From Phytohabitans rumicis (lineage in GTDB: Bacteria > Actinomycetota > Actinomycetes > Mycobacteriales > Micromonosporaceae): a stretch of 64,000 nt of DNA. A program made the translations under genes and the position numbers. This document shows positions 1 through 64,000 of the stretch, piece by piece; the stretch's first letter is position 1, and every line of letters starts with the position of its first letter. The stretch lies in NCBI RefSeq assembly GCF_011764445.1, contig NZ_BLPG01000001.1:1-64000 (forward strand). The letters run 5' to 3'. The notes beneath the pieces are model-generated. The model was not told where the DNA came from and searched no databases. It saw only the letters and a list, made by a program, of their open reading frames with translations.

Positions 1-1112
1 CGGGTCGCTCTGCAGGAACAGCGCCGCGGCGCCGGCCACGTGCGGGGCGGCCATGGAGGTGCCGGAGGCCGGCAGCGACGCGGTGTCCGAGGCGATCCCG
101 GCGGAGGTGATGTTGGCGCCCGGCGCGAACAGGTCCACGCAGCTGCCGAAGTTCGACCAGATCGCGCGGTCGTCGTTGACGTCGCTGGCGCCGACGGTGA
201 CGACCTGCGGCAGCCGGGCCGGCGACACGAAGCACGCGTCGGTGGCGTTGTTGCCGGCCGAGACCACATACGTGACGCCGTCGGCGATCGAGTTGGCGAC
301 GGCCGTGTCGAGGGCCTGCAGCGGCGGGAAGCCGAGGCTCATGTTGGCCACCGCCGGGCCGGTGGTGTGGTGGGCGGTGACCCAGTCCACGCCGGCGATG
401 ACCGTGGCCGCGTCGGTGGACGCGTAGCAGTCGCCCACCCGCACCGCCACCAACTGGACGCCCTTGGCCACGCCGTACGCGGCGGAGCCGACCGTGCCGG
501 CCACGTGCGTGCCGTGCCCGTAACAGTCGTTGGTGCCGTTGCCGTCGTTGATCGAGCTGAAACCGGCGACCGCCCGGCCGCCGAACTCGACGTGGCTGGT
601 CCGGATCCCGGTGTCGATGACGTACGCGGTGACGCCCGCGCCGGTCCGGTTGTAGTCGTAGATGCTGTCCAGCGGCCGCTGGCGCTGGTCCACCCGGTCC
701 AGCCCCAACTCGGCGGGGTCTGCACGGTGTGGAAGGTGGCCCGCTGGTTCGGCACCACGTACGCCACGGCCGGATCCGCGCGCAGGGCGTCGAGCTGGGC
801 GGCGGTGAGCTTGGCGGAGAAGCCGTTCAGCGCGGTGGAGTACCGGTGCTCGACCTTCGCGCCCAGGTTCGTGGCGCGCGTGAGGGCGGTGCCGGCCCGC
901 GACGCCGCGGCGGTGCCCGGCGCTCCATTGAGGACGACGATGTAACTGCCGGGCACGGTCGGCCCGGTGGCGGCCAGCATCGGGGCCGGCTTCGCCGGTG
1001 CGGCGGTCGCGGTGCCGGGCCCCGCCAGGGCGCCGGCCACGGCGGCGAGCGCCAAACCCACCACCGCCGCCGAACGCCGAAGCATGGGGCCGGCTCGCCG
1101 ATCGTCGTGCAT
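1..1112 (-). pseudogene. Secreted subtilisin-like (S8) serine protease, frameshifted, cut by window edge
   Basis: Extracellular endopeptidase of the subtilase family. The N-terminus has an Arg-rich start, a hydrophobic Ala/Leu segment and an Ala-rich cleavage region (Sec signal), then an inhibitor-I9-like propeptide beginning [10 protein letters not shown]. The catalytic triad is visible: Asp in VIDTGI, His in GHGTHVAGT, Ser in [12 protein letters not shown]. The propeptide and catalytic domain lie in different frames. The switch is at the C run 703-706; one extra base there gives an uninterrupted protein ([10 protein letters not shown] across the join), so a sequencing error is likely. The C-terminus lies outside the window. 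An ATG nine codons downstream is an alternative start. It follows the regulator gene on the same strand. Confidence 0.85.
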
Positions 1113-1226
1113 GGACAGTCCCTTCGTCGCCGGGGTGCCGGACGGCTTGTGGGACAGACCTTCTCAAAGATCCGGCGCCGCGTCAGCAGCACCTTGAATC
1201 ACCTTGGAACATCTATCGACATCACT

Positions 1227-1241
1227 GCAATGTGACATTGC
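1227..1241. promoter_or_regulatory. Perfect inverted repeat upstream of the protease gene
   Basis: The short space between the regulator and protease genes holds GCAATGT-g-ACATTGC, a perfect 7-bp inverted repeat with a 1-nt centre. Its size and spacing suit a dimeric operator for the protease promoter. It also lies just 3' of the regulator stop codon, so a weak terminator role is possible, though no T-run follows. That the neighbouring regulator binds here is only a guess. Confidence 0.35.
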
Positions 1242-1247
1242 GACCAA

Positions 1248-3362
1248 TCAACCCAGGCCGGCGAGGTGCCCGCGCACCTCCTCGGCCTCCGGCAGGCCGA
1301 ACTCGACGTACGTGGCCAGCGCCGTGGCCAGGTGCTCGCGGGCGCGCTCCGGGTCGCCGAGGGCCCGGTGCGCGAGGCCCAGCCCGGTGTGCGCCCGCGC
1401 CTGCTGGTCGCGGGCGCCGGAGCCGACCGCGACGGCCAGCGCGGCCGCGTGCCGGGTGAGCGCCTGCGCCGCGCACCCCTCGGCGAGCGCGGCGTCGCCC
1501 AGGCCGTTGAGCGCCCACGGCACACCGTCCTGGTCGCCGATCTCGCGGAAGACGTCCAGCGCCGCCCGGTGGTGCGCGGCGGCCCGTTCCGGCCGGCCGA
1601 GCCGCAACTCGACGTCGCCGAGACCCTCCAGCGCCCACGCCTCGCCGACCCGCCCGCCGACCTCCCGGAATGCGGCGAGCGCCGCACCGTGATGCGCGGC
1701 CGCGACGTCGAGCCGGCCCCGGCGCATCTCCACGATGCCCAGGTTGTTCACCGCGAACGCCTCACCGTCGCGGTCACCGACCTTGCGGAACACCGCCAGC
1801 GCGGCCCCGATGTGCTCGGCCGCCCGGTCGTACCAGCCCAACCGCTGCTCGTCGTCGCCCAGGTTGATCAACGCGCGGGCCTCCCCGACGTCGTCACCGG
1901 CCCGCCGGTACAGCGTCAACACCTGCTCCTGATACTCGACGGCGCGCCGGAAGTGGCCGTGTGACGCCTCGACCACGCCGAGGTTGCCCAGCGCGCGGGC
2001 TTCACCGACGCGGTCACCGACCCGCCGGAACAGGACCAAGGCCCGCTGCAGGTGCTCGACCGCCTCCGCGTGACCACCCAGTCGCATGTGGACGGTGCCG
2101 AGCCCGTTGAGCGCCTGCGCCTGCCCCGCCTCGTCACCACTGTGGACCGCGGCGGCCAGGGCGTGCCCGTGCAAGGCGAGGCCCACGTCGTGGTGGCCGC
2201 CGTCGAGGTAGCGGAACAGGGTGCTGGACAGCCGTACCGCGTGCGACGGCCAGCCGTGCCCGGCCGCGTGCCGGGCGACCGCGGTCAGGCAGCCCAGCTC
2301 GGTGTCCAGCCAGGCGCGGGCCGTACCCGGGTCGGTCAGGTCCGGGGCGGCGGTCTCCGGCGGCGCGATCCGCGGCCGGCGGAACGCCTCCGCCGGGTGC
2401 AGCGCGTCCATCGCGCCCGCGGCGGTCGCGAGATAGTGGTCGAACAGCCGGCCGAGCGCCGCCCGCGGGTCGTCGGCCGGCGCCTCGGTCCCCCGCGCCT
2501 CGGTCATCGCCAGGCTCCGGGCGTACGCGCGCAGCAGGTCGTGCATCCCGTACCGGCCACCGCCGCGCGACTGCACCAGATGCTTACGGGCCAACAACTC
2601 CAGGGCGCTCCGGGCGGCGGGCACGTCGCCGCCGGCCAGCGCGGCGGCCGCGTACGCCTCGAAGTCGGTGTGCGGGTGCAGGCCCAGCAGCCGAAACACC
2701 CGGGCGGCGGCGGGCGGCAGGTGCCGCACCGACCAGGAGAAGACCGCGCTGACGTCGGTGCGGGGATCGCCGCCGTCGCCGCCGAGCAGGTCCATCCGGC
2801 GCTGCTCGTCGGCCAGCTCCTCGGCCAGCTCGGCGAGCGGGGTACCGCCCCGGGCGGCGGCGAACTCGGCGGCGACCCGCAGCGCCAGCGGCAGCCGGGC
2901 GCAGCGTTCGATCAGCAACCGCGCCGCCGCCGGCTCCGCGCCGACCCGGGCCCCGATCAGATGGTCCAGCAGCTCGTACGCGTCCGCGGCCGGCAGCAGG
3001 TCGAGGTCCACCCGCCGGGCCCCGTGCCGCACCACCAGCCCGGCCAGCGAGTCCCGGCTGGTGACCAGGACCAGGCACGACGGCGTACCGGGCAGCAGCG
3101 GGCGCACCTGCTCCACCGACGCGGCGTTGTCCAGCACGATCAACAGGTGCCGGTCGGCGGTCTCGCCGCGGTACCTCGCGGCCCGCTCGTCGGTGCCGGC
3201 CGGCAGGTCCGCGCCGCCCACCCCGAGCGCCTCCAGCAGGCCGGCCAGCGCGTCGTGCGCGGTCAACGGCGCCGCCGGATCGTACCCGCGCAGGTCCACA
3301 TAGAGCTGCCCGTCCGGGAAACGCCGGCGCCACCGGTGCGCCCAGTGCACCACCAGCGCGGT
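1248..3362 (-). pseudogene. NB-ARC/TPR transcriptional regulator, 3' part (gene split by the mobile element)
   Basis: C-terminal about 705 codons of an AfsR/SARP-like signal-transduction ATPase. The fragment opens inside the P-loop (KTALVVHWAHRW) and continues with the NB-ARC ATPase: LLIVLDNA is Walker B, LVTSRD is a sensor motif, LPLALRVAAE is the GxP-type motif. From about residue 380 there are repeated TPR units of the form GxAxALxNLGxVExxxG. The first P-loop half and N-terminal HTH domain are at 34656-35135 on the far side of the element; joined, they make about 864 residues. The fragment could be translated from the GTG at 3353 but would lack an ATP-binding loop. The regulator is therefore probably inactive while the element is integrated. 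Confidence 0.88.
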
Positions 3363-3369
3363 CTTGCCG
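3363..3369. repeat. attL core (cttgccg)
   Basis: Left copy of the 7-bp direct repeat shared with 34656-34662. Sequence to the left reads as the host regulator gene and sequence to the right is element DNA (catacctgattcta). Large serine recombinases typically leave only short identity at the junctions, which fits. The last three codons before the join (Val-Gly-Lys) end with the core. Confidence 0.85.
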
Positions 3370-3392
3370 CATACCTGATTCTAACACATAAT
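3364..3392 (+). promoter_or_regulatory. Possible recombinase promoter overlapping the att core
   Basis: TTGCCG at 3364-3369, inside the core repeat, is followed after exactly 17 nt by CATAAT at 3387-3392, which resembles -35 and -10 hexamers. If real, the -35 box is kept in both the integrated and circular forms. The predicted start of transcription lies at or just beyond the recombinase ATG, so either the mRNA is leaderless or the resemblance is chance. No Shine-Dalgarno sequence precedes the ATG. Confidence 0.3.
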
Positions 3393-3394
3393 AG

Positions 3395-5026
3395 ATGCAT
3401 GACCGCAACAGCTTCCCCCTCGGCATCCCCGCCCCACGCAAGGCGATCCTGTTGGCCAGGCTGTCGGACAAGCGCGAAGACGTGGACCTGACCGACGAGG
3501 GCATCCCCGCCTCGCTGGAGGACCAGATCCAGCGGATGCGGGACCGCGCCGCCCTGCTTGGTTGGGTGGTTTACAAGGTGATCAAGAATCCGCGGCTGTC
3601 GGCGTACAAGCGTCGGAAGGTCACGTTGCCGGACGGGCGTCGGGAGTATCGGGTGTTCCGCCCGGATCTGCGCGAGGCCCTTGCCGACCTGTGGGCGGGG
3701 CGGGCGACCGCGTTGTTGTGTCTGGACCTGGACCGGGCGTTCCGCGATCCGAAGGACTTGCAGGACTTGATCGATGTGGTGGAGCACGCCCCGCACCCAA
3801 TCGTGGTGGAGTCGTGTACCGACTCGTTGCACATGGAGCGGGGCAAGGACAACTTCGACGCGGAGATTCGGGTGTTGGTGGCTAACAAGGCGTCGCGGGA
3901 TACCGCGCGGCGGGTGTCGATGTGGCGGGAGCGGCAGGCCCGCAACGGCAAGTTCGGCGGGGGCCGTCGTCCGTTCGGGTTCTGCCTCGGTGCCCCGGAC
4001 GTCCCGGACGACGCGATGCCCGAGGACGTGGTGTGCCCCTGGCACGGCGGACGGGACTGCAAGTCCGGGACCTCCACGATCGACTACGAGATCGCGGTGA
4101 TCGCCGACTGTTCCGGCCGCCTGTTGCAGGGGGTCAGCCTCCGCGCGTTGGCCGCCGAGTTGCGGGAGAAGGGAGAGGTGCCGACCGTGACCGGCGCGGC
4201 GTGGTCGGCGGAGACGTTGCGGGAGATCCTGTTGCGTCCGCGTAACGCCGGGTTCATGGTCCACAAGGGCAAGATCCTGGACGGTGTGACCGCGCCGTGG
4301 GAGCCGATCGTGACCCCGGAGGCGTTCTACGCCGTGCGTGATTTGTTGACCGACCCGTCCCGGCGCACCGGGCCGGGCGCGGCGCCGCGCTGGCACGGCA
4401 CCAACATCTACCGGTGCGGCATCTGCACCCCACCCGACAGCGATTCCGGTAGGCCGGTCACGTGTGAGGTGACCTTGGGCGGGCGGGAGCCCCGGTACCG
4501 GTGCAAGAACGCCAACCACCTGACCCGCAACGCCGGCCATGTGGACCGGTTGGTGTTCGCGCACATCGCGTACGCCATCACCCGGCCGGAGGCGTACATG
4601 TTGCTGGCCCCACCGGCGCCGGACGTGGATGCGCCCGCGTTGCGTGGCGAGCGGGCCGCGATCCGGGCGACGTTGGAGCGGTACGCGGTGGAGGAGATGT
4701 TGCAGAAGCGGACACCCGGTCAGGTGGCCGCCGCGACGCAGGCGGGCATTGCCCGGATAGCGGAGATCGATGAGTTGTTGACCGTCAACATCGTCGACGA
4801 TCCCCTCGCTCAGGTGATCAATGCGCCTGATCCGGTGGCCGCGTGGCGGGACGCCGGGTTGGCCAACCAGCGGGTGTTGATCGACCGGATCTGCACCGTG
4901 ACGATCCTGCCGTCCGGCCGCAAGGGACGCGGCTTCGACCCTGCCTCGGTGGACGTGGACCACAAGCACCCGCTCGGCGGGCCGCCAGCCTCGGCTATCG
5001 CCGACGCATTGGCCGCCGCCGCATAG
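3395..5026 (+). CDS. Large serine recombinase (site-specific integrase)
   Basis: Catalyses integration and, with a directionality factor, excision of the element. Residues 17-165 form the resolvase domain: LLARLSDKR holds the nucleophile Ser24, and LDLDRAFRDPKDL matches the conserved DRLxR helix region in divergent form. Next comes the recombinase domain (RNGKFGGGRRPFGF, then LREILLRPRNAGFMVHKGK). A zinc-ribbon-like stretch has Cys pairs near YRCGICTPP and YRCKNANH, followed by a helical C-terminal region. The length of 543 residues is normal for the family. The start lies about 25 nt from the att core without a Shine-Dalgarno sequence. It is followed 22 nt later by a small gene. A remnant of a second copy of its 3' end is at 13308-13370. 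Confidence 0.95.
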   Translation: MHDRNSFPLGIPAPRKAILLARLSDKREDVDLTDEGIPASLEDQIQRMRDRAALLGWVVYKVIKNPRLSAYKRRKVTLPDGRREYRVFRPDLREALADLWAGRATALLCLDLDRAFRDPKDLQDLIDVVEHAPHPIVVESCTDSLHMERGKDNFDAEIRVLVANKASRDTARRVSMWRERQARNGKFGGGRRPFGFCLGAPDVPDDAMPEDVVCPWHGGRDCKSGTSTIDYEIAVIADCSGRLLQGVSLRALAAELREKGEVPTVTGAAWSAETLREILLRPRNAGFMVHKGKILDGVTAPWEPIVTPEAFYAVRDLLTDPSRRTGPGAAPRWHGTNIYRCGICTPPDSDSGRPVTCEVTLGGREPRYRCKNANHLTRNAGHVDRLVFAHIAYAITRPEAYMLLAPPAPDVDAPALRGERAAIRATLERYAVEEMLQKRTPGQVAAATQAGIARIAEIDELLTVNIVDDPLAQVINAPDPVAAWRDAGLANQRVLIDRICTVTILPSGRKGRGFDPASVDVDHKHPLGGPPASAIADALAAAA

Positions 5027-5048
5027 CCGATCTGGAAAGGACGCGACG

Positions 5049-5396
5049 ATGCGAGTCTCCACCTATGCCGACGTCCTGACCTCGGCCCACCCGATGGCAC
5101 AGGCTCTGGCAAACGGCACCAAGCAGCAGCCGGGAGCCCTTCTGCAGGACCTGTTGAACAAGAGCGGTGGTCGCTACGAGGTCACCATTGACCTGCCGGC
5201 TCAGTTCCGCGAGAAGCTCCGTAAGCTGGCCGAACTCACCTCCGACTCGAAGCTCGCCAACCTCGCCGACCAAACCGAGGTGACGATCTCCCTGGAGCAT
5301 CTACGCACGCACGATCCAGGCTCTACTCGGATCGTCTACGGGTACCGCCTCGACCGAGAACCCGGCGACCCGGCACTCCCAGGATTCGACAAATGA
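5049..5396 (+). CDS. Hypothetical protein downstream of the recombinase
   Basis: Unrecognised 115-residue soluble protein with a good Shine-Dalgarno (GGAAAGGA) before its ATG. It has no signal peptide or membrane segment. The centre (VTIDLPAQFREKLRKLAEL) is charged and probably helical, and the C-terminus is polar. It sits directly behind the recombinase on the same strand, where recombination directionality factors or small element-maintenance proteins are sometimes encoded. That role is only a positional guess. Confidence 0.7.
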   Translation: MRVSTYADVLTSAHPMAQALANGTKQQPGALLQDLLNKSGGRYEVTIDLPAQFREKLRKLAELTSDSKLANLADQTEVTISLEHLRTHDPGSTRIVYGYRLDREPGDPALPGFDK

Positions 5397-5453
5397 TGCT
5401 ACTCACAATCATTCGCCCAGCCGCTGTCGCCGACGCATAGCCGCTCCGGACGC

Positions 5454-5487
5454 CACGGGGCGCTCCCGTCATCGGGGGGCGCCCCGT
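5454..5487. terminator. Bidirectional terminator hairpin
   Basis: CACGGGGCGC pairs perfectly with GCGCCCCGTG across a short loop. It lies between the plus-strand recombinase operon and the convergent minus-strand gene, so it can end both transcripts. There is no T-run, which is normal in actinomycetes. A homologous hairpin with one mismatch is at 13385-13417. Confidence 0.7.
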
Positions 5488-5506
5488 GGTGATGGGTGGC
5501 CATGAG

Positions 5507-5974
5507 TCAGGCCGCCCGTCGCCGTGCTGGGGTCCGACGTGCCGGGGTGCGGCACGGCGGGTTGAGCAACGCGGCGATCGTTTCGCGTTGCTGCTCGGTC
5601 AGCGGTGGCCACCGTTCGACGTTCGCGGTCACGTGCGCCATCAACGCTTCGTCGCGCAGGACTGCCCGCAGCGCCGCCAGCTCCGCATCGTCGGAGTCCC
5701 GCGGCGCGGCCATCGCGGCGAGCCGGGCACGCATGAGCGCCCGATCCGCGTCCGATACCCCCGCCGGGGTGTCGTCGCTGGCCGTGGTGTTCGTGGGAGG
5801 GGTAGAGGGGTGGGCCATCGGTAACGTCCCCCGTGCGTTGGGATGGCCGGTGTCGAGCTTGGTGGTGTGGTCGGGGGTGGGGCCGGTGCCGGGCGGGTTT
5901 GCCGCGCCGGTCGCCGGCCCGTCGCCTACAGACGGGCGACGGCGCTGGGGTTTCGGGGTCTGGCTTGTGGCCAT
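5507..5974 (-). CDS. Hypothetical element protein with Pro/Arg repeat tail (copy 1)
   Basis: 155-residue protein of unknown function. The N-terminal 60 residues are rich in Pro, Thr and Gly and look disordered. Residues 75-135 form a probable helical domain (DADRALMRARLAAM, LTEQQRETIAALLN). The C-terminus is two units of a five-residue RTPAR repeat. The start is the ATG directly behind GGAGGAAC rather than upstream in-frame codons. A second copy at 13438-13950 is almost identical except for three extra repeat units. Small proteins with a WPPLTxEQR motif are common in actinomycete plasmids and phages, in my recollection; the role is unknown. Confidence 0.75.
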   Translation of the reverse strand: MATSQTPKPQRRRPSVGDGPATGAANPPGTGPTPDHTTKLDTGHPNARGTLPMAHPSTPPTNTTASDDTPAGVSDADRALMRARLAAMAAPRDSDDAELAALRAVLRDEALMAHVTANVERWPPLTEQQRETIAALLNPPCRTPARRTPARRRAA

Positions 5975-6219
5975 GTTCCTCCACGGTGGACGGATGCGGT
6001 TCTCGCTGCGGTCGCGTGCATACGCGTTCGCCTCCTTCTGGGCTTCACACTTGCGAGTGAGGGTTGACGGCAGCGTTACTGCCGCAGTTACCGGCGGGTG
6101 CCGGTAACGGATGCGCCAACCGGTCACGGCACCATCCGGCACGAGCCGGAACGTAGGCGCCGAAAACGGTTGGCACGTTCATGCCGGCCCGCCCGGACCG
6201 CCGAAGCGGCCCGGACGGG

Positions 6220-6440
6220 CCGGAGCCGGGAGCGGTCCAGCGACCGCTACGGGTTAGCGAACTGGTTAGCGCCGCAGGTCATCGGCGCTACGGGTTAGCG
6301 GGAGGGCTAGGGGTAGCGGCCACTGTGGTAACGGCTCCGGCCCGCCGTTACCAGGCGCTACCAGCCGCTGCCACGGCCCCGCCGTGACGCCTTGCCGCTT
6401 CCCGCGTTCGAGCGGAAGCGGAACCAGGAAGCGGAGCAGA
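6220..6440. repeat. GC-rich intergenic repeat, copy A of three
   Basis: A tract starting near gcggtccagcgaccgctacg and containing gcgccgcaggtcatcggcgctacggg, then ggtaacggctccggcccgccg and gaagcggaaccaggaagcgg. It matches 14206-14420 closely and 14650-14905 more loosely. It is full of short gctac/gtagc and gttac/gtaac inverted motifs. No reading frame is convincing. It could be an origin, a transfer-related site or a recombination hot spot. Confidence 0.6.
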
Positions 6441-6455
6441 GTTCGCCCTGAACGC

Positions 6456-6890
6456 CCGAGCGTTCCGGAACGGCCCGCTGACCAACCTGGTCACGTGGAG
6501 AGCCGGATGCGTGGCCGAACAGGCCGAGCCGTTCCGCTGAGCGCGCTGAGCGCCATGCACGTGATGAGCGTCGAGCCGTTCGCGGGTGAGCGTCTGGCGC
6601 TCAACAGCCCCCACGGGTGACCTTTTTCACAGCACCGCACAAGATGGCACCGGACCGTAGCCGCACGAGAACTGGGAGTGATGCATGTACCTGCGGAGAT
6701 GTCTTCGCCGCCAAGACTGACTGCTACGTAGCGTATTTGGTCAACTTCTATACGTAAACGAAGGGCTTGTGTACAACGGCGAAATCAACCTAGGCTTCGA
6801 GCACGCTTACGGCCGGCCGCGTGTATGTCGCGCCTGCATGATTGTGCGGGGCGGCGTTTCTTTGTCCGTGCAACGGAAAGGGACAAGACA
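6456..6890. other. Non-coding stretch before the secreted-protein gene
   Basis: I see no supported gene here. Composition turns AT-richer after 6700, unlike the GC-rich repeat to the left. A 10-bp perfect palindrome GCTACGTAGC is at 6723-6732, followed by ttggtcaacttctatacg, which could hold the promoter of the small secreted protein gene. Confidence 0.4.
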
Positions 6891-7265
6891 TTGCGTGGAC
6901 GCATGCGAGGGCGGAAGGCATTGTTGTCTGCCGTGGCCGGCGTACCCAGAATCACGGTGGGGAAACTGGCCTTGGTTGTGGCCGCGGTGGCTGCGGCCGT
7001 CACTCTAACTCCCGCGGCGGCGTCAGCCGCACCGACAAACTGTAACCTAGCCACTAGGGATTATCCATATTCCAACTATCCCGGTGCTACGACTATTTGC
7101 AACGGTGGCACCGGCCAATACCGGGTATGGATAACCTGCTTGAACGACAATACTGGCGGTTCCCAGACGTACTATGGCCCCTGGGTGGCAATTGGAAACT
7201 TCTCCACAAAGGACTGCAATTCGACGTACTCGCACCGCGGCGACTACGGGCGTAACACGCAGTAA
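6891..7265 (+). CDS. Small secreted Cys-rich protein, unknown function
   Basis: Exported protein of about 124 residues. A basic N-terminus is followed by the hydrophobic stretch LALVVAAVAAAVTL and ASAAP, a Sec signal peptide. The mature part is about 75 residues, rich in Asn, Tyr, Thr and Gly, with four Cys (TNC, TIC, ITC, KDC) that could form two disulfides. The TTG start is preferred because GGAAAGGGA lies 7 nt upstream; the ATG at 6903 is the alternative. GC content is lower than in its neighbours. I do not recognise a family. It is followed by a terminator hairpin. Confidence 0.65.
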   Translation: MRGRMRGRKALLSAVAGVPRITVGKLALVVAAVAAAVTLTPAAASAAPTNCNLATRDYPYSNYPGATTICNGGTGQYRVWITCLNDNTGGSQTYYGPWVAIGNFSTKDCNSTYSHRGDYGRNTQ

Positions 7266-7357
7266 CTATCGCGACTTGGTCTCCGACGGCGCCCACCCGC
7301 GTGCGGCCTTGAGGAGGAGCCCGGTGCGGTAGTTCCGCACGCTGGGATCTGTGCGGG

Positions 7358-7381
7358 GGGGCCGCCCGTGAGGGCGGTCCC
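7358..7381. terminator. Terminator hairpin after the secreted-protein gene
   Basis: GGGGCCGCCC pairs with GGGCGGTCCC through a GTGA tetraloop, with one G-U pair. It lies between the plus-strand secreted-protein gene and the minus-strand DUF501/ftsB remnant and could serve both directions. Confidence 0.6.
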
Positions 7382-7438
7382 TACCGCGACCGTCTAGGCC
7401 CGCCGCCAGCGCGTACCCAGATATGCAGGTGGAGGCAC

Positions 7439-7668
7439 CTACCGCACCGGCATGCCGCTCGCTGACCTACCCTCGATCTCCTCGCGCCAGGCCAGGTAGC
7501 CCTCGTCCGCCGTCCGGTACCGCCTCGCCAAGTCGGGATCGGTGGCTAGGCGTGCCTCCATCCCGTCCATCAGCCCGGCCGACTCCACCGAGGTTGCCGT
7601 GCGGCGGCGGGCGGCCGAGCTGTGCCCGCACCACGTTCGCGGTCGGCCGGTGTGGCGGGTTCAGTCAC
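7439..7668 (-). pseudogene. Decayed DUF501 gene
   Basis: Starts with a GTG overlapping the ftsB-like stop (GTGA) and reads VTEPATPADRE; after a frame change it continues as VVRAQLGRPP, the usual beginning of DUF501 proteins. The middle, including the expected Cys motifs, is missing. The frame then resumes as ESAGLMDGMEARLATDP and DEGYLAWREEIEG, resembling the family C-terminus. The remnant is about 75 codons against the normal 150 or more. In actinobacterial chromosomes DUF501 follows ftsB, so this is the expected neighbour in ruins. Confidence 0.6.
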
Positions 7669-8222
7669 TTGTCGCTCTCCTCGTCGGCGGCGCGGATAGA
7701 GGACCACAACGTGTCGTACCAGGGAGCGGCCGGCTGGCTCGTACCCTTGTCGACCAGTTCGCCCGCGTCGCGGGCGGCGTCCTCGGGGGCGGTGACAACC
7801 ACGAGGGGAACCTCGCCGGGGTACACCATGTAGAAGCGCTTACGGGCCTGGATCTTGATGTACTCCTTGTCCTTCCAAAGAGCCGCCTGCTCACTCAGGT
7901 CACTGATCCGCTGGCGTTGCTCGGCCTGGGCCTGCTCCATGCGCGCGATGTCTGACTGCTGGGTCAGGTAGACGCGCACCGGATAGGTGTAGCCGAGCGC
8001 GAGCGCGACTAACACCACCACCAGCACGGTGGCGCGGCCAGTGAAGCGGCCCGGCTGCGGTGCGCTGACGCGGCGGACCGCAGCCCGGCGGTTGACGGAA
8101 CGGCTGGTGTCGGCGCTCTCATGGGCTGCGGCGCCGCGGGTCACCGGGCGTCCGGTCCGCGGTGGCGCGGCCCGGCTTCGCTGCCCCGGGCCCTGCCCAC
8201 TCGGCGTGAGCCTTTGCCTCAT
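7665..8222 (-). CDS. ftsB: FtsB/DivIC-type septum formation initiator
   Basis: Bitopic membrane protein of the divisome, expected to pair with FtsL and FtsQ. The first 60 residues are cytosolic, rich in Arg, Pro and Gly. A single membrane segment follows (about residues 62-82, TVLVVVLVALALGYTYP), then a coiled coil (SDIARMEQAQAEQRQRISDLSEQ would extend over 20 residues; its heptads run about 90-115), and the family motif DKEYIKIQARKRFYMVYPGE. The length of 185 residues is normal for actinomycetes. The ATG is chosen because GGGGAGG precedes it at good spacing. This is normally a single-copy chromosomal gene between eno and DUF501, so its presence inside a mobile element is odd. It appears intact. 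Confidence 0.8.
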   Translation of the reverse strand: MRQRLTPSGQGPGQRSRAAPPRTGRPVTRGAAAHESADTSRSVNRRAAVRRVSAPQPGRFTGRATVLVVVLVALALGYTYPVRVYLTQQSDIARMEQAQAEQRQRISDLSEQAALWKDKEYIKIQARKRFYMVYPGEVPLVVVTAPEDAARDAGELVDKGTSQPAAPWYDTLWSSIRAADEESDK

Positions 8223-8280
8223 CACGTCCTCCCCTATCCGGGCTGTGATCCGGCACCGGCTCTAGGTCAAGTAGGACGGA

Positions 8281-8665
8281 TGGTACCGCGGGAAGGCCGC
8301 GGCCCGCGACGGCGCACCGAACGCCCAGCAGGTCGCGGATCGCTGGCACATCTGGCACAACCTGGGCGAGGCGGTGGACAAGACGGTGACGATGCAACGC
8401 GCTTGCGTACGCGCCGCGATGACCGCCGCGGCAGCGCCCGCAGACAGCGAAGCCACGACCGCGGAACCCCGCCGCGAATCCCGAGCAGGCACCAGCCCCG
8501 CAGCAGACAGAGACCGACGAGACGGACGGCATGCGCGACGTGTGCGGCCGGGAACGGTCACTGGTCACCCGGACGCGGGAACGCTACGCCACCGTCCAGC
8601 AACTGCTGGCCGAGGGCGCGTCGCTGGGCGCGATCAGCCGCCAGCTGCAGCGTGTACGACCCAAC
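8281..8665 (+). pseudogene. ISL3-family transposase remnant
   Basis: One frame reads APNAQQVADRWHIWHNLGEA, a typical ISL3 transposase block. After a frame change near 8515 another reads RERYATVQQLLAEGASLGAI, the C-terminal helix-turn-helix region of the same family. Both ends of the gene and most of the DDE domain are missing and frames are broken, so it is inactive. A separate N-terminal piece of the same family is at 13199-13307. Confidence 0.65.
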
Positions 8666-8706
8666 GCCGGCCGGCGTCGTGGTGGCGGGGCTCTGGTTGA
8701 CCGGAG

Positions 8707-8823
8707 TCACCACCATCGTGCTGGTACGAGTCGCCGGTCGGCTCTGGAGCCGCCGGCGCCGCCGGCGAGCGCGAGCCCGGCGAGTGCGGTCAAGGCAGCA
8801 ACGGTGATCTTGTTTCTGTTCAC
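8707..8823 (-). CDS. Possible short secreted peptide or truncated gene start
   Basis: A GTG start with AAGGAG about 9 nt upstream opens a 38-codon frame: NRNKITVAALTALAGLALAG is a good signal-peptide core, but the sequence stops soon after. It is either a tiny exported peptide or the surviving 5' end of a larger secreted-protein gene. Confidence is low. Confidence 0.3.
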   Translation of the reverse strand: MNRNKITVAALTALAGLALAGGAGGSRADRRLVPARWW

Positions 8824-9189
8824 GTGGGGTGGCTCCTTGGGACCGTTTGGACCGTTGTCGCGGCCGGGCCCCGGTCCAAGTAGGCCCGGCCGCACCGCAG
8901 CAGCATGGCCACGAAGGGTGATGATCGGCAGTGGCTGTTCGGGCGGTGGCGGCGTCTTTTCGAGCCGACTCGACCACCCTCCTTGGGGTCGTGTTCCGGA
9001 TGCCGGGGTCCGATGTGGACCCCATGTCCGAAGATGCCCGGCCCGGCCGCCCATGACATACGCGGCCGGGTGCCGGGACGCCCGCCCCGCCGGGCGGGAT
9101 GAACGCGGCGTGGCCGGGAGCGGTAGCGGCAGGGACGTGCACAACCCCTTAGGGTTCGAGAGCTGTGTGGTCACTCAGGGAAGCCGCCG
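8824..9189. other. No supported gene
   Basis: High-GC sequence between the short signal-peptide frame and a relaxase remnant. No frame has a family signature or a convincing ribosome-binding site. It is probably decayed sequence of the same composite region. Confidence 0.3.
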
Positions 9190-9345
9190 GCCCAGCCGGC
9201 ATGGCAATGCTCGATTCGCACCACCCACCGACCGCATTCTGACCGATGGGCAGGGGGGCGCAAGTCGCGGGCGAGGTGATGGCCGCCGTGGGGGTTGGCG
9301 CCGCACGGCGACGTGTGGGCGGTGCGGTGGCTCGCGGGTGCGACG
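9190..9345 (+). pseudogene. Degenerate relaxase fragment
   Basis: The nucleotide sequence parallels part of the intact relaxase gene near 16295-16430: both have gctcgat-cgca-ccacccaccgaccgc-t-ctgac-ga, then ggcgaggtgatggcc-ccgt and ccgcacggcgac. Frames are broken by several indels; only short pieces such as PPTDRILTDGQ are readable. It is evidence for a second, decayed mobilization module in the left half of the element. Confidence 0.6.
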
Positions 9346-9543
9346 TACCTAGAAGCGTGAGCATGCCGTGTGCGCGCGGGACCGGACGTGCGGGATAGGC
9401 TGCTTCGAGTGACAGCGGCAAGGCTGTGACTTCTTGGTACTACGCAGCGCAGCGCCGCGCCGAGCAGCGGTGCCGTGACAGGGCGACACGGGAGCGGGTG
9501 AACTTTGCCGCTCTACGCACGAGGCCTTGGAGAGATGTAGAGC

Positions 9544-10248
9544 GTGAAGCTGTACATGGACGAGTCCGGGAACGGGCAGCAGTCGCAGCCGCTGATCGTG
9601 GGTGCGGTAGAAACAGGTGAGGACTCGGAGGAGATAGAGCGACGCATCCAGGACCTGCATCGCCGCGTGTCAGCTCGGCGGAGCCTTAGTGGGCTTCGCA
9701 GTTTCGACGCCTTCCGCAAACACGGGTTCCACGCTTCAACCGATCCGCCCGAGGTTTCTAACCTGTTTCTGGAGCTTATGCAGGACCTGTCGTTCAAGGC
9801 GTATGTCCTGGTTACCGATGGGACTAGCGTTCTGGCTGGTAGTACCGAAATCGACAGGCTTAAGTTTATGTATACGAGCCTCCTTGGCGATCTACTGATT
9901 CGACATCGAGCAGAGCCAGAATTGCTCTGTTACATAGAGCAGAACGACGGCATGAAGCAGCTAGTCCGCAACCTTCCTGATAGTGCAACCCGTCGAGCAC
10001 ACGAAAAGCTAGGGCGTCCCACATCCCTGCCTAGACTCAACGTTGTGATGGTTCCTAAAACGGAGGCAATGTCGATGGCGATCATCGACTACGTCATGAT
10101 AGCTGTTAGTAGGTGGATCCGGTCGAACTATACTACAAAGCCTGAAGATTGGAGCTATCGGGCCTTCCGGATAGTCGAGCCATTCATCTCGATCCTGTAT
10201 TCGTTGGAGCGCGGCCTCATTTCCAGTCGGAAGATGCCACTCCACTAG
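9544..10248 (+). CDS. DUF3800 family protein, candidate retron partner
   Basis: 234-residue protein of the DUF3800 family, thought to have an RNase H-like fold. It begins LYMDESGNG, the family hallmark with putative metal-binding Asp/Glu, and has a late DYVMIAVSRW motif near residue 182 with the second conserved Asp. A GTG start with GGAGAG upstream is used. It lies 129 nt before a retron-type reverse transcriptase on the same strand, and the spacer holds a 13-bp inverted repeat. DUF3800 proteins accompany a subset of retron RTs, in my recollection, so it may be the effector nuclease. GC content is clearly lower than in flanking genes, suggesting separate acquisition. Confidence 0.8.
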   Translation: MKLYMDESGNGQQSQPLIVGAVETGEDSEEIERRIQDLHRRVSARRSLSGLRSFDAFRKHGFHASTDPPEVSNLFLELMQDLSFKAYVLVTDGTSVLAGSTEIDRLKFMYTSLLGDLLIRHRAEPELLCYIEQNDGMKQLVRNLPDSATRRAHEKLGRPTSLPRLNVVMVPKTEAMSMAIIDYVMIAVSRWIRSNYTTKPEDWSYRAFRIVEPFISILYSLERGLISSRKMPLH

Positions 10249-10269
10249 CGTATGGTATCCTACTTCGTT

Positions 10270-10349
10270 GAGTAGGGTCGCGGTCAACTTGGTGCGCGAG
10301 TTCGCGTGCGCTGCAGAATAGTCCTTGCATAGGGAGCGCGACCCTACTC
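10270..10349 (+). ncRNA. Candidate retron msr-msd RNA (13-bp inverted repeat ends)
   Basis: gagtagggtcgcg at 10270-10282 is perfectly complementary to cgcgaccctactc at 10337-10349. The 54-nt interior has a further CGCG/CGCG hairpin near 10295-10306. The arrangement, directly upstream of an RT with retron motifs, resembles the a1/a2 repeats that close retron RNAs. A competing small hairpin (cctact/agtagg, 10259-10276) overlaps the left arm. The interior is short for a retron and I could not identify a branching-guanosine AGC, so an operator or mRNA switch is an alternative. Confidence 0.5.
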
Positions 10350-10377
10350 TCAGGTTATCTCTAAGGCGGGGCGGCGG

Positions 10378-11346
10378 ATGTCTTTCTCGGTCGAGGATCT
10401 CGGGCAGCATTCAGGTGTATCGGTTCGTATTTTGGAGTCGCTTTCTGAGGACCTTCCCGCGGGTGCTGGAAAGCTATTCAGGGCTCAGTCGTTTCGCAAG
10501 AAGCGTGGCGGGCTGCGCGAAATAATCAAGCCGAACCCTTGGCTTGATCTGATTACGAAGAACCTCCGTCGAAGTTTCTTAGCAGTGCTGCCATACCGCC
10601 CACCCGACCACGTCCATGGATTCGTTAACGGACGCTCGACAGTCACCAATGCGTCTGCACATCTTGGTAGGGCCTGTGTCTTGCGCGTCGACCTCGAAGA
10701 TTTCTTCCCTTCGATTGGCTCAGCACAGCTCAAAGCTGCCCTACAAGAGCAGGGATACGACGACAAGGCAGCGAGCCTAGCCGTTAGTATCGTTACCATA
10801 GGCGGCAAGCTGCCAATCGGACTCAGCACCTCACCTTTCTTGTCGAATCTTGCTTTCCAACATACGGATCACATTCTCGCGGAATATGCAGAAGCTGCGG
10901 GATTGTCATTCACCCGCTACGTGGACGATCTTGTATTCTCCGGCGAGGTATCCGATCAACATCTCGCGGCGATCGAGCGCATCCTCAACGACTCGGGTTG
11001 GTCCATAAACCAGCATAAGACTGCATTCATGCGCCGTGGCGGTCCTCAATACGTGACCGGCCTGTACGTAGGCGCCACGGATCACCCACGCATCCCACGC
11101 AAGACAAAGCGTCACATGCGATGGGTATTGCACATCATTACGAAATTTGGCTACGACGAATACATGGCAGAGTTCGGCGGCGAGAACGCCGATATGCTGC
11201 CCCAGCGCTTACTGGGCTGGGCTTGCTATATCGCCGCGGCTGAGCCGGACGTGGGCTACCCACTGTTGCGAGCCTTAAACGAACAACTCCCGCCCGCGTA
11301 TGTTCCGCCTAACGGCTGGCTCATCGGGATTGAGGACTTGGATTAG
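10378..11346 (+). CDS. Retron-type reverse transcriptase
   Basis: 322-residue RNA-directed DNA polymerase. The retron signature NAxxH appears as NASAH (residues 91-95), followed by VDLEDFFPSI with the first catalytic Asp, PIGLSTSPFLSNLAF, the YVDD active site at 181-184, and the retron VTG motif (QYVTGLYVG, about 226). Length is normal for a stand-alone retron RT, with no fused nuclease or protease domain. The ATG follows a GC-rich GGCGGGGCGGCGG leader. With the DUF3800 gene and the intervening inverted repeat it forms a probable three-part antiphage retron. Composition is AT-richer than in the rest of the element. A group II intron RT is unlikely because maturase and endonuclease domains are absent. 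Confidence 0.88.
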   Translation: MSFSVEDLGQHSGVSVRILESLSEDLPAGAGKLFRAQSFRKKRGGLREIIKPNPWLDLITKNLRRSFLAVLPYRPPDHVHGFVNGRSTVTNASAHLGRACVLRVDLEDFFPSIGSAQLKAALQEQGYDDKAASLAVSIVTIGGKLPIGLSTSPFLSNLAFQHTDHILAEYAEAAGLSFTRYVDDLVFSGEVSDQHLAAIERILNDSGWSINQHKTAFMRRGGPQYVTGLYVGATDHPRIPRKTKRHMRWVLHIITKFGYDEYMAEFGGENADMLPQRLLGWACYIAAAEPDVGYPLLRALNEQLPPAYVPPNGWLIGIEDLD

Positions 11347-11726
11347 TTAGCGCCTACTCCTTTCGCTAGCCTCGATCGAGTTCCTCGCCCGCCGTGGCGT
11401 TGGCTCGGCCGGGCAGTCGGCGACCTACCGCGCCGCGCGTGGCGGCGAGGACCACGGGTTCCTGGCCGGCATCGCGGGCGGCCCGATCAAGCGCCGCGAC
11501 CAAGCTGAAGACGCCGAAGGTTCGGCCGGCGACGCTGAACGACGAGCAGGTGCAATCGGTGCCGGACACGTACATCCGGCTGCTGAAATCGCGTTGATTC
11601 TCGCCCCACTGCCTGACTCTCGCGGTGGCCACATCTCCGGGGCAGATTATCTATCAGCCGGGCGACCTCGACTAAACGATCTCGGGCATCGCAGGACGAG
11701 TCGACCGCCATCACAAAAAGGGCTAG
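11347..11726. other. No supported gene after the reverse transcriptase
   Basis: This stretch separates the RT from a convergent membrane-protein gene. Plus-strand frames with high-GC codon bias are readable (one ends SVPDTYIRLLKSR) but have no recognisable family or proper start. It may be a decayed gene of the older element. Confidence 0.3.
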
Positions 11727-12344
11727 CTAAAGATTTGTTGTCGCCCCTTGATATAGTTTCGAGCCGGTGTAGTAGTCGAACGCGATGCTCACGATCCAAA
11801 CTAAGATACCAACCGTAGCGGAGTGCACGGCACCGATGGATGTCCGCTCGTAGAGAGTTCGACCTGCGATGTAGCCTGTGAGAGCGGGAAGGGTCGCGAA
11901 AAGAAGCCACCAGAGAAGTCTGGCCAATACGTACGACACCGTTCCATTGTCGAAAAAGCCTACCAGAAGGGCAGACATCGGAACGATAACAAACACACCG
12001 GCTAGGCATGTCAACACGGGGGTTCCCGGATCAACCGCTTCAGGTTTAGCGTTTACCGTCGCATCTTTGGGGGAAGGGGATACGGGCGACCATTGATCGG
12101 ATTCGTCCTTCCTTCGAACCCGATCACTTCGGCGTACAGGTGCTGGTGCGAATGTCGGCATAGAGGTCGGGTCGTCATGACCCTCAGTTCGGGACTCGTA
12201 CGCACGGGCGATGACAGCGGCAGCGGCGGCCAAAATGCCCGCACCAAAAGCGGCGTAGATAGGCTCAGTAATGAGCGAACCACAGCATTGCCCTATTGCG
12301 GTTACTGTAGCAATTACGGTAAGGTCTTTGCGTTTGCGATCCAA
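11727..12344 (-). CDS. Multi-pass membrane protein, unknown
   Basis: 205-residue integral membrane protein. A hydrophobic pair of segments covers residues 8-45, a polar cytosolic or external loop runs about 48-105, and three further membrane segments follow (PVLTCLAGVFVIVPMSALLV, LLWWLLFATLPALTGYIAG, TVGILVWIVSIAF). The ATG has GAGAGAGGG upstream. It is preceded 15 nt upstream by a tiny membrane-peptide gene on the same strand. AT-richer composition links it to the retron-like island. I do not recognise the family; a membrane effector role next to the RT is possible but unsupported. Confidence 0.65.
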   Translation of the reverse strand: MDRKRKDLTVIATVTAIGQCCGSLITEPIYAAFGAGILAAAAAVIARAYESRTEGHDDPTSMPTFAPAPVRRSDRVRRKDESDQWSPVSPSPKDATVNAKPEAVDPGTPVLTCLAGVFVIVPMSALLVGFFDNGTVSYVLARLLWWLLFATLPALTGYIAGRTLYERTSIGAVHSATVGILVWIVSIAFDYYTGSKLYQGATTNL

Positions 12345-12359
12345 ATCGTGGCCCTCTCT

Positions 12360-12470
12360 CTACCCCGCTACGAACCCCGCGACGATTACGAGTGCAGAGA
12401 AGGCGCCAACGCTATAGATGACCTTGACGAAAGGCCCACGGTTTAAGCCCGAGGATTGCGTGTCTGACAT
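12360..12470 (-). CDS. 36-residue single-span membrane peptide
   Basis: A short frame with AGAGGAA just before the ATG. The polar start MSDTQSSGLNRG is followed by one hydrophobic span (VIYSVGAFSALVIVAGFVAG). It sits immediately upstream of, and probably in one transcript with, the 205-residue membrane protein. Tiny single-span peptides next to larger membrane proteins can be subunits, toxins or regulators; nothing in the sequence decides which. Confidence 0.5.
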   Translation of the reverse strand: MSDTQSSGLNRGPFVKVIYSVGAFSALVIVAGFVAG

Positions 12471-13198
12471 GAATTCCTCTCGCGCTCCGGAATTATTGAC
12501 TATGAACCGGTCCGACATGTCCCCCAAAATGCGAACCGGAGGCCGACGCAACCTCAGATGCGCTCGACGTGCGTTTGCGCCCCTGAAGGCTACGCGTCGC
12601 CGACGCGGGCAGGCTGCGCGCAGCACTGGCAGATCAAGGACACTCCGGAGGCACCGAAAAGGCGTCGTCATGTCCGCCAACCCTGCCACCCGAGGCGTTG
12701 GGCCGAGCGCACTAACTTTCGGCAGCAGCGGACGGCAGGTGATCTCCGCTTGCGTAGCCACCGTTACGCATGGTTACCGAGGTGGTCGTGGTTGATCCTC
12801 AACTCCGCTTCGGCGAACAAGGGTGCCCGGCTGGCAGAACCGCGTGCTTCGGTCTGTTCGTCAAGCTGCATGGAACTATGCACTCCGGCCCCCGACACCG
12901 CTCGTGCCCGTTCAGTCGTTCGGCTGCGAGGCCACCGTCACGGCCCGGTCGGGCTTGTCGTCGGTCACGGAGATTCGGTTCTGGCACGGCAAACGTGGGC
13001 GCGGTGCGGAGGGCAGTCGGGAAGAAGACGAGCAGCCGTCTATGATGGAGCTTCAGCGACGGCTGGCCGCGCGAAGCCGTTGAGCAGCAATGCTTTACGA
13101 GGACGGTCCCGACCGGGATCATGGCGCGGCGCAAGATCATCAGCCGGTCAGTCTGGTGCCACATCACCTGCGCTAGGCGCGCGTCGAACGGGTCGAGT
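12471..13198. other. No supported gene
   Basis: A 0.7-kb stretch with no convincing reading frame. Several long frames exist on both strands but none has a ribosome-binding site or family motif. It lies between the membrane-protein pair and the junction with the second element unit, and is probably decayed sequence. Confidence 0.3.
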
Positions 13199-13307
13199 AC
13201 CGGCCCGACGCGGTCTATATATATGCCAAGGTCGATACTGATAAGGCGTCCTGCCCAGCGTGCCAGGCGGTCTCGAGGTCTGTGCGTGAGCGGTACCGGC
13301 GTCTATT
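13199..13307 (+). pseudogene. N-terminal fragment of an ISL3-family transposase
   Basis: The frame reads VYIYAKVDTDKASCPACQAV followed by SRSVRERYRRLL, matching the N-terminal zinc-binding region of ISL3 transposases (CPxC, then RYRR). It ends abruptly at the point where serine-recombinase sequence begins, so it marks a junction. With 8281-8665 it may be the other end of one broken insertion sequence. Confidence 0.5.
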
Positions 13308-13370
13308 AAGCACCCGCTGGGCGGGCCACCAGCGATGGCTATCGCCGAAGTGTTGGCAGCCGCCGCATAG
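13308..13370 (+). pseudogene. 3' end of a second serine-recombinase gene
   Basis: Encodes KHPLGGPPAMAIAEVLAAAA and a stop, against KHPLGGPPASAIADALAAAA plus stop at the end of the intact recombinase. Nucleotide identity is high across the whole 63 bp. It is placed exactly as in the intact copy, immediately upstream of the duplicated terminator and gene. It is therefore the last remnant of a second integrase gene. Confidence 0.75.
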
Positions 13371-13384
13371 CCGGTCTCGACGCC

Positions 13385-13417
13385 ACGGAGCGCCCCCGTC
13401 GTCGGGGAGCGCCCCGT
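13385..13417. terminator. Terminator hairpin (copy 2)
   Basis: ACGGAGCGCCCCCG and CGGGGAGCGCCCCGT form a long stem with two imperfect positions. It corresponds to the hairpin at 5454-5487. Confidence 0.6.
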
Positions 13418-13437
13418 TTGCATGGGTGGCCACGGGT

Positions 13438-13950
13438 TCAGGCCGCCCGCCGCCGTGCCGGGGTGCGCCGTGCCGGGGTGCGACGTGCCGGGGTGCGACG
13501 TGCCGGGGTGCGACGTGCCGGGGTGCGGCACGGCGGGTTGAGCAACGCGGCGATCGTTTCGCGTTGCTGCTCGGTCAGCGGTGGCCACCGTTCGACGTTC
13601 GCGGTCACGTGCGCCATCAACGCTTCGTCGCGCAGGACTGCCCGCAGCGCCGCCAGCTCCGCATCGTCGGAGTCCCGCGGCGCGGCCATCGCGGCGAGCC
13701 GGGCACGCATGAGCGCCCGATCCGCGTCCGATACCCCCGCCGGGGTGTCGTCGCTGGCCGTGGTGTTCGTGGGAGGGGTAGAGGGGTGGGCCATCGGTAA
13801 CGTCCCCCGTGCGTTGGGATGGCCGGTGTCGAGCTTGGTGGTGTGGTCGGGGGTGGGGCCGGTGCCGGGCGGGTTTGCCGCGCCGGTCGCCGGCCCGTCG
13901 CCTACAGACGGGCGACGGCGCTGGGGTTTCGGGGTCTGGCTTGTGGCCAT
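13438..13950 (-). CDS. Hypothetical element protein with Pro/Arg repeat tail (copy 2)
   Basis: 170-residue paralogue of the 155-residue protein encoded at 5507-5974, essentially identical over the first 140 residues. The difference is in the C-terminus: five units of RTPAR instead of two, from an expanded 15-bp tandem repeat (gtgccggggtgcgac) at about 13453-13530. The start is the same ATG with GGAGGAAC upstream. Preservation of both reading frames suggests either recent duplication, gene conversion or selection. Function unknown. Confidence 0.75.
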   Translation of the reverse strand: MATSQTPKPQRRRPSVGDGPATGAANPPGTGPTPDHTTKLDTGHPNARGTLPMAHPSTPPTNTTASDDTPAGVSDADRALMRARLAAMAAPRDSDDAELAALRAVLRDEALMAHVTANVERWPPLTEQQRETIAALLNPPCRTPARRTPARRTPARRTPARRTPARRRAA

Positions 13951-14205
13951 GTTCCTCCACGGTGGACGGATGCGGTTCTCGCTGCGGTCGCGTGCATACG
14001 CGTTCGCCTCCTTCTGGGCTTCACACTTGCGAGTGAGGGTTGACGGCAGCGTTACTGCCGCAGTTACCGGCGGGTGCCGGTAACGGATGCGCCGACCGGT
14101 AGCGGCACCAGCCGGCAGGGGCCGGAACGTAGGGGCCGAAACGGTTGGCACGCTGATGCCGGCCCGTCCGGACCGCGCAAGCGGCCGGAACGGGCTCGGA
14201 GCCGG

Positions 14206-14420
14206 AAGCGGTCCAGCGACCGCTACGGGTTAGCGGACTGGTTGACGGACTGGTTAGCGCCGCAGGTCACCGGCGCTACGGGGTTATCGGCAGGGCTAGG
14301 GGTAGCGCCACCGTGGTAACGGCTCCGGCCCGCCGTTGCCAGGCGCTACCAGCCGCTGCCACGGCCCCGCCGTGACGCTTCCCGCTCCCCGCGTGCGAGC
14401 GGAAACGGAACCAGGAAGCG
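14206..14420. repeat. GC-rich intergenic repeat, copy B
   Basis: Closest relative of 6220-6440, with an insertion of gacggactggtt near 14245 that partly duplicates the neighbouring ggactggtt. It belongs to the tail of the long duplicated segment. Confidence 0.6.
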
Positions 14421-14443
14421 GAAGCAAGGGTTCACCGTGAACG

Positions 14444-15144
14444 GCCGGGCCGGTGCGCTGTGCGCGGTGAGCGCCCCGCAGCGTGGTGAGCGTCAGGCGC
14501 TCAACCGTGTGAGCGGGGTTGAGCGCGTCATCGGTCACCGCGCCGGCCGACGCTCACGAGCTCGGCGGGCCGATGCCGGAGCGGGTTTGACACTGACGAG
14601 TGACCAGCCCGTCCGGAACGCGCAAGCGTCCCGCCATGTGCCGGAGCTGAGGAGCGGTCAAGCGACCGCTACGGGGTTAGCGGAGGTGTATGCGCCGCAG
14701 GTCACGGGCGCTACGGCATCCGGGAGCGCTAGAGGCAACGCCCCCGTGGTACGGCACCTGGTCCAGGCGCTACCAGGCTGCGTCACCACCCCGCTACCAC
14801 GCCCGCCGTAGCGCTTCCGCCTCCGGTTGCTTCCGCTTCCACCCGGCTGTGCCGGGGCGGAAGGAAGCGGAACCAGGAAGCGGAAGCCCCGGTCCCGTTG
14901 CGTCGTTTCCGGCCGCCGGTGCGCGCGGCATCCACCCGACGGCCGCGCCGCAGACGAATTCCGGACACCCGTGATGCTTCCGATCACGGTTGGCAGCAGC
15001 GAGGATACGTGCGTCGACAGCGTCGGTCATGGGCAGCGCGCCTTGCGGACAGGCGCCGCACCGCCCGACCAAAGACGCGCCGGATGATCGAACCGGTGAC
15101 CAGCCGTGCCGGCACACGCCTTGAAGCATCGGAGGTGGTAGACG
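14444..15144. other. Non-coding region with third repeat copy (14650-14905)
   Basis: No supported gene. The stretch agcggtcaagcgaccgctac and later gcgccgcaggtcacgggcgctacgg, gaagcggaaccaggaagcgg is a diverged third copy of the repeat at 6220 and 14206. The region precedes the mobilization genes, so it may contain replication or transfer sites. Confidence 0.45.
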
Positions 15145-15330
15145 ATGGACGAGCGGTGGCCGTGGATGGACTGCCCCACGTACGACTACTGCGGTCGGCT
15201 CCCGGCACGGCCGGTGGGCGTGGCCACCGTGCCGGTCCCCGGCCTGCGGCTTCCCGCCGGCACTCGACCGCCGAACGCGCGCACTCCGGCGAGCGTGTAC
15301 CGGCGCCAGCCCCGACCGCCGCTGGCGTGA
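15145..15330 (+). CDS. Small hypothetical protein
   Basis: A 61-codon frame whose ATG is preceded by GGAGGTGGTAGACG, an unusually good Shine-Dalgarno. The product starts MDERWPWMDCPTYDYC, then becomes rich in Pro and Arg. It has no membrane span or signal peptide and no recognised family. The strong ribosome-binding site is the main support. Confidence 0.4.
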   Translation: MDERWPWMDCPTYDYCGRLPARPVGVATVPVPGLRLPAGTRPPNARTPASVYRRQPRPPLA

Positions 15331-15504
15331 ACCCCACCCTTGAGCGACCACGGCACAACCCGTAGCAGCCCGCGTGTAACGCCTACCGGCTCCTGGCGCG
15401 TTTGTTGCTCACCCTGCACGCGGCCAACAAGGCCCGCCAACCCGTAGCGCCTACGCGTTCCATGATCAACCGTGAGCAAGCTGGTGGCCTTCGGCACACG
15501 AACA

Positions 15505-15561
15505 GCGGTGACCGGGCGCGGTCACAGCGGTGGCAACGGTGCGCGGAAGCGTTACGGTAAC
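15505..15561. other. Candidate oriT region
   Basis: Just upstream of mobC lie two compact inverted repeats: GTGACCG-ggcg-CGGTCAC at 15508-15525 and GTTAC-g-GTAAC at 15551-15561. Relaxases of the MobA/VirD2 type usually nick next to such a repeat beside their own operon. The nick site itself cannot be identified by eye. Confidence 0.4.
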
Positions 15562-15596
15562 CATGCCGTCAACGGGTGCCGTTCACCGTTCGGGGC

Positions 15597-16055
15597 ATGG
15601 CAGACACGTCAAGCACCCCGAGCACGCCGAACCCTGTCCCGTCCGCGCGCCGGTACCGGTCGCGTGTCCAGACCGCCCGGGATCATCGGCTCACTCCACG
15701 GTTCACCGAGGAGGAGCTGGCCGCGATCCGGTCCGCCGCCGAGACGTCCGGGTTGACGTTGACCGGCTTCTGCGCCCTCGCGGCGCTCGCCGTCGCGCGC
15801 CGGCAGCCCGGCCAGCCCCGCATGTCCGGCGACGCGGCGGGCGTGGGTGTGGAGGAGTTGGCGGAGATGCAGCGGGAGCTGTTCGCCGCCCGGACCGCGG
15901 TCAACCGCACCGGCACCAACCTCAACCAGGCCGTTGCGCGGCTCAACTCGACCGGCGAGGCGCCGGTGTGGCTTGAGCACGCGGTCGACCGGGTGACGAC
16001 GGCCGTGCAGAAGGTGGACGCGCTCGCCTCGCACATCCACGACCGGTTGGCGTGA
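15597..16055 (+). CDS. mobC: MobC-type relaxosome accessory protein
   Basis: 152-residue DNA-binding accessory protein that helps the relaxase open oriT. The N-terminus is polar; residues 35-65 (RFTEEELAAIRSAAETSGLT and following) resemble the ribbon-helix-helix-like region of MobC. The C-terminal half has the family motif AVNRTGTNLNQAVARLN. The GTGA overlap with the next gene indicates translational coupling to the relaxase. The ATG is chosen because MADTSS is a natural start; a GTG seven codons upstream is possible. Confidence 0.85.
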   Translation: MADTSSTPSTPNPVPSARRYRSRVQTARDHRLTPRFTEEELAAIRSAAETSGLTLTGFCALAALAVARRQPGQPRMSGDAAGVGVEELAEMQRELFAARTAVNRTGTNLNQAVARLNSTGEAPVWLEHAVDRVTTAVQKVDALASHIHDRLA

Positions 16056-17572
16056 TCCCCGCCGTACATCCACGCGGCACCAACGTAGGCGGACTTCTCC
16101 GCTACCTCTTCGGTGTTGGCAAGCGGGAGGAGCACGTCCGCCCACGGGTGGTGGCCGCGTGGGACGGCGCCGGCCCGCTCACCGGGCTGCAACCCCCAGC
16201 CCAGGCGGGCGGGTGGCACGACGTCCGCGCCTTGACGGAACTGTTGGAGCAGCCGGTCCGCGCCGGGCGTAACCCGCCGCGCAAGGCGGTGTGGCACTGC
16301 TCGATCCGCAACCACCCCACCGACCGCGTCCTGACGGACGCGCAGTGGGCGCACATCGGCGGCGAGGTGATGGCCTCCGTCGGGCTCGCCCCGCACGGCG
16401 ACCCGGACGCGGTGCGATGGCTGGCGGTACGCCACAACGACGACCACATCCACCTCGTGGCAACCCTGGTACGCCAGGACCGGCGCACCGTGTGGCCGTG
16501 GCAGGACAAGCGCAAGGCCCAGGCCGCCTGCCGGGACTTGGAGGAACGCTACGGCCTTTACCGGGTAGCGCCCGCAGGTGCCGGGTCGCGTCGGTGGCCG
16601 AGCCCGGCCGAGCTGAACAAGGCCGCCCGCCTGGGCGCCAACAACAGCGAGGCGAGGGCTAGCAACGCCCGGTCCGGCAGCCGCTCCGGGCGGACGGTGG
16701 CGCCGCGTGAGGTGCTGCGCCGCCAGGTACGTGAGGTGGCCGCGATCGCCACCGACGAGCGGGACTTCTTCGCCCGCCTCGCTCACGCGGGCGTGCTGGT
16801 CAGGCTCCGGCATAGCACCCGCGATCCCGGGCAGGTGACCGGGTACGCGGTCGGCCTGGACGGGCACACCACCGCCGCTGGTGCCACCGTGTGGTACGGC
16901 GGGGGCCGCCTCGCGGCGGACTTGACGTTGCCGCAACTGCGGTCCCGGTGGACCGGGACACCCGCCCACCCGGGCGGGTCGACCGCGTCCCGGCTCGCCG
17001 GCACCGGGATGATCCCGCCGCAGCTGTCCCGCCACGCCGCCGAGACGGTCGAGGAGGCCGCCGCCGCGATGCGGGCCGCGCCGAGTCCCGGGGTCGCCGC
17101 CGCGATCGCCTACGCCGCCGCCGACCTGCTGACCGCGACCGCGTGGGCCTGGGAAGGCCGCACGGGCGGGCCGTTGACGGACGCGGCCGGCTGGTTCGAC
17201 CTGGCCGCCCACGACCTGCGCGGCCGGGTTCCGGCCCGCCGGGTCTGGCAGGCGGGACATCTGCGGGCGATGGCCCGGCTGATCGCCGTCTGGGGCACGC
17301 TGTCCCGGGACCAGGACATCACGGATGCCCTGCACCTGATGTACACGCTCGCCGCGTTCGCGGAGACCTTGGCCGATCTACGCGAGGCGCAGGCCGACCT
17401 ACGCCAGGCGCGGGACCGTCTGTATCAGGCGCGGGCCGCCCGGAGCGCGGCCGGGCAGCTTCGGGACTACCGGCCGCCCGCCGGGACACCGGGACGGGGT
17501 ACGGCGGGTCATGCTGCCCCGCCGATCGTGCCGGACCTGCGCTCGACGGACCGGCGCGGCCGGCACCGGTGA
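16052..17572 (+). CDS. MobA/VirD2-type relaxase (mobilization nuclease)
   Basis: 506-residue transesterase that nicks oriT and leads the transferred strand. The N-terminus has IPAVHPRGTNVGGLLRYLFG; the metal-binding motif HNDDHIH is at about 128-134, followed by LVATLVRQDRR, typical of the family. Residues 190 onward form a variable, Ala/Arg-rich helical region. A conserved Tyr nucleophile cannot be assigned with certainty by eye. The GTG start overlaps the mobC stop by 4 nt. A broken fragment of a homologous gene is at 9190-9345. With no coupling-protein gene nearby, it probably uses a helper element's machinery. Confidence 0.9.
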   Translation: MIPAVHPRGTNVGGLLRYLFGVGKREEHVRPRVVAAWDGAGPLTGLQPPAQAGGWHDVRALTELLEQPVRAGRNPPRKAVWHCSIRNHPTDRVLTDAQWAHIGGEVMASVGLAPHGDPDAVRWLAVRHNDDHIHLVATLVRQDRRTVWPWQDKRKAQAACRDLEERYGLYRVAPAGAGSRRWPSPAELNKAARLGANNSEARASNARSGSRSGRTVAPREVLRRQVREVAAIATDERDFFARLAHAGVLVRLRHSTRDPGQVTGYAVGLDGHTTAAGATVWYGGGRLAADLTLPQLRSRWTGTPAHPGGSTASRLAGTGMIPPQLSRHAAETVEEAAAAMRAAPSPGVAAAIAYAAADLLTATAWAWEGRTGGPLTDAAGWFDLAAHDLRGRVPARRVWQAGHLRAMARLIAVWGTLSRDQDITDALHLMYTLAAFAETLADLREAQADLRQARDRLYQARAARSAAGQLRDYRPPAGTPGRGTAGHAAPPIVPDLRSTDRRGRHR

Positions 17573-17591
17573 ACCCCGCCCCGCAGGCGTC

Positions 17592-17622
17592 GGGCGCCGC
17601 CATGAGGGTGCGCCCGGCGCCC
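17592..17622. terminator. Terminator hairpin after the relaxase gene
   Basis: GGGCGCCG and CGGCGCCC form a perfect 8-bp stem 20 nt downstream of the relaxase stop, with a 15-nt loop. No T-run follows. Confidence 0.5.
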
Positions 17623-17732
17623 CTGCGCAGGTCCGGTACATGGTCAGATAGGCGCACACGGTGGGCCGAGGGGCCGGTGCGCCGCAGCGACGCGACTAGT
17701 CCACGTTGGCCCCACGCAGGCGAGGAGCGACC

Positions 17733-18077
17733 ATGAGCAGCGAGCGCGACGACGACGCCGATCCGCGCCAGTGGATGGAAGTCCGTGCCCATTTGCAACG
17801 GCGGGCCGGTCAGCTGGCGAAGCAGTACGGCGTGGGTGAGGACCCGGTACGCGAGGTGGTCGACCGGATCTCCGCCCAACCGCCGTTCTTGCAGATGGGC
17901 TATGTCGCTGGGTCCTCGCACGCGCTGATGATCACGATGTCAGAAGAACACGCCGGTTGCGTCGAGCCGGGGTGCCGGCTGTGCGTGCTGATCGCAGACG
18001 CCATCGCGTTGATCCTTGCGACGGACCAAGCCGACGTGGATGACCGTTTCAAACGACTCGTCGACGGGCTCGACTAG
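17733..18077 (+). CDS. Hypothetical element protein
   Basis: 114-residue soluble protein with an acidic N-terminus (SSERDDDADPRQW). The helical middle begins VRAHLQRRAGQLAKQYGVGE; the C-terminal part contains a CVEPGCRLC cluster and ALILATDQADVDDRF. The ATG follows GCGAGGAGCGACC. It lies alone after the relaxase terminator. Similar small proteins occur on actinomycete plasmids, in my recollection, but I cannot name a function. The three Cys could bind metal. Confidence 0.65.
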   Translation: MSSERDDDADPRQWMEVRAHLQRRAGQLAKQYGVGEDPVREVVDRISAQPPFLQMGYVAGSSHALMITMSEEHAGCVEPGCRLCVLIADAIALILATDQADVDDRFKRLVDGLD

Positions 18078-18134
18078 CGCCGAACCGACCCAGCGGGGTG
18101 GCTTGCTGCACGACGTTCGCGCCGAAGACCTGGG

Positions 18135-18260
18135 GGTCGCGGTGCGGACGTGGTCGAAGCCGAGGGCTGCGACCTGTTCGGTAGTGAACACCTGTCGCTC
18201 GTGCAGCAACTCCAGGAGCCACCGGTCCCGGGGCATGAGCCGGCGTAGCTCGCTGGCCAC
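18135..18260 (-). pseudogene. Fragment of a replication-relaxation family gene
   Basis: Reading leftward from a GTG: ELRRLMPRDRWLLELLHERQ, VFTTEQVAALGFDHVRTA, which matches the N-terminal winged-helix start of replication-relaxation proteins such as the intact one at 20982-21863. The frame then loses similarity and runs into the 3' end of the convergent gene. A truncated relic. Confidence 0.55.
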
Positions 18261-18465
18261 GTCGATGCCGCCCCGGGGGGCGGGTGAGCGCCCAGATACG
18301 CGGCTGTGCCGCCGATGGTGTTGGTCCCATAGGATCAGTCCCCCCTGTCCCGGATCGGCCGGTCAGCCGGGCTGAGCAGGGCTGTTGGGTGGCCTGCGGG
18401 TGGAGGTTCACTCGGCGTTTCCCGCACGGGGGAGCCTCCGGGTAACCCTCCGAACGAGGGTCCGA

Positions 18466-18487
18466 GACGAACACGGCCGTGTTCGTC
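18466..18487. promoter_or_regulatory. 22-bp perfect palindrome
   Basis: GACGAACACGG followed directly by its exact reverse complement CCGTGTTCGTC, with no central gap. Such symmetry is rare by chance and typical of operators for dimeric repressors, for example TetR or GntR type. No gene starts immediately beside it; the nearest downstream plus-strand gene begins at 19212. Confidence 0.45.
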
Positions 18488-18814
18488 CACAACGGACACT
18501 CGGTTGGGTTCTGTCAGGTCGATGCTGCCGGGACCCCCACGACAGCGACAGACCCTCGCTCGGCGGACCGGTGCAGCCGACACCGGTGACCGTGACGGCT
18601 CGGGGAGGGCAGTCGACTGGCAGGGGTACAGGATGGGCACACCGTACGCAGGGCGTCGACGCAATGCCGTCGCACGACGGGTACGCGGACTGTGAGGATT
18701 TGGCTACTCGGGTTGTCGGCTCGCGCAATGGTGTTCGACGCCAGCGGTTGCCCGGTCGATTGTCGGACACCCATGACCTGATGGGCTGTCGTATGGATGA
18801 CACCCGACGTTGAT

Positions 18815-18840
18815 AAACGTCCGCCACATGGCGGATGTTT
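18815..18840. promoter_or_regulatory. Hairpin or operator
   Basis: AAACGTCCGCC-acat-GGCGGATGTTT: eleven pairs with one G-T mismatch, followed by ccctcgg. It could be a terminator or an operator upstream of the RHIM-motif gene pair. Confidence 0.35.
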
Positions 18841-19211
18841 CCCTCGGCATACAAACAATTCCAGCGGCGACGGAAAGATCCAATAGCAATTTCGCCGGGG
18901 TGGCGCTAGGTTTCTTTGCCAGATCCACCCCTGACCAGCGAGGAGTGTGCGCCCGAGCGTGGCAGTCGCGAGGTGTCATCGACGGACTACGCATTGCACG
19001 GATCCCGTTAATGCGATCCCAATTTGCGTTCATTGTGCGAGAAGTGATGGCCGGTTGCTCGCTTTGGCCTCGGCTAACTGACCTTGACATCGCGCAGACA
19101 GCAGATGTCGCTGGCGATGCCATATCGCGGTCAGGATCAGATCCTCGGGTGCCAACAGAGAACACGAAAACTCGATGATCGTCGACATTCGGCGAATGGT
19201 GAAGAGACGAG

Positions 19212-19592
19212 GTGCGATGCGGTTTGACCGGGCTGGAGTTGATTCTGGCTGCGTTGGCGTCTGGCGCATCTGAGCTGACCACGGTAGCCGTCCGCGACGC
19301 GTACGCCGGATTACGAGACCGGTTGCTGCGTCGGCTCGGCGGGCGTACTGAGGCGGTTCAGGTCCTGGAGGCGGAGCAGTCGTCGGACCCGGGGGTCTGG
19401 CGAGTTCAACTCGGGCAGGACTTGGCCGCAGTGCTCGCGGACTCTGATGCCGAGGTGCTGGCAGCGGCCCGTGAAGTGCTGGCGCTGGCTGAATCCCTTG
19501 GCGCGGCGTCCAGCGAGTTCCATGTCGATGCGCGTGATGCAAGGGGTGTGCAGATCGGTGACCACAACACGCAGCACAACACCTTCTCCTGA
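19212..19592 (+). CDS. EACC1-like protein with C-terminal RHIM-like amyloid motif
   Basis: 126-residue protein. The N-terminus (LTGLELILAALASGASELT, DAYAGLRDRLLRRLGGR) resembles the effector-associated constant component EACC1 described in actinobacterial NTPase-linked conflict systems, as I recall that family. The body has alternating charged and Ala-rich helices. It ends with DARGVQIGDHNTQHNTF: V-Q-I-G-x-x-N fits the RHIM-like bacterial amyloid signalling motif. A second motif of the same type lies in the overlapping next gene. A GTG start is used; a TTG four codons later is possible. It probably acts as an adaptor that nucleates or receives an amyloid-type signal. Confidence 0.7.
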   Translation: MRCGLTGLELILAALASGASELTTVAVRDAYAGLRDRLLRRLGGRTEAVQVLEAEQSSDPGVWRVQLGQDLAAVLADSDAEVLAAAREVLALAESLGAASSEFHVDARDARGVQIGDHNTQHNTFS

Positions 19593-20307
19593 TCCGACGG
19601 GCGGCGACAGCGGTCAGGACCCGGCGGGCGATGCGGCGACGGCCAGCGCGGACGTCAATGCCCGACACGCCCAAGGCATGCAGGTTGGCTCAGGCAACGT
19701 CCAAAGCAACCATTACCACTTCTACGGTCGGACACCGGCAGCGTCACATCGCAAAGGCCGGCCTCCGCAGTCGAGGCGATGGGGCGAGCCGCGGTGGTTT
19801 CGCGTCGCCGTCGGAGCTGCGGGAGTCTTCGCCGCAGTTGTTACGTTGTTGGCCTGGCTATTTCCACACTCTGCCGACGGTCCTCCGTCCAGCAGGAGCC
19901 CGTCCGCCGGTTCTACGAACTCGCCCAGCGGACACGGGTCGCCCACCCCGTCGACAACCTCCACCATTGCTATAACGTGGCCGAAGCCGGATGCTGTTCT
20001 CACAGGTTGTGAGGATGTCGAAGGCGAGGGAGCGTCCCCTGGCCAGCGCCTTCTGATCATCGACCAGCGGACCGCACGAACCGACGCGGATTACTACAAC
20101 AACGGCACAGCCGAGATCTTCGACGGCGGCATATGGCGCCTCCGTGGAGTCGTTCTGGGTACGCCTGAAGTGGAGTACAGGATCATCGTCGTTCTGGTCG
20201 AGCCTAACCAAGAAGTCCCAAAGCATACACCGCTGCCCGCGCTGCCAGGCAAACCACTTGCGGAGGTGCGGGTCCGACGCAACACCGCGACCGCCACGTG
20301 CAATTGA
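19558..20307 (+). CDS. Membrane protein with N-terminal RHIM-like amyloid motif
   Basis: About 249 residues. A Thr/Pro/Gly-rich start leads to DVNARHAQGMQVGSGNVQ, with the RHIM-like M-Q-V-G-x-x-N core and SNHYHFYGR. A basic linker follows, then one membrane span (VAVGAAGVFAAVVTLLAWLF), a Ser/Pro/Thr-rich extracellular linker and a C-terminal domain of about 110 residues with two Cys (LTGCEDVEG and ATCN at the end). The topology puts the motif inside the cell and the domain outside. It overlaps the upstream gene in the +1 frame. GTG 19558 with AAGGGG 11 nt upstream is my choice, but a frame change at the upstream stop could also produce one fused protein. Confidence 0.65.
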   Translation: MTTTRSTTPSPDPTGGDSGQDPAGDAATASADVNARHAQGMQVGSGNVQSNHYHFYGRTPAASHRKGRPPQSRRWGEPRWFRVAVGAAGVFAAVVTLLAWLFPHSADGPPSSRSPSAGSTNSPSGHGSPTPSTTSTIAITWPKPDAVLTGCEDVEGEGASPGQRLLIIDQRTARTDADYYNNGTAEIFDGGIWRLRGVVLGTPEVEYRIIVVLVEPNQEVPKHTPLPALPGKPLAEVRVRRNTATATCN

Positions 20308-20981
20308 TGGCTGGGCCATCACGCTTTGCGTGTGGTACTCCATACCAGTCCGGCCTACGACCGGAGGCCGGGCACGCGGCTGGCCTGGGTGTTGGTCAGC
20401 GAGCGCCTCGGCGGTTCTGGTGGAGGATCCCGCACGAGGGAAGCGCCGAAGGAACCGCCGGGAGAACCCTCCAAGCCGATCACCGCCACCACAGTCCATA
20501 AGGGACGGTCCCATCGGCGCCCGATTGCGCGACGGATGGTAGCTCCGATCCGCCTGGCGCGGCAAGGTATTCGGATCTGTCAGGGACTCACACGACCTGA
20601 CACGCGGGTCGCCGACGACGGTGCGACAGATTCAAGGATGGGTGGCTGCCGACCGCCGGGCGTCCGGTCTCCCGCTGGGCGGCCTCAACTGCCCTGGGCG
20701 TCGGACGCGGGCAGTACCTGACGCGCCGGCCACCGGCAAGGGCTGGTTGGGCTGGTCGGACCCAACCATGCCAACGAGAAACCCAACAAGGCCAACGGGT
20801 TGGCCCGACCGGAGCCCGCCCCTGGGGTGACCGGTCGAAGCGCGCTGCGTGTGTCAGGCTGTGCGGGCCGCTACGCGCCTACCCGGCCAGTTCCACCTTC
20901 CGGTGCGGAAGGGGCGTCCCGCCGCGACACGCGCCCCGACAGCCCGTTACCCCCGCCGGCCGGGCGCCAGCGCCGGGCCGC
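20308..20981. other. No supported gene
   Basis: GC-rich stretch between the RHIM-motif membrane protein and a convergent replication-relaxation gene. Frames are long on both strands but lack start signals and recognisable domains. Confidence 0.3.
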
Positions 20982-21863
20982 TCAGGGCAGCTTGGGCAGA
21001 GCGCCCGTGACGACGGCGGCGAGGTCGGCCAGCCGCAGCAGGCCGCCGTCGTGGCGGTGCAGCCACCACACCGCCTCGGCCAGGCTGAGGCCGGTGTGGG
21101 TGGCGCCCTCGCGGGCGGCGGTGGCCACCGGTACCGGCCACTCGTACTCGGCTAGGCGCTGGTGCAGGTGCCGTTCGCGGACGGGTGAATGGAGCGAGAA
21201 CAGCACTGGCCAACGCTGGCCGGTGACCCGGGCGAGGTCTTCGTAGCCGGCGATCTTGACGAGCAGGCGGTCGAGGTCCTCGCTGCCGGTGTCGTACTCG
21301 GCGAAGAACGGCACCACGGCGTTGTTCTCGATCCAGATGCCGTGTCCGTCCGGGCGGATCCGCGGCTTGTACACCTTGATCTGGATGTCGTCGTTCTTCT
21401 CGGCGAAGGCGCCCGGTTGTTGGCAGCGGGCCGCCGGCCACCACCTCACCAGCGCGGCTTCGGGGTGGGTGCGGGCGTAGCCGGCCAGGTCGATGAAGAA
21501 CTGGTTGGTGCCCAACAGGTGCGGCAGGTTAGCCCTCGTGGTCAGGTGCCAGCGCCGCTTCTTGGCTTGGTCCTTGCGGGGCAGCTCGTCACCGCGGTGC
21601 GAGGCGACGATCTCCACACCGAGCTGATCCAGGACGTAGTGGTACGGGTAGGTGCCGCCGTCGGCCCGGAACGGCCGGAACCGGGAGATCAGGCCCGTGT
21701 CGCACAGCTTGCGTAGGCGGCGTTGAGCGAAGTCCAACGACGGGTAGAGGGCGTGGGCGATCTGGAACGAGGTGAGCACACCATGGTCGGCAAGCCAGCC
21801 GAGCAGGATGTGGTCACGGTCGGTGAGGCGGGACTGGACCCGCATGAACGGCTCTACAGCCAT
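20982..21863 (-). CDS. Replication-relaxation family protein
   Basis: 293-residue DNA-binding protein of the family found on actinomycete plasmids and integrative elements. The N-terminus is a winged-helix domain (DRDHILLGWLADHGVLTSFQ, then QIAHALYPSLDFAQRRLRKL). The C-terminal half has the conserved core with WIENNAVVPFFAEYDTGSED, resembling an endonuclease-like fold with a D/E pair. It is thought to act in replication or relaxation of plasmid DNA. The ATG with GGAG at 9 nt is preferred over an ATG four codons upstream. A decayed paralogue fragment lies at 18135-18260. Confidence 0.85.
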   Translation of the reverse strand: MAVEPFMRVQSRLTDRDHILLGWLADHGVLTSFQIAHALYPSLDFAQRRLRKLCDTGLISRFRPFRADGGTYPYHYVLDQLGVEIVASHRGDELPRKDQAKKRRWHLTTRANLPHLLGTNQFFIDLAGYARTHPEAALVRWWPAARCQQPGAFAEKNDDIQIKVYKPRIRPDGHGIWIENNAVVPFFAEYDTGSEDLDRLLVKIAGYEDLARVTGQRWPVLFSLHSPVRERHLHQRLAEYEWPVPVATAAREGATHTGLSLAEAVWWLHRHDGGLLRLADLAAVVTGALPKLP

Positions 21864-23373
21864 AGGCAACTCCATCTATACGGTTGTTTACCCCACGGGG
21901 AGACCCCAGACAGGGTCTGTCGCAGCACAGCCACACCTGCTGTCATAGGCGTTGACCTGCGCTGTTAGACGTGACAGGGGGTCGGTTTGGGGGTCCGACT
22001 GAAGGCGGACACCAGCACGGACCCCCACGCGGAGGCCCGCACCGACATCAAGCCGGAATCTGTCAGCGCCAACATCTGGCGCCAGTTGGGTAACAGCCCG
22101 CGACGACGCGGACCGGATCTGGTCGACCAACATCCGGGACTCCTTGAACGGGGTGGAACAAACCACGGGGCCGCGCCCGAGACCCCGTGCCGCACCAGGG
22201 TCTCGGGCGTCAGCGATTCCCGCCCTGCCCGCCGCCGCGCAGCCCTCGCCGGCGGTGGGCAGCAGGCACCGTGCCGGGTTACGCCCGGCCGGGCGGGATC
22301 TTGCGCGTGCCTGCAAACGCTGTGACCTTTGATCCACTGTGGAGTTGTCAACCAACGAGCCGGCCACGGCGCACCGGACGGCAGCAGCGGCCAGCATGGA
22401 TCCAGCGCCCATCGCCGCGAGACGCGAGAGCGCGTACGCGGAGCGGGTACGGTCATATGGCCGCGAGGAGCAAGGGTGCCGACACAACACGGGGACAGCG
22501 GGCAGCCACAGAAGACGTCGCGTTCACAGCAGGACGCGACGCACCGTGGTGCCAGCCATCCGCCGGGTGCCGGACACCGGGGCTCAACTCACCGGTGTGG
22601 GTACCTAATTGGGGGTCACGCCCAATCACCGGAGCCGCCCGATGCCAACCGGCCGTTGAGATCCTCAGGCCCGTGAACCTAGCTCGCGCAGTTAAGCACC
22701 GCTCCGGCACGAACCCCCACGGATGACGACCAGCCACACGGGGATGTCCACTCCAGTGAGACAAGATCACGGACCAGGGTCAAGCCAACATCAAGTCATC
22801 CTCAGATGACGAACAAGTCGAGAACCACGCGTTCGCGTATCCACAGCCCTTTGATACCGGAAGATACTGGTTAGTGATGATCTCGGATCGGAGAGATTCC
22901 GGCCGGCGTGTACCGGCTGTCGCCTGCCCACAGTCACCCATAACGGGGTGACACTCGCTGACTACGTACCGGCCCGGCTAGGGCTCAACCCGTCAAGCGC
23001 GCGGCCGGGACCGTCGCACCGGGGGTGTGCAAGTAGCCAGATCCAGAACCCTTCCATAGCCGCCACTTCGCGTCCGCCCGTGCATTCAACCCGCTCAGTT
23101 GCGCCGCTGCGCACCCGCTTGAAGCTCTCCACCGCCCCGCCCGCTGACGCGCCGGACGGCTTCACCGATGCCGCATGTACAGATGCTCTGGCTGGTCACC
23201 AGCCAGAAGCGGGCAACTGCGTGGCGATCCGCGCGGGCGAGCAACGCGAGCCCTACCGTGGGTGACCAGCCCACGTAACTCCGTCCAAGGCGCCGTGCAC
23301 GGCATGCGGAGACGGCCCACCCGCCCGGCAACGGGAGCGGGTGGGCACGGTTATGGATTGAAGGACTTGCCCG
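21864..23373. other. 1.5-kb region without a supported gene
   Basis: No frame is convincing on either strand. A perfect 9-bp inverted repeat (GGGGGTCCG ... CGGACCCCC, 20-nt loop) is at 21989-22026 and a small GTCATC-ctca-GATGAC hairpin is near 22795. Given its place between the replication-relaxation gene and the cargo operon, it may include an origin or the cargo terminator. Confidence 0.4.
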
Positions 23374-23835
23374 TCAGGTATGTGTGCGCAGGAACTTGTG
23401 CGCCTCGGCGATGAGCGAGGGCAGGTCCGGGGGTGTGGCGAGCGTGGCGACCTCAGCGACGGCGACCCACCTGTAGCCGCCGACCTCCTCGGGTTGGTGG
23501 GTGACCTCGTTCGACAGCGCGCGGCATACGTACACCATGTCGATGTGGTGGTGTGCGCCGATCTTGCGGTCGGTCACGGGCATGGTGATGATCGTGAAAG
23601 GTGTCGGAACGGTCCCGACCGCCGGGTGTCGAAACCGCTCCTCCGCGATGATCTCCACGTCGATGCCGGCTTCCTCGCGTACCTCCCGGATGGTCGCCTG
23701 CGCGGGGTCCTCGTTCGGGTCGATGTGCCCGCCGGGGTACAACCACAAGCCGATCTTGTTGTGGTGGACCAGGAGCACTCGATCGGTCTCGTCGAAGACG
23801 ACGGCGGAGGCCGTGAAGTGCCGGATCTCGGTCAC
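23374..23835 (-). CDS. Nudix hydrolase, last gene of the four-gene operon
   Basis: 153-residue pyrophosphohydrolase acting on a nucleoside-diphosphate-linked substrate. The Nudix box is complete at about residues 35-57: GGHIDPNEDPAQATIREVRE followed by EAGID, fitting GX5EX7REUXEEXGU. The GTG start overlaps the aminotransferase stop by 4 nt (GTGA), so it is translationally coupled. In puromycin biosynthesis a Nudix enzyme (Pur7) follows a dehydrogenase and aminotransferase to hydrolyse the toxic amino-nucleotide; the context here is similar, though the substrate is unknown. Confidence 0.88.
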   Translation of the reverse strand: MTEIRHFTASAVVFDETDRVLLVHHNKIGLWLYPGGHIDPNEDPAQATIREVREEAGIDVEIIAEERFRHPAVGTVPTPFTIITMPVTDRKIGAHHHIDMVYVCRALSNEVTHQPEEVGGYRWVAVAEVATLATPPDLPSLIAEAHKFLRTHT

Positions 23836-24971
23836 TGTGACTCGCTTTCACGTTGGGCTATGGTGGCGACGCGCCCGGCGATCCACTCTAGTGCCGGCTG
23901 GCTCAGTCCCGGGTGAACCGGGAGTTGAATCGTGGCCGTGGCGAGGTGTTCGGCGTTGGGACACGGCCGGGCGTACGGCGCGAACAAAGGTTGCTGGTAG
24001 AGCGCCCGGTAGCGGTAGCGGATCGAGTCCGGCGGAAGGCCAGCGTCAGCGAACCGGCAAGCGATCGACGCGCCGAGTCCGTCGATGGTCAAGACGAGGT
24101 TGTAGTAGTTCGGCTCGTCCCCGTTGCCGTAGGCCAGTTCGGCGAGTCGGCCCCGTTCGGGCAGCCGGTCCAGGATGCGGTGGGCGTTGGCGCGTCGGGT
24201 CGCGAGTTGGTCGGGTAGGCGGGCGAGACGGTGTAGTCCGATCGCGGCGAGGGGACCGGCGAGTTTGTAGTTCACGCCGTGGGTCTTGCCGCGTAGGTGC
24301 CCGAGCCGGGTGTAGTGCTCGATGCGTTCGTACAGGTCGGCCCGGTCGGTGAGCACGAACCCGCCTTCACCGGTCGACAACAGCTTGCGGTCATGGGTGG
24401 AGAAACACCCGATCGTGCCGAGGGTGCCCGCGTACCTGCCGCCTGTGCGGGTGCCGTGTGCCTGGGCCGCGTCCTCGATCCACGGCACTCCAGCGTCGGC
24501 GAGCACGTCTTGCGCGTCGGTGCCCTCTGTCGGGTAGCCCCACAGCGGAACCGTGATCGCCGCCTTGGTGCGCGGGGTGAGCGCCCGGCGTACGTCGTCC
24601 GGGTTGAAGGCCAGCGATCCGGGCAGCACGTCCACGATCACCGGGGTGGCCCCGCAGGTCAGGATCGGCATCGCGGTGGGTATGGGCGCCACGGCCGGCA
24701 CGATGACCTCCGTGCCGGGAGCCACCCCGAGCGCCACCAACGCGGCGTGCAACGCCGAGCTACCCGAGTTGACCGCCACCGCGTAGCCGACGCCGAAGAA
24801 CTCGCGAAGTGCCTCCTCATAGGCTTCGACCTCCGGTGCGCCGCCGGACAGGACACCCCCGCGTAGCACCTCGGCGATGGAGGCCAGTTCACCGGACTCG
24901 GCAGGGGCGTACCGGTCGTTGACCGGGTGAGCAGCATCGAAGATCGCACGGAAGCGCAGGTCAGTCGTCAT
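23832..24971 (-). CDS. DegT/DnrJ/EryC1/StrS-family aminotransferase
   Basis: 379-residue PLP enzyme that transaminates keto-sugars, keto-cyclitols or similar rings. Visible features are the N-terminal GGVLSGGAPEVEAYEEALRE, the phosphate-binding NSGSSALHAALVALG, the PLP-contacting DAAQAHGTR, and the Schiff-base Lys in FSTHDRKLLSTGEGG near residue 194. Length is normal. Its ATG overlaps the end of the restored dehydrogenase frame by 11 nt and its stop overlaps the Nudix start. A dehydrogenase directly upstream suggests an oxidation-transamination pair that replaces a hydroxyl by an amine. Confidence 0.92.
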   Translation of the reverse strand: MTTDLRFRAIFDAAHPVNDRYAPAESGELASIAEVLRGGVLSGGAPEVEAYEEALREFFGVGYAVAVNSGSSALHAALVALGVAPGTEVIVPAVAPIPTAMPILTCGATPVIVDVLPGSLAFNPDDVRRALTPRTKAAITVPLWGYPTEGTDAQDVLADAGVPWIEDAAQAHGTRTGGRYAGTLGTIGCFSTHDRKLLSTGEGGFVLTDRADLYERIEHYTRLGHLRGKTHGVNYKLAGPLAAIGLHRLARLPDQLATRRANAHRILDRLPERGRLAELAYGNGDEPNYYNLVLTIDGLGASIACRFADAGLPPDSIRYRYRALYQQPLFAPYARPCPNAEHLATATIQLPVHPGLSQPALEWIAGRVATIAQRESESQ

Positions 24972-26048
24972 AGGTCAGCACCACCTTGATCGTGTCCTGG
25001 GGGTGTCGAGGATCAACGCATATGCGTCGACCGCTGATCTGAACGGCACCCGGTGTGTGATCAGGCCGTCCACGCACAGCGCCCCGGAGGACACCATGTC
25101 GCGAGCGGTCCGGTTGAGACGGTCCAGGGTCCACAGCGGATACTGACGGTGCACGCATCCGTTAACGGTCATCGAGGAGATCAGCGTGATCCGGTTGCGG
25201 TGGTACTCCTCTCCCAGCCGGAGCCCGGGTTGGTCACCGTGGTACGAAGCAACCGTTGCGACACGCCCGCCGACAGCGCACGAGCGGATCGCCTCGTGCA
25301 GCCCGCGGTAGGAGCCGGACGCCTCTATCGCCGCATCGGCACCAGCGGGTCCGGTGATACGCCGTACCTCGGCCGCGACGTCACTTGTTGCCGCGTCTAC
25401 CACATGCGCGCCCAATGAGGCGCCAGCCTCCAACCGCAACGGATGCCGGTCAACTCCGATGACCTTGGTCGCTCCCGCGCGGCGCGCGAGTTGCGCGACC
25501 AGCAAACCCACCGTGCCAAGGCCAGTCACGACAACCGTCTCACCGACCTGGATCGCCGCGTCATGCACACCGCCGAGCGCCACCCGGGCCAGCGGCCAGA
25601 ACACGGCCCGCTCAGCCGCCACGTCCGGCGGCACCAGCCCAGCACGGGCAGTGCCGCTGGCAACGATGTGCCCGTCCGCGTGCGGTCGGTCCAGATACAC
25701 CAGGTCCCCGACGCGGACATCGGTGACCTCCGACCCGATCTCGGCCACGGCGGCGACCGTCTCGTAGCCCGGCGCGACCGGGAAGTCCCGACCCGCACCG
25801 TCCAGGTACACACGCCGCTCTGCATCCCAAGTGCGGTGCAGCGCCGCCGCCTCGCCACGCAACCATGCCATCTCGGTGCCGTGACTGACCCCGGACAGCA
25901 CCGTGCGTGCGTAGACCTCGCCTGGACCGAGTCCAGGCAACCTTTCCTCGATGACCTCCACCCGGCCCGGTTCGGTGAACAACAGCCGCCGGCACCCGGC
26001 GCCGAAGTCCACGGACCGTGCCTGAGTCACGGGTTCAGTGCTGACCAC
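24961..26048 (-). CDS. Medium-chain dehydrogenase (MDR), frameshifted near the C-terminus
   Basis: NAD(P)-dependent alcohol dehydrogenase of the MDR superfamily. The N-terminal GroES-like domain has SGVSHGTE in place of the usual catalytic Cys, as in members lacking catalytic zinc. The Rossmann domain has TGLGTVGLLVAQLARRAGA and IGVDRHPLR. As written, the frame ends at 24975 with TPRTRSRWC. Adding one base in the G run 24999-25003 restores TPQDTIKVVLTYDD and a stop at 24961 that overlaps the aminotransferase start. The GTG start with GGAGAGGAG upstream overlaps the kinase gene by 22 nt. It probably oxidizes the hydroxyl that the next enzyme transaminates. Confidence 0.82.
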
Positions 26049-26734
26049 AGCCGATCTCCTCTCCCGTCCAACAGTTGGAAAACCTGATCTGCCAGTCGCG
26101 CTACCGCGCTTTCGTTGAACACATCGAGGCTCGCCGCGTCGACGGTCAGGACCGGCGCGCCCCAGGCAGGCAACACCGAATCGAATGCCGCCGACAGCGT
26201 CGAGAAGTACGCCTCGGTAAGCCCTCGTTCCATCTCGCGTCCCCGGCCAGCCACCCGGGACAGCAAGGTCGCCGGGTCGGCACGCAGATGGATCACCAAG
26301 TCCGGGGAGGGAACGTCGCTCGCCCAAAGGGCGCAGGTCCGCGCTACGCGATCCCGGTCGGCTGGATCGAGCGTGGCGGCTGCGAATGCGGCGTGCTTGA
26401 CCATTGCCCAGTCGGCGAGAACGTGGGCGCCGGCAGCGAGCTGCGTATGGATCTCCCGAAGCTGAACCACTCGCAACGCCACGAACGTCAGCTCGGCTAG
26501 CAGTCCGAACGCATCCGCCTCTTGTGGCGTGCGGGCCGCGTACAGCCGTTCCAGGAAGGGGTTCGCCTCGAACCGGTCGAGAAATGGCTTTGCGTCCATC
26601 GGCTGCGACAGCCGATTCACCAGTGTCGTCTTGCCTACACCGGTTGGCCCTTCAACCGCAACGAACAGCCCTCGCCCGCCCGAATCTACATCGGACAGAC
26701 GGCCAGTCGCAGATCGTGCCGCCGCGAGTTCCAT
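26027..26734 (-). CDS. Deoxynucleoside-kinase-like P-loop kinase
   Basis: 235-residue kinase. Walker A is GPTGVGKTT (29-37), followed by an Arg/Glu-rich region with ERLYAARTPQEADAF as in deoxynucleoside kinases, the DWAMVKHAAFA region, PDLVIHLRADPATLLSRV for the dNK/thymidylate-kinase fold, and a lid-like RGREMERGL. The substrate is probably a nucleoside or nucleoside-like ring. GGAG lies upstream of the chosen ATG. It is the first gene of an operon with dehydrogenase, aminotransferase and Nudix. An annotation as dTMP kinase is less likely because the DRY/H motif is absent. Confidence 0.8.
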   Translation of the reverse strand: MELAAARSATGRLSDVDSGGRGLFVAVEGPTGVGKTTLVNRLSQPMDAKPFLDRFEANPFLERLYAARTPQEADAFGLLAELTFVALRVVQLREIHTQLAAGAHVLADWAMVKHAAFAAATLDPADRDRVARTCALWASDVPSPDLVIHLRADPATLLSRVAGRGREMERGLTEAYFSTLSAAFDSVLPAWGAPVLTVDAASLDVFNESAVARLADQVFQLLDGRGDRLWSALNP

Positions 26735-26776
26735 AGGTGCCCTACTCCTCCCGTCGCCTGCCAAAGCCGTGATGCG

Positions 26777-27130
26777 TCATTGGCTGTCCCGCTCGTAGTA
26801 CCAGCCCGCGGAGTTGGGCGGCGTAACGCGTCCACCGGCGGGATAGCCGGTGTGCTCCGGCAACGTCCGATCCGGCTCCGTAGGACGTTGCCGGGGTTGC
26901 GGTTGCTGCGCCCTAACCGGTTGGGCGCCCGTTGAGTGCCGGCCGTCATACCAGCGGGGGTCTTCGCCGGCTACCGCGATGACGGACGCCGCGTGCGCCC
27001 GCACCGAGCACGGCGCGGGCAGACCGCACCGCGCGCATATGCCTGCCGCGTCCGCGTGGTGATGTTGGTACAGGACCACGGCCAGTTCATGGGTTGGAGT
27101 GCCGCGCAGGCTCGGGATCGGCGTTCGCAT
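26777..27130 (-). CDS. Small Cys-motif protein, unknown
   Basis: 117-residue protein. Its only landmark is CARCGLPAPC (about residues 33-42), a C-x2-C-x6-C cluster preceded by ELAVVLYQHHHADAAG, possibly a small metal-binding site. The C-terminal half is polar, rich in Pro, Gln and Arg. The ATG follows GGAAGGGGG. It lies in the same-strand block between XRE regulators and the kinase operon. A related motif (RCLKCGALGPC) occurs in the small protein at 29298-29561, so the two may be distant paralogues. Confidence 0.6.
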   Translation of the reverse strand: MRTPIPSLRGTPTHELAVVLYQHHHADAAGICARCGLPAPCSVRAHAASVIAVAGEDPRWYDGRHSTGAQPVRAQQPQPRQRPTEPDRTLPEHTGYPAGGRVTPPNSAGWYYERDSQ

Positions 27131-27224
27131 TGCGGCCCCCTTCCCCAATCGGCCAAGGCTGTTCTGCGTAGTTCAGGACGCGGCGGACGCCCGTTCCGTT
27201 CTGCGCAACGGGATGACGACTGAC

Positions 27225-27569
27225 TCATCCACCACGTCGCCCTCTTCGCCGGTCACCGCGCCGGACCGGGCCGTGCACGACGCCGGCCAAAATCAACCCG
27301 AACCGGGTACGAGCGTCGGCACCAGCCAGCTTGAGCGCTTGATCCAACAGTTCCTGCGTGGACAGCCTCGGCGGGGCAGGCGCGCTCGGGTGCTCCCAGC
27401 CGGAAACGGTCGCGGCGCTCACCCCGAGGTGCTCGGCGAACGCACGAATGCTCATGCGCAACGCCTCACGTAGCGCCCTGGTCTCCCGTCCGCTCCACCG
27501 GACGACCGTCAACCCGCACCCGCACCCTTCCAGCCCCGGATCGGCGCTAGCTGCGCCCGTAGCCGCCAT
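27225..27569 (-). CDS. XRE-type helix-turn-helix regulator (short)
   Basis: 114-residue DNA-binding protein. Residues 28-85 carry the HTH: ETRALREALRMSIRAFAEHL, GVSAATVSGWE, then a helical segment QELLDQALKLAG. It starts 2 nt after the stop of the longer XRE gene on the same strand. The same arrangement of long and short HTH genes recurs at 29626-30524, so this is one of two paralogous cassettes. It probably binds DNA near its own promoter. Confidence 0.8.
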   Translation of the reverse strand: MAATGAASADPGLEGCGCGLTVVRWSGRETRALREALRMSIRAFAEHLGVSAATVSGWEHPSAPAPPRLSTQELLDQALKLAGADARTRFGLILAGVVHGPVRRGDRRRGRRGG

Positions 27570-27571
27570 GA

Positions 27572-28456
27572 CTAACGCGCCCTTCGCTCGGCCAGCGAGT
27601 ACACCCGCGCGCCGCCAGGCAGCGACGGCTCATCGACCACGGCCGGTGTGACCGGGGCGGGGTCCATGCCGGAGGTGTCGATGAGCACCCGGATACCTCG
27701 GGCGACGATGGCAACCGGCCCCGCCGCGTCGTCGGGGCACACCACCTCGATCGCTCCGCCCGCGCTGACGCTGACCCACACCGGCGGAACGCTGGCAACG
27801 CAGACAGGTTCGGATGAGGCCGCGTCTTCGACATCGCCCATTCCGATGTCCGCAACACTGATCGGCCGGCGCAGCCTCTGCATCAGGATGCTGGCGATGA
27901 GTCGCGGGGTAGGGTTACGCGGTCGCTCGCCCTTGTTGATCCACCGGTAGACGCTGGTGTAGTCGTAGCTGAGGTCAAGTCCCGCAGGCACACCAAGCTC
28001 ATTGACGTATCTGGCCAAGGCTGCGCGCGACATTCCCGCCTCGTGGATCAGCCGATCAAGTCGATGGTTGGCCGCCTTCACATGCCTGGCGGGACGGTCG
28101 CGGCTACCGGATCGATCGTCCTGGTCACCATCGCGAGAATCGGCCCCGGTGCCCGGCAGCGCCAGCCCGGTCGGCGCAAGCCCGAGCATGCAGCGAGCCG
28201 TGTCGGGCATCCCCAACCCGTTCGCGATCCGTTCGAGTACATCGATAGCGACAACCGACCGTTTTCCCTTGACTATCTTGCTGACCGTGCCTTGCTCGAT
28301 ATCGACCGCAACACCGATCCGGTGTTGACTGGCGCCGACATACCGGCGCAGGAGCGTGAACAGGGCGCCCACGTCGCGTGAACTCAACGCTCCAGCCACA
28401 TCGGCACGGGTCCAGAACGACGCCGGAACGGAAAGCGGATCATGCACGTCGCCCAT
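27572..28456 (-). CDS. XRE-family regulator (long)
   Basis: 294-residue regulator. The N-terminal HTH (LLRRYVGASQHRIGVAVDIE, GTVSKIVKGKR) is of XRE type. A second helix-rich HTH-like part reads LDRLIHEAGMSRAALARYV followed by YDYTSVYRWINKGERP. The C-terminal domain is a beta-rich segment with PVAIVARGIRVLIDTSG and the tail ARVYSLAERRAR. The same tail and a similar VLIDSSG segment are found in the protein encoded at 29961-30524. The ATG with GGAGGGG upstream is chosen over a longer frame that overlaps the preceding gene. Confidence 0.78.
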   Translation of the reverse strand: MGDVHDPLSVPASFWTRADVAGALSSRDVGALFTLLRRYVGASQHRIGVAVDIEQGTVSKIVKGKRSVVAIDVLERIANGLGMPDTARCMLGLAPTGLALPGTGADSRDGDQDDRSGSRDRPARHVKAANHRLDRLIHEAGMSRAALARYVNELGVPAGLDLSYDYTSVYRWINKGERPRNPTPRLIASILMQRLRRPISVADIGMGDVEDAASSEPVCVASVPPVWVSVSAGGAIEVVCPDDAAGPVAIVARGIRVLIDTSGMDPAPVTPAVVDEPSLPGGARVYSLAERRAR

Positions 28457-28530
28457 ACCAACCCCTCCGCGTTTTCTCCCGAGCGTGGGCACGGGCCGTA
28501 GCAGGTCGTCGGGTTCCAACAGGTTGACCA

Positions 28531-29301
28531 CTATGCCTGCCCGTCCTCTGTGTGTTGGCCGGGACAAACGATCGGCTGCACGTCGCCGCCTGGCCGGGAC
28601 GCGGGAGCGGGCAAGGCGCGCCAAGTCCGCGCACTCCGCAGCGGTGCGCGAACCCTTCTGCTGGCCGTTCCCGCGCGGTGGCAGTTGCTGCCGTAGGCTC
28701 CCATCGCCCCGCCTTGCCTGCTGCCTGGTGTGGAAGGCGAGCGGATGGTGTCGTGCCAATGCGCCAGGAACGTGCGCCGTGCTTCGTAGACCTGCATGAC
28801 CATCAAGTGGTAGGCGACCCCGCTCGTTTCCGCAGCGATCTCGTAGTCCTGGTGCTGGGCTAACGCCAGCAGCGCCTGCTGATGGGCTACATCGAGCAGA
28901 GACCAGATCTGCCGGAACGCCAACGCTTCCACCACCGGCTCCTCCGGCGAGGCACACACGTCATCGTCAACGGCGGTGCGGTAGAGCATGTCTTGCTGCT
29001 GGACATGCTCGTCTATCGCCTGCTGACCGACCCGTACCAGGTTGCACGAATGAAACACCTCGCCGGTATCGACGTGTTGCCGACACTGGTAAAGGTGTTC
29101 CAGGATGGCGAACCGGGCCAGGTCGACCTTCTCCGCATGTGGAGGAGACCTGCGTAGCGAACCCCGCGCCGACATCCCGGCGACCTGGTCAAGTCCCGCG
29201 AGGGTAAATCCGTACGGCAGAACAACTGCCTCCGGACCGGGCGCCGCCACGACACGACTCATCTCCTGCCGCCCCTTTGCCAGGGGCCGCTTACGCGTCA
29301 T
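28531..29301 (-). CDS. Hypothetical protein with sigma-like helical region
   Basis: 256-residue protein. Residues 50-190 are helical and contain AFRQIWSLLDVAHQQALLAL, AQHQDYEIAAETSG, VAYHLMVMQVYEARR, which has the pattern of a sigma-factor region 4 helix-turn-helix. The last 60 residues are Arg/Pro-rich and low in complexity. The ATG overlaps the stop of the upstream small gene (ATGA). DNA upstream of the gene at 29961 resembles the 3' end of this gene, suggesting it was part of a duplicated cassette. I am unsure whether it is a true sigma factor, since region 2 is not evident. Confidence 0.6.
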   Translation of the reverse strand: MTRKRPLAKGRQEMSRVVAAPGPEAVVLPYGFTLAGLDQVAGMSARGSLRRSPPHAEKVDLARFAILEHLYQCRQHVDTGEVFHSCNLVRVGQQAIDEHVQQQDMLYRTAVDDDVCASPEEPVVEALAFRQIWSLLDVAHQQALLALAQHQDYEIAAETSGVAYHLMVMQVYEARRTFLAHWHDTIRSPSTPGSRQGGAMGAYGSNCHRAGTASRRVRAPLRSARTWRALPAPASRPGGDVQPIVCPGQHTEDGQA

Positions 29302-29561
29302 TGGGGCGATCCATCGAGCGGAGCGCAGACGTTGACCCGGCGTGCGCCGACCAGTTCCGGTTTGGTCAGGCCCGGTATCCGACTAGGTAGCCGCAGGAAG
29401 CGGGAGAAGACAACGGTGGCCGTCTCCCTCCGGTAGCACGGTCCGAGCGCCCCGCACTTGAGGCACCGCCCGGTCGCACTGGACGTCACGTGCTCGTCCA
29501 GCACCTGCTGGGCGATAGCCAGTTGCTCGACCTCGCCGGCATAGATCGTTGTGGTTGTCAT
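29298..29561 (-). CDS. Small Cys-motif protein
   Basis: 87-residue protein beginning with a helical EVEQLAIAQQVLDEHV segment, then GRCLKCGALGPCYRRE, a C-x2-C-x6-C cluster that may bind zinc. It ends polar. The stop overlaps the next gene's ATG, so the two are co-translated. It resembles the protein at 26777-27130 in motif and setting. Confidence 0.6.
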   Translation of the reverse strand: MTTTTIYAGEVEQLAIAQQVLDEHVTSSATGRCLKCGALGPCYRRETATVVFSRFLRLPSRIPGLTKPELVGARRVNVCAPLDGSPQ

Positions 29562-29625
29562 TCATCCCTCCTCCGAACGTTGCCGATCTGCTTCGTCTGC
29601 CCCGTGCTCGTCTGCCCGTGGTCCT

Positions 29626-29958
29626 CTATGTGTGCTCGCCGGGGAGGCGGTGGTGCCCGATGCGGCACGGGCAGCCGGCTTGGCCGGTCGCCAGCAGGAA
29701 CCGGGCCACGGTCTGTCGGTCGGCGCGGTCCAGCATCGTGTCCAGGGCTTGCTGTCCCACTGGGCTGATCGGCCGTTCCTGGTTCTCCCAGAGGGCCACG
29801 ACGCGGTGGGTCATCCCCAACCGTTCGGCGAACTCCCGTTTGCTCATCCGGTACGCCAACCGCAGCGAGGCCACCTCCCGCCCGGTCCACGCCGCCACGA
29901 CCGGCACCGCCGCAGCCTCCACCGTGCCCGGCAGGCTGGTCTTCGTCCCTGCCGCCAC
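29626..29958 (-). CDS. XRE-type helix-turn-helix regulator (short paralogue)
   Basis: 110-residue DNA-binding protein: WTGREVASLRLAYRMSKREF, AERLGMTHRVVALWEN is a clear XRE HTH at residues 24-60, followed by QQALDTMLDRADRQTVARFL. GTG start 2 nt behind the stop of the long regulator, the same spacing as at 27569/27572. The end contains CPCRIGHH, a possible metal site. Confidence 0.78.
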   Translation of the reverse strand: MAAGTKTSLPGTVEAAAVPVVAAWTGREVASLRLAYRMSKREFAERLGMTHRVVALWENQERPISPVGQQALDTMLDRADRQTVARFLLATGQAGCPCRIGHHRLPGEHT

Positions 29959-29960
29959 GG

Positions 29961-30524
29961 CTACCGCGCCCGTCGCTCAGCCAGCGAATACACACGCGCC
30001 CCGCCGTGCACTACCGGCACCTCGACCACAGCCGGGACCAGGGTGGCCGGGTCGGTGCCGGAGGAGTCGATCAACACCCGCACCGGCCCCGCGACCACCA
30101 CCGTGACCGCCGCACCCGCACTCACCTTCACCTGCACCACCGACGCGGCCGGCACCTGCGGAAGCGTGGACGCGTCGGTCTCGGCGAGGGCAGCGCCCGC
30201 GGTCTGCGCCGGCACCTCCGGCACCCACGGCGAATCGTCCATGTCTTTACGAGAGATGTAGAGCCCCAGATCAGCGTCCCGTTCCACGCCCAGAACGGCG
30301 CGCAGTCCCGCCCGGTAATGCTCGTACGGCCACCGCATCAGCCCACGTTCGAGCTTGCCTATGTAGCTGCCATCGAGCGCGACCCTGCGCCCGGTCGTCG
30401 CGTAAATGTGGGCGTTGACCGCCTCCGCCAGCTCCTGCCGCGACATCGGCCGACCCGACCCCGCCGGGCCAGGCCGGGCCAGCCGGGCGTTCCGCACCAA
30501 AGGGTTCGGTCCCGTGTAGGCCAA
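29961..30524 (-). CDS. XRE-family regulator (long paralogue)
   Basis: About 187 residues from the TTG I prefer. The HTH reads PMSRQELAEAVNAHIYATTG, VALDGSYIGKLERGLMRWP, then YRAGLRAVLGVERDADLGLY. The C-terminal beta-rich domain has VVVAGPVRVLIDSSG and ends ARVYSLAERRAR, identical in its last residues to the protein at 27572-28456. The frame is open further upstream, but that part resembles the Arg-rich 3' end of the 28531 gene rather than a natural N-terminus. A start at 30645 (ATG) is the main alternative. Confidence 0.65.
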   Translation of the reverse strand: MAYTGPNPLVRNARLARPGPAGSGRPMSRQELAEAVNAHIYATTGRRVALDGSYIGKLERGLMRWPYEHYRAGLRAVLGVERDADLGLYISRKDMDDSPWVPEVPAQTAGAALAETDASTLPQVPAASVVQVKVSAGAAVTVVVAGPVRVLIDSSGTDPATLVPAVVEVPVVHGGARVYSLAERRAR

Positions 30525-30975
30525 GATAATCGTCCGTTCTGGTAGGTGGTCGGCCCGGCGGGCACAGGAAAGGCGAGCGGTACGCGCACTCCGCAGCGAT
30601 GCGCGGACCCCTGCTAGCCGCGCCTTCGCGGAGCCGGTGGCCATGCCGGGCGCAGCCCGGACAACGGAAAGAAGATCCACACTCGATCGGGCGACGGACG
30701 GCCACGCCCTGATCAGCAATGACCGCCCGTGCCAGCCCAGGGAACCTGTACCTCCGTCGTGCGTCGAGCTTGCGTCCGCCCCGTCCACGTGTGCACGATC
30801 GAGCGTGCGTCGTACCGCAGCAATGACGATGGCAGCGCGGCCCGCCGGGTCGGCGTTCAGCGCGAGTGTCGTCAGCAGCATGGATGTAACGTTGCGGGCA
30901 CGTCGGGTGACTTTGAAGTAGTCGGGCGTTAGCGACTTGTTAGCCAGCGACCGGCATTGTTGCGAAGGATCATGG
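30525..30975. other. Divergent promoter region with gene remnant
   Basis: Separates the minus-strand regulator block from the plus-strand XRE-TPR gene. The part at about 30575-30640 (gcgcactccgcagcgatgcg) resembles DNA near 28630-28660, at the 3' end of the 28531 gene, so it is probably a relic of a duplicated copy. Promoters for both directions are expected here; no clear hexamers were recognised. Confidence 0.45.
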
Positions 30976-32301
30976 GTGAGCGGCGAAACTGTCGGACAGG
31001 CGCTCCGACGATGGCGGAGGGCTCGTGGCTACTCGCTGCGAAAACTCGGCACGCTCACCAGCTACAGCTACGCCTACATCTGCGAGATCGAAACCGGTCG
31101 CAAGCCGCCGTTGCCTGAGGTCATCGCGGCATGTGACCGTTGCCTTGGGGCTGGTGGCCAGCTCATCGCGATCGCAGCCCGAAGCCAGACGGCAGGGCCG
31201 CAGGCGAGCGACGACGAACCCGGGCTGGAGTTCTCGATGGACTGGATGGAGGGCATAGAAACCTTGACCACCCTGTGGCGGCGCGACGCTGGACGGCGCC
31301 AGTTCCTGCGTAACGCCGCCTACGTCTCAACCGCATTCGCAGTCCCGGTTCAGCGCTGGCTCGACCTGTTCAACGAGCAGAACGCAGTTGCCGCCTCCGC
31401 GAGCGAGCCGCCGACTACACAGACGGTCCGCGAGATGACGAAGACGTTCCGTCGCCTAGACAACCTCTACGGAGCGGGTCAAATCAGGTCAGCCGTTGTG
31501 CAGTACCTAGACGCCGAGGTGGCCCCCGTCCTTCGTGGCAGCACGCCCGAGGCGCTAGGACGAGGTTTCCTCAGCTCCGTGGCCGAACTCACCCAGTTGG
31601 CCGGCTGGCTTGCGTACGACTGCCTAGATCACTCGCTCGGGCAGCGATACTTCATCCAGGCGCTGCGCCTGGCCATGGGCGCGCATGACCGTGCACTTGG
31701 TGCGGAGATTCTTGCCGGTATGAGCCACCAAGCGATCTTCCTCGGACAACCCCAGCCCGCAGTTGAACTCGCCCATGCCGCCCACCGGACCGCCATCCGC
31801 GCCCGCGTGCCCGCTCTGGTCGCCGAAGCGTCCGCAATGAAAGCGCACGCCTACGCCCTGCTCCACAAGGAAAAGGAGTGCACCGACGCGATCACGGAAG
31901 CCGAAACCTTCCTTGGCAAGGCTGATCGCACCGAGGGTCCACACTGGATCAGCTACCTCGATGAGGCATACCTTGCCGCGATTTCCGGGCACTGCTTCCG
32001 CGCGTTGGGCAAGCAGTCACAAGCAGAGCGATTCGCCCGAAGATCGCTGGACATGAGCCCTGGCTTCGTTCGGGGCAAGCTGTTCAACCAAGTACTCCTC
32101 GCGGGTGCCCACGTCCTCAAGGAGGACATCGACCAGGCGTGCGCGGTTGGGCACGAGGCGCTAGACCTGACAGGCGAGGTTTCATCGGCCCGCGCCATCA
32201 CCTACATCGACGGACTACGCCAAGAACTCCGCCCGTGGCGCACCAACCGACGGGTAAAGGAATTCGAGGACCGCGCCAAGATCGTCATTGCTCAATGGTG
32301 A
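30976..32301 (+). CDS. XRE-family regulator with TPR-like C-terminus
   Basis: 441-residue regulator of a type abundant in actinomycetes. The N-terminal HTH (LRRWRRARGYSLRKLGTLTS, YSYAYICEIETGRKPP) covers residues 8-65. A linker with RRDAGRRQFLRNAAYVS leads into helical repeats to the end (LGRGFLSSVAELTQLAGWLA, QRYFIQALRLAMGAHDRALG, ERFARRSLDMSPGF), which resemble TPRs sensing a small molecule or peptide. The GTG with GAAGGA at 6 nt is chosen over an upstream ATG. It is divergent from the block of HTH genes and may control it. Its 3' end overlaps the convergent Nudix gene by 10 nt. Confidence 0.85.
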   Translation: MSGETVGQALRRWRRARGYSLRKLGTLTSYSYAYICEIETGRKPPLPEVIAACDRCLGAGGQLIAIAARSQTAGPQASDDEPGLEFSMDWMEGIETLTTLWRRDAGRRQFLRNAAYVSTAFAVPVQRWLDLFNEQNAVAASASEPPTTQTVREMTKTFRRLDNLYGAGQIRSAVVQYLDAEVAPVLRGSTPEALGRGFLSSVAELTQLAGWLAYDCLDHSLGQRYFIQALRLAMGAHDRALGAEILAGMSHQAIFLGQPQPAVELAHAAHRTAIRARVPALVAEASAMKAHAYALLHKEKECTDAITEAETFLGKADRTEGPHWISYLDEAYLAAISGHCFRALGKQSQAERFARRSLDMSPGFVRGKLFNQVLLAGAHVLKEDIDQACAVGHEALDLTGEVSSARAITYIDGLRQELRPWRTNRRVKEFEDRAKIVIAQW

Positions 32302-32873
32302 ACACCAGGCGAACCGGCCGCCGAACGTTGTGCGAGCGCGGCCAGTAGGCCAATTACCGACGCCGCGCCCACGATCTCTCCGCGCCTGATCCGATCATGG
32401 ACCGTGTCCAGGCTGATCCACTCTACGCGTTGGGCTTCGTTGATGTCTGCCGGTGTACCGGTGTACTCGGCCCCGTAGCCGATGAACAACAAGTTCTCCG
32501 CGTCGGCAGTGCCGACCATCGGTTGAAACGCGATCAGCGGTTCCAGCTTCGTCGGCCGCCAACCCGTCTCCTCCTCGACCTCGCGCGCTGCGGTAACGGC
32601 CGCGTCCTCGGTCTCGTCCACATATCCGCCGGGCAGTTCCCACACCCACCGATCGATGACGAAGCGGTGCCGCCACATCATCAGGACCCGGTCTGAATCG
32701 TCGAGCACAACCGCCATTGCCGCTCGCGGGACGCGTAGCACGTACTGCTCGAACGTCACACCATCCGGCAACTCGACGTGCGCGATGCTGAGGCGAGCGC
32801 GGCGCGTGTCGTCCACCACCCGCTCTTCGTGGATACGCCACTGCGTGGGCTCGGTGATGTCCTCGCTCGTCAC
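32292..32873 (-). CDS. Nudix hydrolase (ADP-ribose/sugar type)
   Basis: 193-residue hydrolase. The N-terminal beta region (VVDDTRRARLSIAHVELPDG) resembles ADP-ribose pyrophosphatase-like Nudix enzymes, and the box is GGYVDETEDAAVTAAREVEE followed by ETGW. GTG start with GGTAGG upstream. It is separate from the four-gene operon and overlaps the end of the XRE-TPR gene. The substrate is unknown; NDP-sugars are the usual target of this subgroup. Confidence 0.87.
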   Translation of the reverse strand: MTSEDITEPTQWRIHEERVVDDTRRARLSIAHVELPDGVTFEQYVLRVPRAAMAVVLDDSDRVLMMWRHRFVIDRWVWELPGGYVDETEDAAVTAAREVEEETGWRPTKLEPLIAFQPMVGTADAENLLFIGYGAEYTGTPADINEAQRVEWISLDTVHDRIRRGEIVGAASVIGLLAALAQRSAAGSPGVHH

Positions 32874-32985
32874 ATGCGAAGCCTACCGGCGGCGCTGCCG
32901 GCCCCCAGCTCGGTGGGCCAAATGGGGTAAGGCGCGGAAGCAGCGCCCTCGGCGTCGGATGCGTCCGCCTCCTCCTAGCCCCGTT

Positions 32986-33876
32986 TCATGCCGCCATGTC
33001 CGGCAGCAGCCCCACCTCGTCGCGGCCGGGCGTCGCGACGATCGCCGTCACGTCTCGCTCCGCCTTGAGGATCTTCAACAACAGCGAAGCACGTTCGTTG
33101 GACACGCCGTGCCCGTCCTCGCGCATCGTGTTGGCGAGGTTATCCCGCGACAGTGACCGGCCCTTGGCGGCGAGGGTCTCGCGGGCCGCCCGCGCCGCCG
33201 GGATCATGTTGGCCACGGTGCGGACGTCCACCGGCGTTGCCCGGCGGCCCGGGTCACCGGCGCCGCCGGGGGCGGGCTGGATCACGCCGCTGTTGCTGCC
33301 CGTAATGGGCGCGGCGGGCCGATTGGCCGGGCCGGTCGCGGACGGCGCGGGGGTGTTCGTCCGCCCGGCGGGGACGGTCCCGGACCGTGCGGGCTCGTCC
33401 CGTCCCGTCTGGCGGACGGTCCCGGGGACGTCCGGGACGGGTGCGGACGTCCGCTGATCGTCCCGGACGGTCGTCCGCTGATCAACTCTCGCGTGGTCGA
33501 TCATGGCGAACAGGAGCTTGATCGACACCAGCATGGAGACCGCCGGCCACCCGGCGAGCGCCTTGCCGATCGGGTCCGCGCCGCCGACCGCAACGTTCGC
33601 GGCGAGGCTCGCGGCGGTGCCGACAACGAGCGCGACCCACGGAATCGGGCCGGTGGGGCGCCCAGCGCGACGCTGCGCCACCAAGTAGAGGCTCGCGACG
33701 ATTTCGAGCCCGTCCACACTGATCGGGAACGCCAACGACTTCCAGCCAAGCTGATCATGATGGAGGGCGAGCTCGCGCATGTGCGAGAAGCTGATCGCGC
33801 CCGCGACGATGGCGAGCCCGCCGACGAACAACGCGGTGAGGATCAACAGGGTCTTGTCGGTCCGAGACTTGGTCAT
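32986..33876 (-). CDS. DUF2637 (SpdB-like) membrane transfer protein
   Basis: 296-residue protein. Four membrane segments lie in the first 125 residues (LLILTALFVGGLAIVAGAI, FPISVDGLEIVASLYLVAQ, VALVVGTAASLAANVAVG, AVSMLVSIKLLFAMIDH). A Thr/Pro/Arg-rich linker follows, and a C-terminal helical DNA-binding-like domain (RETLAAKGRSLSRDNLANTM, LLLKILKAERD). This layout is standard for DUF2637 proteins of actinomycete plasmids and integrative elements, related to spread proteins. ATGA overlap with the upstream small gene. It supports transfer or spreading in mycelium rather than replication. Confidence 0.85.
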   Translation of the reverse strand: MTKSRTDKTLLILTALFVGGLAIVAGAISFSHMRELALHHDQLGWKSLAFPISVDGLEIVASLYLVAQRRAGRPTGPIPWVALVVGTAASLAANVAVGGADPIGKALAGWPAVSMLVSIKLLFAMIDHARVDQRTTVRDDQRTSAPVPDVPGTVRQTGRDEPARSGTVPAGRTNTPAPSATGPANRPAAPITGSNSGVIQPAPGGAGDPGRRATPVDVRTVANMIPAARAARETLAAKGRSLSRDNLANTMREDGHGVSNERASLLLKILKAERDVTAIVATPGRDEVGLLPDMAA

Positions 33877-34253
33877 GGGGTCACCTCCGAGGCGGTAGTG
33901 GCCGACGCGAGCAGCGTCGAGAGGGCATCCAGCACCCGCCGGGCGTTGTCGGCGGGCATGGACAGGTGCATGTCGCCCACCTGCACCCGCAGGTAGGGCT
34001 CACCCGGCCACGGGGCGCACGCCTCGGTCAGCCATGCGGTCCCATCCCGGACGGGCAGCCACTGGCCTGTGGCCAGGTTCAGCGGGACCGGGGCGGACCG
34101 GTGCTCGCCCCCGAGATCGGGCCGGTAGCCGTTTGCTTCGCGGGCCGGATCGGCGGTGCACCGGGACCGGTCGCACCACGGCGGGTGCCGGTCGGCGCGA
34201 CCGGTTGGGGTCGGTTGTAGTTGAGGGTTGGTGTGTTCGTGGGTGCCTGTCAT
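33873..34253 (-). CDS. Small element protein paired with DUF2637
   Basis: 126-residue protein. The N-terminal Pro/Thr-rich region contains HPPWCDRSRCTAD, a possible metal-binding Cys/His cluster. The rest is a compact domain (HRSAPVPLNLATGQWLPV, YLRVQVGDMHLSMPADNARR) ending in a helix. The ATG with AAAGGA upstream is preferred over a longer Pro/Arg-rich frame. It overlaps the DUF2637 start by 4 nt. Similar proteins accompany DUF2637 genes on other actinomycete elements, from memory. Confidence 0.72.
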   Translation of the reverse strand: MTGTHEHTNPQLQPTPTGRADRHPPWCDRSRCTADPAREANGYRPDLGGEHRSAPVPLNLATGQWLPVRDGTAWLTEACAPWPGEPYLRVQVGDMHLSMPADNARRVLDALSTLLASATTASEVTP

Positions 34254-34655
34254 GGCGTGAAGTCCTTTGCTGGCAAGGGTTCGGGGGGCGCCCACCGGGG
34301 CGCCGGGCGCCGGTTGGCCATCGGGAGGCTTGGCCCCGCGAGGCACGCGCCATCGACCCGGCCCGCTCGGCGGGCCAGGAAGGTCAGGGGTTACGGGGAC
34401 CTGCGCACGGCCGGGGCCGCGCGCCGGTGTGAGTGCGCGCGGACCCGCTCGGGATCGCGCCGGTTGGGTCACGGCGCGGCCGGTCGGTCGCCAATGCGCG
34501 GGTGTCGATCAACTCTGGTGCCGTACGCTGGAAACGCGCGAACGGACCGGGGGACGTCGGTGTCGGTCCCCACGGAGCGGGTTGACCGGGGCCGCCTATC
34601 GGATCAAAGCGGTTCGATCCGGGCAGGATTTTGTGGGTTAGTTTTCCGGGTTCGG

Positions 34656-34662
34656 CTTGCCG
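34656..34662. repeat. attR core (cttgccg)
   Basis: Right copy of the 7-bp core. Element DNA (ttagttttccgggttcgg) precedes it and the host regulator's P-loop codons (accccggcggtgcc, minus strand GTAGVG) follow. The same seven bases end the left junction at 3369. Confidence 0.85.
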
Positions 34663-35135
34663 ACCCCGGCGGTGCCGGACACCGACGAGATGACCACGGC
34701 GGTGCGCCGCTCGGGCGGGGTGGCGGCGAGCGCGTCCAGCTCGGCCAGCTCCCGATGCCGGCCGGTGAACCCGGCGACATCCCCGGGCAGGTGCCGCGGC
34801 GCCGGGCGTACCCGATGGGCCGGAACCGCCGGCGGCACAGCGCCCCGCCGACGCTCTTCGACCTGGTCCCGCGCGGTCGCGAGCGCCCGCTGCTCGGCCG
34901 GGGTCGCGCCGAGCAGCCGGATCAGCACGTCGAACCGGTCCGCGGGGGCCAGGCTGGTGCCCGACAGGTACCCACCGACGATGCCGTGCGACCAGCCCGC
35001 CTGCTTGGCCAGCGCCCGGTAGCTGACCCGGTGCGCGCCCGCCACCCGGGCCTGCCGCTGCCGCAGGCCGCGCAGCACCGCCGCCAGCTCCGCCACGGTA
35101 CGCGCCGCCGCCGCGACCGCCGGTACATCGTCCAC
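34656..35135 (-). pseudogene. NB-ARC/TPR transcriptional regulator, 5' part (split by the element)
   Basis: First 160 codons of the regulator whose remainder is at 1248-3362. A GTG start behind GGAAGGAGCAA gives VDDVPAVAAAARTVAELAAV, then an XRE-like HTH (QRQARVAGAHRVSYRALAKQ, AGWSHGIVGGYLSGTSLAP). The NB-ARC entry motif FTGRHRELAELDAL follows, then VVISSVSGTAGVGK, the first P-loop half. As integrated, five or so element-derived codons (PNPEN) and a stop follow. The truncated protein would keep the HTH domain without the ATPase, so it could still bind DNA. Confidence 0.87.
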
Positions 35136-35194
35136 ATTGCTCCTTCCCGGAACCCGCCTCTCATCAAAGCAAGTCCCGGGAAGGGTCGAACACC

Positions 35195-36133
35195 TCACGC
35201 CGCGTCGAGACGCTCCGCCGCACTGTCGAGCAGCTTGCTGGCCTCGTCCTCGGTCAGGTCGCCGCCGAACCGCCAGATGGCGGTCTTGTCCGCCTGAACG
35301 TGCAGGCAGTACTCGCCCTTGGCCGCACCGACCCGCGCCTGGGTGTCGGTAATGACCTGGTACGACTCTGCGCCCTTGTCGAACATCCCGGTGCCGCCGA
35401 CCGGTTCGTCGCACTGGTCGGCGAGGCGCAACTGCACCCAGACGGTCACCAGGCCGCGGTTCAGGTCGTCCGCGGGGGCACCGGACTCCACCCACCGGCA
35501 CTCGAAGCTCTCGAATCCGCGCTCCCCGAGCGGCGTGTCCTCCTCGACACCCTCGTTCACCGCGGTCCGCACCCCCGTGAGGTCCCGGACCTCCTCCTCG
35601 GTGAGCAGGTCGCAGACGTCCTGCGCGGCCACCTTGCCGGCCGGGTCGAGGTCGTCGTCCGCGACCCGGCCCAGCGCCCGCTCGGCGAGATCGGCGCAGG
35701 TCTCCGCCGCCCAGCGGCCGCCGTCGGCCACGTGCCGGCATTGGATGCCCAGGCTGCGGCCCTTGTCCGCGAACACCAGCGTCTTGCCCTCCCCGGTGCC
35801 CGGGTTCCCGTCGAACGCGAGCGTGTCGCGCACCCAGGGCTCGTCCCGCGTGTCCAGCGAGCCGTAGTCCGCGACCAGGTCCAGGGTCCGCGCGGTGCGC
35901 AGCTCCACCACCGCATCGTCGGTCTGCCCGGTACCTTTCCACCGGCAGGTGGTCAGGTCGGTCCCGGTGACCCCCGATTCCTCCACCACCGGCACGCCGA
36001 ACGCCTCCTCCACCTCGTCCTCGGTGAGCAGGTTGCACGGCCAGCCGATGGACTGCTTCTCCTCCTCGCCACACGCGGCCAGCGCGCCCACAAGCGCGAG
36101 CAGGCAGGCCGCCGCGAGCATCCGTCTCACCAT
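35195..36133 (-). CDS. Lipoprotein with two DUF3558-like domains
   Basis: 312-residue exported lipoprotein. The signal peptide MVRRMLAAACLLALVGALAA precedes the lipobox Cys (LAAC-GEEE). Two similar domains follow, each starting with a CNLLTEDEVEEAFGVPV/VCDLLTEEEVRDLTGVRT motif and containing a CRW segment, with paired Cys as in DUF3558 proteins. The ATG behind GGGAGGGTGG is chosen; the longer frame has no signal peptide. It lies 59 nt upstream of the split regulator on the same strand. Function unknown; DUF3558 lipoproteins are common in actinomycete cell envelopes. Confidence 0.78.
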   Translation of the reverse strand: MVRRMLAAACLLALVGALAACGEEEKQSIGWPCNLLTEDEVEEAFGVPVVEESGVTGTDLTTCRWKGTGQTDDAVVELRTARTLDLVADYGSLDTRDEPWVRDTLAFDGNPGTGEGKTLVFADKGRSLGIQCRHVADGGRWAAETCADLAERALGRVADDDLDPAGKVAAQDVCDLLTEEEVRDLTGVRTAVNEGVEEDTPLGERGFESFECRWVESGAPADDLNRGLVTVWVQLRLADQCDEPVGGTGMFDKGAESYQVITDTQARVGAAKGEYCLHVQADKTAIWRFGGDLTEDEASKLLDSAAERLDAA

Positions 36134-36436
36134 CCACCCTCCCGGATCCGCCCCCGCGTTCCCGGAATGATGCCCGCCCTCCCCCGCCCACGCCCCCACC
36201 CCCGGACAAGGTTGGACAACCTTGAACACCCCGCGCCGGGCGCCCGCCTCTCCCCGCCCCCGCGCCGCCCGCGCGCGCCGCCCGCCCGCGCCGCCCGCGC
36301 CACGCCACCCGCGCCGCCCGCCTCTCCGCGTCGATCAAGGGCATACGGCTGTGCTTTGATCTCCGATCCACGACCGTTTGCCCTTGATCGACGCGGAATC
36401 CCTTGATCGACGCCGAGCTCGGCCGTCGGCGCGCCG
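36134..36436. other. Intergenic GC tract and hairpin repeat
   Basis: Contains a low-complexity tract built almost only from C and G (cccgcgccg and variants, about 36250-36325), then the hairpin repeat at 36328-36413. No gene. Confidence 0.5.
36328..36413. repeat. REP-like hairpin repeat, copy 1
   Basis: GCGTCGATCAAGGGCA and TGCCCTTGATCGACGC form a 16-bp perfect stem around about 35 nt, followed by a further half-unit cccttgatcgacgc. A near-identical copy in the opposite orientation is at 37285-37368. It looks like an intergenic repeat family (REP/MITE-like). Confidence 0.75.
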
Positions 36437-36688
36437 CTAGCTGGGCTTGCGGCGGGCGGCGCGCCAGGCGCGGATGCCGAGGACGCCGACGGCGGTGCCG
36501 ATGGCCAGTGACGCGCCGATCAGCAGCGCGTGTACCCACAGGAAGCTGGTCGGGGTGCCGTCGCCGACCCGGCCGGTGGACCAGGAGCGGCCGTCCTTCC
36601 AGATGGCCAGGGCGAACCGTGGCCAGATGACCCAGGTCCACACGCCGACGCCGGTCAGGAAGGCGGCCCAGCCGCGCGAGATGGTCAT
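36437..36688 (-). CDS. SCO4848-like small membrane protein
   Basis: 83-residue protein with two membrane spans: residues 3-27 (TISRGWAAFLTGVGVWTWVI) and 50-72 (VHALLIGASLAIGTAVGVLG). The WKDGRSWS segment lies between them. Pattern and length match the conserved actinomycete SCO4848 family. Function unknown. It is followed on the same strand by nothing in close coupling; a lipoprotein gene lies 7 nt upstream. Confidence 0.85.
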   Translation of the reverse strand: MTISRGWAAFLTGVGVWTWVIWPRFALAIWKDGRSWSTGRVGDGTPTSFLWVHALLIGASLAIGTAVGVLGIRAWRAARRKPS

Positions 36689-36695
36689 GGTGCCC

Positions 36696-37229
36696 CTACT
36701 GGATGTTCTTCAGCACGTACCCGGCTTTCGGGCACTCCCGCTTCAGGGTGACCTCCGCCGGCGCGGTCAACGCCGCCAGGGTGTTGAACTCCGCGAACGT
36801 GGTGAACGTCGCCGCCTTCGCCGCCGACGCGGAGAGGCTGGTGAGCGCGTCCTTCAAGACGGGGTCGGCGACCTTGCCGGCGGTGTCCGCGAAGGTCGCC
36901 GAGGTGCTGGTGAGGAGCGGTTCCAGCGCCGCGAGCGCCTGGGCGACGCCGGCCTTGTCGCCGCTGCGCTCGGCCGCGACGCCGGCCCGGATGTGCTCCT
37001 GCGACAGCTCGTCGAGGTTCCGGTACATCAGGTCGGCCGTCTCGCAGGCCACCGCCGGGGTGAACACGCCCTCAAGGTCCATCTCGGTGCCGTCGAGCGG
37101 CTCGCCCGCGGTCGTCGCGGGGGCGGCGGGCGCCGGTGTGGTGGGGTCCGCGGCCGGGCTCCGCGCCGGGTCGGAGCAGGAGGCGGCGAAGACGAGGCAG
37201 GCCAGGGTGAGGGCAAGGGTGCGTCGCAT
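36696..37229 (-). CDS. Small lipoprotein, unknown
   Basis: 177 residues. The signal peptide MRRTLALTLACLVFAAS leads to lipobox AASC. A Pro/Ala/Thr-rich linker follows, then a helical domain (TADLMYRNLDELSQEHIRAG, VAQALAALEPLLTSTSATFA) with two Cys. Probably anchored outside the membrane. With the SCO4848-like gene it sits between the two inverted REP-like repeats. Confidence 0.78.
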   Translation of the reverse strand: MRRTLALTLACLVFAASCSDPARSPAADPTTPAPAAPATTAGEPLDGTEMDLEGVFTPAVACETADLMYRNLDELSQEHIRAGVAAERSGDKAGVAQALAALEPLLTSTSATFADTAGKVADPVLKDALTSLSASAAKAATFTTFAEFNTLAALTAPAEVTLKRECPKAGYVLKNIQ

Positions 37230-37601
37230 GAGGCTCTTTCCGTGTGAGGGTGCCCCGCGACTCTAGATGATCTATTCGAGGGGGATCGATCAAGGGATTC
37301 CGCGTCGATCAAGGGCAAAGGGTCGTGGATCGGAGATCAAAGCACGGCCGTTCGCCCTTGATCGACGAGAAGAGGGGCGGCGACAAGAGGGGCGGCGAGG
37401 AGAGGGGGCGGCGCGGTGGCGCGGGACACACGCGCTGGGGCGTCCTAGGAGGCTAGGTCAAGGGAGGGAACCATAGCTAGGGCGGATCACTGTCATGTCG
37501 AGGAAAGAATTCCGTAACACAAGTGAGGGCTGTTTCACTCGCAGCACCCCACCGGGGGCCCAGCCCGAGCGGGCTGACGTGACCTCCCCCTGGAGTGATC
37601 C
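37230..37601. other. Intergenic region before the ABC importer
   Basis: Holds the second hairpin repeat (37285-37368), a purine-rich aggggcggcg tract and, near 37450-37600, the presumed promoter of the importer operon. No gene seen. Confidence 0.45.
37285..37368. repeat. REP-like hairpin repeat, copy 2 (inverted)
   Basis: Reverse complement of the repeat at 36328-36413 with a few substitutions, including the inner gtcgtggatcggagatcaaa segment. The two copies flank the SCO4848-like and lipoprotein genes. Confidence 0.75.
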
Positions 37602-38750
37602 ATGAACCGACACATGAGATTGCGCGCGCTCGGCGCGCTTGTTGCGGTGAGCACGGCCCTGCTGGCGGGCTGCTCGTCCGCGGACTCCTCGACGGAGGGT
37701 ACGGCCAGCGGCTCGACGAACTCCGCGGCCGCGGCGGCGCTGACCGCCGCGTACCAGGGAGTCACCGGCACGCCCCCGACGGTCGCCACGAAGCCCAAGT
37801 CCGGCGTCAACCTGTGGGTGGTGTCCTGCGGGCAGCAGGTGCCGTCCTGCGCCACCCCGGTCGCGGCGGTGCAGGAGGCCGCGAAGGCGCTCGGTTGGGA
37901 GAGCAAGATGTGCGACGGCCAGCTCAACCCCGGCGGGTGGGGCAACTGCATCCGCCAAGCCGCCAGCGCCAAGGCCGACATCATCATCCCGGTCGGGATC
38001 GACTGCGTGTCGGTGCAGGCGCCGATGCAGGAGGCGGTCGCCGCCGGCTCGAAGATCATCGGCGGCGGGGGCGCCGACTGCGACGCCGCCGGCGGCCAGA
38101 AGCTGATGGCCAGCGAACGGCTGCAACTGGACAAGGTCTCGATCAAGGACTACTGGAAGCTCAACGGCAAGTTGCAGGCGCAGTGGCTGATCGGCCGCAC
38201 CGGCGGCAGCGCCAAGGTGCTCCTGCTGACCTTCACCGACCCGCTGTGGGGCCCGTGGATCACCGAGGGCTTCAAGGAGGAGTTGGCGACCTGCTCCGGC
38301 TGCTCGATCGCGACCACCCTGGAGATCTCCAACAACGACATGGCCGGCAACGCCATGGCCCAGAAGTTCTCCACCGCGCTGCTGCAGAACACCGCGGTCA
38401 ACGCCATCTCGATCCCGGTCGGCGGCTGGATGCAGGCGGGGCTGTCGCAGTCCATCCAGTCCTCCGGGCGGGCCACCCAACTGTCGGTCTCCAGCGGGTT
38501 CGGCGACGCCTCCACAATGGACCTGATCCGCACCGCCGGCTTCGCGTTCGGCGCCCTCGGGTACGCGTCGGCGTGGGGCGCCTACGGCTCGGTGGACACC
38601 GCGATCCGGGTGCTGAACGGCGAGACGCCGCAGGTGCAGGGCGACGGTTTCCAGATGGTCGACAAGGACCACAACCTGCCGGCATCCGGGGACTACGAGG
38701 GCGGTGTCGACTTCAAGGCGGCGTACCGCAAGCTCTGGGGACTCGGCTGA
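37602..38750 (+). CDS. Sugar-type ABC transporter substrate-binding lipoprotein
   Basis: 382-residue lipoprotein. Signal peptide with lipobox LLAGC near residue 24, then a Ser/Thr-rich linker and a type I periplasmic-binding fold (VNLWVVSCGQQVPSCATPV, ADIIIPVGIDCVSVQAPMQE, AKVLLLTFTDPLWGPWI). The Cys content is unusual for the family. It is the first gene of an SBP-ATPase-permease operon of the ribose/xylose (CUT2) type; the ligand may be a sugar or, given the catabolic cluster downstream, another small molecule. Confidence 0.9.
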   Translation: MNRHMRLRALGALVAVSTALLAGCSSADSSTEGTASGSTNSAAAAALTAAYQGVTGTPPTVATKPKSGVNLWVVSCGQQVPSCATPVAAVQEAAKALGWESKMCDGQLNPGGWGNCIRQAASAKADIIIPVGIDCVSVQAPMQEAVAAGSKIIGGGGADCDAAGGQKLMASERLQLDKVSIKDYWKLNGKLQAQWLIGRTGGSAKVLLLTFTDPLWGPWITEGFKEELATCSGCSIATTLEISNNDMAGNAMAQKFSTALLQNTAVNAISIPVGGWMQAGLSQSIQSSGRATQLSVSSGFGDASTMDLIRTAGFAFGALGYASAWGAYGSVDTAIRVLNGETPQVQGDGFQMVDKDHNLPASGDYEGGVDFKAAYRKLWGLG

Positions 38751-38751
38751 G

Positions 38752-40296
38752 ATGTCCGGGGACGTGCTGGTCCGGCTGACCGGGCTGTCGAAGTCCTTCG
38801 GTCCCACCAGGGCGTTGGACGGTGCCGAGCTCGCCCTGCGCGGCGGCACCGTGCACGCCCTGCTGGGCGGCAACGGGTCGGGCAAGTCCACCGCGATCAA
38901 GATCCTGGCCGGGGTCTACCCGGCGGACGCGGGCACCATCCACGTCGGTACCGCCGAATGGGCCGCGGACGGCTGGTCCGCCGCGGCCGCCCGGCACGCG
39001 GGGCTCCGCTTCGTACACCAGGATCTCGGCCTGTTCGACTCGCTGTCGATCGCGGAGAACTTCGCCCTGGACGGCGGCTACCCGACGACCAGGCTGGGGT
39101 CGGTGCGCTGGCGGCAGCTCGACCGCCGGGTGGCCGCGCTGCTCGACCGCTTCGAGATCGCCGCCACCCCGGGTACGCCGGTGGGCGGCCTGCGTCCGGC
39201 CCAGCGCACCATGGTCGCGATCGCGCGCGCCCTGCAGGACCAGGAATCCGAGAGCGCCGTCCTGGTGCTCGACGAGCCGACCGCGACGCTCCCGGCGCAC
39301 GAGTCGGAACTGCTCCTGGCGGCGATCCGGCGCCGGGCCGAGCTAGGCCAGACCATCCTGCTGGTCAGCCACCGCATGCCGGAGGTGCTCGCCACCGCCC
39401 ACGACTTCACCGTGTTCCGCGATGGGCGCACGGTGGCCACCCTGGTGGCGGCCGAGCCGACCGAGCAGCGGCTGATCGCCCTGATGACCGGCCAGGAGAT
39501 CGCTGCCACGGCGCCGGACCCGCAGGTCTGCGCGGCGCAGCACGACGGCGCCGCCGCGCTGCGGGTCACCGACCTGGCGGCCGGCCCGCTGCGGGGCGTG
39601 TCGCTCACCGTGGCGCCCGGCGAGATCGTCGGCGTCACCGGCCTGGTCGGCAGCGGGCGGTCGTCGCTGCTGCGTACGGTCTTCGGGCTGCACCCGCCGC
39701 GCGCCGGCGACATCTGGATCGACGGCCGGCGCCAGCGCGGCACCGAGGACGTCCGGGCCCGGATGGCGCAGGGCGTGGCGTACGTGGCTGAGGACCGGGT
39801 CGCGGAGTCGTCGTTCGCCGAGCTGACCGTCCGGGAGAACCTGTCCGCGTCGGTGCTGCGCATGTTCTGGCGGCCGCGCGGCATGGCCACCGCCGACGAG
39901 CGGGACAGCGCCGAGGCCCTGGTACGCCGGCACCGGGTCAAGGCCGGATCGGTGGAGAGCGCCTTCTCCGCGCTGTCCGGCGGCAACCAGCAGAAGGCGA
40001 TCCTCGCCCGGTGGCTGCGCCGCGAGCCCCGCCTGCTGTTGCTGGACGAGCCGACCCAGGGCGTCGACATCATGTCCCGCGCCGACATCTACCGCACGAT
40101 CCGCCGGTCGGTGTCCACCGGGTGCGGGGTGGTCGTCGCCTCGTCCGACTTCCTGGAGCTGAGCACGCTCTGCGACCGGGTCGTGGTGCTGGCCGGCGGG
40201 CGGATCGCCGCCGAACTGCGCGGGGAGCGGCTCACCCCGGAGCACCTGACCGCCGCCACCCAGTCCTCGGTCCTGTCGACAGGAGTCCCGTCATGA
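38752..40296 (+). CDS. Sugar-type ABC transporter ATPase with two NBDs
   Basis: 514 residues, RbsA/MglA architecture. NBD1: Walker A GGNGSGKST (about 38-46), signature GGLRPAQR (degenerate), Walker B LVLDEPTATL. NBD2: degenerate P-loop GLVGSGRSS as usual in this family, signature LSGGNQQK, Walker B LLLLDEPTQGVD. The ATG is one nt after the SBP stop. It energizes import through the permease encoded next, whose start overlaps its stop. Confidence 0.93.
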   Translation: MSGDVLVRLTGLSKSFGPTRALDGAELALRGGTVHALLGGNGSGKSTAIKILAGVYPADAGTIHVGTAEWAADGWSAAAARHAGLRFVHQDLGLFDSLSIAENFALDGGYPTTRLGSVRWRQLDRRVAALLDRFEIAATPGTPVGGLRPAQRTMVAIARALQDQESESAVLVLDEPTATLPAHESELLLAAIRRRAELGQTILLVSHRMPEVLATAHDFTVFRDGRTVATLVAAEPTEQRLIALMTGQEIAATAPDPQVCAAQHDGAAALRVTDLAAGPLRGVSLTVAPGEIVGVTGLVGSGRSSLLRTVFGLHPPRAGDIWIDGRRQRGTEDVRARMAQGVAYVAEDRVAESSFAELTVRENLSASVLRMFWRPRGMATADERDSAEALVRRHRVKAGSVESAFSALSGGNQQKAILARWLRREPRLLLLDEPTQGVDIMSRADIYRTIRRSVSTGCGVVVASSDFLELSTLCDRVVVLAGGRIAAELRGERLTPEHLTAATQSSVLSTGVPS

Positions 40297-41267
40297 CGCA
40301 AAGCCGGCTCAACCCGCGGGCCCTGGCCGAGAGCTACGCGCTGCTGGCGCTGCTGGTCGTCCTGGGCGCGTTCTTCGCGGTGCTGCCCAGCAGCCGCGAC
40401 GTGTTCCTGTCGATGCCGAACCTGTCGGTGCTGCTGGGCAACCAGGCCACGGTGGCGCTGCTGGCGCTGGCCGCGATCATCCCGCTGGTCAGCGGCTACT
40501 TCGACTTCTCGCTCGGCGCCAACGCGGCCACCGCGACCGTGCTGTGCGCCGGGCTGATGTCCCGCCACGGCGTACCGCTCGCCCTGGCCTGCGTGCTGTG
40601 CGTGCTGCTCGGCGCCGTCATCGGGCTGGTGAACGGCGTCCTGGTGACCCGCTACCGGCTCAGCTCGTTCGTCACCACGCTCGCCGCCGCCACCCTGCTC
40701 GGCGGGATCATCCAGTGGTACACCGGCGGCCAGACCATCCTCGCCGGCATCTCCCCCGGGCTGGTGCGGTTCGGCTCGGCCACCCTGTTCGGCATCCCGC
40801 GGGTGGTGTACGTGGTGCTGCTGGTCGCCGCGCTGCTGTGGTACCTGCTGGCGCAGACCCCGTACGGCCGTTCGCTGTACGCGATCGGCGCCAACCCGCG
40901 CGCGGCGACGCTGGTCGGCATCCGCTCCGACCGGTACGTCACGGTCTCCTTCGTGCTGGCCGGGACGATCGCCGCCGTGGTCGGCATCCTGCAACTGGCC
41001 CGCACCGGCAGCGCGACCGCGGACAGCGGCACCAGCCTGCTCTTCCCGGCCCTGGCGGCGGCGTTCCTCGGCGCGACCGCCGTCCGCCCGGGCTTCTTCA
41101 ACGTGATCGGGACGCTGATCGGGGTGCTGTTCGTCTCGGTGGCGGTCAGCGGGCTGACCCTGGCCGGCGCCCAGGCGTGGGTCAGCCCGGTCTTCAACGG
41201 CGCCGCGCTGCTGGCGGCGGTCGGCCTGTCCACCTACCTGGGCCGCCACCGCGGCCGAGCTGGCTAG
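40293..41267 (+). CDS. Sugar-type ABC transporter permease
   Basis: 324-residue membrane protein (BPD_transp_2 type) with about eight to ten spans, for example YALLALLVVLGAFFAVLPS and VALLALAAIIPLVSGYFDFS; the motif GYFDFSLGANAA is conserved in this family. ATGA overlap with the ATPase gene and AGGAG upstream. Its end overlaps the convergent LysR gene by 4 nt. Confidence 0.92.
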   Translation: MTQSRLNPRALAESYALLALLVVLGAFFAVLPSSRDVFLSMPNLSVLLGNQATVALLALAAIIPLVSGYFDFSLGANAATATVLCAGLMSRHGVPLALACVLCVLLGAVIGLVNGVLVTRYRLSSFVTTLAAATLLGGIIQWYTGGQTILAGISPGLVRFGSATLFGIPRVVYVVLLVAALLWYLLAQTPYGRSLYAIGANPRAATLVGIRSDRYVTVSFVLAGTIAAVVGILQLARTGSATADSGTSLLFPALAAAFLGATAVRPGFFNVIGTLIGVLFVSVAVSGLTLAGAQAWVSPVFNGAALLAAVGLSTYLGRHRGRAG

Positions 41268-42196
41268 CCGGCGTCCTCTAAGCCGACGGCAACCGAGTGG
41301 AGCAGGGCGCGGAGCCAGCGGCCGGCGGGGTCGTCGACGCGCCGCGGGTGCCAGTGCGCCGCCTCGGTGATCTGCACCGCCGGCACCGGCGTCTGGGCCA
41401 CCGCCAGGTCCAGGATGTCCATGCACCGGCGGGCCAGCCGGTACGGGACGAAGGCGCACAGTTCGGTACCGGTGATGGCGTACGGCAGGGTGAGCAGGCT
41501 CGTCACCGTCACCTGGACGGTCCGCTCGGCCAGGCCGTACCGCTCGGCGAGCACCTCCAGGGGGCGCTTGACCGGCCCCGCCGCGGCGAACTCCGCCACC
41601 GCGTGCGGCATCTCCCGCAGGTCGTCCAGGGTGAGCGCGCCGTCGACCAGCCGGGGGTGGTCCCGGGCGACCAGGCACACCAGCTCGTCGGTGAAGATCG
41701 GCTGGCGGTCGCCGGGGAAGTCGAAGCCGAGCGGCCCGATGACCAGGTCGCGCCGGGTCAGGTAGCTCTCGAAGTCCGCCCGCGCGGCCGGCAACGTGTC
41801 GAACGAGACGGAGCAGCCGGGCGCCTGCTCCTGCAGGGCCCGGATCAGCGGCCGGGCCAGCACGGTCATGGCGTACTCGGAGAGGCTCACGGTGAAGCAC
41901 CGGGTGGCCTTGTCCGGCTCGAAGGCGCGCGCCTCGCCGAGCAGCGCCTGCGCCGACTGGACGGCCTCGGCGACCACCGGCCGCAGCCGCTCGGCCAGCT
42001 CGGTGAGTTGGAAGTCGCGGCCGCTGCGTACCAGCAGGGGGTCGTCGAAGTGGGCCCGCAGTCGGGTCAGGGCGCCGCTCATCGCCGGCTGGCTCATGTG
42101 CAGCCGGGCCCCCGCGTGGGTGAGGTTCCGCTCCTCCAGCAGGGCGTGCAGCGCGATCAGCAGGTTCGCGTCGACCGTACGGACAGTGATGTTCAC
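41264..42196 (-). CDS. LysR-family transcriptional regulator
   Basis: 310 residues. N-terminal winged HTH (LHALLEERNLTHAGARLHMS, QPAMSGALTRLRAHFDDPLL) and a C-terminal effector-binding domain. Sequence resembles the NodD-like subgroup. It is divergent from a second LysR gene with only 17 bp between the start codons, so each may bind one site controlling both. GTG start without a clear Shine-Dalgarno. It probably regulates the importer or the catabolic cluster. Confidence 0.9.
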   Translation of the reverse strand: MNITVRTVDANLLIALHALLEERNLTHAGARLHMSQPAMSGALTRLRAHFDDPLLVRSGRDFQLTELAERLRPVVAEAVQSAQALLGEARAFEPDKATRCFTVSLSEYAMTVLARPLIRALQEQAPGCSVSFDTLPAARADFESYLTRRDLVIGPLGFDFPGDRQPIFTDELVCLVARDHPRLVDGALTLDDLREMPHAVAEFAAAGPVKRPLEVLAERYGLAERTVQVTVTSLLTLPYAITGTELCAFVPYRLARRCMDILDLAVAQTPVPAVQITEAAHWHPRRVDDPAGRWLRALLHSVAVGLEDAG

Positions 42197-42213
42197 ATGG
42201 TAGAGATGAGCTC

Positions 42214-43131
42214 ATGGCGCTCGGCGGTATGGACCTCAACCTGCTGACGTGTCTGAAGGCGCTGCTGGAGGAGAGCAACGTCACCCGGGCCGGCCGGCGG
42301 CTGAAGATGGGCCAGCCGGCGATGAGCGTGGCGCTGGCCAAGCTGCGCCGCCGGTTCGACGACGAGCTGCTCACCCGGCGCGGGCGCGACTACGAGCTGA
42401 CCCCGCTCGGCGCCGAGCTGCTCCCCGAGGTCCAGGAGGCGGTCCGCCTCATCAACGCCGCCCTGCACATCGACGAGGACTTCGACCCGGGCACCTCCGA
42501 ACGGCTGTTCCGCTTCACCATGAGCGACTACGCGATCGCCGTCGTCCACGACCCGCTGCTCGCCCGGATCCGCGAGCTGGCGCCGCACATCCGGCTGCAG
42601 GTCGACCACCTCGGCCCGGACGTACGCACGTCCGAGCGGGTCCTGGTGGACTACGACATCCTGATCGGGCCGCTCGGGTACGGCTTCCCGGGCCAGTCGC
42701 GGCTGCTGTGGCAGGACCGGTTCGTGTGCCTGGTCGACCCGGGCAACCCCCGGCTGGCCGGCGGCGCGCTGACGGTGGCGGACCTGGCCGCCCTGCCGCA
42801 CGCCGTCGCCACCTTCGGCCGGGGCAACCTGACCCCGGTCGACCGCGCCTTCGACGAGCAGCGCATCGAACGGCGGATCGAGGTGCAGGTGGCCGGCTGG
42901 CTGCCGCTGCCGTTCGTGATCGAGGGCACCGACATGGTGGCCGTGGTGCCGGAGCGGCTGGCCCGCGTCCACGCCGCGCCGCACGGGCCGCTGGCGCTGG
43001 TCGAGCCGCCGTTCGGCGAGGTCGAGCTCATCGAGGGGTACTGGTTCGCCAGCACCCGGCTGGCGGACGCCGCGCACCGCTGGCTGCTCCAGCGCTTCGA
43101 CGAGGTGGGGCAGCTGTTGCGGAAGGTGTAG
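42214..43131 (+). CDS. LysR-family transcriptional regulator (second)
   Basis: 305-residue paralogue of the divergent LysR protein: LKALLEESNVTRAGRRLKMG, QPAMSVALAKLRRRFDDELL for the HTH, LIGPLGYGFPGQSRLLWQD in the effector domain, where the first protein has LVIGPLGFDFPGDRQPIF. It ends 1 nt from the convergent FAD oxidase gene. The pair probably responds to the substrate of the neighbouring pathway. Confidence 0.9.
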   Translation: MALGGMDLNLLTCLKALLEESNVTRAGRRLKMGQPAMSVALAKLRRRFDDELLTRRGRDYELTPLGAELLPEVQEAVRLINAALHIDEDFDPGTSERLFRFTMSDYAIAVVHDPLLARIRELAPHIRLQVDHLGPDVRTSERVLVDYDILIGPLGYGFPGQSRLLWQDRFVCLVDPGNPRLAGGALTVADLAALPHAVATFGRGNLTPVDRAFDEQRIERRIEVQVAGWLPLPFVIEGTDMVAVVPERLARVHAAPHGPLALVEPPFGEVELIEGYWFASTRLADAAHRWLLQRFDEVGQLLRKV

Positions 43132-44490
43132 TCAGGCCCAGTGGTTGGCGTTGCGGGCGCCCTCCGGCCCGGCCAGGTAGCCGGCGAACAGGCCGTCCGG
43201 GTCGCGTACCGCCCGGATCTCGCGCAGCCGGTCCCACGCCTCGTCGGACAGGAAGCGGACCTGCCGCCGGGCCAGGTCGCCGTCGCCGAGGTACTGGCCG
43301 AGCGTGACCGGTTCGAGGTCGGCCATCGCGCCTGCCAGCCAGGCCCGGTTGGGCCCGTCGTCCTCGGGCTCGACCGACGGGACGTAGCTGGCCAGGTAGA
43401 TCTCCGACTGCAACGACAGGGCCATGTCCGGCAGCGTCCGCAGCGGCGCCATGCTGAACCAGATGGTGAACGCCTTGGCGCTCGGCAGCCGGGTGAACGC
43501 GGCGCGGATCGCCGGCACCACCTGCGCGGGCGGGCCGGTGAGCCAGGCGTTGTCGACCACCCAGCGGTGCCCCTCGGGGTTGTCCCGCAGCTGGCGTTCG
43601 CGCTGCTCGGCCAGGCTGCTCGGCTGCGCGTCCAGGACCATCAGGGCGCGGCCGAGCGCCGGGCAGCCGCGGAACGGGGCGAGCGCGGCCTGGGCCTCCT
43701 CGGCGCTGTCGACCAGCGCCACCGCGGTCACCAGCAGCACCGGCTCGGGCGACAGGTCCGGCTCGGTCTTGGCGACGGCGACGATCTCCACGCTGTCCGC
43801 GACCGTGCCGTGCATCCCGTGCAGCCAGGTCATCACCTCGTCGAAGTCCGCCATCCGGTACGCCTGCACGGTCTGCGCCAGGTGCCGGAAGCGCGGCCGG
43901 GTGCGCAGGTGGAACCGGGTCACCACACCGCAGAAGCCGGGTCCCGCGCCGCGGGCGGCCCAGTAGAGGTCGGTGTTGGTGGTGGCGTCGGCGCGGACCA
44001 GCTCGCCGCCGGCGGTCACCACGTCGACCGCCGCCACGGACTCCGCCGCCCAGCCCCAGCCGCGGGCGTTCCAGCCCTGGCCGCCCTGCAGCAGGAAGCC
44101 GCCGAGGCCGACGGTCGGGCAGTGGCCACCGCCGAAGAAGCGGCCGTGCTTTTCCAGGAACGGATCCAGCTCCAGCCCGCCCTGGATCGCGGGCGAGGCC
44201 ACCGCGATGCCGGTCGCCGCGGCGTACGACAGCTCGCGCAGCCCGGCCAGGTCAAGCACCAGGGCGTCCGCGCGTACCGACCACTGGGGCCAGCTGTGCC
44301 CGCCGGAGCGGACGGCGACCCGCCAGCCCCGCTCCCGGGCCAGCCGGACGCCGCGTACGACGTCCTCCTCGGTGGCCACCTGGAGCACCCCGGCCGGCTG
44401 CCGGTCCGGCAGCGCGCGGTTGAACACGCGCGCGGTGCGAGCCGCCTCGAAGCCCGGCTCGCCGCGCAGGATCAGCGTCCCGTCGAACAA
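43132..44490 (-). CDS. BBE-type FAD-linked oxidoreductase (bicovalent flavin)
   Basis: 452-residue oxidase of the berberine-bridge-enzyme-like family. The FAD-binding PCMH domain has the covalent His in RSGGHSW and the covalent Cys in GGGHCPTVGLGG; the C-terminal BBE motif is NHWA at the very end. Such enzymes oxidize alcohols, sugars or ring C-N bonds. TTG start with GGAGG upstream. It is 10 nt from the FAD monooxygenase upstream on the same strand, and the two flavoenzymes form one operon. Confidence 0.9.
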   Translation of the reverse strand: MFDGTLILRGEPGFEAARTARVFNRALPDRQPAGVLQVATEEDVVRGVRLARERGWRVAVRSGGHSWPQWSVRADALVLDLAGLRELSYAAATGIAVASPAIQGGLELDPFLEKHGRFFGGGHCPTVGLGGFLLQGGQGWNARGWGWAAESVAAVDVVTAGGELVRADATTNTDLYWAARGAGPGFCGVVTRFHLRTRPRFRHLAQTVQAYRMADFDEVMTWLHGMHGTVADSVEIVAVAKTEPDLSPEPVLLVTAVALVDSAEEAQAALAPFRGCPALGRALMVLDAQPSSLAEQRERQLRDNPEGHRWVVDNAWLTGPPAQVVPAIRAAFTRLPSAKAFTIWFSMAPLRTLPDMALSLQSEIYLASYVPSVEPEDDGPNRAWLAGAMADLEPVTLGQYLGDGDLARRQVRFLSDEAWDRLREIRAVRDPDGLFAGYLAGPEGARNANHWA

Positions 44491-44500
44491 CCAATCCTCC

Positions 44501-45622
44501 TCAGGCCGCGGCCTGCAGCGCGGACAGCGTCCGGGTCATGATCCCGGCCGGGTCCGCGCCCGGCGTACCCGGATGGATCTCCCACTCCGCCAGGCGGAGG
44601 CTGCTGGAAAGGACCAGCTTGACCCGCGGGTACCGCCGGGCCATGAACGCGGGCAGCACGGCGTCGACGCCGGCGCCCGAGGTGAGCAGCTCGGCGAGGA
44701 CCACGGCGTCCTCGGCGCACATCGCGGCGCCCTGGGCGAGCAGCGGCGGGCACGCGTGGACGGCGTCGCCGACGACGACGCAGCGGCCCCGGTACCACGG
44801 CTCCGGCACCAGGATCGACTCGATCCACTGGTAGTTGACGACGGCGTCGTCGGCGAGCCCGGCCCGGATGCGGCCCCACGTGCCGCCGTACCCCTCGGCA
44901 CGCTCCTTGAGCACCTTGCCGTGCGGGTGCTCGCCGATGAAGGCCGGATCGAGGTTCTCCTCCAGCAGGTACGCGTAGCAGTGGTCGGCTGAGATGGGGC
45001 TGTAGCCGGCCTTGAACTTCGGGCCGTTGTAGTACACCTCGGCGCAGTCCATCTCCGGCGGCCGGGGCGCCACGACGCGCCAGATCCCCATCCCGACCGG
45101 CCGGGGGACGGTGGTGATGCCGAGCATCTGGCGTACCTGCGAGCGGATGCCGTCGGCGCCGACCAGCAGGTCGACCCGCTCGGTCGTACCGTCGGCGAGC
45201 GTAGCGGTGACGCCGGCGCCGTCGTCGTCGATCGCGGTGACCGTGGTGCCCAGCCGGACGTCGACGCCGGCGGCGCGGACCGCCCGGGCCAGAATCCCGG
45301 CGAGGTCGGAGCGCAGCGCCCCCAGCGTGGCCGGCAGGTCGGGGCCGCCGGTGCGCGGCGTGGTCAGGTCGGCGATGAGCGCGCCGTCGGCGGCGTTCCG
45401 CAGCCGCAGCCGGTCGAACGGCACACCCCGGGCGAGCAGCTCGTCGAGGACGCCGACCTCGCGGAACGCCCGCAGCGCGTTCCCCTGGATGGTGATCCCA
45501 TGCCCGATGCCGGTCCACTCGGTGCGCTGCTCGACGAGGACGACCCGCACGCCGCGCCGGGCCAGGGCGAGCGCGAGCGTCGACCCGGTGATGCCGCCGC
45601 CCACGACCAGCACGTCCGCCAT
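44501..45622 (-). CDS. FAD-dependent aromatic-type monooxygenase
   Basis: 373-residue group A flavoprotein hydroxylase. GxGxxG motif VVGGGITGSTLALALARRG at the N-terminus, GADGIRSQVR for the DG motif, and GDAVHACPPLLAQGAAMCAED for the GD/FAD ribose site. These enzymes hydroxylate aromatic or heteroaromatic rings using NAD(P)H. AGGAGG lies upstream of the ATG; a longer frame to 45736 lacks support. It is divergent from the main catabolic operon. Confidence 0.92.
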   Translation of the reverse strand: MADVLVVGGGITGSTLALALARRGVRVVLVEQRTEWTGIGHGITIQGNALRAFREVGVLDELLARGVPFDRLRLRNAADGALIADLTTPRTGGPDLPATLGALRSDLAGILARAVRAAGVDVRLGTTVTAIDDDGAGVTATLADGTTERVDLLVGADGIRSQVRQMLGITTVPRPVGMGIWRVVAPRPPEMDCAEVYYNGPKFKAGYSPISADHCYAYLLEENLDPAFIGEHPHGKVLKERAEGYGGTWGRIRAGLADDAVVNYQWIESILVPEPWYRGRCVVVGDAVHACPPLLAQGAAMCAEDAVVLAELLTSGAGVDAVLPAFMARRYPRVKLVLSSSLRLAEWEIHPGTPGADPAGIMTRTLSALQAAA

Positions 45623-45770
45623 AGTCGTCCCTCCTTCAGATGGGGGGAACGTAATCGGGCCGTGACATCGGCGAAACCAGCGAGATCGAATGGCTGGCAT
45701 GGGTTTTCCGTTGGTTCCCCGGCACCGCGGGCCCACCTAACGTCGGGACCAACCGACGAAGGAGTGTGCG
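45623..45770. promoter_or_regulatory. Divergent promoter region of the catabolic cluster
   Basis: The 148-bp space between the flavoenzyme operon and the plus-strand operon. AAGGAGTGTGCG is the ribosome-binding site of the rightward gene. A GAAACC and a GGTTTTC lie about 23 nt apart near 45675-45710 and could be a LysR-type site, but the match is weak. Confidence 0.4.
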
Positions 45771-46061
45771 ATGGGCTACGTGGTGGCCGCGACCTGGACG
45801 GCGCAACCCGGCAAGGAGGACGTCGTCCTGGACGCCATCGAAAAGCTGACGCCGCCGTCCCGGGCCGAACCGGGCAACCAGCTTTACCAGGCGTACCGCG
45901 ACGCCGCGAACCCGCTCGTGTTCCACCTGTTCGAGATCTACGACGACGAGGCCGCCTACGCCGCGCACGGCGCGTCCGACCACTTCGCCGAGTACGGGCA
46001 CGGCCAGGCCATTCCGGTGCTGGACAAGCGCGAGCGCGCGTTCTACGAGACGATCGGCTGA
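45771..46061 (+). CDS. ABM-domain monooxygenase-like protein
   Basis: 96-residue antibiotic-biosynthesis-monooxygenase (dimeric alpha-beta barrel) protein: VVAATWTAQPGKEDVVLDAI, FHLFEIYDDEAAYAAHGASD, HFAEYGH. Members act as quinol oxidases or small dimeric helpers in aromatic catabolism. Start behind GAAGGAG. Two nt before the FAH-family gene. Confidence 0.88.
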   Translation: MGYVVAATWTAQPGKEDVVLDAIEKLTPPSRAEPGNQLYQAYRDAANPLVFHLFEIYDDEAAYAAHGASDHFAEYGHGQAIPVLDKRERAFYETIG

Positions 46062-46063
46062 CC

Positions 46064-47047
46064 ATGCGGTTGGCTGCCTTCCGGGCGGTCGGCGACGCGG
46101 TGGGGGCGCGCCGGGTCGGCCTGGTGATCGGCGTCGGCGCCGACTCCCGGGTGCACCCGTTCCCGCGCGGGACGGACATGGTGGGGCTGCTGGCCGCCGA
46201 CCCGGACGTACGCGACGCGGCCGCCGACGCCGCGGCCGCCGGCGACGGGCATCCGCTGGCCGAGGTCGTGCTGCTGCCGCCGGTGTACCCGGTGGCGATG
46301 CGCGACTTCCTCACCTTCGAGGCCCACGTCGCGGGCGCCAGCATGGCCATCCAGGGCGCGGCCACCGTCCCGCCCGAGTGGTACGCGGCGCCGTCGTTCC
46401 TGTTCATGGCCCCGCACGCGGTGCACGGCCCGTACGACGACGTCGCGATGCCGCCGGACACCGAGCGGCTCGACTTCGAGCTGGAACTGGCCGCGGTGAT
46501 CTGCGCGGACGTCCGCAACGCCACGCCGGAGCGGGCCGCGGCGGCGATCGGCGGGTACTTCGTGATGAACGACTGGTCCGCCCGGGACGTCCAGGGCCGG
46601 GAGATGAAGCTCGGCCTCGGCCCGAGCAAGGGCAAGGACTTCGCCACGACCATCGGGCCGTGGGTGGTCACCCCGGACGAGCTTTCGCGGTACCGCGACG
46701 GCGACGGCCTGCTCGACCTGGCGATGACGGTCAGCGTGAACGGCGAGCAGGTCGGCGCCGACCGGTCCGGCTCGATGAGCTGGTCGTTCGAGGAGATGGT
46801 CTCGTACGCCTCGCGCGGCTCGTGGGTCAAGGCCGGCGAGGTGCTGGCCTCGGGCACCTGCGGGACCGGCGCGCTGGTGGAGACCTGGGGCCGGACCGGT
46901 GCCCTGTACCCGCCGCCGCTGCGGGTCGGCGACGTGGTGGAGATGGCCATCGAAGGGCTCGGCGTGATCCGCAACCAGGTCGTCGCCGGCACCGAGGTGG
47001 CCCCGCCGATCCCGGTGGCGCGCCGCCGGCTGCCGCAGGAGGTGTAG
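46064..47047 (+). CDS. Fumarylacetoacetate hydrolase family protein
   Basis: 327 residues. The C-terminal FAH domain has metal-binding acidic residues: Glu in DFLTFEAHV, ExE in FELELAAVICADVRN, Asp in YFVMNDWSARDVQ. Typical GTGALVET and VEMAIEGLGVIRNQVV at the end. These enzymes hydrolyse, decarboxylate or hydrate ring-cleavage products. Its stop is directly followed by the aldehyde dehydrogenase ATG. Context suggests a step after extradiol cleavage. Confidence 0.9.
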   Translation: MRLAAFRAVGDAVGARRVGLVIGVGADSRVHPFPRGTDMVGLLAADPDVRDAAADAAAAGDGHPLAEVVLLPPVYPVAMRDFLTFEAHVAGASMAIQGAATVPPEWYAAPSFLFMAPHAVHGPYDDVAMPPDTERLDFELELAAVICADVRNATPERAAAAIGGYFVMNDWSARDVQGREMKLGLGPSKGKDFATTIGPWVVTPDELSRYRDGDGLLDLAMTVSVNGEQVGADRSGSMSWSFEEMVSYASRGSWVKAGEVLASGTCGTGALVETWGRTGALYPPPLRVGDVVEMAIEGLGVIRNQVVAGTEVAPPIPVARRRLPQEV

Positions 47048-48407
<1,360 letters not shown>

Positions 48408-48411
<4 letters not shown>

Positions 48412-48884
48412 GGCTCGACCACATTGGACTCAACGTCGGCGACCTGCCGGCGATGACCACCTGGTACGCCGCCGCGCTCGACCTGACCGTGGAGTTCGAG
48501 TTCGCCCTCGACGACGTCGACCTCCGCGGCGTGCTGCTGCGGAGCCCGGCCGGCTTCCGGCTGGAACTGCTGTGCCGCGCGGGCAACACGGCCGGCATGC
48601 GTCCCGCCGACCCTGCCGACGCCGCGCTCACCCGCGGATACGGGCACGTCGCTTTCGACGTACCCGATGTGGATGCCTGGCATGCCCGCCTGCTGGCCGC
48701 CGGCGCCGCGGAGCGGATGTCGCCGCGGCCGTCGCCGGAGCCCGGCGTCCGCATGTCCTACGTATCCGACCCCGAGGCCAACCTCATCGAGCTCCTGGAC
48801 CGCATGCAAGGAAGGGCACCTTCTTATCGCTTTTTGCATAGCAAGGTGCCCTTCCAAACACCGCTGGCGGGAAGATTGCGCTGA
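48408..48884 (+). CDS. VOC-family protein with repeat-derived C-terminus
   Basis: 158-residue glyoxalase/dioxygenase-fold protein: LDHIGLNVGDLPAMTTWYAA, YGHVAFDVPDVDAWHARLLA, DPEANLIELLDRMQ. Metal ligands His in LDHIG and HVAF and Glu in LIELL are visible. After LLDRMQ the last 25 residues come from a hairpin repeat (48810-48855) inserted at the gene end, so the natural protein probably stopped there. ATGA overlap with the aldehyde dehydrogenase. Confidence 0.82.
48810..48855. repeat. 46-bp hairpin repeat at the VOC/SDR junction
   Basis: GGAAGGGCACCTT and AAGGTGCCCTTCC form a perfect 13-bp stem around a 20-nt AT-rich loop. Similar ggaagggc..gcccttcc hairpins are scattered in Micromonospora-type genomes, from memory. 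Here it lengthens the VOC gene and replaces the start of the SDR gene. Confidence 0.75.
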
Positions 48885-48892
48885 TCACGGGC

Positions 48893-49624
48893 GTGGGCGG
48901 CGGGATGGGCGCCATGGCGGCGAGCATGTTCGCGGCGGCCGGGGCGCGCGTGGTGGGCTGCGACATCGACGCGGGCGCCGCGGCGCGGACCGAGGCCACG
49001 GTGCGGGCCGAGGGCGGGCAGATCACCGCGATGGGCGGCGTCGACCTGGGCGACCCGGAGCAGGCCCGGTCCTGGGTGGACGCGGCGGTCGAGGTGTACG
49101 GCGGGATCGACGTGCTCTACAACAACGCGTCGACCCAGCGGTTCGGGGCGCTCGACGAGCTCGGCGTCGAGGACTGGGACTTCACGATGCGCAACGAGCT
49201 GAGCCTCGTGTACTACACGGTGCGGGCCGCGTGGCCGCACCTGAAACGGCACGGCGGCGGCTCGATCATCAACGTCGGGTCGATCGCGGCGCTGCGCGGC
49301 GTCGAGTTCATGGCGCAGAACGCGCACAGCGCGGCGAAGGGCGGCGTCCTGGCCCTCACCCTCCAGCTCGTCGTGGAGGGCGGCCCGTACGGCATCCGGG
49401 CGAACGCCATCAGCCCCGGCCTGACCGAGACCCCGAACACGGCGCCGCTGCTGGCGGACCCGCCCGAGCGGCTGCGCCGCCTGGTCCTCGACCGCATCCC
49501 GCTGGGCCGGCACGGCCGGGCCGAGGACGTGGTCCATGCCGCGATCTTCCTCGCCTCGGACGAGTCGTCCTGGATCAGCGGCAGCAACATCGTCATCGAC
49601 GGTGGCGCCTCAGTCCTCGGCTGA
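48893..49624 (+). CDS. SDR oxidoreductase, N-terminus affected by repeat
   Basis: 243 residues from the GTG used here. Short-chain dehydrogenase features: the dinucleotide-binding region reads KIALITGVGGGMG in frame, but the KIALITG part lies upstream of any usual start; NNAS (for NNAG), IINVGSIAALRG, HSAAKGG in place of YxxxK, and SGSNIVIDGGASVLG at the end. Between an in-frame TAG in the hairpin repeat and the GTG there is no ATG. The true start may be non-canonical or lost. His replaces the catalytic Tyr region, which also questions activity. Confidence 0.75.
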   Translation: MGGGMGAMAASMFAAAGARVVGCDIDAGAAARTEATVRAEGGQITAMGGVDLGDPEQARSWVDAAVEVYGGIDVLYNNASTQRFGALDELGVEDWDFTMRNELSLVYYTVRAAWPHLKRHGGGSIINVGSIAALRGVEFMAQNAHSAAKGGVLALTLQLVVEGGPYGIRANAISPGLTETPNTAPLLADPPERLRRLVLDRIPLGRHGRAEDVVHAAIFLASDESSWISGSNIVIDGGASVLG

Positions 49625-49644
49625 GGCACCGGAAGGGTTTCCTG

Positions 49645-50574
49645 ATGACCATCACCCACCTGCGGCACGTCGACCTGGCCGTGCCCGACTTCGCCACCCA
49701 ACGGCGCTTCTACACCGAAACCTGGGGCCTGTCCGAGACCGGTGTCGACAGTGGACTGTCCTATCTGGCCGCCGAGGGCTCCCCCGAGCGGTACGTGATC
49801 CGGCTCCGGCAGGCGGACGAGAAGCGGCTCGACCTCATCGCGTTCGGGGCGGCGGATCCCGCGGCCGTCGACGCGCTCGCCGCCCGCCTCGCCACGGCGG
49901 ACGTACGCCTGGTGGCCGAACCCGGCCCGCTGCAGACCGCCGGCGGCGGCTACGGCTTCCGCTTCTTCGACGTCGACGGGCGCACCGTGGAGGTCAGCGC
50001 GGACGTCGAGGTGCGCGCGCACCGAAGGGTCGCGGAGGGCGAGGCGGTACCGGTGCGACTGTCCCATGTGGTCCTCAACTCCACCGACATCGCCCGCACC
50101 CGGGCCTTCTACGAGACGCACCTCGGCTTCCGGCACAGCGACACGCTGTGGCAGAGCCACATGGGCGACCTCATGTACTTCCTGCGCTGCAACGACTGGC
50201 ACCACAGCCTCGCCATCGCCGCCGGGCCGCACGCCTCGGTGCACCACGTCTCGTTCGAGATGCGCGGGCTGGATGAGTACATGCGCGGCACCGGCCGGGT
50301 CATGCGCGCCGGCATCAAGAAGATCTGGGGACCGGGCCGGCACCTGGCCGGCAACAACACCTTCTCGTACTTCCTCGACCCCAGCGGCAACACCATGGAG
50401 TACACCACCGAATTGGAACGGCTCGACCACGACGTCTGGCACCCGCACGTGTACGACGTGGACGACCCCATGACGCAGGACCAGTGGGGCACCGCCGACC
50501 CGATGAGCGAGCTGATCGCCAAGGAGAGCTTCAACGACGTGGACCGCGGCGCATTCGTCGCGCCGCCGGTCTGA
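49645..50574 (+). CDS. Extradiol-type ring-cleavage dioxygenase (two VOC domains)
   Basis: 309-residue type I extradiol dioxygenase homologue. Domain 1 (HLRHVDLAVPDFATQRRFYT) is structural; domain 2 carries the iron ligands: His in RLSHVVLNS, His in SVHHVSFEM, Glu in NTMEYTTE. The active-site region LAGNNTFSYFLDPSGN resembles that of catechol and 2,3-dihydroxybiphenyl dioxygenases. GGAAGGG before the ATG. It is the likely ring-opening enzyme of the cluster. Confidence 0.88.
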   Translation: MTITHLRHVDLAVPDFATQRRFYTETWGLSETGVDSGLSYLAAEGSPERYVIRLRQADEKRLDLIAFGAADPAAVDALAARLATADVRLVAEPGPLQTAGGGYGFRFFDVDGRTVEVSADVEVRAHRRVAEGEAVPVRLSHVVLNSTDIARTRAFYETHLGFRHSDTLWQSHMGDLMYFLRCNDWHHSLAIAAGPHASVHHVSFEMRGLDEYMRGTGRVMRAGIKKIWGPGRHLAGNNTFSYFLDPSGNTMEYTTELERLDHDVWHPHVYDVDDPMTQDQWGTADPMSELIAKESFNDVDRGAFVAPPV

Positions 50575-50575
50575 C

Positions 50576-51304
50576 ATGGGGCGCGTATCCTGCAAGGTCG
50601 TCGTGCTCACCGGGGCGGCGCGCGGGCAGGGCGCCGCCGAGGTGGAAGCCCTCACGCGCGAAGGCGCGACGGTCGTCGCCACCGACGTGCTCGACGGGGA
50701 GGGCGTGCTCCACCTCGACGTGCGGTCCCCTACCGAGTGGGCCGCCCTGGCGCAGACCGTGCGGGAGCGGTACGGCCGGGTCGACGCACTGGTCAACAAC
50801 GCCGGCGTGGCGGCCCGGGAACGGCTGCCGCACGTCAGCCTCGACGTCTGGCAGCGCACCTTCGACATCAACGTGACCGGGCCGATGCTGGGCATCCAGG
50901 CGCTCGTCCCGCTGATGGGTCCCGGGTCCAGCATCGTCAACGTCTGCTCGGTCGCCGCCATGTCCGGGCACGCCGCGGCGGCGTACACGGCCAGCAAGTG
51001 GGCCTTGCGCGGCCTGACCCGGACCGCGTCGCTGGAGCTCGGCGGGCGCGGCATCCGGGTCAACGCGGTCATGCCGGGGCTGATCGAGACGCCGATGATG
51101 GCGAACGCGTCGCCGGCGTTCGCGGCGGCCGCGCTGGCGGAGATCCCGCTCGGGCGCATCGGCACCACCGCCGACATCGCTCCCCTGCTGGTGTACCTCG
51201 TCTCGGACGAGTCCGCCTACGTCAACGGCGCCGAGTTGGTGGTGGACGGCGGCCTGACCGCGCACGTCTCCCACAAGCGCATCGCCGACGCGACATCTGG
51301 TTAG
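50576..51304 (+). CDS. SDR-family oxidoreductase
   Basis: 242 residues, classical SDR. Cofactor motif TGAARGQG, NNAG, catalytic Ser in NVCSVAAMSG, YTASK for Tyr and Lys, and NGAELVVDGGLTAHV at the end. Start is one nt after the dioxygenase stop. Unlike the neighbouring SDR, all catalytic residues are present. It probably acts on an alcohol or dihydrodiol intermediate. Confidence 0.92.
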   Translation: MGRVSCKVVVLTGAARGQGAAEVEALTREGATVVATDVLDGEGVLHLDVRSPTEWAALAQTVRERYGRVDALVNNAGVAARERLPHVSLDVWQRTFDINVTGPMLGIQALVPLMGPGSSIVNVCSVAAMSGHAAAAYTASKWALRGLTRTASLELGGRGIRVNAVMPGLIETPMMANASPAFAAAALAEIPLGRIGTTADIAPLLVYLVSDESAYVNGAELVVDGGLTAHVSHKRIADATSG

Positions 51305-51313
51305 GGGCTTGGC

Positions 51314-52452
51314 ATGTTCGAGTACTTTCCCGGCAACTACATCTGGAACCTCGGCGTCGTCGCGACGCTGAACAGCGGCGGCACCATCGACGAGGTGGAC
51401 CGCGCCTGCCGGCCGATCCGGGACGCGGCCGCGCGCGGCGACGCCGGGACCGCGGACTTCATGCGGGCGTGGCAGCGCATCGCCGACCAACTGGAGGCGC
51501 AGGCGCGGGCCGAGGAGGCCGCCGGCCATCGGCGCACCGCCGGGCAGAAGTACCTGCGTGCGGCGGCGTACATCTGCCAGGCGGAGCGGATGCAGAGCGC
51601 CTCCGCCCCGGGCCGGGCCGACATCTACCGGCACTGCCTGGACCTGATGCTGCGCTCCTTCGAGCTGTCCGACCCGCGTACGACCCGGGTGGAGGTGCCG
51701 TTCGAGGGCTCGGCGCTACCGGCGTACTTCACGTCAGCCAGTCCGCACGCGCCCTGCATGATCATGTGGAACGGGTTGGACAGCACCAAGGAGCACATGT
51801 ACACCTCGGGCTGGTGCCACGAGCTGGCCGCGCGCGGCATCTCCACGCTCATGGTCGACTGTCCGGGCAGCGGCGAGGCGCTGCGCCTGCGCGGGCTGAC
51901 CGCCCGGGTGGAGACCGAGCAGTGGGCCGCCGCCTGCGTCGACTATCTGGAGGCCCGGTCCGATGTCGATCCCGCCCGGATCGGCCTGGTCGGCTGGTCG
52001 CTGGGCGGCTACTACGCCCCGCGCGCGGCCGCGTTCGAGAAGCGGCTGAGCCTCGTCGTGGCCTGGGGCGCCAACCACAACTGGGGCGAGGTGCAGCGCC
52101 GCCGGCTGGAACGCGAGGGCGAGAACCCCGTCCCGCACTACTGGGAGCACGTGCTGTGGGTGTGGGGCGAGCCGGACGTGGCGACCTTCGTCCGCAACGC
52201 CGAGCGGATCACCCTGGACGGCGTGGTCGAGAAGATCACGTGTCCGTTCCTGATCACCCACGGGCAGAACGACCGGCAGATCCCGGTGGCGTACGCGCAC
52301 CGCTCGTACGAGCAGGCCGTCAACAGCAGCCGGCGCGACCTGCGGATCTTCACGCCCGAGGAGGGCGCGACCGAGCACGTGGGCCTGGACCACCTGCCGC
52401 ACGTCGGCGCGTACACCGCCGACTGGATAGCCGACCGCTTCGCCCCCTTTAA
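51314..52452 (+). CDS. Alpha/beta hydrolase, end affected by a frameshift
   Basis: About 379 residues. Helical N-terminal region (RAWQRIADQLEAQARAEEAA) and alpha/beta hydrolase core: oxyanion region IMWNGLDSTKEHM, nucleophile Ser in GWSLGG, Asp in HGQNDRQIP, His in EHVGLDHLPHVG. It resembles 2,6-dihydroxypseudooxynicotine hydrolase and related C-C bond hydrolases. As written, the frame runs on to 53335; one extra base in the C run 52443-52447 gives RFAPL and a TAA at 52450, a natural end. It likely cleaves the extradiol product. Confidence 0.85.
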
Positions 52453-52475
52453 GCCGGGTACGGCAGGATGGTGGG

Positions 52476-52832
52476 ATGCTTGTCGTCCACGTCCATGTAC
52501 GGGTCCGCCCCGAGGCCGTCGAGGAGTTCCTGGCCGCCACGACGGTGAACGCCGCGGCGTCCTTGACCGAGCCCGGTGTGCTGCGCTTCGACGTCATCCA
52601 GGAGCACGGCGACGTCGCGCACGTCGTACTCGTGGAGGTTTATCGGGACGCGGACGCCGCCGCCGCGCACAAGCAGACGGCGCACTACGCGACGTGGCGC
52701 GACACCGTCGCGCCGATGATGGCCGAGCCGCGGCGGTCCGCCACGTTCGCGGCGGTTTTTCCCCACGACAGCGAACGGTGGGCAACGCGGACCACGCCGA
52801 AGGCGGTGCCGGAAAGCGACCTCGATGGCTGA
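52476..52832 (+). CDS. ABM-domain putative quinol monooxygenase
   Basis: 118-residue dimeric alpha-beta barrel protein: VVHVHVRVRPEAVEEFLAAT, GVLRFDVIQEHGDVAHVVLV, AHKQTAHYATWRDTV, with the conserved H-x3-W pattern of the YgiN subgroup. GGATGGTGGG precedes the ATG. The stop overlaps the next gene by 8 nt. Works with the flavin hydroxylases or removes quinones. Confidence 0.88.
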   Translation: MLVVHVHVRVRPEAVEEFLAATTVNAAASLTEPGVLRFDVIQEHGDVAHVVLVEVYRDADAAAAHKQTAHYATWRDTVAPMMAEPRRSATFAAVFPHDSERWATRTTPKAVPESDLDG

Positions 52833-53198
52833 CGCGGACGACGTCCGGCTCCTGGCGCTCGCCCTGCCCCACGTGGTCGAGATCGACAGCGACGGCTTCG
52901 ACTTCCGCGTCGGCGACAAGGGGTTCGTCTGGTCCTACCCGGAGCGCCTGCCGGGCCGGCCGCGCGTCATCCGGACCGACATCGCCGTGCTGTACGTCGG
53001 CGACGAGGCCGAGAAGCAGGCGCTGCTGCTCGGCGAGCCCGAGCTCTTCTTCACCACCCCGGCTACGACGGCCTGCCCCTGGTCATGCTGCGGTTGGCGC
53101 GGGTGGACGCCGGCCGCCTCAAGGAGCTCATCATCGACGCCTGGCGGATGCGCGCCCCCGCGGTGCTCGCCACCGACCTCGACGCGGACGTCGACTGA
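52825..53198 (+). pseudogene. MmcQ/YjbR family protein, frameshifted
   Basis: Small DNA-binding-like fold protein. The first frame: DVRLLALALPHVVEIDSDG, FVWSYPER, LYVGDEAEKQALLLGEPELF, FTT. The second: YDGLPLVMLRLARVDAGRLK, ELIIDAWRMRAPAVLA. One additional base in the C run 53057-53060 joins them to about 125 residues, the normal size. Last gene of the catabolic operon by position. Confidence 0.8.
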
Positions 53199-53204
53199 CG
53201 CCAC

Positions 53205-54002
53205 CTACAGGGTCCAGGCGATGGCCGCCAGGACGTACGCCATACCGTTGGTGGCCCAGTGCAGGCCGATCGGCGCGAGCAGGCTGCCGCTGCGCCGGCG
53301 CAACTCGCAGAGCACGACGCCGGCCGCCGCAGTGAAGGCGACGCCGAGCGCCACGGCGGCCAGCCTCGACGGGACGCCGGTGCCGAGCACGTCGGCGGCG
53401 GCCCGGTTGTGCACGACGAGGTTCCACGCCGGCAGCACGTGCCACAGCCCGAAGAGCGCCGAGGACACCAGCGTGGCGAAGGTGGCGCCGCGCAGCCGCC
53501 GCAGCATGCCCCACAGCAGCCCGCGGAACGCCAGTTCCTCCAGCAGCACCGTGCCGACCAGCACCGGCCCGGCCGCCTGAAGCACGGCGACGCCGACGCT
53601 GAAGTCCGCCCGGCGGTCGAGGAACACGGGCCGGGTCGGCGGCAGGGCCAAGGCGACGGCGTACGCGACGGCGACCAGCACCGCCACGACGGCCGCCCAG
53701 CGCAGCCCGCGCGTCCAGCTCGACCGGGCCAGGCCGAGCTCGGCCGGGGACAGGCCGCACCCGCGGGCGAACGCCAGCAGCAGGAGCACCTCGACCGCCC
53801 GCAGCGGCGTGGACGAGCCGGTCAACCGGTTGTTGACGACGTTGACGGCGGCGAGGAGGGCTACGGCGTACCCCAGGCGGAGCCACGACCGCTGGCTCGC
53901 CGTCGCCGCCGGCACCACCGCCACCCGCCCATCGTCACGCGGCCTCGACGGCCTCGGCAAGACCCGGCGCGGGGCTCCCGGAGGCGCCCGGCGTCGTGTC
54001 AT
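53205..54002 (-). CDS. CPBP-family intramembrane metalloprotease
   Basis: 265 residues from the ATG used here; the exact start is uncertain (a GTG at 53924 is possible). Six to eight spans. CPBP motifs: EELAFRGLLWG (EExxxR), ALFGLWHVLPAW (FxxxH), and HWATNGMAY (HxxxN). Members process prenylated peptides or confer bacteriocin self-immunity. Convergent with the catabolic operon and divergent from the P450 gene. Confidence 0.85.
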   Translation of the reverse strand: MTRRRAPPGAPRRVLPRPSRPRDDGRVAVVPAATASQRSWLRLGYAVALLAAVNVVNNRLTGSSTPLRAVEVLLLLAFARGCGLSPAELGLARSSWTRGLRWAAVVAVLVAVAYAVALALPPTRPVFLDRRADFSVGVAVLQAAGPVLVGTVLLEELAFRGLLWGMLRRLRGATFATLVSSALFGLWHVLPAWNLVVHNRAAADVLGTGVPSRLAAVALGVAFTAAAGVVLCELRRRSGSLLAPIGLHWATNGMAYVLAAIAWTL

Positions 54003-54043
54003 GCTGGTCGATGGAGCGCCGACCCCGGGACGGTGGTGATCGT

Positions 54044-55372
54044 GTGACGACTCATCCGACGGTAGGTTCCGCCGCACCAGGCCCGGCCGGGCATCCGGTG
54101 CTGGGCATGGCGCCCGCGTTCCGCCGCGACATGCTGGGCACGCTGCTGGACGGGTTCCACCGCTACGGCGACGTCGTGACGTACCACTTTGGACCGAGGT
54201 GGGGTCCGCGCGCGGTGAGCCAGAACGTCGTCATGGCACACCATCCCGACGGCATCCACGAGGTGTTCACGACGCCGCGGGTGTTCAGCCGCCGGACGAC
54301 CGGGTTCCAGGTGCTCACCGAGTTCATCGGCGCCGGGCTGCTGACCAGCGACGGCGAAGTGTGGCTGCGGCAGCGACGGACCCTGCAACCGCTGTTCACG
54401 CCGCGCCGGGTGGCCGGCTACACCGAACTGATGACCGCGGAGGCCGAGCGCGTGGCGGCCGACCCCACCGTCGCGCCGGGCTCCACTGTGGACCTGCATC
54501 ATCTCATGCAGCGCTACGCGCTGCGGGTGGTCGGGCGGGCGCTATTCGGCGACGACGTCGACGAGGCCATCCCCCAACTGCAGCGGCTCATGCCTATCCT
54601 GAGCGACCTCGCGCTGGCGCGGGCCCTCCAGGTGGTACGGGCGCCGCTGCGCTGGCCGACGCCACGGACACGGCGGATCACCCGCGAGCGCGCGGCGCAG
54701 TACGGGATCGTGGACGCCATCATCGCCCGGCACGCCGATCGTGAACCGGGCGCGGAGCGCGACGACATGCTCAGCCGGCTGCACACCGCCCGCGATCCGG
54801 AGACCGGACAGCCACTGTCCACTGAGGAGATACGTGACCAGGTGCTGGTCTTCCTCCTCGCCGGGCACGAGACGACCGCCGGCGCGCTGACCTTCACCCT
54901 GCACCTGCTCGGCCGATACCCGGAGATTCAGGACCGCGTCGCGAAGGGCGACGCGGACCTGGTACGGGCCGCCCTGCTGGAAGGCATGCGGCTGTACCCA
55001 CCGGCGTACAGCACGGAGCGGCTCGCCGACGTCGACACCACCATCGCCGGCTACCAGGTGCCGGCCGGGACCCGGGTAATGCTTTCCTCGTTCGTCACCC
55101 ACCGGCACCCGGACTTCTGGCCCGACCCGGACCGCTTCGACCCCGACCGGTTCACCGGCCAGCACACCCGGCCCCGATACGCGTACTTCCCCTTCGGCGG
55201 CGGACCGCGCAGCTGCATCGGGGAGCACTTCGCGCTGCTGGAGGCCACCGTCCTGCTGCGTACGCTGCTGGCCCGCTACCGGGTCGAAGCGCTCGACCAA
55301 CGGCTCCGCCTCGCACCGATGATCACCCTGCGTCCGGCGGAACCGGTGCGGGCCGTCCTGCGCCCTCGGTGA
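54044..55372 (+). CDS. Cytochrome P450
   Basis: 442-residue heme monooxygenase. I-helix AGHETTAGAL, K-helix EGMRLYPP (ExxR), heme loop FGGGPRSCIGEHFA with Cys near residue 391. The sequence is CYP4/CYP102-like rather than the common actinomycete CYP105 type. GTG start. No ferredoxin gene is adjacent. A fatty-acid or terpenoid substrate is possible. Confidence 0.93.
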   Translation: MTTHPTVGSAAPGPAGHPVLGMAPAFRRDMLGTLLDGFHRYGDVVTYHFGPRWGPRAVSQNVVMAHHPDGIHEVFTTPRVFSRRTTGFQVLTEFIGAGLLTSDGEVWLRQRRTLQPLFTPRRVAGYTELMTAEAERVAADPTVAPGSTVDLHHLMQRYALRVVGRALFGDDVDEAIPQLQRLMPILSDLALARALQVVRAPLRWPTPRTRRITRERAAQYGIVDAIIARHADREPGAERDDMLSRLHTARDPETGQPLSTEEIRDQVLVFLLAGHETTAGALTFTLHLLGRYPEIQDRVAKGDADLVRAALLEGMRLYPPAYSTERLADVDTTIAGYQVPAGTRVMLSSFVTHRHPDFWPDPDRFDPDRFTGQHTRPRYAYFPFGGGPRSCIGEHFALLEATVLLRTLLARYRVEALDQRLRLAPMITLRPAEPVRAVLRPR

Positions 55373-55376
55373 CCCG

Positions 55377-56498
55377 TCAGCCGTGCACGTGGACGATGGT
55401 TTCGGTCCCGTCGTCCCAGCGCCAGGGCACGTGCCGCCCGCGCAAGTGCACCCCGCCGATCCACCGGTCGACGCCGTTGAGCACGACGTGGTCCGCCGCG
55501 CCGGCGAGCACCCGCGCGCCGGTGTCGGTCAGGCGCAGGGCGGTGCCGCGGTCGACCGGACGGTCCGCCGGCGCGGCGTCGAGCAGCGGTACGGGCGCGC
55601 GCGCCATGCGTTCCATCATCGCGAAGGACCAATCGTCGCCGAGGTACGGACGCGTCTCCCGCGCCGCGGCGCGGACGAAGGCCGTTCCGGCGTCGGGCGC
55701 GCCGTCCGCGACGGCGGCCAGGATCCGCCGCTCGGTCAGCGACAGCCCGTCGCGGGTGGCCGGGTACTCGCGGCTGAGGCGGTCGAACGCCTCGCCCAGA
55801 AACCGCAGCTCGCCGGAGCGGGCCTCGGCGACGGCGCGCAGGCCGTCCGGCGACGGCGCCCGGAAGGCGGCCCAGGCGTGGGCGGCCAGCTCCAGCGCGG
55901 GCGGGGTCAGCCGGGTACGCGCGTTCGTGTCCGGCAGTTCGCGCAGCTGCGCGGCCGTCAGCTGGCCGAGACCGCCGAACCGGGCGATGCCCGCGTGCTC
56001 GCCGATGCAGATCAGCGTGACGCGCTGCGCCGGCACCGCGAGGCCGGCGAGGCGGTCGAGGATCTGGATGATCTGGAGCTGGTCGTACAGGTCCGCCTCG
56101 AACCACAGCACGTATTCGCCGTCGCGGTTGGCCGCGAGGACGCGGTCCCGCTCGACGAACATGTCGGCGGCCTCGGCCCGGTCGTCGCAGTCCGCCTGAA
56201 CGAGGTACTCCGCTCGGATCCGGCGCAGCTCCTCGGCCCCCACCGCGGGCACCGGCCCCTCGTGCAGCACGTCACGCCAGTACAGCACGCGCTCGGCGAG
56301 CCCGGTGCCGGGTAGATCCGTGGCGTCGCCGTTGCTGACGTGCAACGCCATGGTCATCCAGTCGTCGGCGCCGACGGCGGCCGGCGAGTCCGGCTCTTCC
56401 CCGAGGATCTGGCTGCGGGCGGTCGCGTACGACTCGCCGGTCTTGGCCATGCGGGCGCGTACCCGCCGTTTGAAGTCGGCCTGCTTCGTCATCGTCAT
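55377..56498 (-). CDS. DUF1835-domain protein
   Basis: 373 residues. A short basic N-terminal helix region (DFKRRVRARMAKTGESYATA) precedes the DUF1835 domain starting LHVSNGDATDLPGTGLAERV with WRDVLHEGP. The C-terminal half contains LSLTERRILAAVADGA and IGGVHLRGRHVPWRWD, as in DUF3658-type companions. Function unknown. Convergent with the P450 gene. Confidence 0.82.
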   Translation of the reverse strand: MTMTKQADFKRRVRARMAKTGESYATARSQILGEEPDSPAAVGADDWMTMALHVSNGDATDLPGTGLAERVLYWRDVLHEGPVPAVGAEELRRIRAEYLVQADCDDRAEAADMFVERDRVLAANRDGEYVLWFEADLYDQLQIIQILDRLAGLAVPAQRVTLICIGEHAGIARFGGLGQLTAAQLRELPDTNARTRLTPPALELAAHAWAAFRAPSPDGLRAVAEARSGELRFLGEAFDRLSREYPATRDGLSLTERRILAAVADGAPDAGTAFVRAAARETRPYLGDDWSFAMMERMARAPVPLLDAAPADRPVDRGTALRLTDTGARVLAGAADHVVLNGVDRWIGGVHLRGRHVPWRWDDGTETIVHVHG

Positions 56499-56715
56499 CT
56501 CCCGCGGCCCGTCCGCGGATCCCCCAGCGACCGGTACGGCGGGCGCACGATCGACGACACGACGGCCCGGCCGAGAGGTGGACCTCCCTTTGCCTCCTGG
56601 GGGTGACCCGGCTGGGGCGGGTCGCCGGAGGTTGGGCGTGGACGGACGCCAACCGTCACAGTACCGGCTTCACGATTCGCGGCGAAACGTCGGACCCTCG
56701 TCCTAGTGTGAGGCC

Positions 56716-57087
56716 ATGGATTGGAAGATTGAGCTCATTCCCGTGCCCGTCACCGACGTCGACCGGGCGAAGGCGTTCTACGAGAAGGTGGGCTTCAACG
56801 CGGACCACGACCACAAGGTCCAGGAGGGCCTGCGTTTCGTCCAGCTGACTCCGCCCGGTTCGGCCTGTTCCATCGTGCTCGGTGACGGCATCACCGAAAA
56901 GACGCCCGGCACCCAGGAGATCCAGGTCGTCGTGGCCGACGCGGAGGCGGCCCGCAGGCAGCTGGTGGACGCCGGCGTCGAGGCCAGCGACGTCGACGCG
57001 CAGCCGTGGGGCAACTTCGTCTACTTCCGCGACCCCGACGGCAACAGCTGGTCGCTGCAGGCGATCGCGTCGCGCCCCAACGGCTGA
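56716..57087 (+). CDS. VOC/glyoxalase-family protein
   Basis: 123 residues: IELIPVPVTDVDRAKAFYEK, VGFNADHDHKV, IQVVVADAEAARRQLVDAGV, NFVYFRDPDGNSWSLQ. Typical small single-domain VOC protein, often annotated as bleomycin-resistance-like. Metal ligands are incomplete, so catalytic activity is uncertain. A single gene before the MFS exporter. Confidence 0.88.
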   Translation: MDWKIELIPVPVTDVDRAKAFYEKVGFNADHDHKVQEGLRFVQLTPPGSACSIVLGDGITEKTPGTQEIQVVVADAEAARRQLVDAGVEASDVDAQPWGNFVYFRDPDGNSWSLQAIASRPNG

Positions 57088-57140
57088 CCCACGGGGCTTA
57101 ATCGATCGCGACCGGCTGGCGGGGCCGGCAGACTCTGGCC

Positions 57141-58424
57141 ATGCTTTCCACCGTCCTGCCGGCCCGCCGCGAGGCACGCTGGATCCTCGTCGGCACCCTG
57201 CTGAGCGCGGTGGGGCGCGGCCTGACGCTGCCGTTCCTGTACATCTACCTGACCGAGGTACGCGGCCTGGCCGGCGGGACGGCCGGTCTGGCAGTGGGGT
57301 GGATGGGCGCGGTCGGTCTGGCCCTGTCGCTGGTCGGCGGGACCCTCATCGACCGGTTCGGCGCCCGCCGGGTGCTGCTGCCCAGTTGGGCGCTGCTGAT
57401 CGCCGGGTCGGTGTGCCTCGCGCTGGTGCAGAGCGCATGGCAGGCGTTCGCGGTGCTCACCGTCTTCGGCGTCGGCAACGCCGCGGTCTGGTCGGGCCAG
57501 AGCACCGTGCTGGCGACGCTGACCAGCGAAGGCGAACGCCAGCGCACCTTCGGCCTGCACTTCACGATGATCAACCTGGGCATCGGCGTCGGCGGCCTGA
57601 TCTCCGGAGTGCTGGTCGACGTGGCCCGGCCGAGCACGTTCCAGCTCATCTACCTGCTGGACGCGGCCTCCTACCTGGTGCCCGCGACGATCCTGCTCGC
57701 CATGCCCGCGGTGGGCGGCCGCATCGCGAGGCCGGCGCCCGCCGCCGCCCACCAGATCCGCGGCGGATACGCCCAGGTGCTGCGGCACCGCCCGTTCCGG
57801 CGCCTGATCGTCTTCGCCCTGGTGCTGACCACCTGCGGATACGCCCAGATCGAGGTGGGCTTCCCGGCCTTCGCCACCGTGGCGGCGCAGGTGAGTCCCC
57901 GGGTGGTGGGCTGGGCGCTGGCGGCGAACGCGTTCACCATCGTGGTCGCGCAGCTGTTCGTGCTCCGCGCGATCGACGGCCGCAGCCGTACCCGGATCCT
58001 GGCCGTCGTGTGCGTCATCTTCGCCTGCGCGTGGCTGGTGCTCGGCGGCGCCGGACTGGTCGCCGACGACAACACCCTGCTCGCCTCGGCCGGCGTGATC
58101 GGCTGCGCCTGGATCTTCTCGCTCGGCGAGACCCTGCTCTCCCCGGTGATGCCGGCGCTGACCAACGCGCTGGCCACCGACGAACTGCGCGGGCGGTACA
58201 ACGCGATGAACTCCGTCGTCTTCGGGCTCAGCGGGATCATCGGCCCGATCAGCGCCGGCCCGCTGATCGGGGCCGGCCGCGGCGACGTGTGGGTGCTGCT
58301 GGTCGTCGGCGGCTGCCTGGTCGCGTCCGTGCTGGCGTTGTCGACGCGCCGGCTGCTCACGCCGGCCCAGGACGGCCGGACCCCGCCGCAACACCCTGCC
58401 GTACCGGAGCCGAGCGCGGTCTAG
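57141..58424 (+). CDS. MFS transporter
   Basis: 427 residues with 12 predicted spans. The motif-A-like sequence GTLIDRFGARRVLL lies between spans 2 and 3 and a related segment in the second half. Short basic C-terminus. It is likely a drug or metabolite exporter of the MdtH/DHA1 type. Preceded by the VOC gene. Confidence 0.88.
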   Translation: MLSTVLPARREARWILVGTLLSAVGRGLTLPFLYIYLTEVRGLAGGTAGLAVGWMGAVGLALSLVGGTLIDRFGARRVLLPSWALLIAGSVCLALVQSAWQAFAVLTVFGVGNAAVWSGQSTVLATLTSEGERQRTFGLHFTMINLGIGVGGLISGVLVDVARPSTFQLIYLLDAASYLVPATILLAMPAVGGRIARPAPAAAHQIRGGYAQVLRHRPFRRLIVFALVLTTCGYAQIEVGFPAFATVAAQVSPRVVGWALAANAFTIVVAQLFVLRAIDGRSRTRILAVVCVIFACAWLVLGGAGLVADDNTLLASAGVIGCAWIFSLGETLLSPVMPALTNALATDELRGRYNAMNSVVFGLSGIIGPISAGPLIGAGRGDVWVLLVVGGCLVASVLALSTRRLLTPAQDGRTPPQHPAVPEPSAV

Positions 58425-58789
58425 CCCTCTTTCGGAGTCGAGGGCCCGGCCGATGACGGGTCCGGCGCGTCGTAACGCTTCTCAGGCAGATTTACCCCGG
58501 TCCGCATCACCTGCGGGCCGCATGCTCCCGCGGGCACCGCGCAGGTCGGCGGCTCGCGGAGCGAGCCGAAATCCCCGACCCGCGCTGCCAGGTCCGCGAG
58601 ACAAGCCCGCGATCAGCCCAACCCGCTGTCCGATGTGGACGTCACGCGCGTAGACCTCGTCCACGACCAACTGTCCGATGTGGAGGATGCCGTTCCTCAC
58701 TCGGCGACTGAAGGGACATTCGGAACACTGGCCTCATACCGCCGGACGGGACAACGATCTTCGCACGCCTGTACGACAATAGATGGGTG
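58425..58789. other. Intergenic region
   Basis: No gene. A 14-bp direct repeat ctgtccgatgtgga occurs at 58626 and 58671, 45 nt apart. Promoter of the 13E12 gene is expected near 58750. Confidence 0.4.
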
Positions 58790-60024
58790 ATGCCAGATGT
58801 GTTGACGCAGCTCAAGGCCACGGCCGACGCTGGCGTCAACACGCCCACCTGGTCGTTGCGCGACGAGGATCTGGTCGAGTGTTTGGACGCCGTGCACGCG
58901 ATCACGCAGGCGGTGGCGGCGTTGCAGTCGCGGCTGGTTCGGGAGATCGACAGCCGGGGCCTGGCCATCACGCGGCACGCCTCCAGCACCAAAGCGTGGC
59001 TGCGCGAGCACCTACGGATCAGTCCGCACGCGGCCAAGCGGATGCTGGAGCTGGCCCAGGCGTTGGACGCGCGGCCGGTGTTGGCCAAGGCGGTCGCCGA
59101 CGGTCTGGTCAACACCGAGCAGGCTCAGGTGATCGCGGCCGCGCTACAGCGTCTTCCCGCTGAGGTGGTGGGTAAGGCGGAGAAGGCGATGATCGGTCGG
59201 GCCGCCGAGTTCGAGCCGAACACGCTTCGCCGCTACGGCGAAGGCATCCTCGCCTACGTGGCCCCGAGCTCGCCGAAGCCGCCGACGCCGAAGCGTTGGA
59301 ACGGATGGAAGCGCGTGCCCGGCAGACGCGGGCGTTCCACCTGACCCGGCACGGCGACGGGCGGGTGCGGTTGACCGGCTGGCTGGACGAAGACGGCGCG
59401 GCGACGGTGAACGCCGCGTTGGATCCGTTGTGCGCACCGCGGCATGACGTGGACGTCCGTACCCCGGCCCAGCGCCGGGCTGATGCGTTGGTCGAGATCT
59501 GCGACCTGGCCATGCGGACCGAGGACTTGCCGGAGAGCGGTGGGGAGCGGCCGCACGTGGTGGTGACGGTGTCGTTCGACATGCTGCGCCTCGCTCTCGG
59601 TGTGGGCACCCTGGACACCGGTGAGCGGCTCAGTCCGGAGCAGGTGCGCCGGCTGGCCTGCGACGCCAAAATCATCCCCGCCATCCTGGGTGGCGACGGG
59701 CAGATCCTCGACCTCGGCCGCACCCGCCGGCTCATCAGCGGACCGTTGCGCCGGGCGCTGGAGTTACGGGACAAGGGCTGCGCGTTCCCCGGCTGCGACC
59801 GGCCACCGCGCTGGTGTCACGGGCACCACATCCGGTCGTGGGCTGATGGTGGTCCGACCACGTTGGACAACAGCGTCATGCTCTGCGGCCACCACCACCG
59901 GCTGATCCATCGTGGACACTGGACGGTCCAGATCGCCGCGGACGGGATACCCGAGTTCATCCCACCCGCGTACGTGGACCTGGAGCGGCGGCCACGGCGG
60001 AACACATACCACCGCCGCGAATGA
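58790..60024 (+). pseudogene. 13E12-repeat (DUF222) HNH endonuclease-like gene, frameshifted
   Basis: DUF222 domain in the first frame (DLVECLDAVHAITQAVAALQ, LREHLRISPHAAKRMLELAQ, GLVNTEQAQVIAAAL). The second frame carries the rest (TRAFHLTRHGDGRVRLTGWL) and the HNH motif: CAFPGCDRPPRWCHGHHIRS, WADGGPT, LCGHHHRLIH. One more base in the C run 59272-59275 joins the two to about 410 residues, normal for the family. These genes are repeated in many actinomycete genomes, possibly mobile or self-homing. Confidence 0.87.
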
Positions 60025-60203
60025 CCACGAGATGTCCGACGGCGCAGTGGGCGCGACTGGCCCGTTGTCGCCAGCGTGGACTCGATCATCCCCGGGCGCA
60101 CCGTGCTGCCGGCGGCCTGATCAGCGGCCGCGTCGATCCACTACGAGGAGTTCAACCTCCGCTGATCCCGGCCGCGGGCATCCGTGCGATAGCCTGTGGC
60201 CCC

Positions 60204-60536
60204 ATGGGATCCGTGGACGTGGTCTTGGCCGTCGTGGTCGCCGCAGCCAACCTGGCCGTCGCAGCCCTGCTGCTCGCCGGGAGCCGTGGCGGCAGGGCAG
60301 TGCCCCGGATCTTCCGCCGCTCGCAGCCCTTCCCGCGCATGCGGGCGGCGATGCACGCCTGCCTGGGGCTGGGGATGGGCGCCGGCTGGCTCGTCAAGGA
60401 CATCTTCCCGCCCCACTCCACGGGCGACATGGTGCTATTCAACGTGATAAGGATCCTGCTGGTGGCTGGCCTCGTCACCGCCCTGCTGGTCGCCTTCCGG
60501 CACGCGCGACCCATCCGTCGCAAGGCCGCCGGCTAG
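60204..60536 (+). CDS. Small membrane protein, unknown
   Basis: 110 residues with three hydrophobic segments (VDVVLAVVVAAANLAVAALL, MHACLGLGMGAGWLVKDIF, ILLVAGLVTALLVAFRHAR). The ATG is chosen from the natural N-terminus; the frame is open upstream. Function unknown; the pattern is common in actinomycetes as an orphan membrane protein. Confidence 0.65.
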   Translation: MGSVDVVLAVVVAAANLAVAALLLAGSRGGRAVPRIFRRSQPFPRMRAAMHACLGLGMGAGWLVKDIFPPHSTGDMVLFNVIRILLVAGLVTALLVAFRHARPIRRKAAG

Positions 60537-60540
60537 TAGG

Positions 60541-60790
60541 GCAGCCCGGTTCGCGGCGGTCGCGGGCCGGTTCGGGCGGGCGGAGCCGCGCCGGCAGGCG
60601 CGGGCGTTCCTGCTGAGCCTGTTGTCTGATGTGGACTCGCGGTCGTGTTGGCAGTTGGCCGAGCAGGGCGGCTTCACGGTTGGCACGCAAGGGCACTACA
60701 CCGGCACGGCCGGCCGGATCGAGAACGCGCAGATCGCGGTATACCTGGCGTATGCCGGGCCGGTGCGCCACCGCAGGCGTGCAGCCGCCA
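60541..60790 (+). pseudogene. IS701-family transposase remnant
   Basis: Reads RFAAVAGRFGRAEPRRQARA, LLSLLSDVDSRSCWQLAEQG, then, after a large internal deletion, HYTGTAGRIENAQIAVYLAY, the block found in IS701 transposases near the DDE core. No intact gene remains and no terminal repeats were identified. Confidence 0.65.
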
Positions 60791-60829
60791 GCACCGCGGC
60801 CACGGGTTGTCGGTATTAGAAACAGAAAA

Positions 60830-60849
60830 GGAGAGCACCACTGCTCTCC
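60830..60849. terminator. Terminator-like hairpin
   Basis: GGAGAGC-accact-GCTCTCC, a perfect 7-bp stem following the IS701 remnant and preceding the RAE. It would stop read-through into the resistance operon. Confidence 0.5.
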
Positions 60850-60872
60850 ATTAACAACATATACCGCACCTG

Positions 60873-60891
60873 GGGGCTTGCGGCAAGACCC
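60873..60891. promoter_or_regulatory. Rifamycin-associated element (RAE)
   Basis: GGGGCTTGCGGCAAGACCC matches the published 19-bp RAE (GGGGCTTGCGGCAAGGCCC, from memory) at 18 of 19 positions. RAEs mark promoters of rifamycin-inducible resistance genes in actinomycetes. It is 246 nt upstream of a DHA2 exporter gene followed directly by a HelR-like ATPase gene. Confidence 0.85.
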
Positions 60892-61137
60892 GGGTCGTAC
60901 CGCAGAATCGTCGTCCTAGGCCAATGCCTGCGAAATGGGGGTCGCGAAAATGCGTATCGGGCAGCACGTCGTGAAGTCTCGCTAGGGCAGCGCGGGTGAC
61001 GATCCCCCGTCGCCGCCGGACGTTATCGACAACCAGGACCTAAAGGCGTTCAACACCCGCGTCCGCGACCACGTTTGGTCGCGCGCCGACGCGTGCGCGC
61101 ACGCCGCCGCACGCACCCTTAGCACCAAGGAGAGTTG

Positions 61138-62766
61138 ATGACCGTTCAATCCGAGCTGGCCGTGGCCGGCGGGCCCGTTGCCGAGGTGCCGGCCGAGCAG
61201 TTCGGGCGGATGTCGCACGCCGAGGTGATCCAGGCGTTGTCCGGCCTCATGCTCGGCATCTTCGTCACGATCCTGGCCTCGACGATCGTCTCCAACGCGC
61301 TGCCGCGCATCATCGCCGACCTGGGTGGCACCCAGTCGGTCTACACCTGGGTGGTCACCACCGAGTTGCTGTCGATGACCGCGACCCTGCCGCTCTGGGG
61401 CAAGATGGCCGACCTCTACAGCAAGAAGCTGCTGATCCAGCTCTCGTTGAGCCTGTTCGTGGTCGGCTCGCTGATCGCCGGCTTCGCGCCGAACGTCACG
61501 GTGCTGCTGGTCAGCCGGATCGCGCAGGGCGTGGGCGCCGGCGGCATGGGCGCGCTCGCGATGATCGTGATGGCCGCGATGATCCCGATGCGGGAGATGG
61601 GTCGCTACTCCGGTGTCTTCGGCGCGGTGTTCGGCGCGGGCACGATCGCCGGCCCGCTGATCGGCGGGGTGCTGGTGGACACCTCGTGGCTGGGCTGGCG
61701 CTGGTGCTTCTTTATCGGCATCCCGTTCTCGCTGGCCGCGATCGCCCTGCTGCAGAGGACGCTGCACCTGCCGGTCGTCCGCCGGCCGGTGCGGGTCGAC
61801 TGGCTGGGCGCGCTGCTGATCATGGCCGGCGTCTGTACGGTGTTGATCTGGTCCAGCCTGGCCGGGCACCACTTCGCGTGGGGCTCGTGGCAGACCGGGG
61901 CGTTCGTCTGCGGTGGCGGGCTCCTGCTCGCGCTCGCGGTGTGGACCGAGTCGCGGGCCACGGAGCCGATCATCCCACTCAGGATCTTCCGCAACCGTAC
62001 GGTCACGCTCGCGGTGGTGGCCAGCACGCTGGTCGGCGTGGCGATGTTCGGCGGCACGGTGTTCCTGTCGCAGTACTTCCAGGTGTCGCTCGGCAAGTCC
62101 CCGACGGTGGCCGGCCTGATGAGCCTGCCGATGATTTTCGGCGTGCTGGTGTCCTCGACGGTCGCGGGACAGCTTGTCACGCGGTTCGGGCGGTGGAAGG
62201 CGTATCTGGTGGTGGGCTCGGTCGTGATGACCGGCGGGTTCCTGTTGCTCAGCACGATCGACGCGAACACCGGCGTCGTGCTGCTGGCGGCGTACATGGT
62301 GGTGCTCGGGGTCGGGGTCGGCATGCTCATGCAGAACCTCGTGCTCGCCGCGCAGAACGACGTGCCCGCCGCCGAGTTGGGCGCGGCCACATCGACGATC
62401 ACCTTCTTCCGCAGCATGGGCGGCGCGATCGGGGTGAGCGCGCTGGGCGCGGTGCTCACCAACCGGGTGACCTCGCTCTACGTCGACCACTTCGGCGCGG
62501 CGGCGACCGGGGGCGGCGGCGCCAAGGTGCCCGACCTGCGGGCGCTGCCCGCGCCGGTCCTCGCCGTGATCCGCGACGTCTACGGCACGGCGACCTCGGA
62601 CCTGTTCCTGGTGGCGGCGCCGATCGCATTCCTCGCCGTTCTGTCGGTGGTCTTCATCAGGGAAAAGCCGCTGTCCACCCTCACCGGCGACGAGCGCCGC
62701 GCGCGGGAAGCAAGCGGCCCCGAAGCAAACGGCCCCGAAGCAAACGACCCGACAGTGGAGCGATGA
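61138..62766 (+). CDS. DHA2-family MFS drug exporter (EmrB/QacA-like)
   Basis: 542 residues, 14 spans. The proton-antiporter motif LWGKMADLYSKKLLIQLSLS is between spans 2 and 3, and motif C-like GVFGAVFGAGTIAGPLIGGV later. AAGGAG lies just upstream; a TTG one codon before the ATG is possible. It lies between an RAE and the HelR-like gene, so it is probably a rifamycin-inducible exporter. Confidence 0.92.
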   Translation: MTVQSELAVAGGPVAEVPAEQFGRMSHAEVIQALSGLMLGIFVTILASTIVSNALPRIIADLGGTQSVYTWVVTTELLSMTATLPLWGKMADLYSKKLLIQLSLSLFVVGSLIAGFAPNVTVLLVSRIAQGVGAGGMGALAMIVMAAMIPMREMGRYSGVFGAVFGAGTIAGPLIGGVLVDTSWLGWRWCFFIGIPFSLAAIALLQRTLHLPVVRRPVRVDWLGALLIMAGVCTVLIWSSLAGHHFAWGSWQTGAFVCGGGLLLALAVWTESRATEPIIPLRIFRNRTVTLAVVASTLVGVAMFGGTVFLSQYFQVSLGKSPTVAGLMSLPMIFGVLVSSTVAGQLVTRFGRWKAYLVVGSVVMTGGFLLLSTIDANTGVVLLAAYMVVLGVGVGMLMQNLVLAAQNDVPAAELGAATSTITFFRSMGGAIGVSALGAVLTNRVTSLYVDHFGAAATGGGGAKVPDLRALPAPVLAVIRDVYGTATSDLFLVAAPIAFLAVLSVVFIREKPLSTLTGDERRAREASGPEANGPEANDPTVER

Positions 62767-62767
62767 C

Positions 62768-64000
62768 GTGAACGATCTGAGCACCAGCGTGTTCGACCTT
62801 CCCGACCGCCTCTGCGCCAAGGCCGACCCGACGCTGATCGCCCGCGACGAGCAGCACTTCGCGGCCATCGCGGAGAGCCTTGAGCGGGTGACCGCCGAGC
62901 TGTCCGACCGGCTGGACGCCGAGCGCAGGGCGCCCGCCGGCAAGGGCCGGCAGGCGTTGGACCGGGACCAGGAGGTACGCCGGCTGACCGCGCGCCTGCG
63001 TACCCTGCGTCGTTTCAGTGTGGACCTGTGCCTCGGGCGCATGGTCAGCGCGGACGGCTCCGAGCCCGTGTACGTCGGACGGCTCGGCCTCACGGACAGC
63101 ACGGGTCGCCGGCTGTTGCACGACTGGCGCTCCCCCGCGGCCGAGCCGTTCTTCGCCGCGACCCACGCCAACCCGATGGGTCTGGTGAGCCGCCGGCGGT
63201 ACCGCTGGACGCGCGGGCGGATCAGCGACTACTGGGACGAGGTGTTCACCGCGGACGGGTTCGAGGGGCACGCCGCGCTCGACGACCAGTCCGCGTTCAT
63301 CGCCAGCCTGGGCGGCAACCGGTCGGCCCGGATGCGGGACGTGCTCGGCACGATCCAGGCCGACCAGGACGCCATCATCCGGGCGGGATCCCGCGGCGCC
63401 CTCGTCGTCGACGGCGGGCCGGGTACCGGGAAGACCGTCGTCGCGCTGCACCGCACCGCCTACCTGCTCTACTCCGACCCGCGTCTCGGGCACCGCCGGG
63501 GCGGCGTGCTGTTCATCGGTCCGCACCAGCCGTACCTGAACTACGTCGCCGACGTGCTCCCCAGCCTCGGCGAGGAGGACGTGCAGATCTGCACCCTGCG
63601 GGACCTCGTCCCGGAGGGTGCCGCGGCCGCGGTCGAGAGCGACCCGGAGGTGGCCGCGCTGAAGTCGTCCGCGGACCTGGTGAAGGCGATCGAGGCGGCG
63701 GTCAGGTTCTACGAGGAGCCGCCCACCAAGGGGATGCGGGTCGCGACCGAGGAGTCCGACGTCTGGCTGAGCGCCGCCGACTGGGCCGACGCGTTCGACG
63801 CGGCGGGACCCGGCACCCCGCACAACGAGGCGCGCGAGCTGATCTGGCAGGAGCTGCTCACGATCCTGATGGACAAGCACAGCGGCGACGAACCGGATGA
63901 CCTGCTGCGCGCGTCGCTGCTGCGGAACAAGGAGCTCCGCACGACCTTCAACCGCGCGTGGCCGCTGCTGGAGGCGGCAGACCTCGTCGCGGACCTGTGG
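62768..64000 (+). CDS. helR: HelD/HelR-like RNA-polymerase-recycling ATPase (partial)
   Basis: First 411 residues of a UvrD/Rep-like superfamily 1 protein. N-terminal coiled coil (EQHFAAIAESLERVTAELSD), an RNAP-contacting region with GRLGLTDSTGRRLLHDWRSP, and Walker A GGPGTGKT at about 215-222. HelR in Streptomyces displaces rifamycin from RNA polymerase and is RAE-controlled. GTG start just after the exporter stop, so the two are co-transcribed. The C-terminus is beyond the window. Confidence 0.88.
   Translation, partial: MNDLSTSVFDLPDRLCAKADPTLIARDEQHFAAIAESLERVTAELSDRLDAERRAPAGKGRQALDRDQEVRRLTARLRTLRRFSVDLCLGRMVSADGSEPVYVGRLGLTDSTGRRLLHDWRSPAAEPFFAATHANPMGLVSRRRYRWTRGRISDYWDEVFTADGFEGHAALDDQSAFIASLGGNRSARMRDVLGTIQADQDAIIRAGSRGALVVDGGPGTGKTVVALHRTAYLLYSDPRLGHRRGGVLFIGPHQPYLNYVADVLPSLGEEDVQICTLRDLVPEGAAAAVESDPEVAALKSSADLVKAIEAAVRFYEEPPTKGMRVATEESDVWLSAADWADAFDAAGPGTPHNEARELIWQELLTILMDKHSGDEPDDLLRASLLRNKELRTTFNRAWPLLEAADLVADLW

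Follow-up and report, generated by a model that had tools for sequence, protein, structure and literature searches.

Retrons are generally viewed as makers of long, hairpinned DNA that serves as a sensor. Among their types, type VII is said, in the Mestre 2020 classification, to be defined by a DUF3800 partner, and the PADLOC model names agree: type VII-A1 is a fusion of reverse transcriptase (RT) and DUF3800 (PDLC02957/02958), and type VII-A2 has separate models for the RT (PDLC02953) and for DUF3800 (PDLC02917). In validated retrons the closing ends of the RNA measure about 8–30 bases, the msr carries one to three hairpins of 7–10 bp with 3–10-nt loops, the msd hairpin reaches about 10–50 bp, and the priming G, most often in TAGC, lies at the inner end of a1 (PMC6868368). 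Binding by RT-Eco1 requires a core with an 8-bp stem and a three-base loop, and RT-Eco3 binds a 9-bp stem, also with a three-base loop (PMC6868368). No paper on a DUF3800 retron was found in the literature searched, from which most subscription papers are absent, and this is no proof of novelty.

The locus described here lies in a 64,000-nt stretch of the Phytohabitans rumicis genome (contig NZ_BLPG01000001.1, positions 1–64,000; hereafter the window). A DUF3800 gene and a retron-type RT gene are separated by a gap of 129 nt, in which a short structured RNA is encoded:

9544–10248, + strand: DUF3800 gene, ORF of 234 aa
10253–10261, + strand: extended −10-like promoter element, TGG-TATCCT, with a TANNNT box
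10270–10349, between the DUF3800 and RT genes: structured RNA, 80 nt
10270–10282, + strand: P1 5' arm (a1-like), GAGTAGGGTCGCG; exact inverted repeat, covariation over 10 loci
10292–10309, + strand: P2 hairpin, GTGCGCG-AGTT-CGCGTGC, of the msr-like recognition type; conserved pairing
10310–10336, + strand: J23 strand, 27 nt with AATAG; sole stretch that could hold an msd template
10337–10349, + strand: P1 3' arm (a2-like), CGCGACCCTACTC; exact inverted repeat, covariation over 10 loci
10378–11346, + strand: retron-type RT gene, ORF of 322 aa
10648–10662, 10918–10929 and 11053–11061, + strand: RT motifs NASAH, YVDD and VTG

At strict cut-offs, relatives of this RT are rare. With the window's own genome counted each time, a search at E ≤ 1e-30 hit 2 of 397 genomes from the order, and searches at E ≤ 1e-40 hit 4 of 354 from the family and 2 of 394 from the class. 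A scan of genome contigs with a five-row RT alignment, which reaches only contigs matching short peptide patterns, returned 26 loci. Nine of these (L021–L029; from Dactylosporangium, Catenuloplanes, two Streptomyces, Actinoplanes, Herbidospora and three Nocardioides) encode RTs 41–69% identical to that of the window, and the other 17 are 29–35% identical; eight viral RT loci show 23–30% identity. A single-protein scan of genome contigs gave 30 stretches, none of them a relative, and a two-row alignment scan of viral contigs gave 45, again with no relative among them. Two exact RNA patterns were absent from the viral contigs, and the fused RT-DUF3800 protein had no match in phages at 1e-30 and a single, unrelated stretch in viral contigs.

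The order DUF3800–RNA–RT is common to ten actinobacterial loci, the window counted, with DUF3800 directly upstream of the RT in all ten (in L028 as broken pieces); the partner on which type VII turns, fused or adjacent, is thereby present at every one. These assignments used a DUF3800 profile built from proteins of five of the ten loci, and at E ≤ 1 it detected no DUF3800 gene upstream of the RT at any of 25 other RT loci, one of which (L042) comes without upstream DNA. An RNA covariance model searched against 40 sources recovered its ten source loci and only weak others. Across the 394 class genomes, under strict filters that lose weak matches, it matched two at E ≤ 0.001, the identical two genomes given by the RT search. 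The RNA and the RT travel together where sampled. At L028 (1937–3851, Nocardioides sp. TF02-7) both the DUF3800 and the RT ORFs are broken, and the RNA still pairs and scores. Separately, twelve Bacteroidota-type RT loci (L030–L035, L038–L041, L043 and L044) have an ORF of 347–374 aa directly upstream, alike by eye; the one scanned in PADLOC, L031, matched only mad8, and that weakly.

Blastn similarity to the window, seen in six of the nine relatives, starts no earlier than 9544 and ends by 11284, so that the unit consists of DUF3800, RNA and RT. A further conserved gene was sought among the three flanking ORFs at 7665, 8531 and 11727 and rejected, as these match nothing below E 0.15 beside the relatives. 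The last of them, a 205-aa ORF just 3' of the RT (11727–12344, − strand, GC 54.9%), has no Pfam or PADLOC match, and no counterpart was found in the relatives' loci. The module had been described as richer in AT than its surroundings, and its GC content is indeed 54.6% in the DUF3800 gene, 58.9% in the gap and 55.5% in the RT gene, against 70% for the window. The same pattern recurs in all eight relatives measured, L028 being left out (module 0.51–0.60, flanks 0.59–0.69); it therefore fits a travelling module, from which no date of arrival in this genome can be derived.

Two pairs of direct repeats, 97–99% identical (5520–5819/13496–13795 and 6319–6390/14307–14378), each about 8 kb apart, bracket the stretch with the retron unit. 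The unit also lies between genes for a serine recombinase with Resolvase and Recombinase domains (3395–5026) and for a relaxase like MobA/VirD2 (16052–17572), and may thus be carried by an element that is integrative and mobilisable. No tRNA gene was found in the 64-kb window. Such genes lie near the unit in two relatives (L021:1051–1138 and L023:1866–1937), a pattern as for islands inserted at tRNA genes.

The sequence-only reading had assigned the RT to the retron type, and the assignment holds: NAxxH, YVDD and VTG occur in the window RT and in all eight intact relatives, and both retron profiles and solved retron RTs match. In PADLOC the window RT matches RT_III-A (3.5e-62, 208.2 bits) and RT_VII-A2 (1.2e-60, 203.5 bits), scores that leave it between the two, nearly tied. 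The best PADLOC RT model is VII-A2 for L021 and L029 and VII-A1 for L024. A five-row profile of the family best matches the solved retron RTs Kva2 (5.9e-31) and Ec86 (3.7e-30). The RT is single-copy in the window's genome.

The DUF3800 partner is likewise clear in PADLOC (234-aa ORF against DUF3800_VII, PDLC02917: 3.8e-18, 63.7 bits), though it falls below the Pfam cut-off (18.2 bits, with the cut-off at 21). Its predicted structure has an RNase HII-like (RNase H-like) fold, and the protein is a predicted RNase H-fold partner or effector, with D6, E7, E132 and D182 as candidate catalytic residues. Identity to the RNase HII, H2 and H3 rows aligned with it is 9–19%, and nuclease activity of DUF3800 is only predicted. 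A catalytic rearrangement has been reported for DUF3800. A PDB sequence search with a two-row DUF3800 profile gave no match at E ≤ 1; in a viral structure library the best match was a phage DUF3800 protein (E 1.8e-6), the others being weak, and a plasmid search for DUF3800 gave none at 1e-4. The DUF3800_VII model matches 4 of 396 genomes of the phylum, the window's own counted. DUF3800_VII-like genes were seen in three genomes of the phylum (L010, L011 and L012); tblastn finds no RT like the window's in the 5.8–8.0 kb examined at each, and these loci were left out of the RNA comparison. Among four proteins tested, DUF3800_VII matches those of the window, L024 and L029, and no PADLOC model matches that of L021. 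In this last locus (1737–2864, Dactylosporangium vinaceum) the DUF3800 protein is extended at its N terminus by about 140 residues and has its DE pair replaced; the RNA and RT look intact despite this.

The gap between the genes had been noted for a 13-bp inverted repeat, likened to the a1/a2 ends of a retron RNA. The repeat is exact, with a spacer of 54 nt. On its own it is only mildly unusual, because 9 of 1,486 overlapping 129-nt blocks of the window, possibly counting its own, contain an exact repeat of at least 13 bp. A single-sequence fold of the gap is ordinary (z = −0.91; 34 of 200 shuffles as good). The RNA structure rises above chance because it is conserved, with covariation, in relatives: a conserved structure upstream of homologous RTs, whose absence had been named beforehand as grounds for refutation, is present at all ten separate-gene loci and at two loci with fused genes described below. 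P1 forms a closing stem of 10–15 bp in all twelve RNAs, with one mismatch in L025, and its covariation over ten loci bears out the likeness to a1/a2.

In the ten-row alignment, 92.4% of cells are standard pairs, and 29 cells are doubly changed against 9.7 ± 2.6 in shuffles. The covariation score is 0.467 against 0.239 in shuffles, and paired-cell share, double changes and score were each reached in 0 of 500. Every slid register of this alignment scores lower. A seven-row set without Nocardioides gives 95.8% paired cells and 17 doubly changed cells against 6.7. Two of the five pair measures over the ten rows are weaker and lie closer to the shuffles: pairs with a double change number 8 against 5.5, a value reached in 20 of 500 shuffles, and further pair types number 24 against 22.7, reached in 164 of 500.

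P2 has seven of seven standard pairs and a loop of 3–4 nt in all twelve RNAs, with a C-G to U-A double change in three of the ten loci, the three Nocardioides. In plain-energy folding P1 is favoured in 12 of 12 RNAs. P2 in register exceeds a mean probability of 0.5 in only 8 of the 12 ensembles (0.26 for the window RNA), and thus rests more on conservation than on energy. By analogy with RT-Eco1 and RT-Eco3, P2 could serve as the RT-binding core. Over six loci, a 39-nt core of the RNA reaches an identity of 0.87, higher than any of 291 RT blocks of the same length (maximum 0.82), and the RT third codon positions in those loci are 0.41 identical; L025 and the three Nocardioides loci are omitted from this count because their loop or junction lengths differ. 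The first base of a TANNNT box lies 11–15 nt upstream of the P1 5' arm in 12 of 12 loci (the chance of one within the 14 nt examined is about 0.036 per random position), and the RNA therefore probably begins at or just before P1. Comparison between loci thus shows a conserved three-part unit with a conserved RNA structure.

Known RNA families give no counterpart in the scans run. Against 4,227 Rfam families there was no match at the window RNA (E ≤ 10). At E ≤ 1 there was none at the RNAs of the nine relatives, in whose loci six matches lie elsewhere, and none in the fused loci. Rfam 15 includes families named for DUF3800 and for RTs, and the structured RNAs DUF3800-I, DUF3800-IX, RT-2, RT-3 and RT-16, which carry the names of the same gene classes, do not match the window RNA.

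One of the closest known systems is type VII-A1. The best weak match of the RNA model falls directly upstream of an RT on the Aminobacter plasmid pANY103b (L009; E 0.18, and 0.025 in a second search). Here RT and DUF3800 form a single protein, which matches PADLOC RT-DUF3800_VII-A1 in full (833.7 bits). The next match (E 0.066) is at L058, Rhizobium p11515TR-A, where the fused protein is 59% identical to that of L009 over 587 aa and is assigned to VII-A1 by that identity. The model matches being weak, both RNA assignments rest on position and hand-checked pairing. Both loci share with the window a short upstream RNA, which in these two has a perfect stem of 10–11 bp and a P2 with the loop AGT (GCG-AGT-CGC). 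The DUF3800 parts carry D-E, E and D by string match, as in the window. Among 28 RTs placed in a tree, those of the window family form one clade (100/99) that adjoins the two fused rows as sister with support of 84/93, below the starred level; this placement is suggestive only. The tree, like the protein alignments, omits the broken L028; it also omits L060 and 12 of the 25 RT loci outside the family. The differences from VII-A1 are as follows. The window has separate genes, DUF3800 first; its RT is 32–33% identical to the fused RTs and scores 186.9 bits with the VII-A1 profile, against 833.7 for L009; and it has YVDD, whereas L009 has YADD and a string test in L058 finds neither. Just upstream of the fused retron of L009, a second gene (956–2545) is annotated as a reverse transcriptase-domain protein.

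Type VII-A2 shares the separate gene models, which match both window proteins (203.5 and 63.7 bits), but the window RT scores slightly better with the III-A model (208.2), and the comparison with VII-A2 is one of profiles. A clade with the phosphoribosyltransferase retron L061 (Rhizobium leguminosarum pRlvC), which we take to be type III-A from its partner, is nearby in the tree. L061 is among the next relatives and has a stem before its RT; it differs from the window in its upstream phosphoribosyltransferase gene and in a stem interior of 142 nt that contains a 12-bp hairpin.

Several features of a classical retron are present in the window: an RT with NAxxH/YxDD/VTG, complementary ends and an msr-type hairpin. 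The RNA is, however, small. The sequence-only reading had anticipated a short interior and hence a minimal RNA, and across the twelve RNAs the interior is 52–62 nt, against 104–193 nt in six other RT loci, where it was taken from the best-scoring stem upstream of the RT (at L059, with 193 nt, a stem of only 7 bp). From stem to stem the twelve RNAs measure 73–86 nt, and J23 is 25–31 nt long in each. An ungapped test for an msd hairpin in J23 found a longest stem of 3–5 bp in 12 of 12 RNAs; the same test reaches at least 10 bp in three of the six comparator loci. A motif of the TAGC class at the a1 end is absent in 10 of 12 RNAs, L028 and L029 having GAGC, but the string test used sees a listed motif in only two of the six comparators and is therefore not decisive. 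Inside J23, TAGC or CAGC occurs in 8 of 12 RNAs, and the window J23 has CAGA and TAGT. With so short an interior, and with no stem over 5 bp inside J23, the locus would be a minimal retron whose DNA product could not exceed about 25–31 nt. Because no msd hairpin was found, we place it beside type VII by its proteins, as a retron-like unit and not as a classical msr-msd retron.

We therefore favour, with a probability of about 0.6, the reading that the three parts make up a retron-like defence unit belonging to the type VII (RT and DUF3800) group, with a minimal RNA and acting as follows. It is probably a retron directed against phages, in which the RNA could template only a very short DNA copy, and the steps proposed are modelled on the general retron mechanism. 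The RNA would be transcribed on its own and bound by the RT through P2. The RT would prime on a guanosine in the junction and copy at most J23, so that either a very short msDNA or no more than an RT-RNA complex would result. The RT-RNA(-DNA) complex would, as in other retrons, keep the RNase HII-like DUF3800 inactive until phage interference with the complex released it. The freed DUF3800 would then cut nucleic acid (RNA, or the RNA in RNA-DNA hybrids) and halt growth.

A bolder extension, which we put forward tentatively and at less than even odds, is that DUF3800 (type VII) retrons, separate and fused, have lost the msd. They would share a uniform RNA of 73–86 nt and make an msDNA of about 25–30 nt or less, or none, and an RT-RNA or RT-RNA-DNA hybrid complex would directly occupy an effector that resembles RNase HII and naturally acts on RNA-DNA hybrids.

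The absence of an msd hairpin and a J23 of just 25–31 nt also suit control by RNA only, in which the RNA would be a bound antitoxin, or a scaffold for DUF3800 and RT, and the RT would be an RNA-binding or signalling part that makes no useful DNA. DUF3800 domains have been reported with putative ncRNAs, in a statement that names no RT, and the DUF3800-named families in Rfam point the same way. We nevertheless regard this reading as unlikely, since YVDD and region X are retained in the window and its eight intact relatives, RNA and RT co-occur in the sampled genomes, and no Rfam family matches the RNA in the scans run. It is very improbable that the locus is a conventional retron with a longer msr-msd RNA, of which the structure described here would be just a part. 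The longer stem interiors of the six other RT loci would allow for one, but in the window the promoter-like box stops 8 nt short of P1, and the stem-to-stem length is held within its narrow range in all twelve RNAs. Synthesis of templated repeats or of homopolymers in place of branched msDNA, as known from defence-associated RTs, would suit so short a template strand; it too seems a poor prospect, as the RT groups with retron RTs and has region X and VTG. The intergenic position of the inverted repeat and its exact, GC-rich stem might suggest a terminator or attenuator of the ordinary kind. We reject this almost entirely because no T-run follows the stem, and because its 54-nt interior holds a conserved hairpin and the RNA core surpasses in conservation every RT block of the same length in the six loci compared.

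An RNA with room for just 25–31 templated bases raises the question of what purpose the RT serves in this minimal, type VII-like unit. At about 80 nt, the RNA is small, well bounded and easy to test. If the DNA is real, the unit would be a very compact DNA-making cassette; if no DNA is made, the role of the RT-RNA complex would be separated from that of DNA. A predicted RNase HII-like partner is also linked here to a system that would naturally produce RNA-DNA hybrids.
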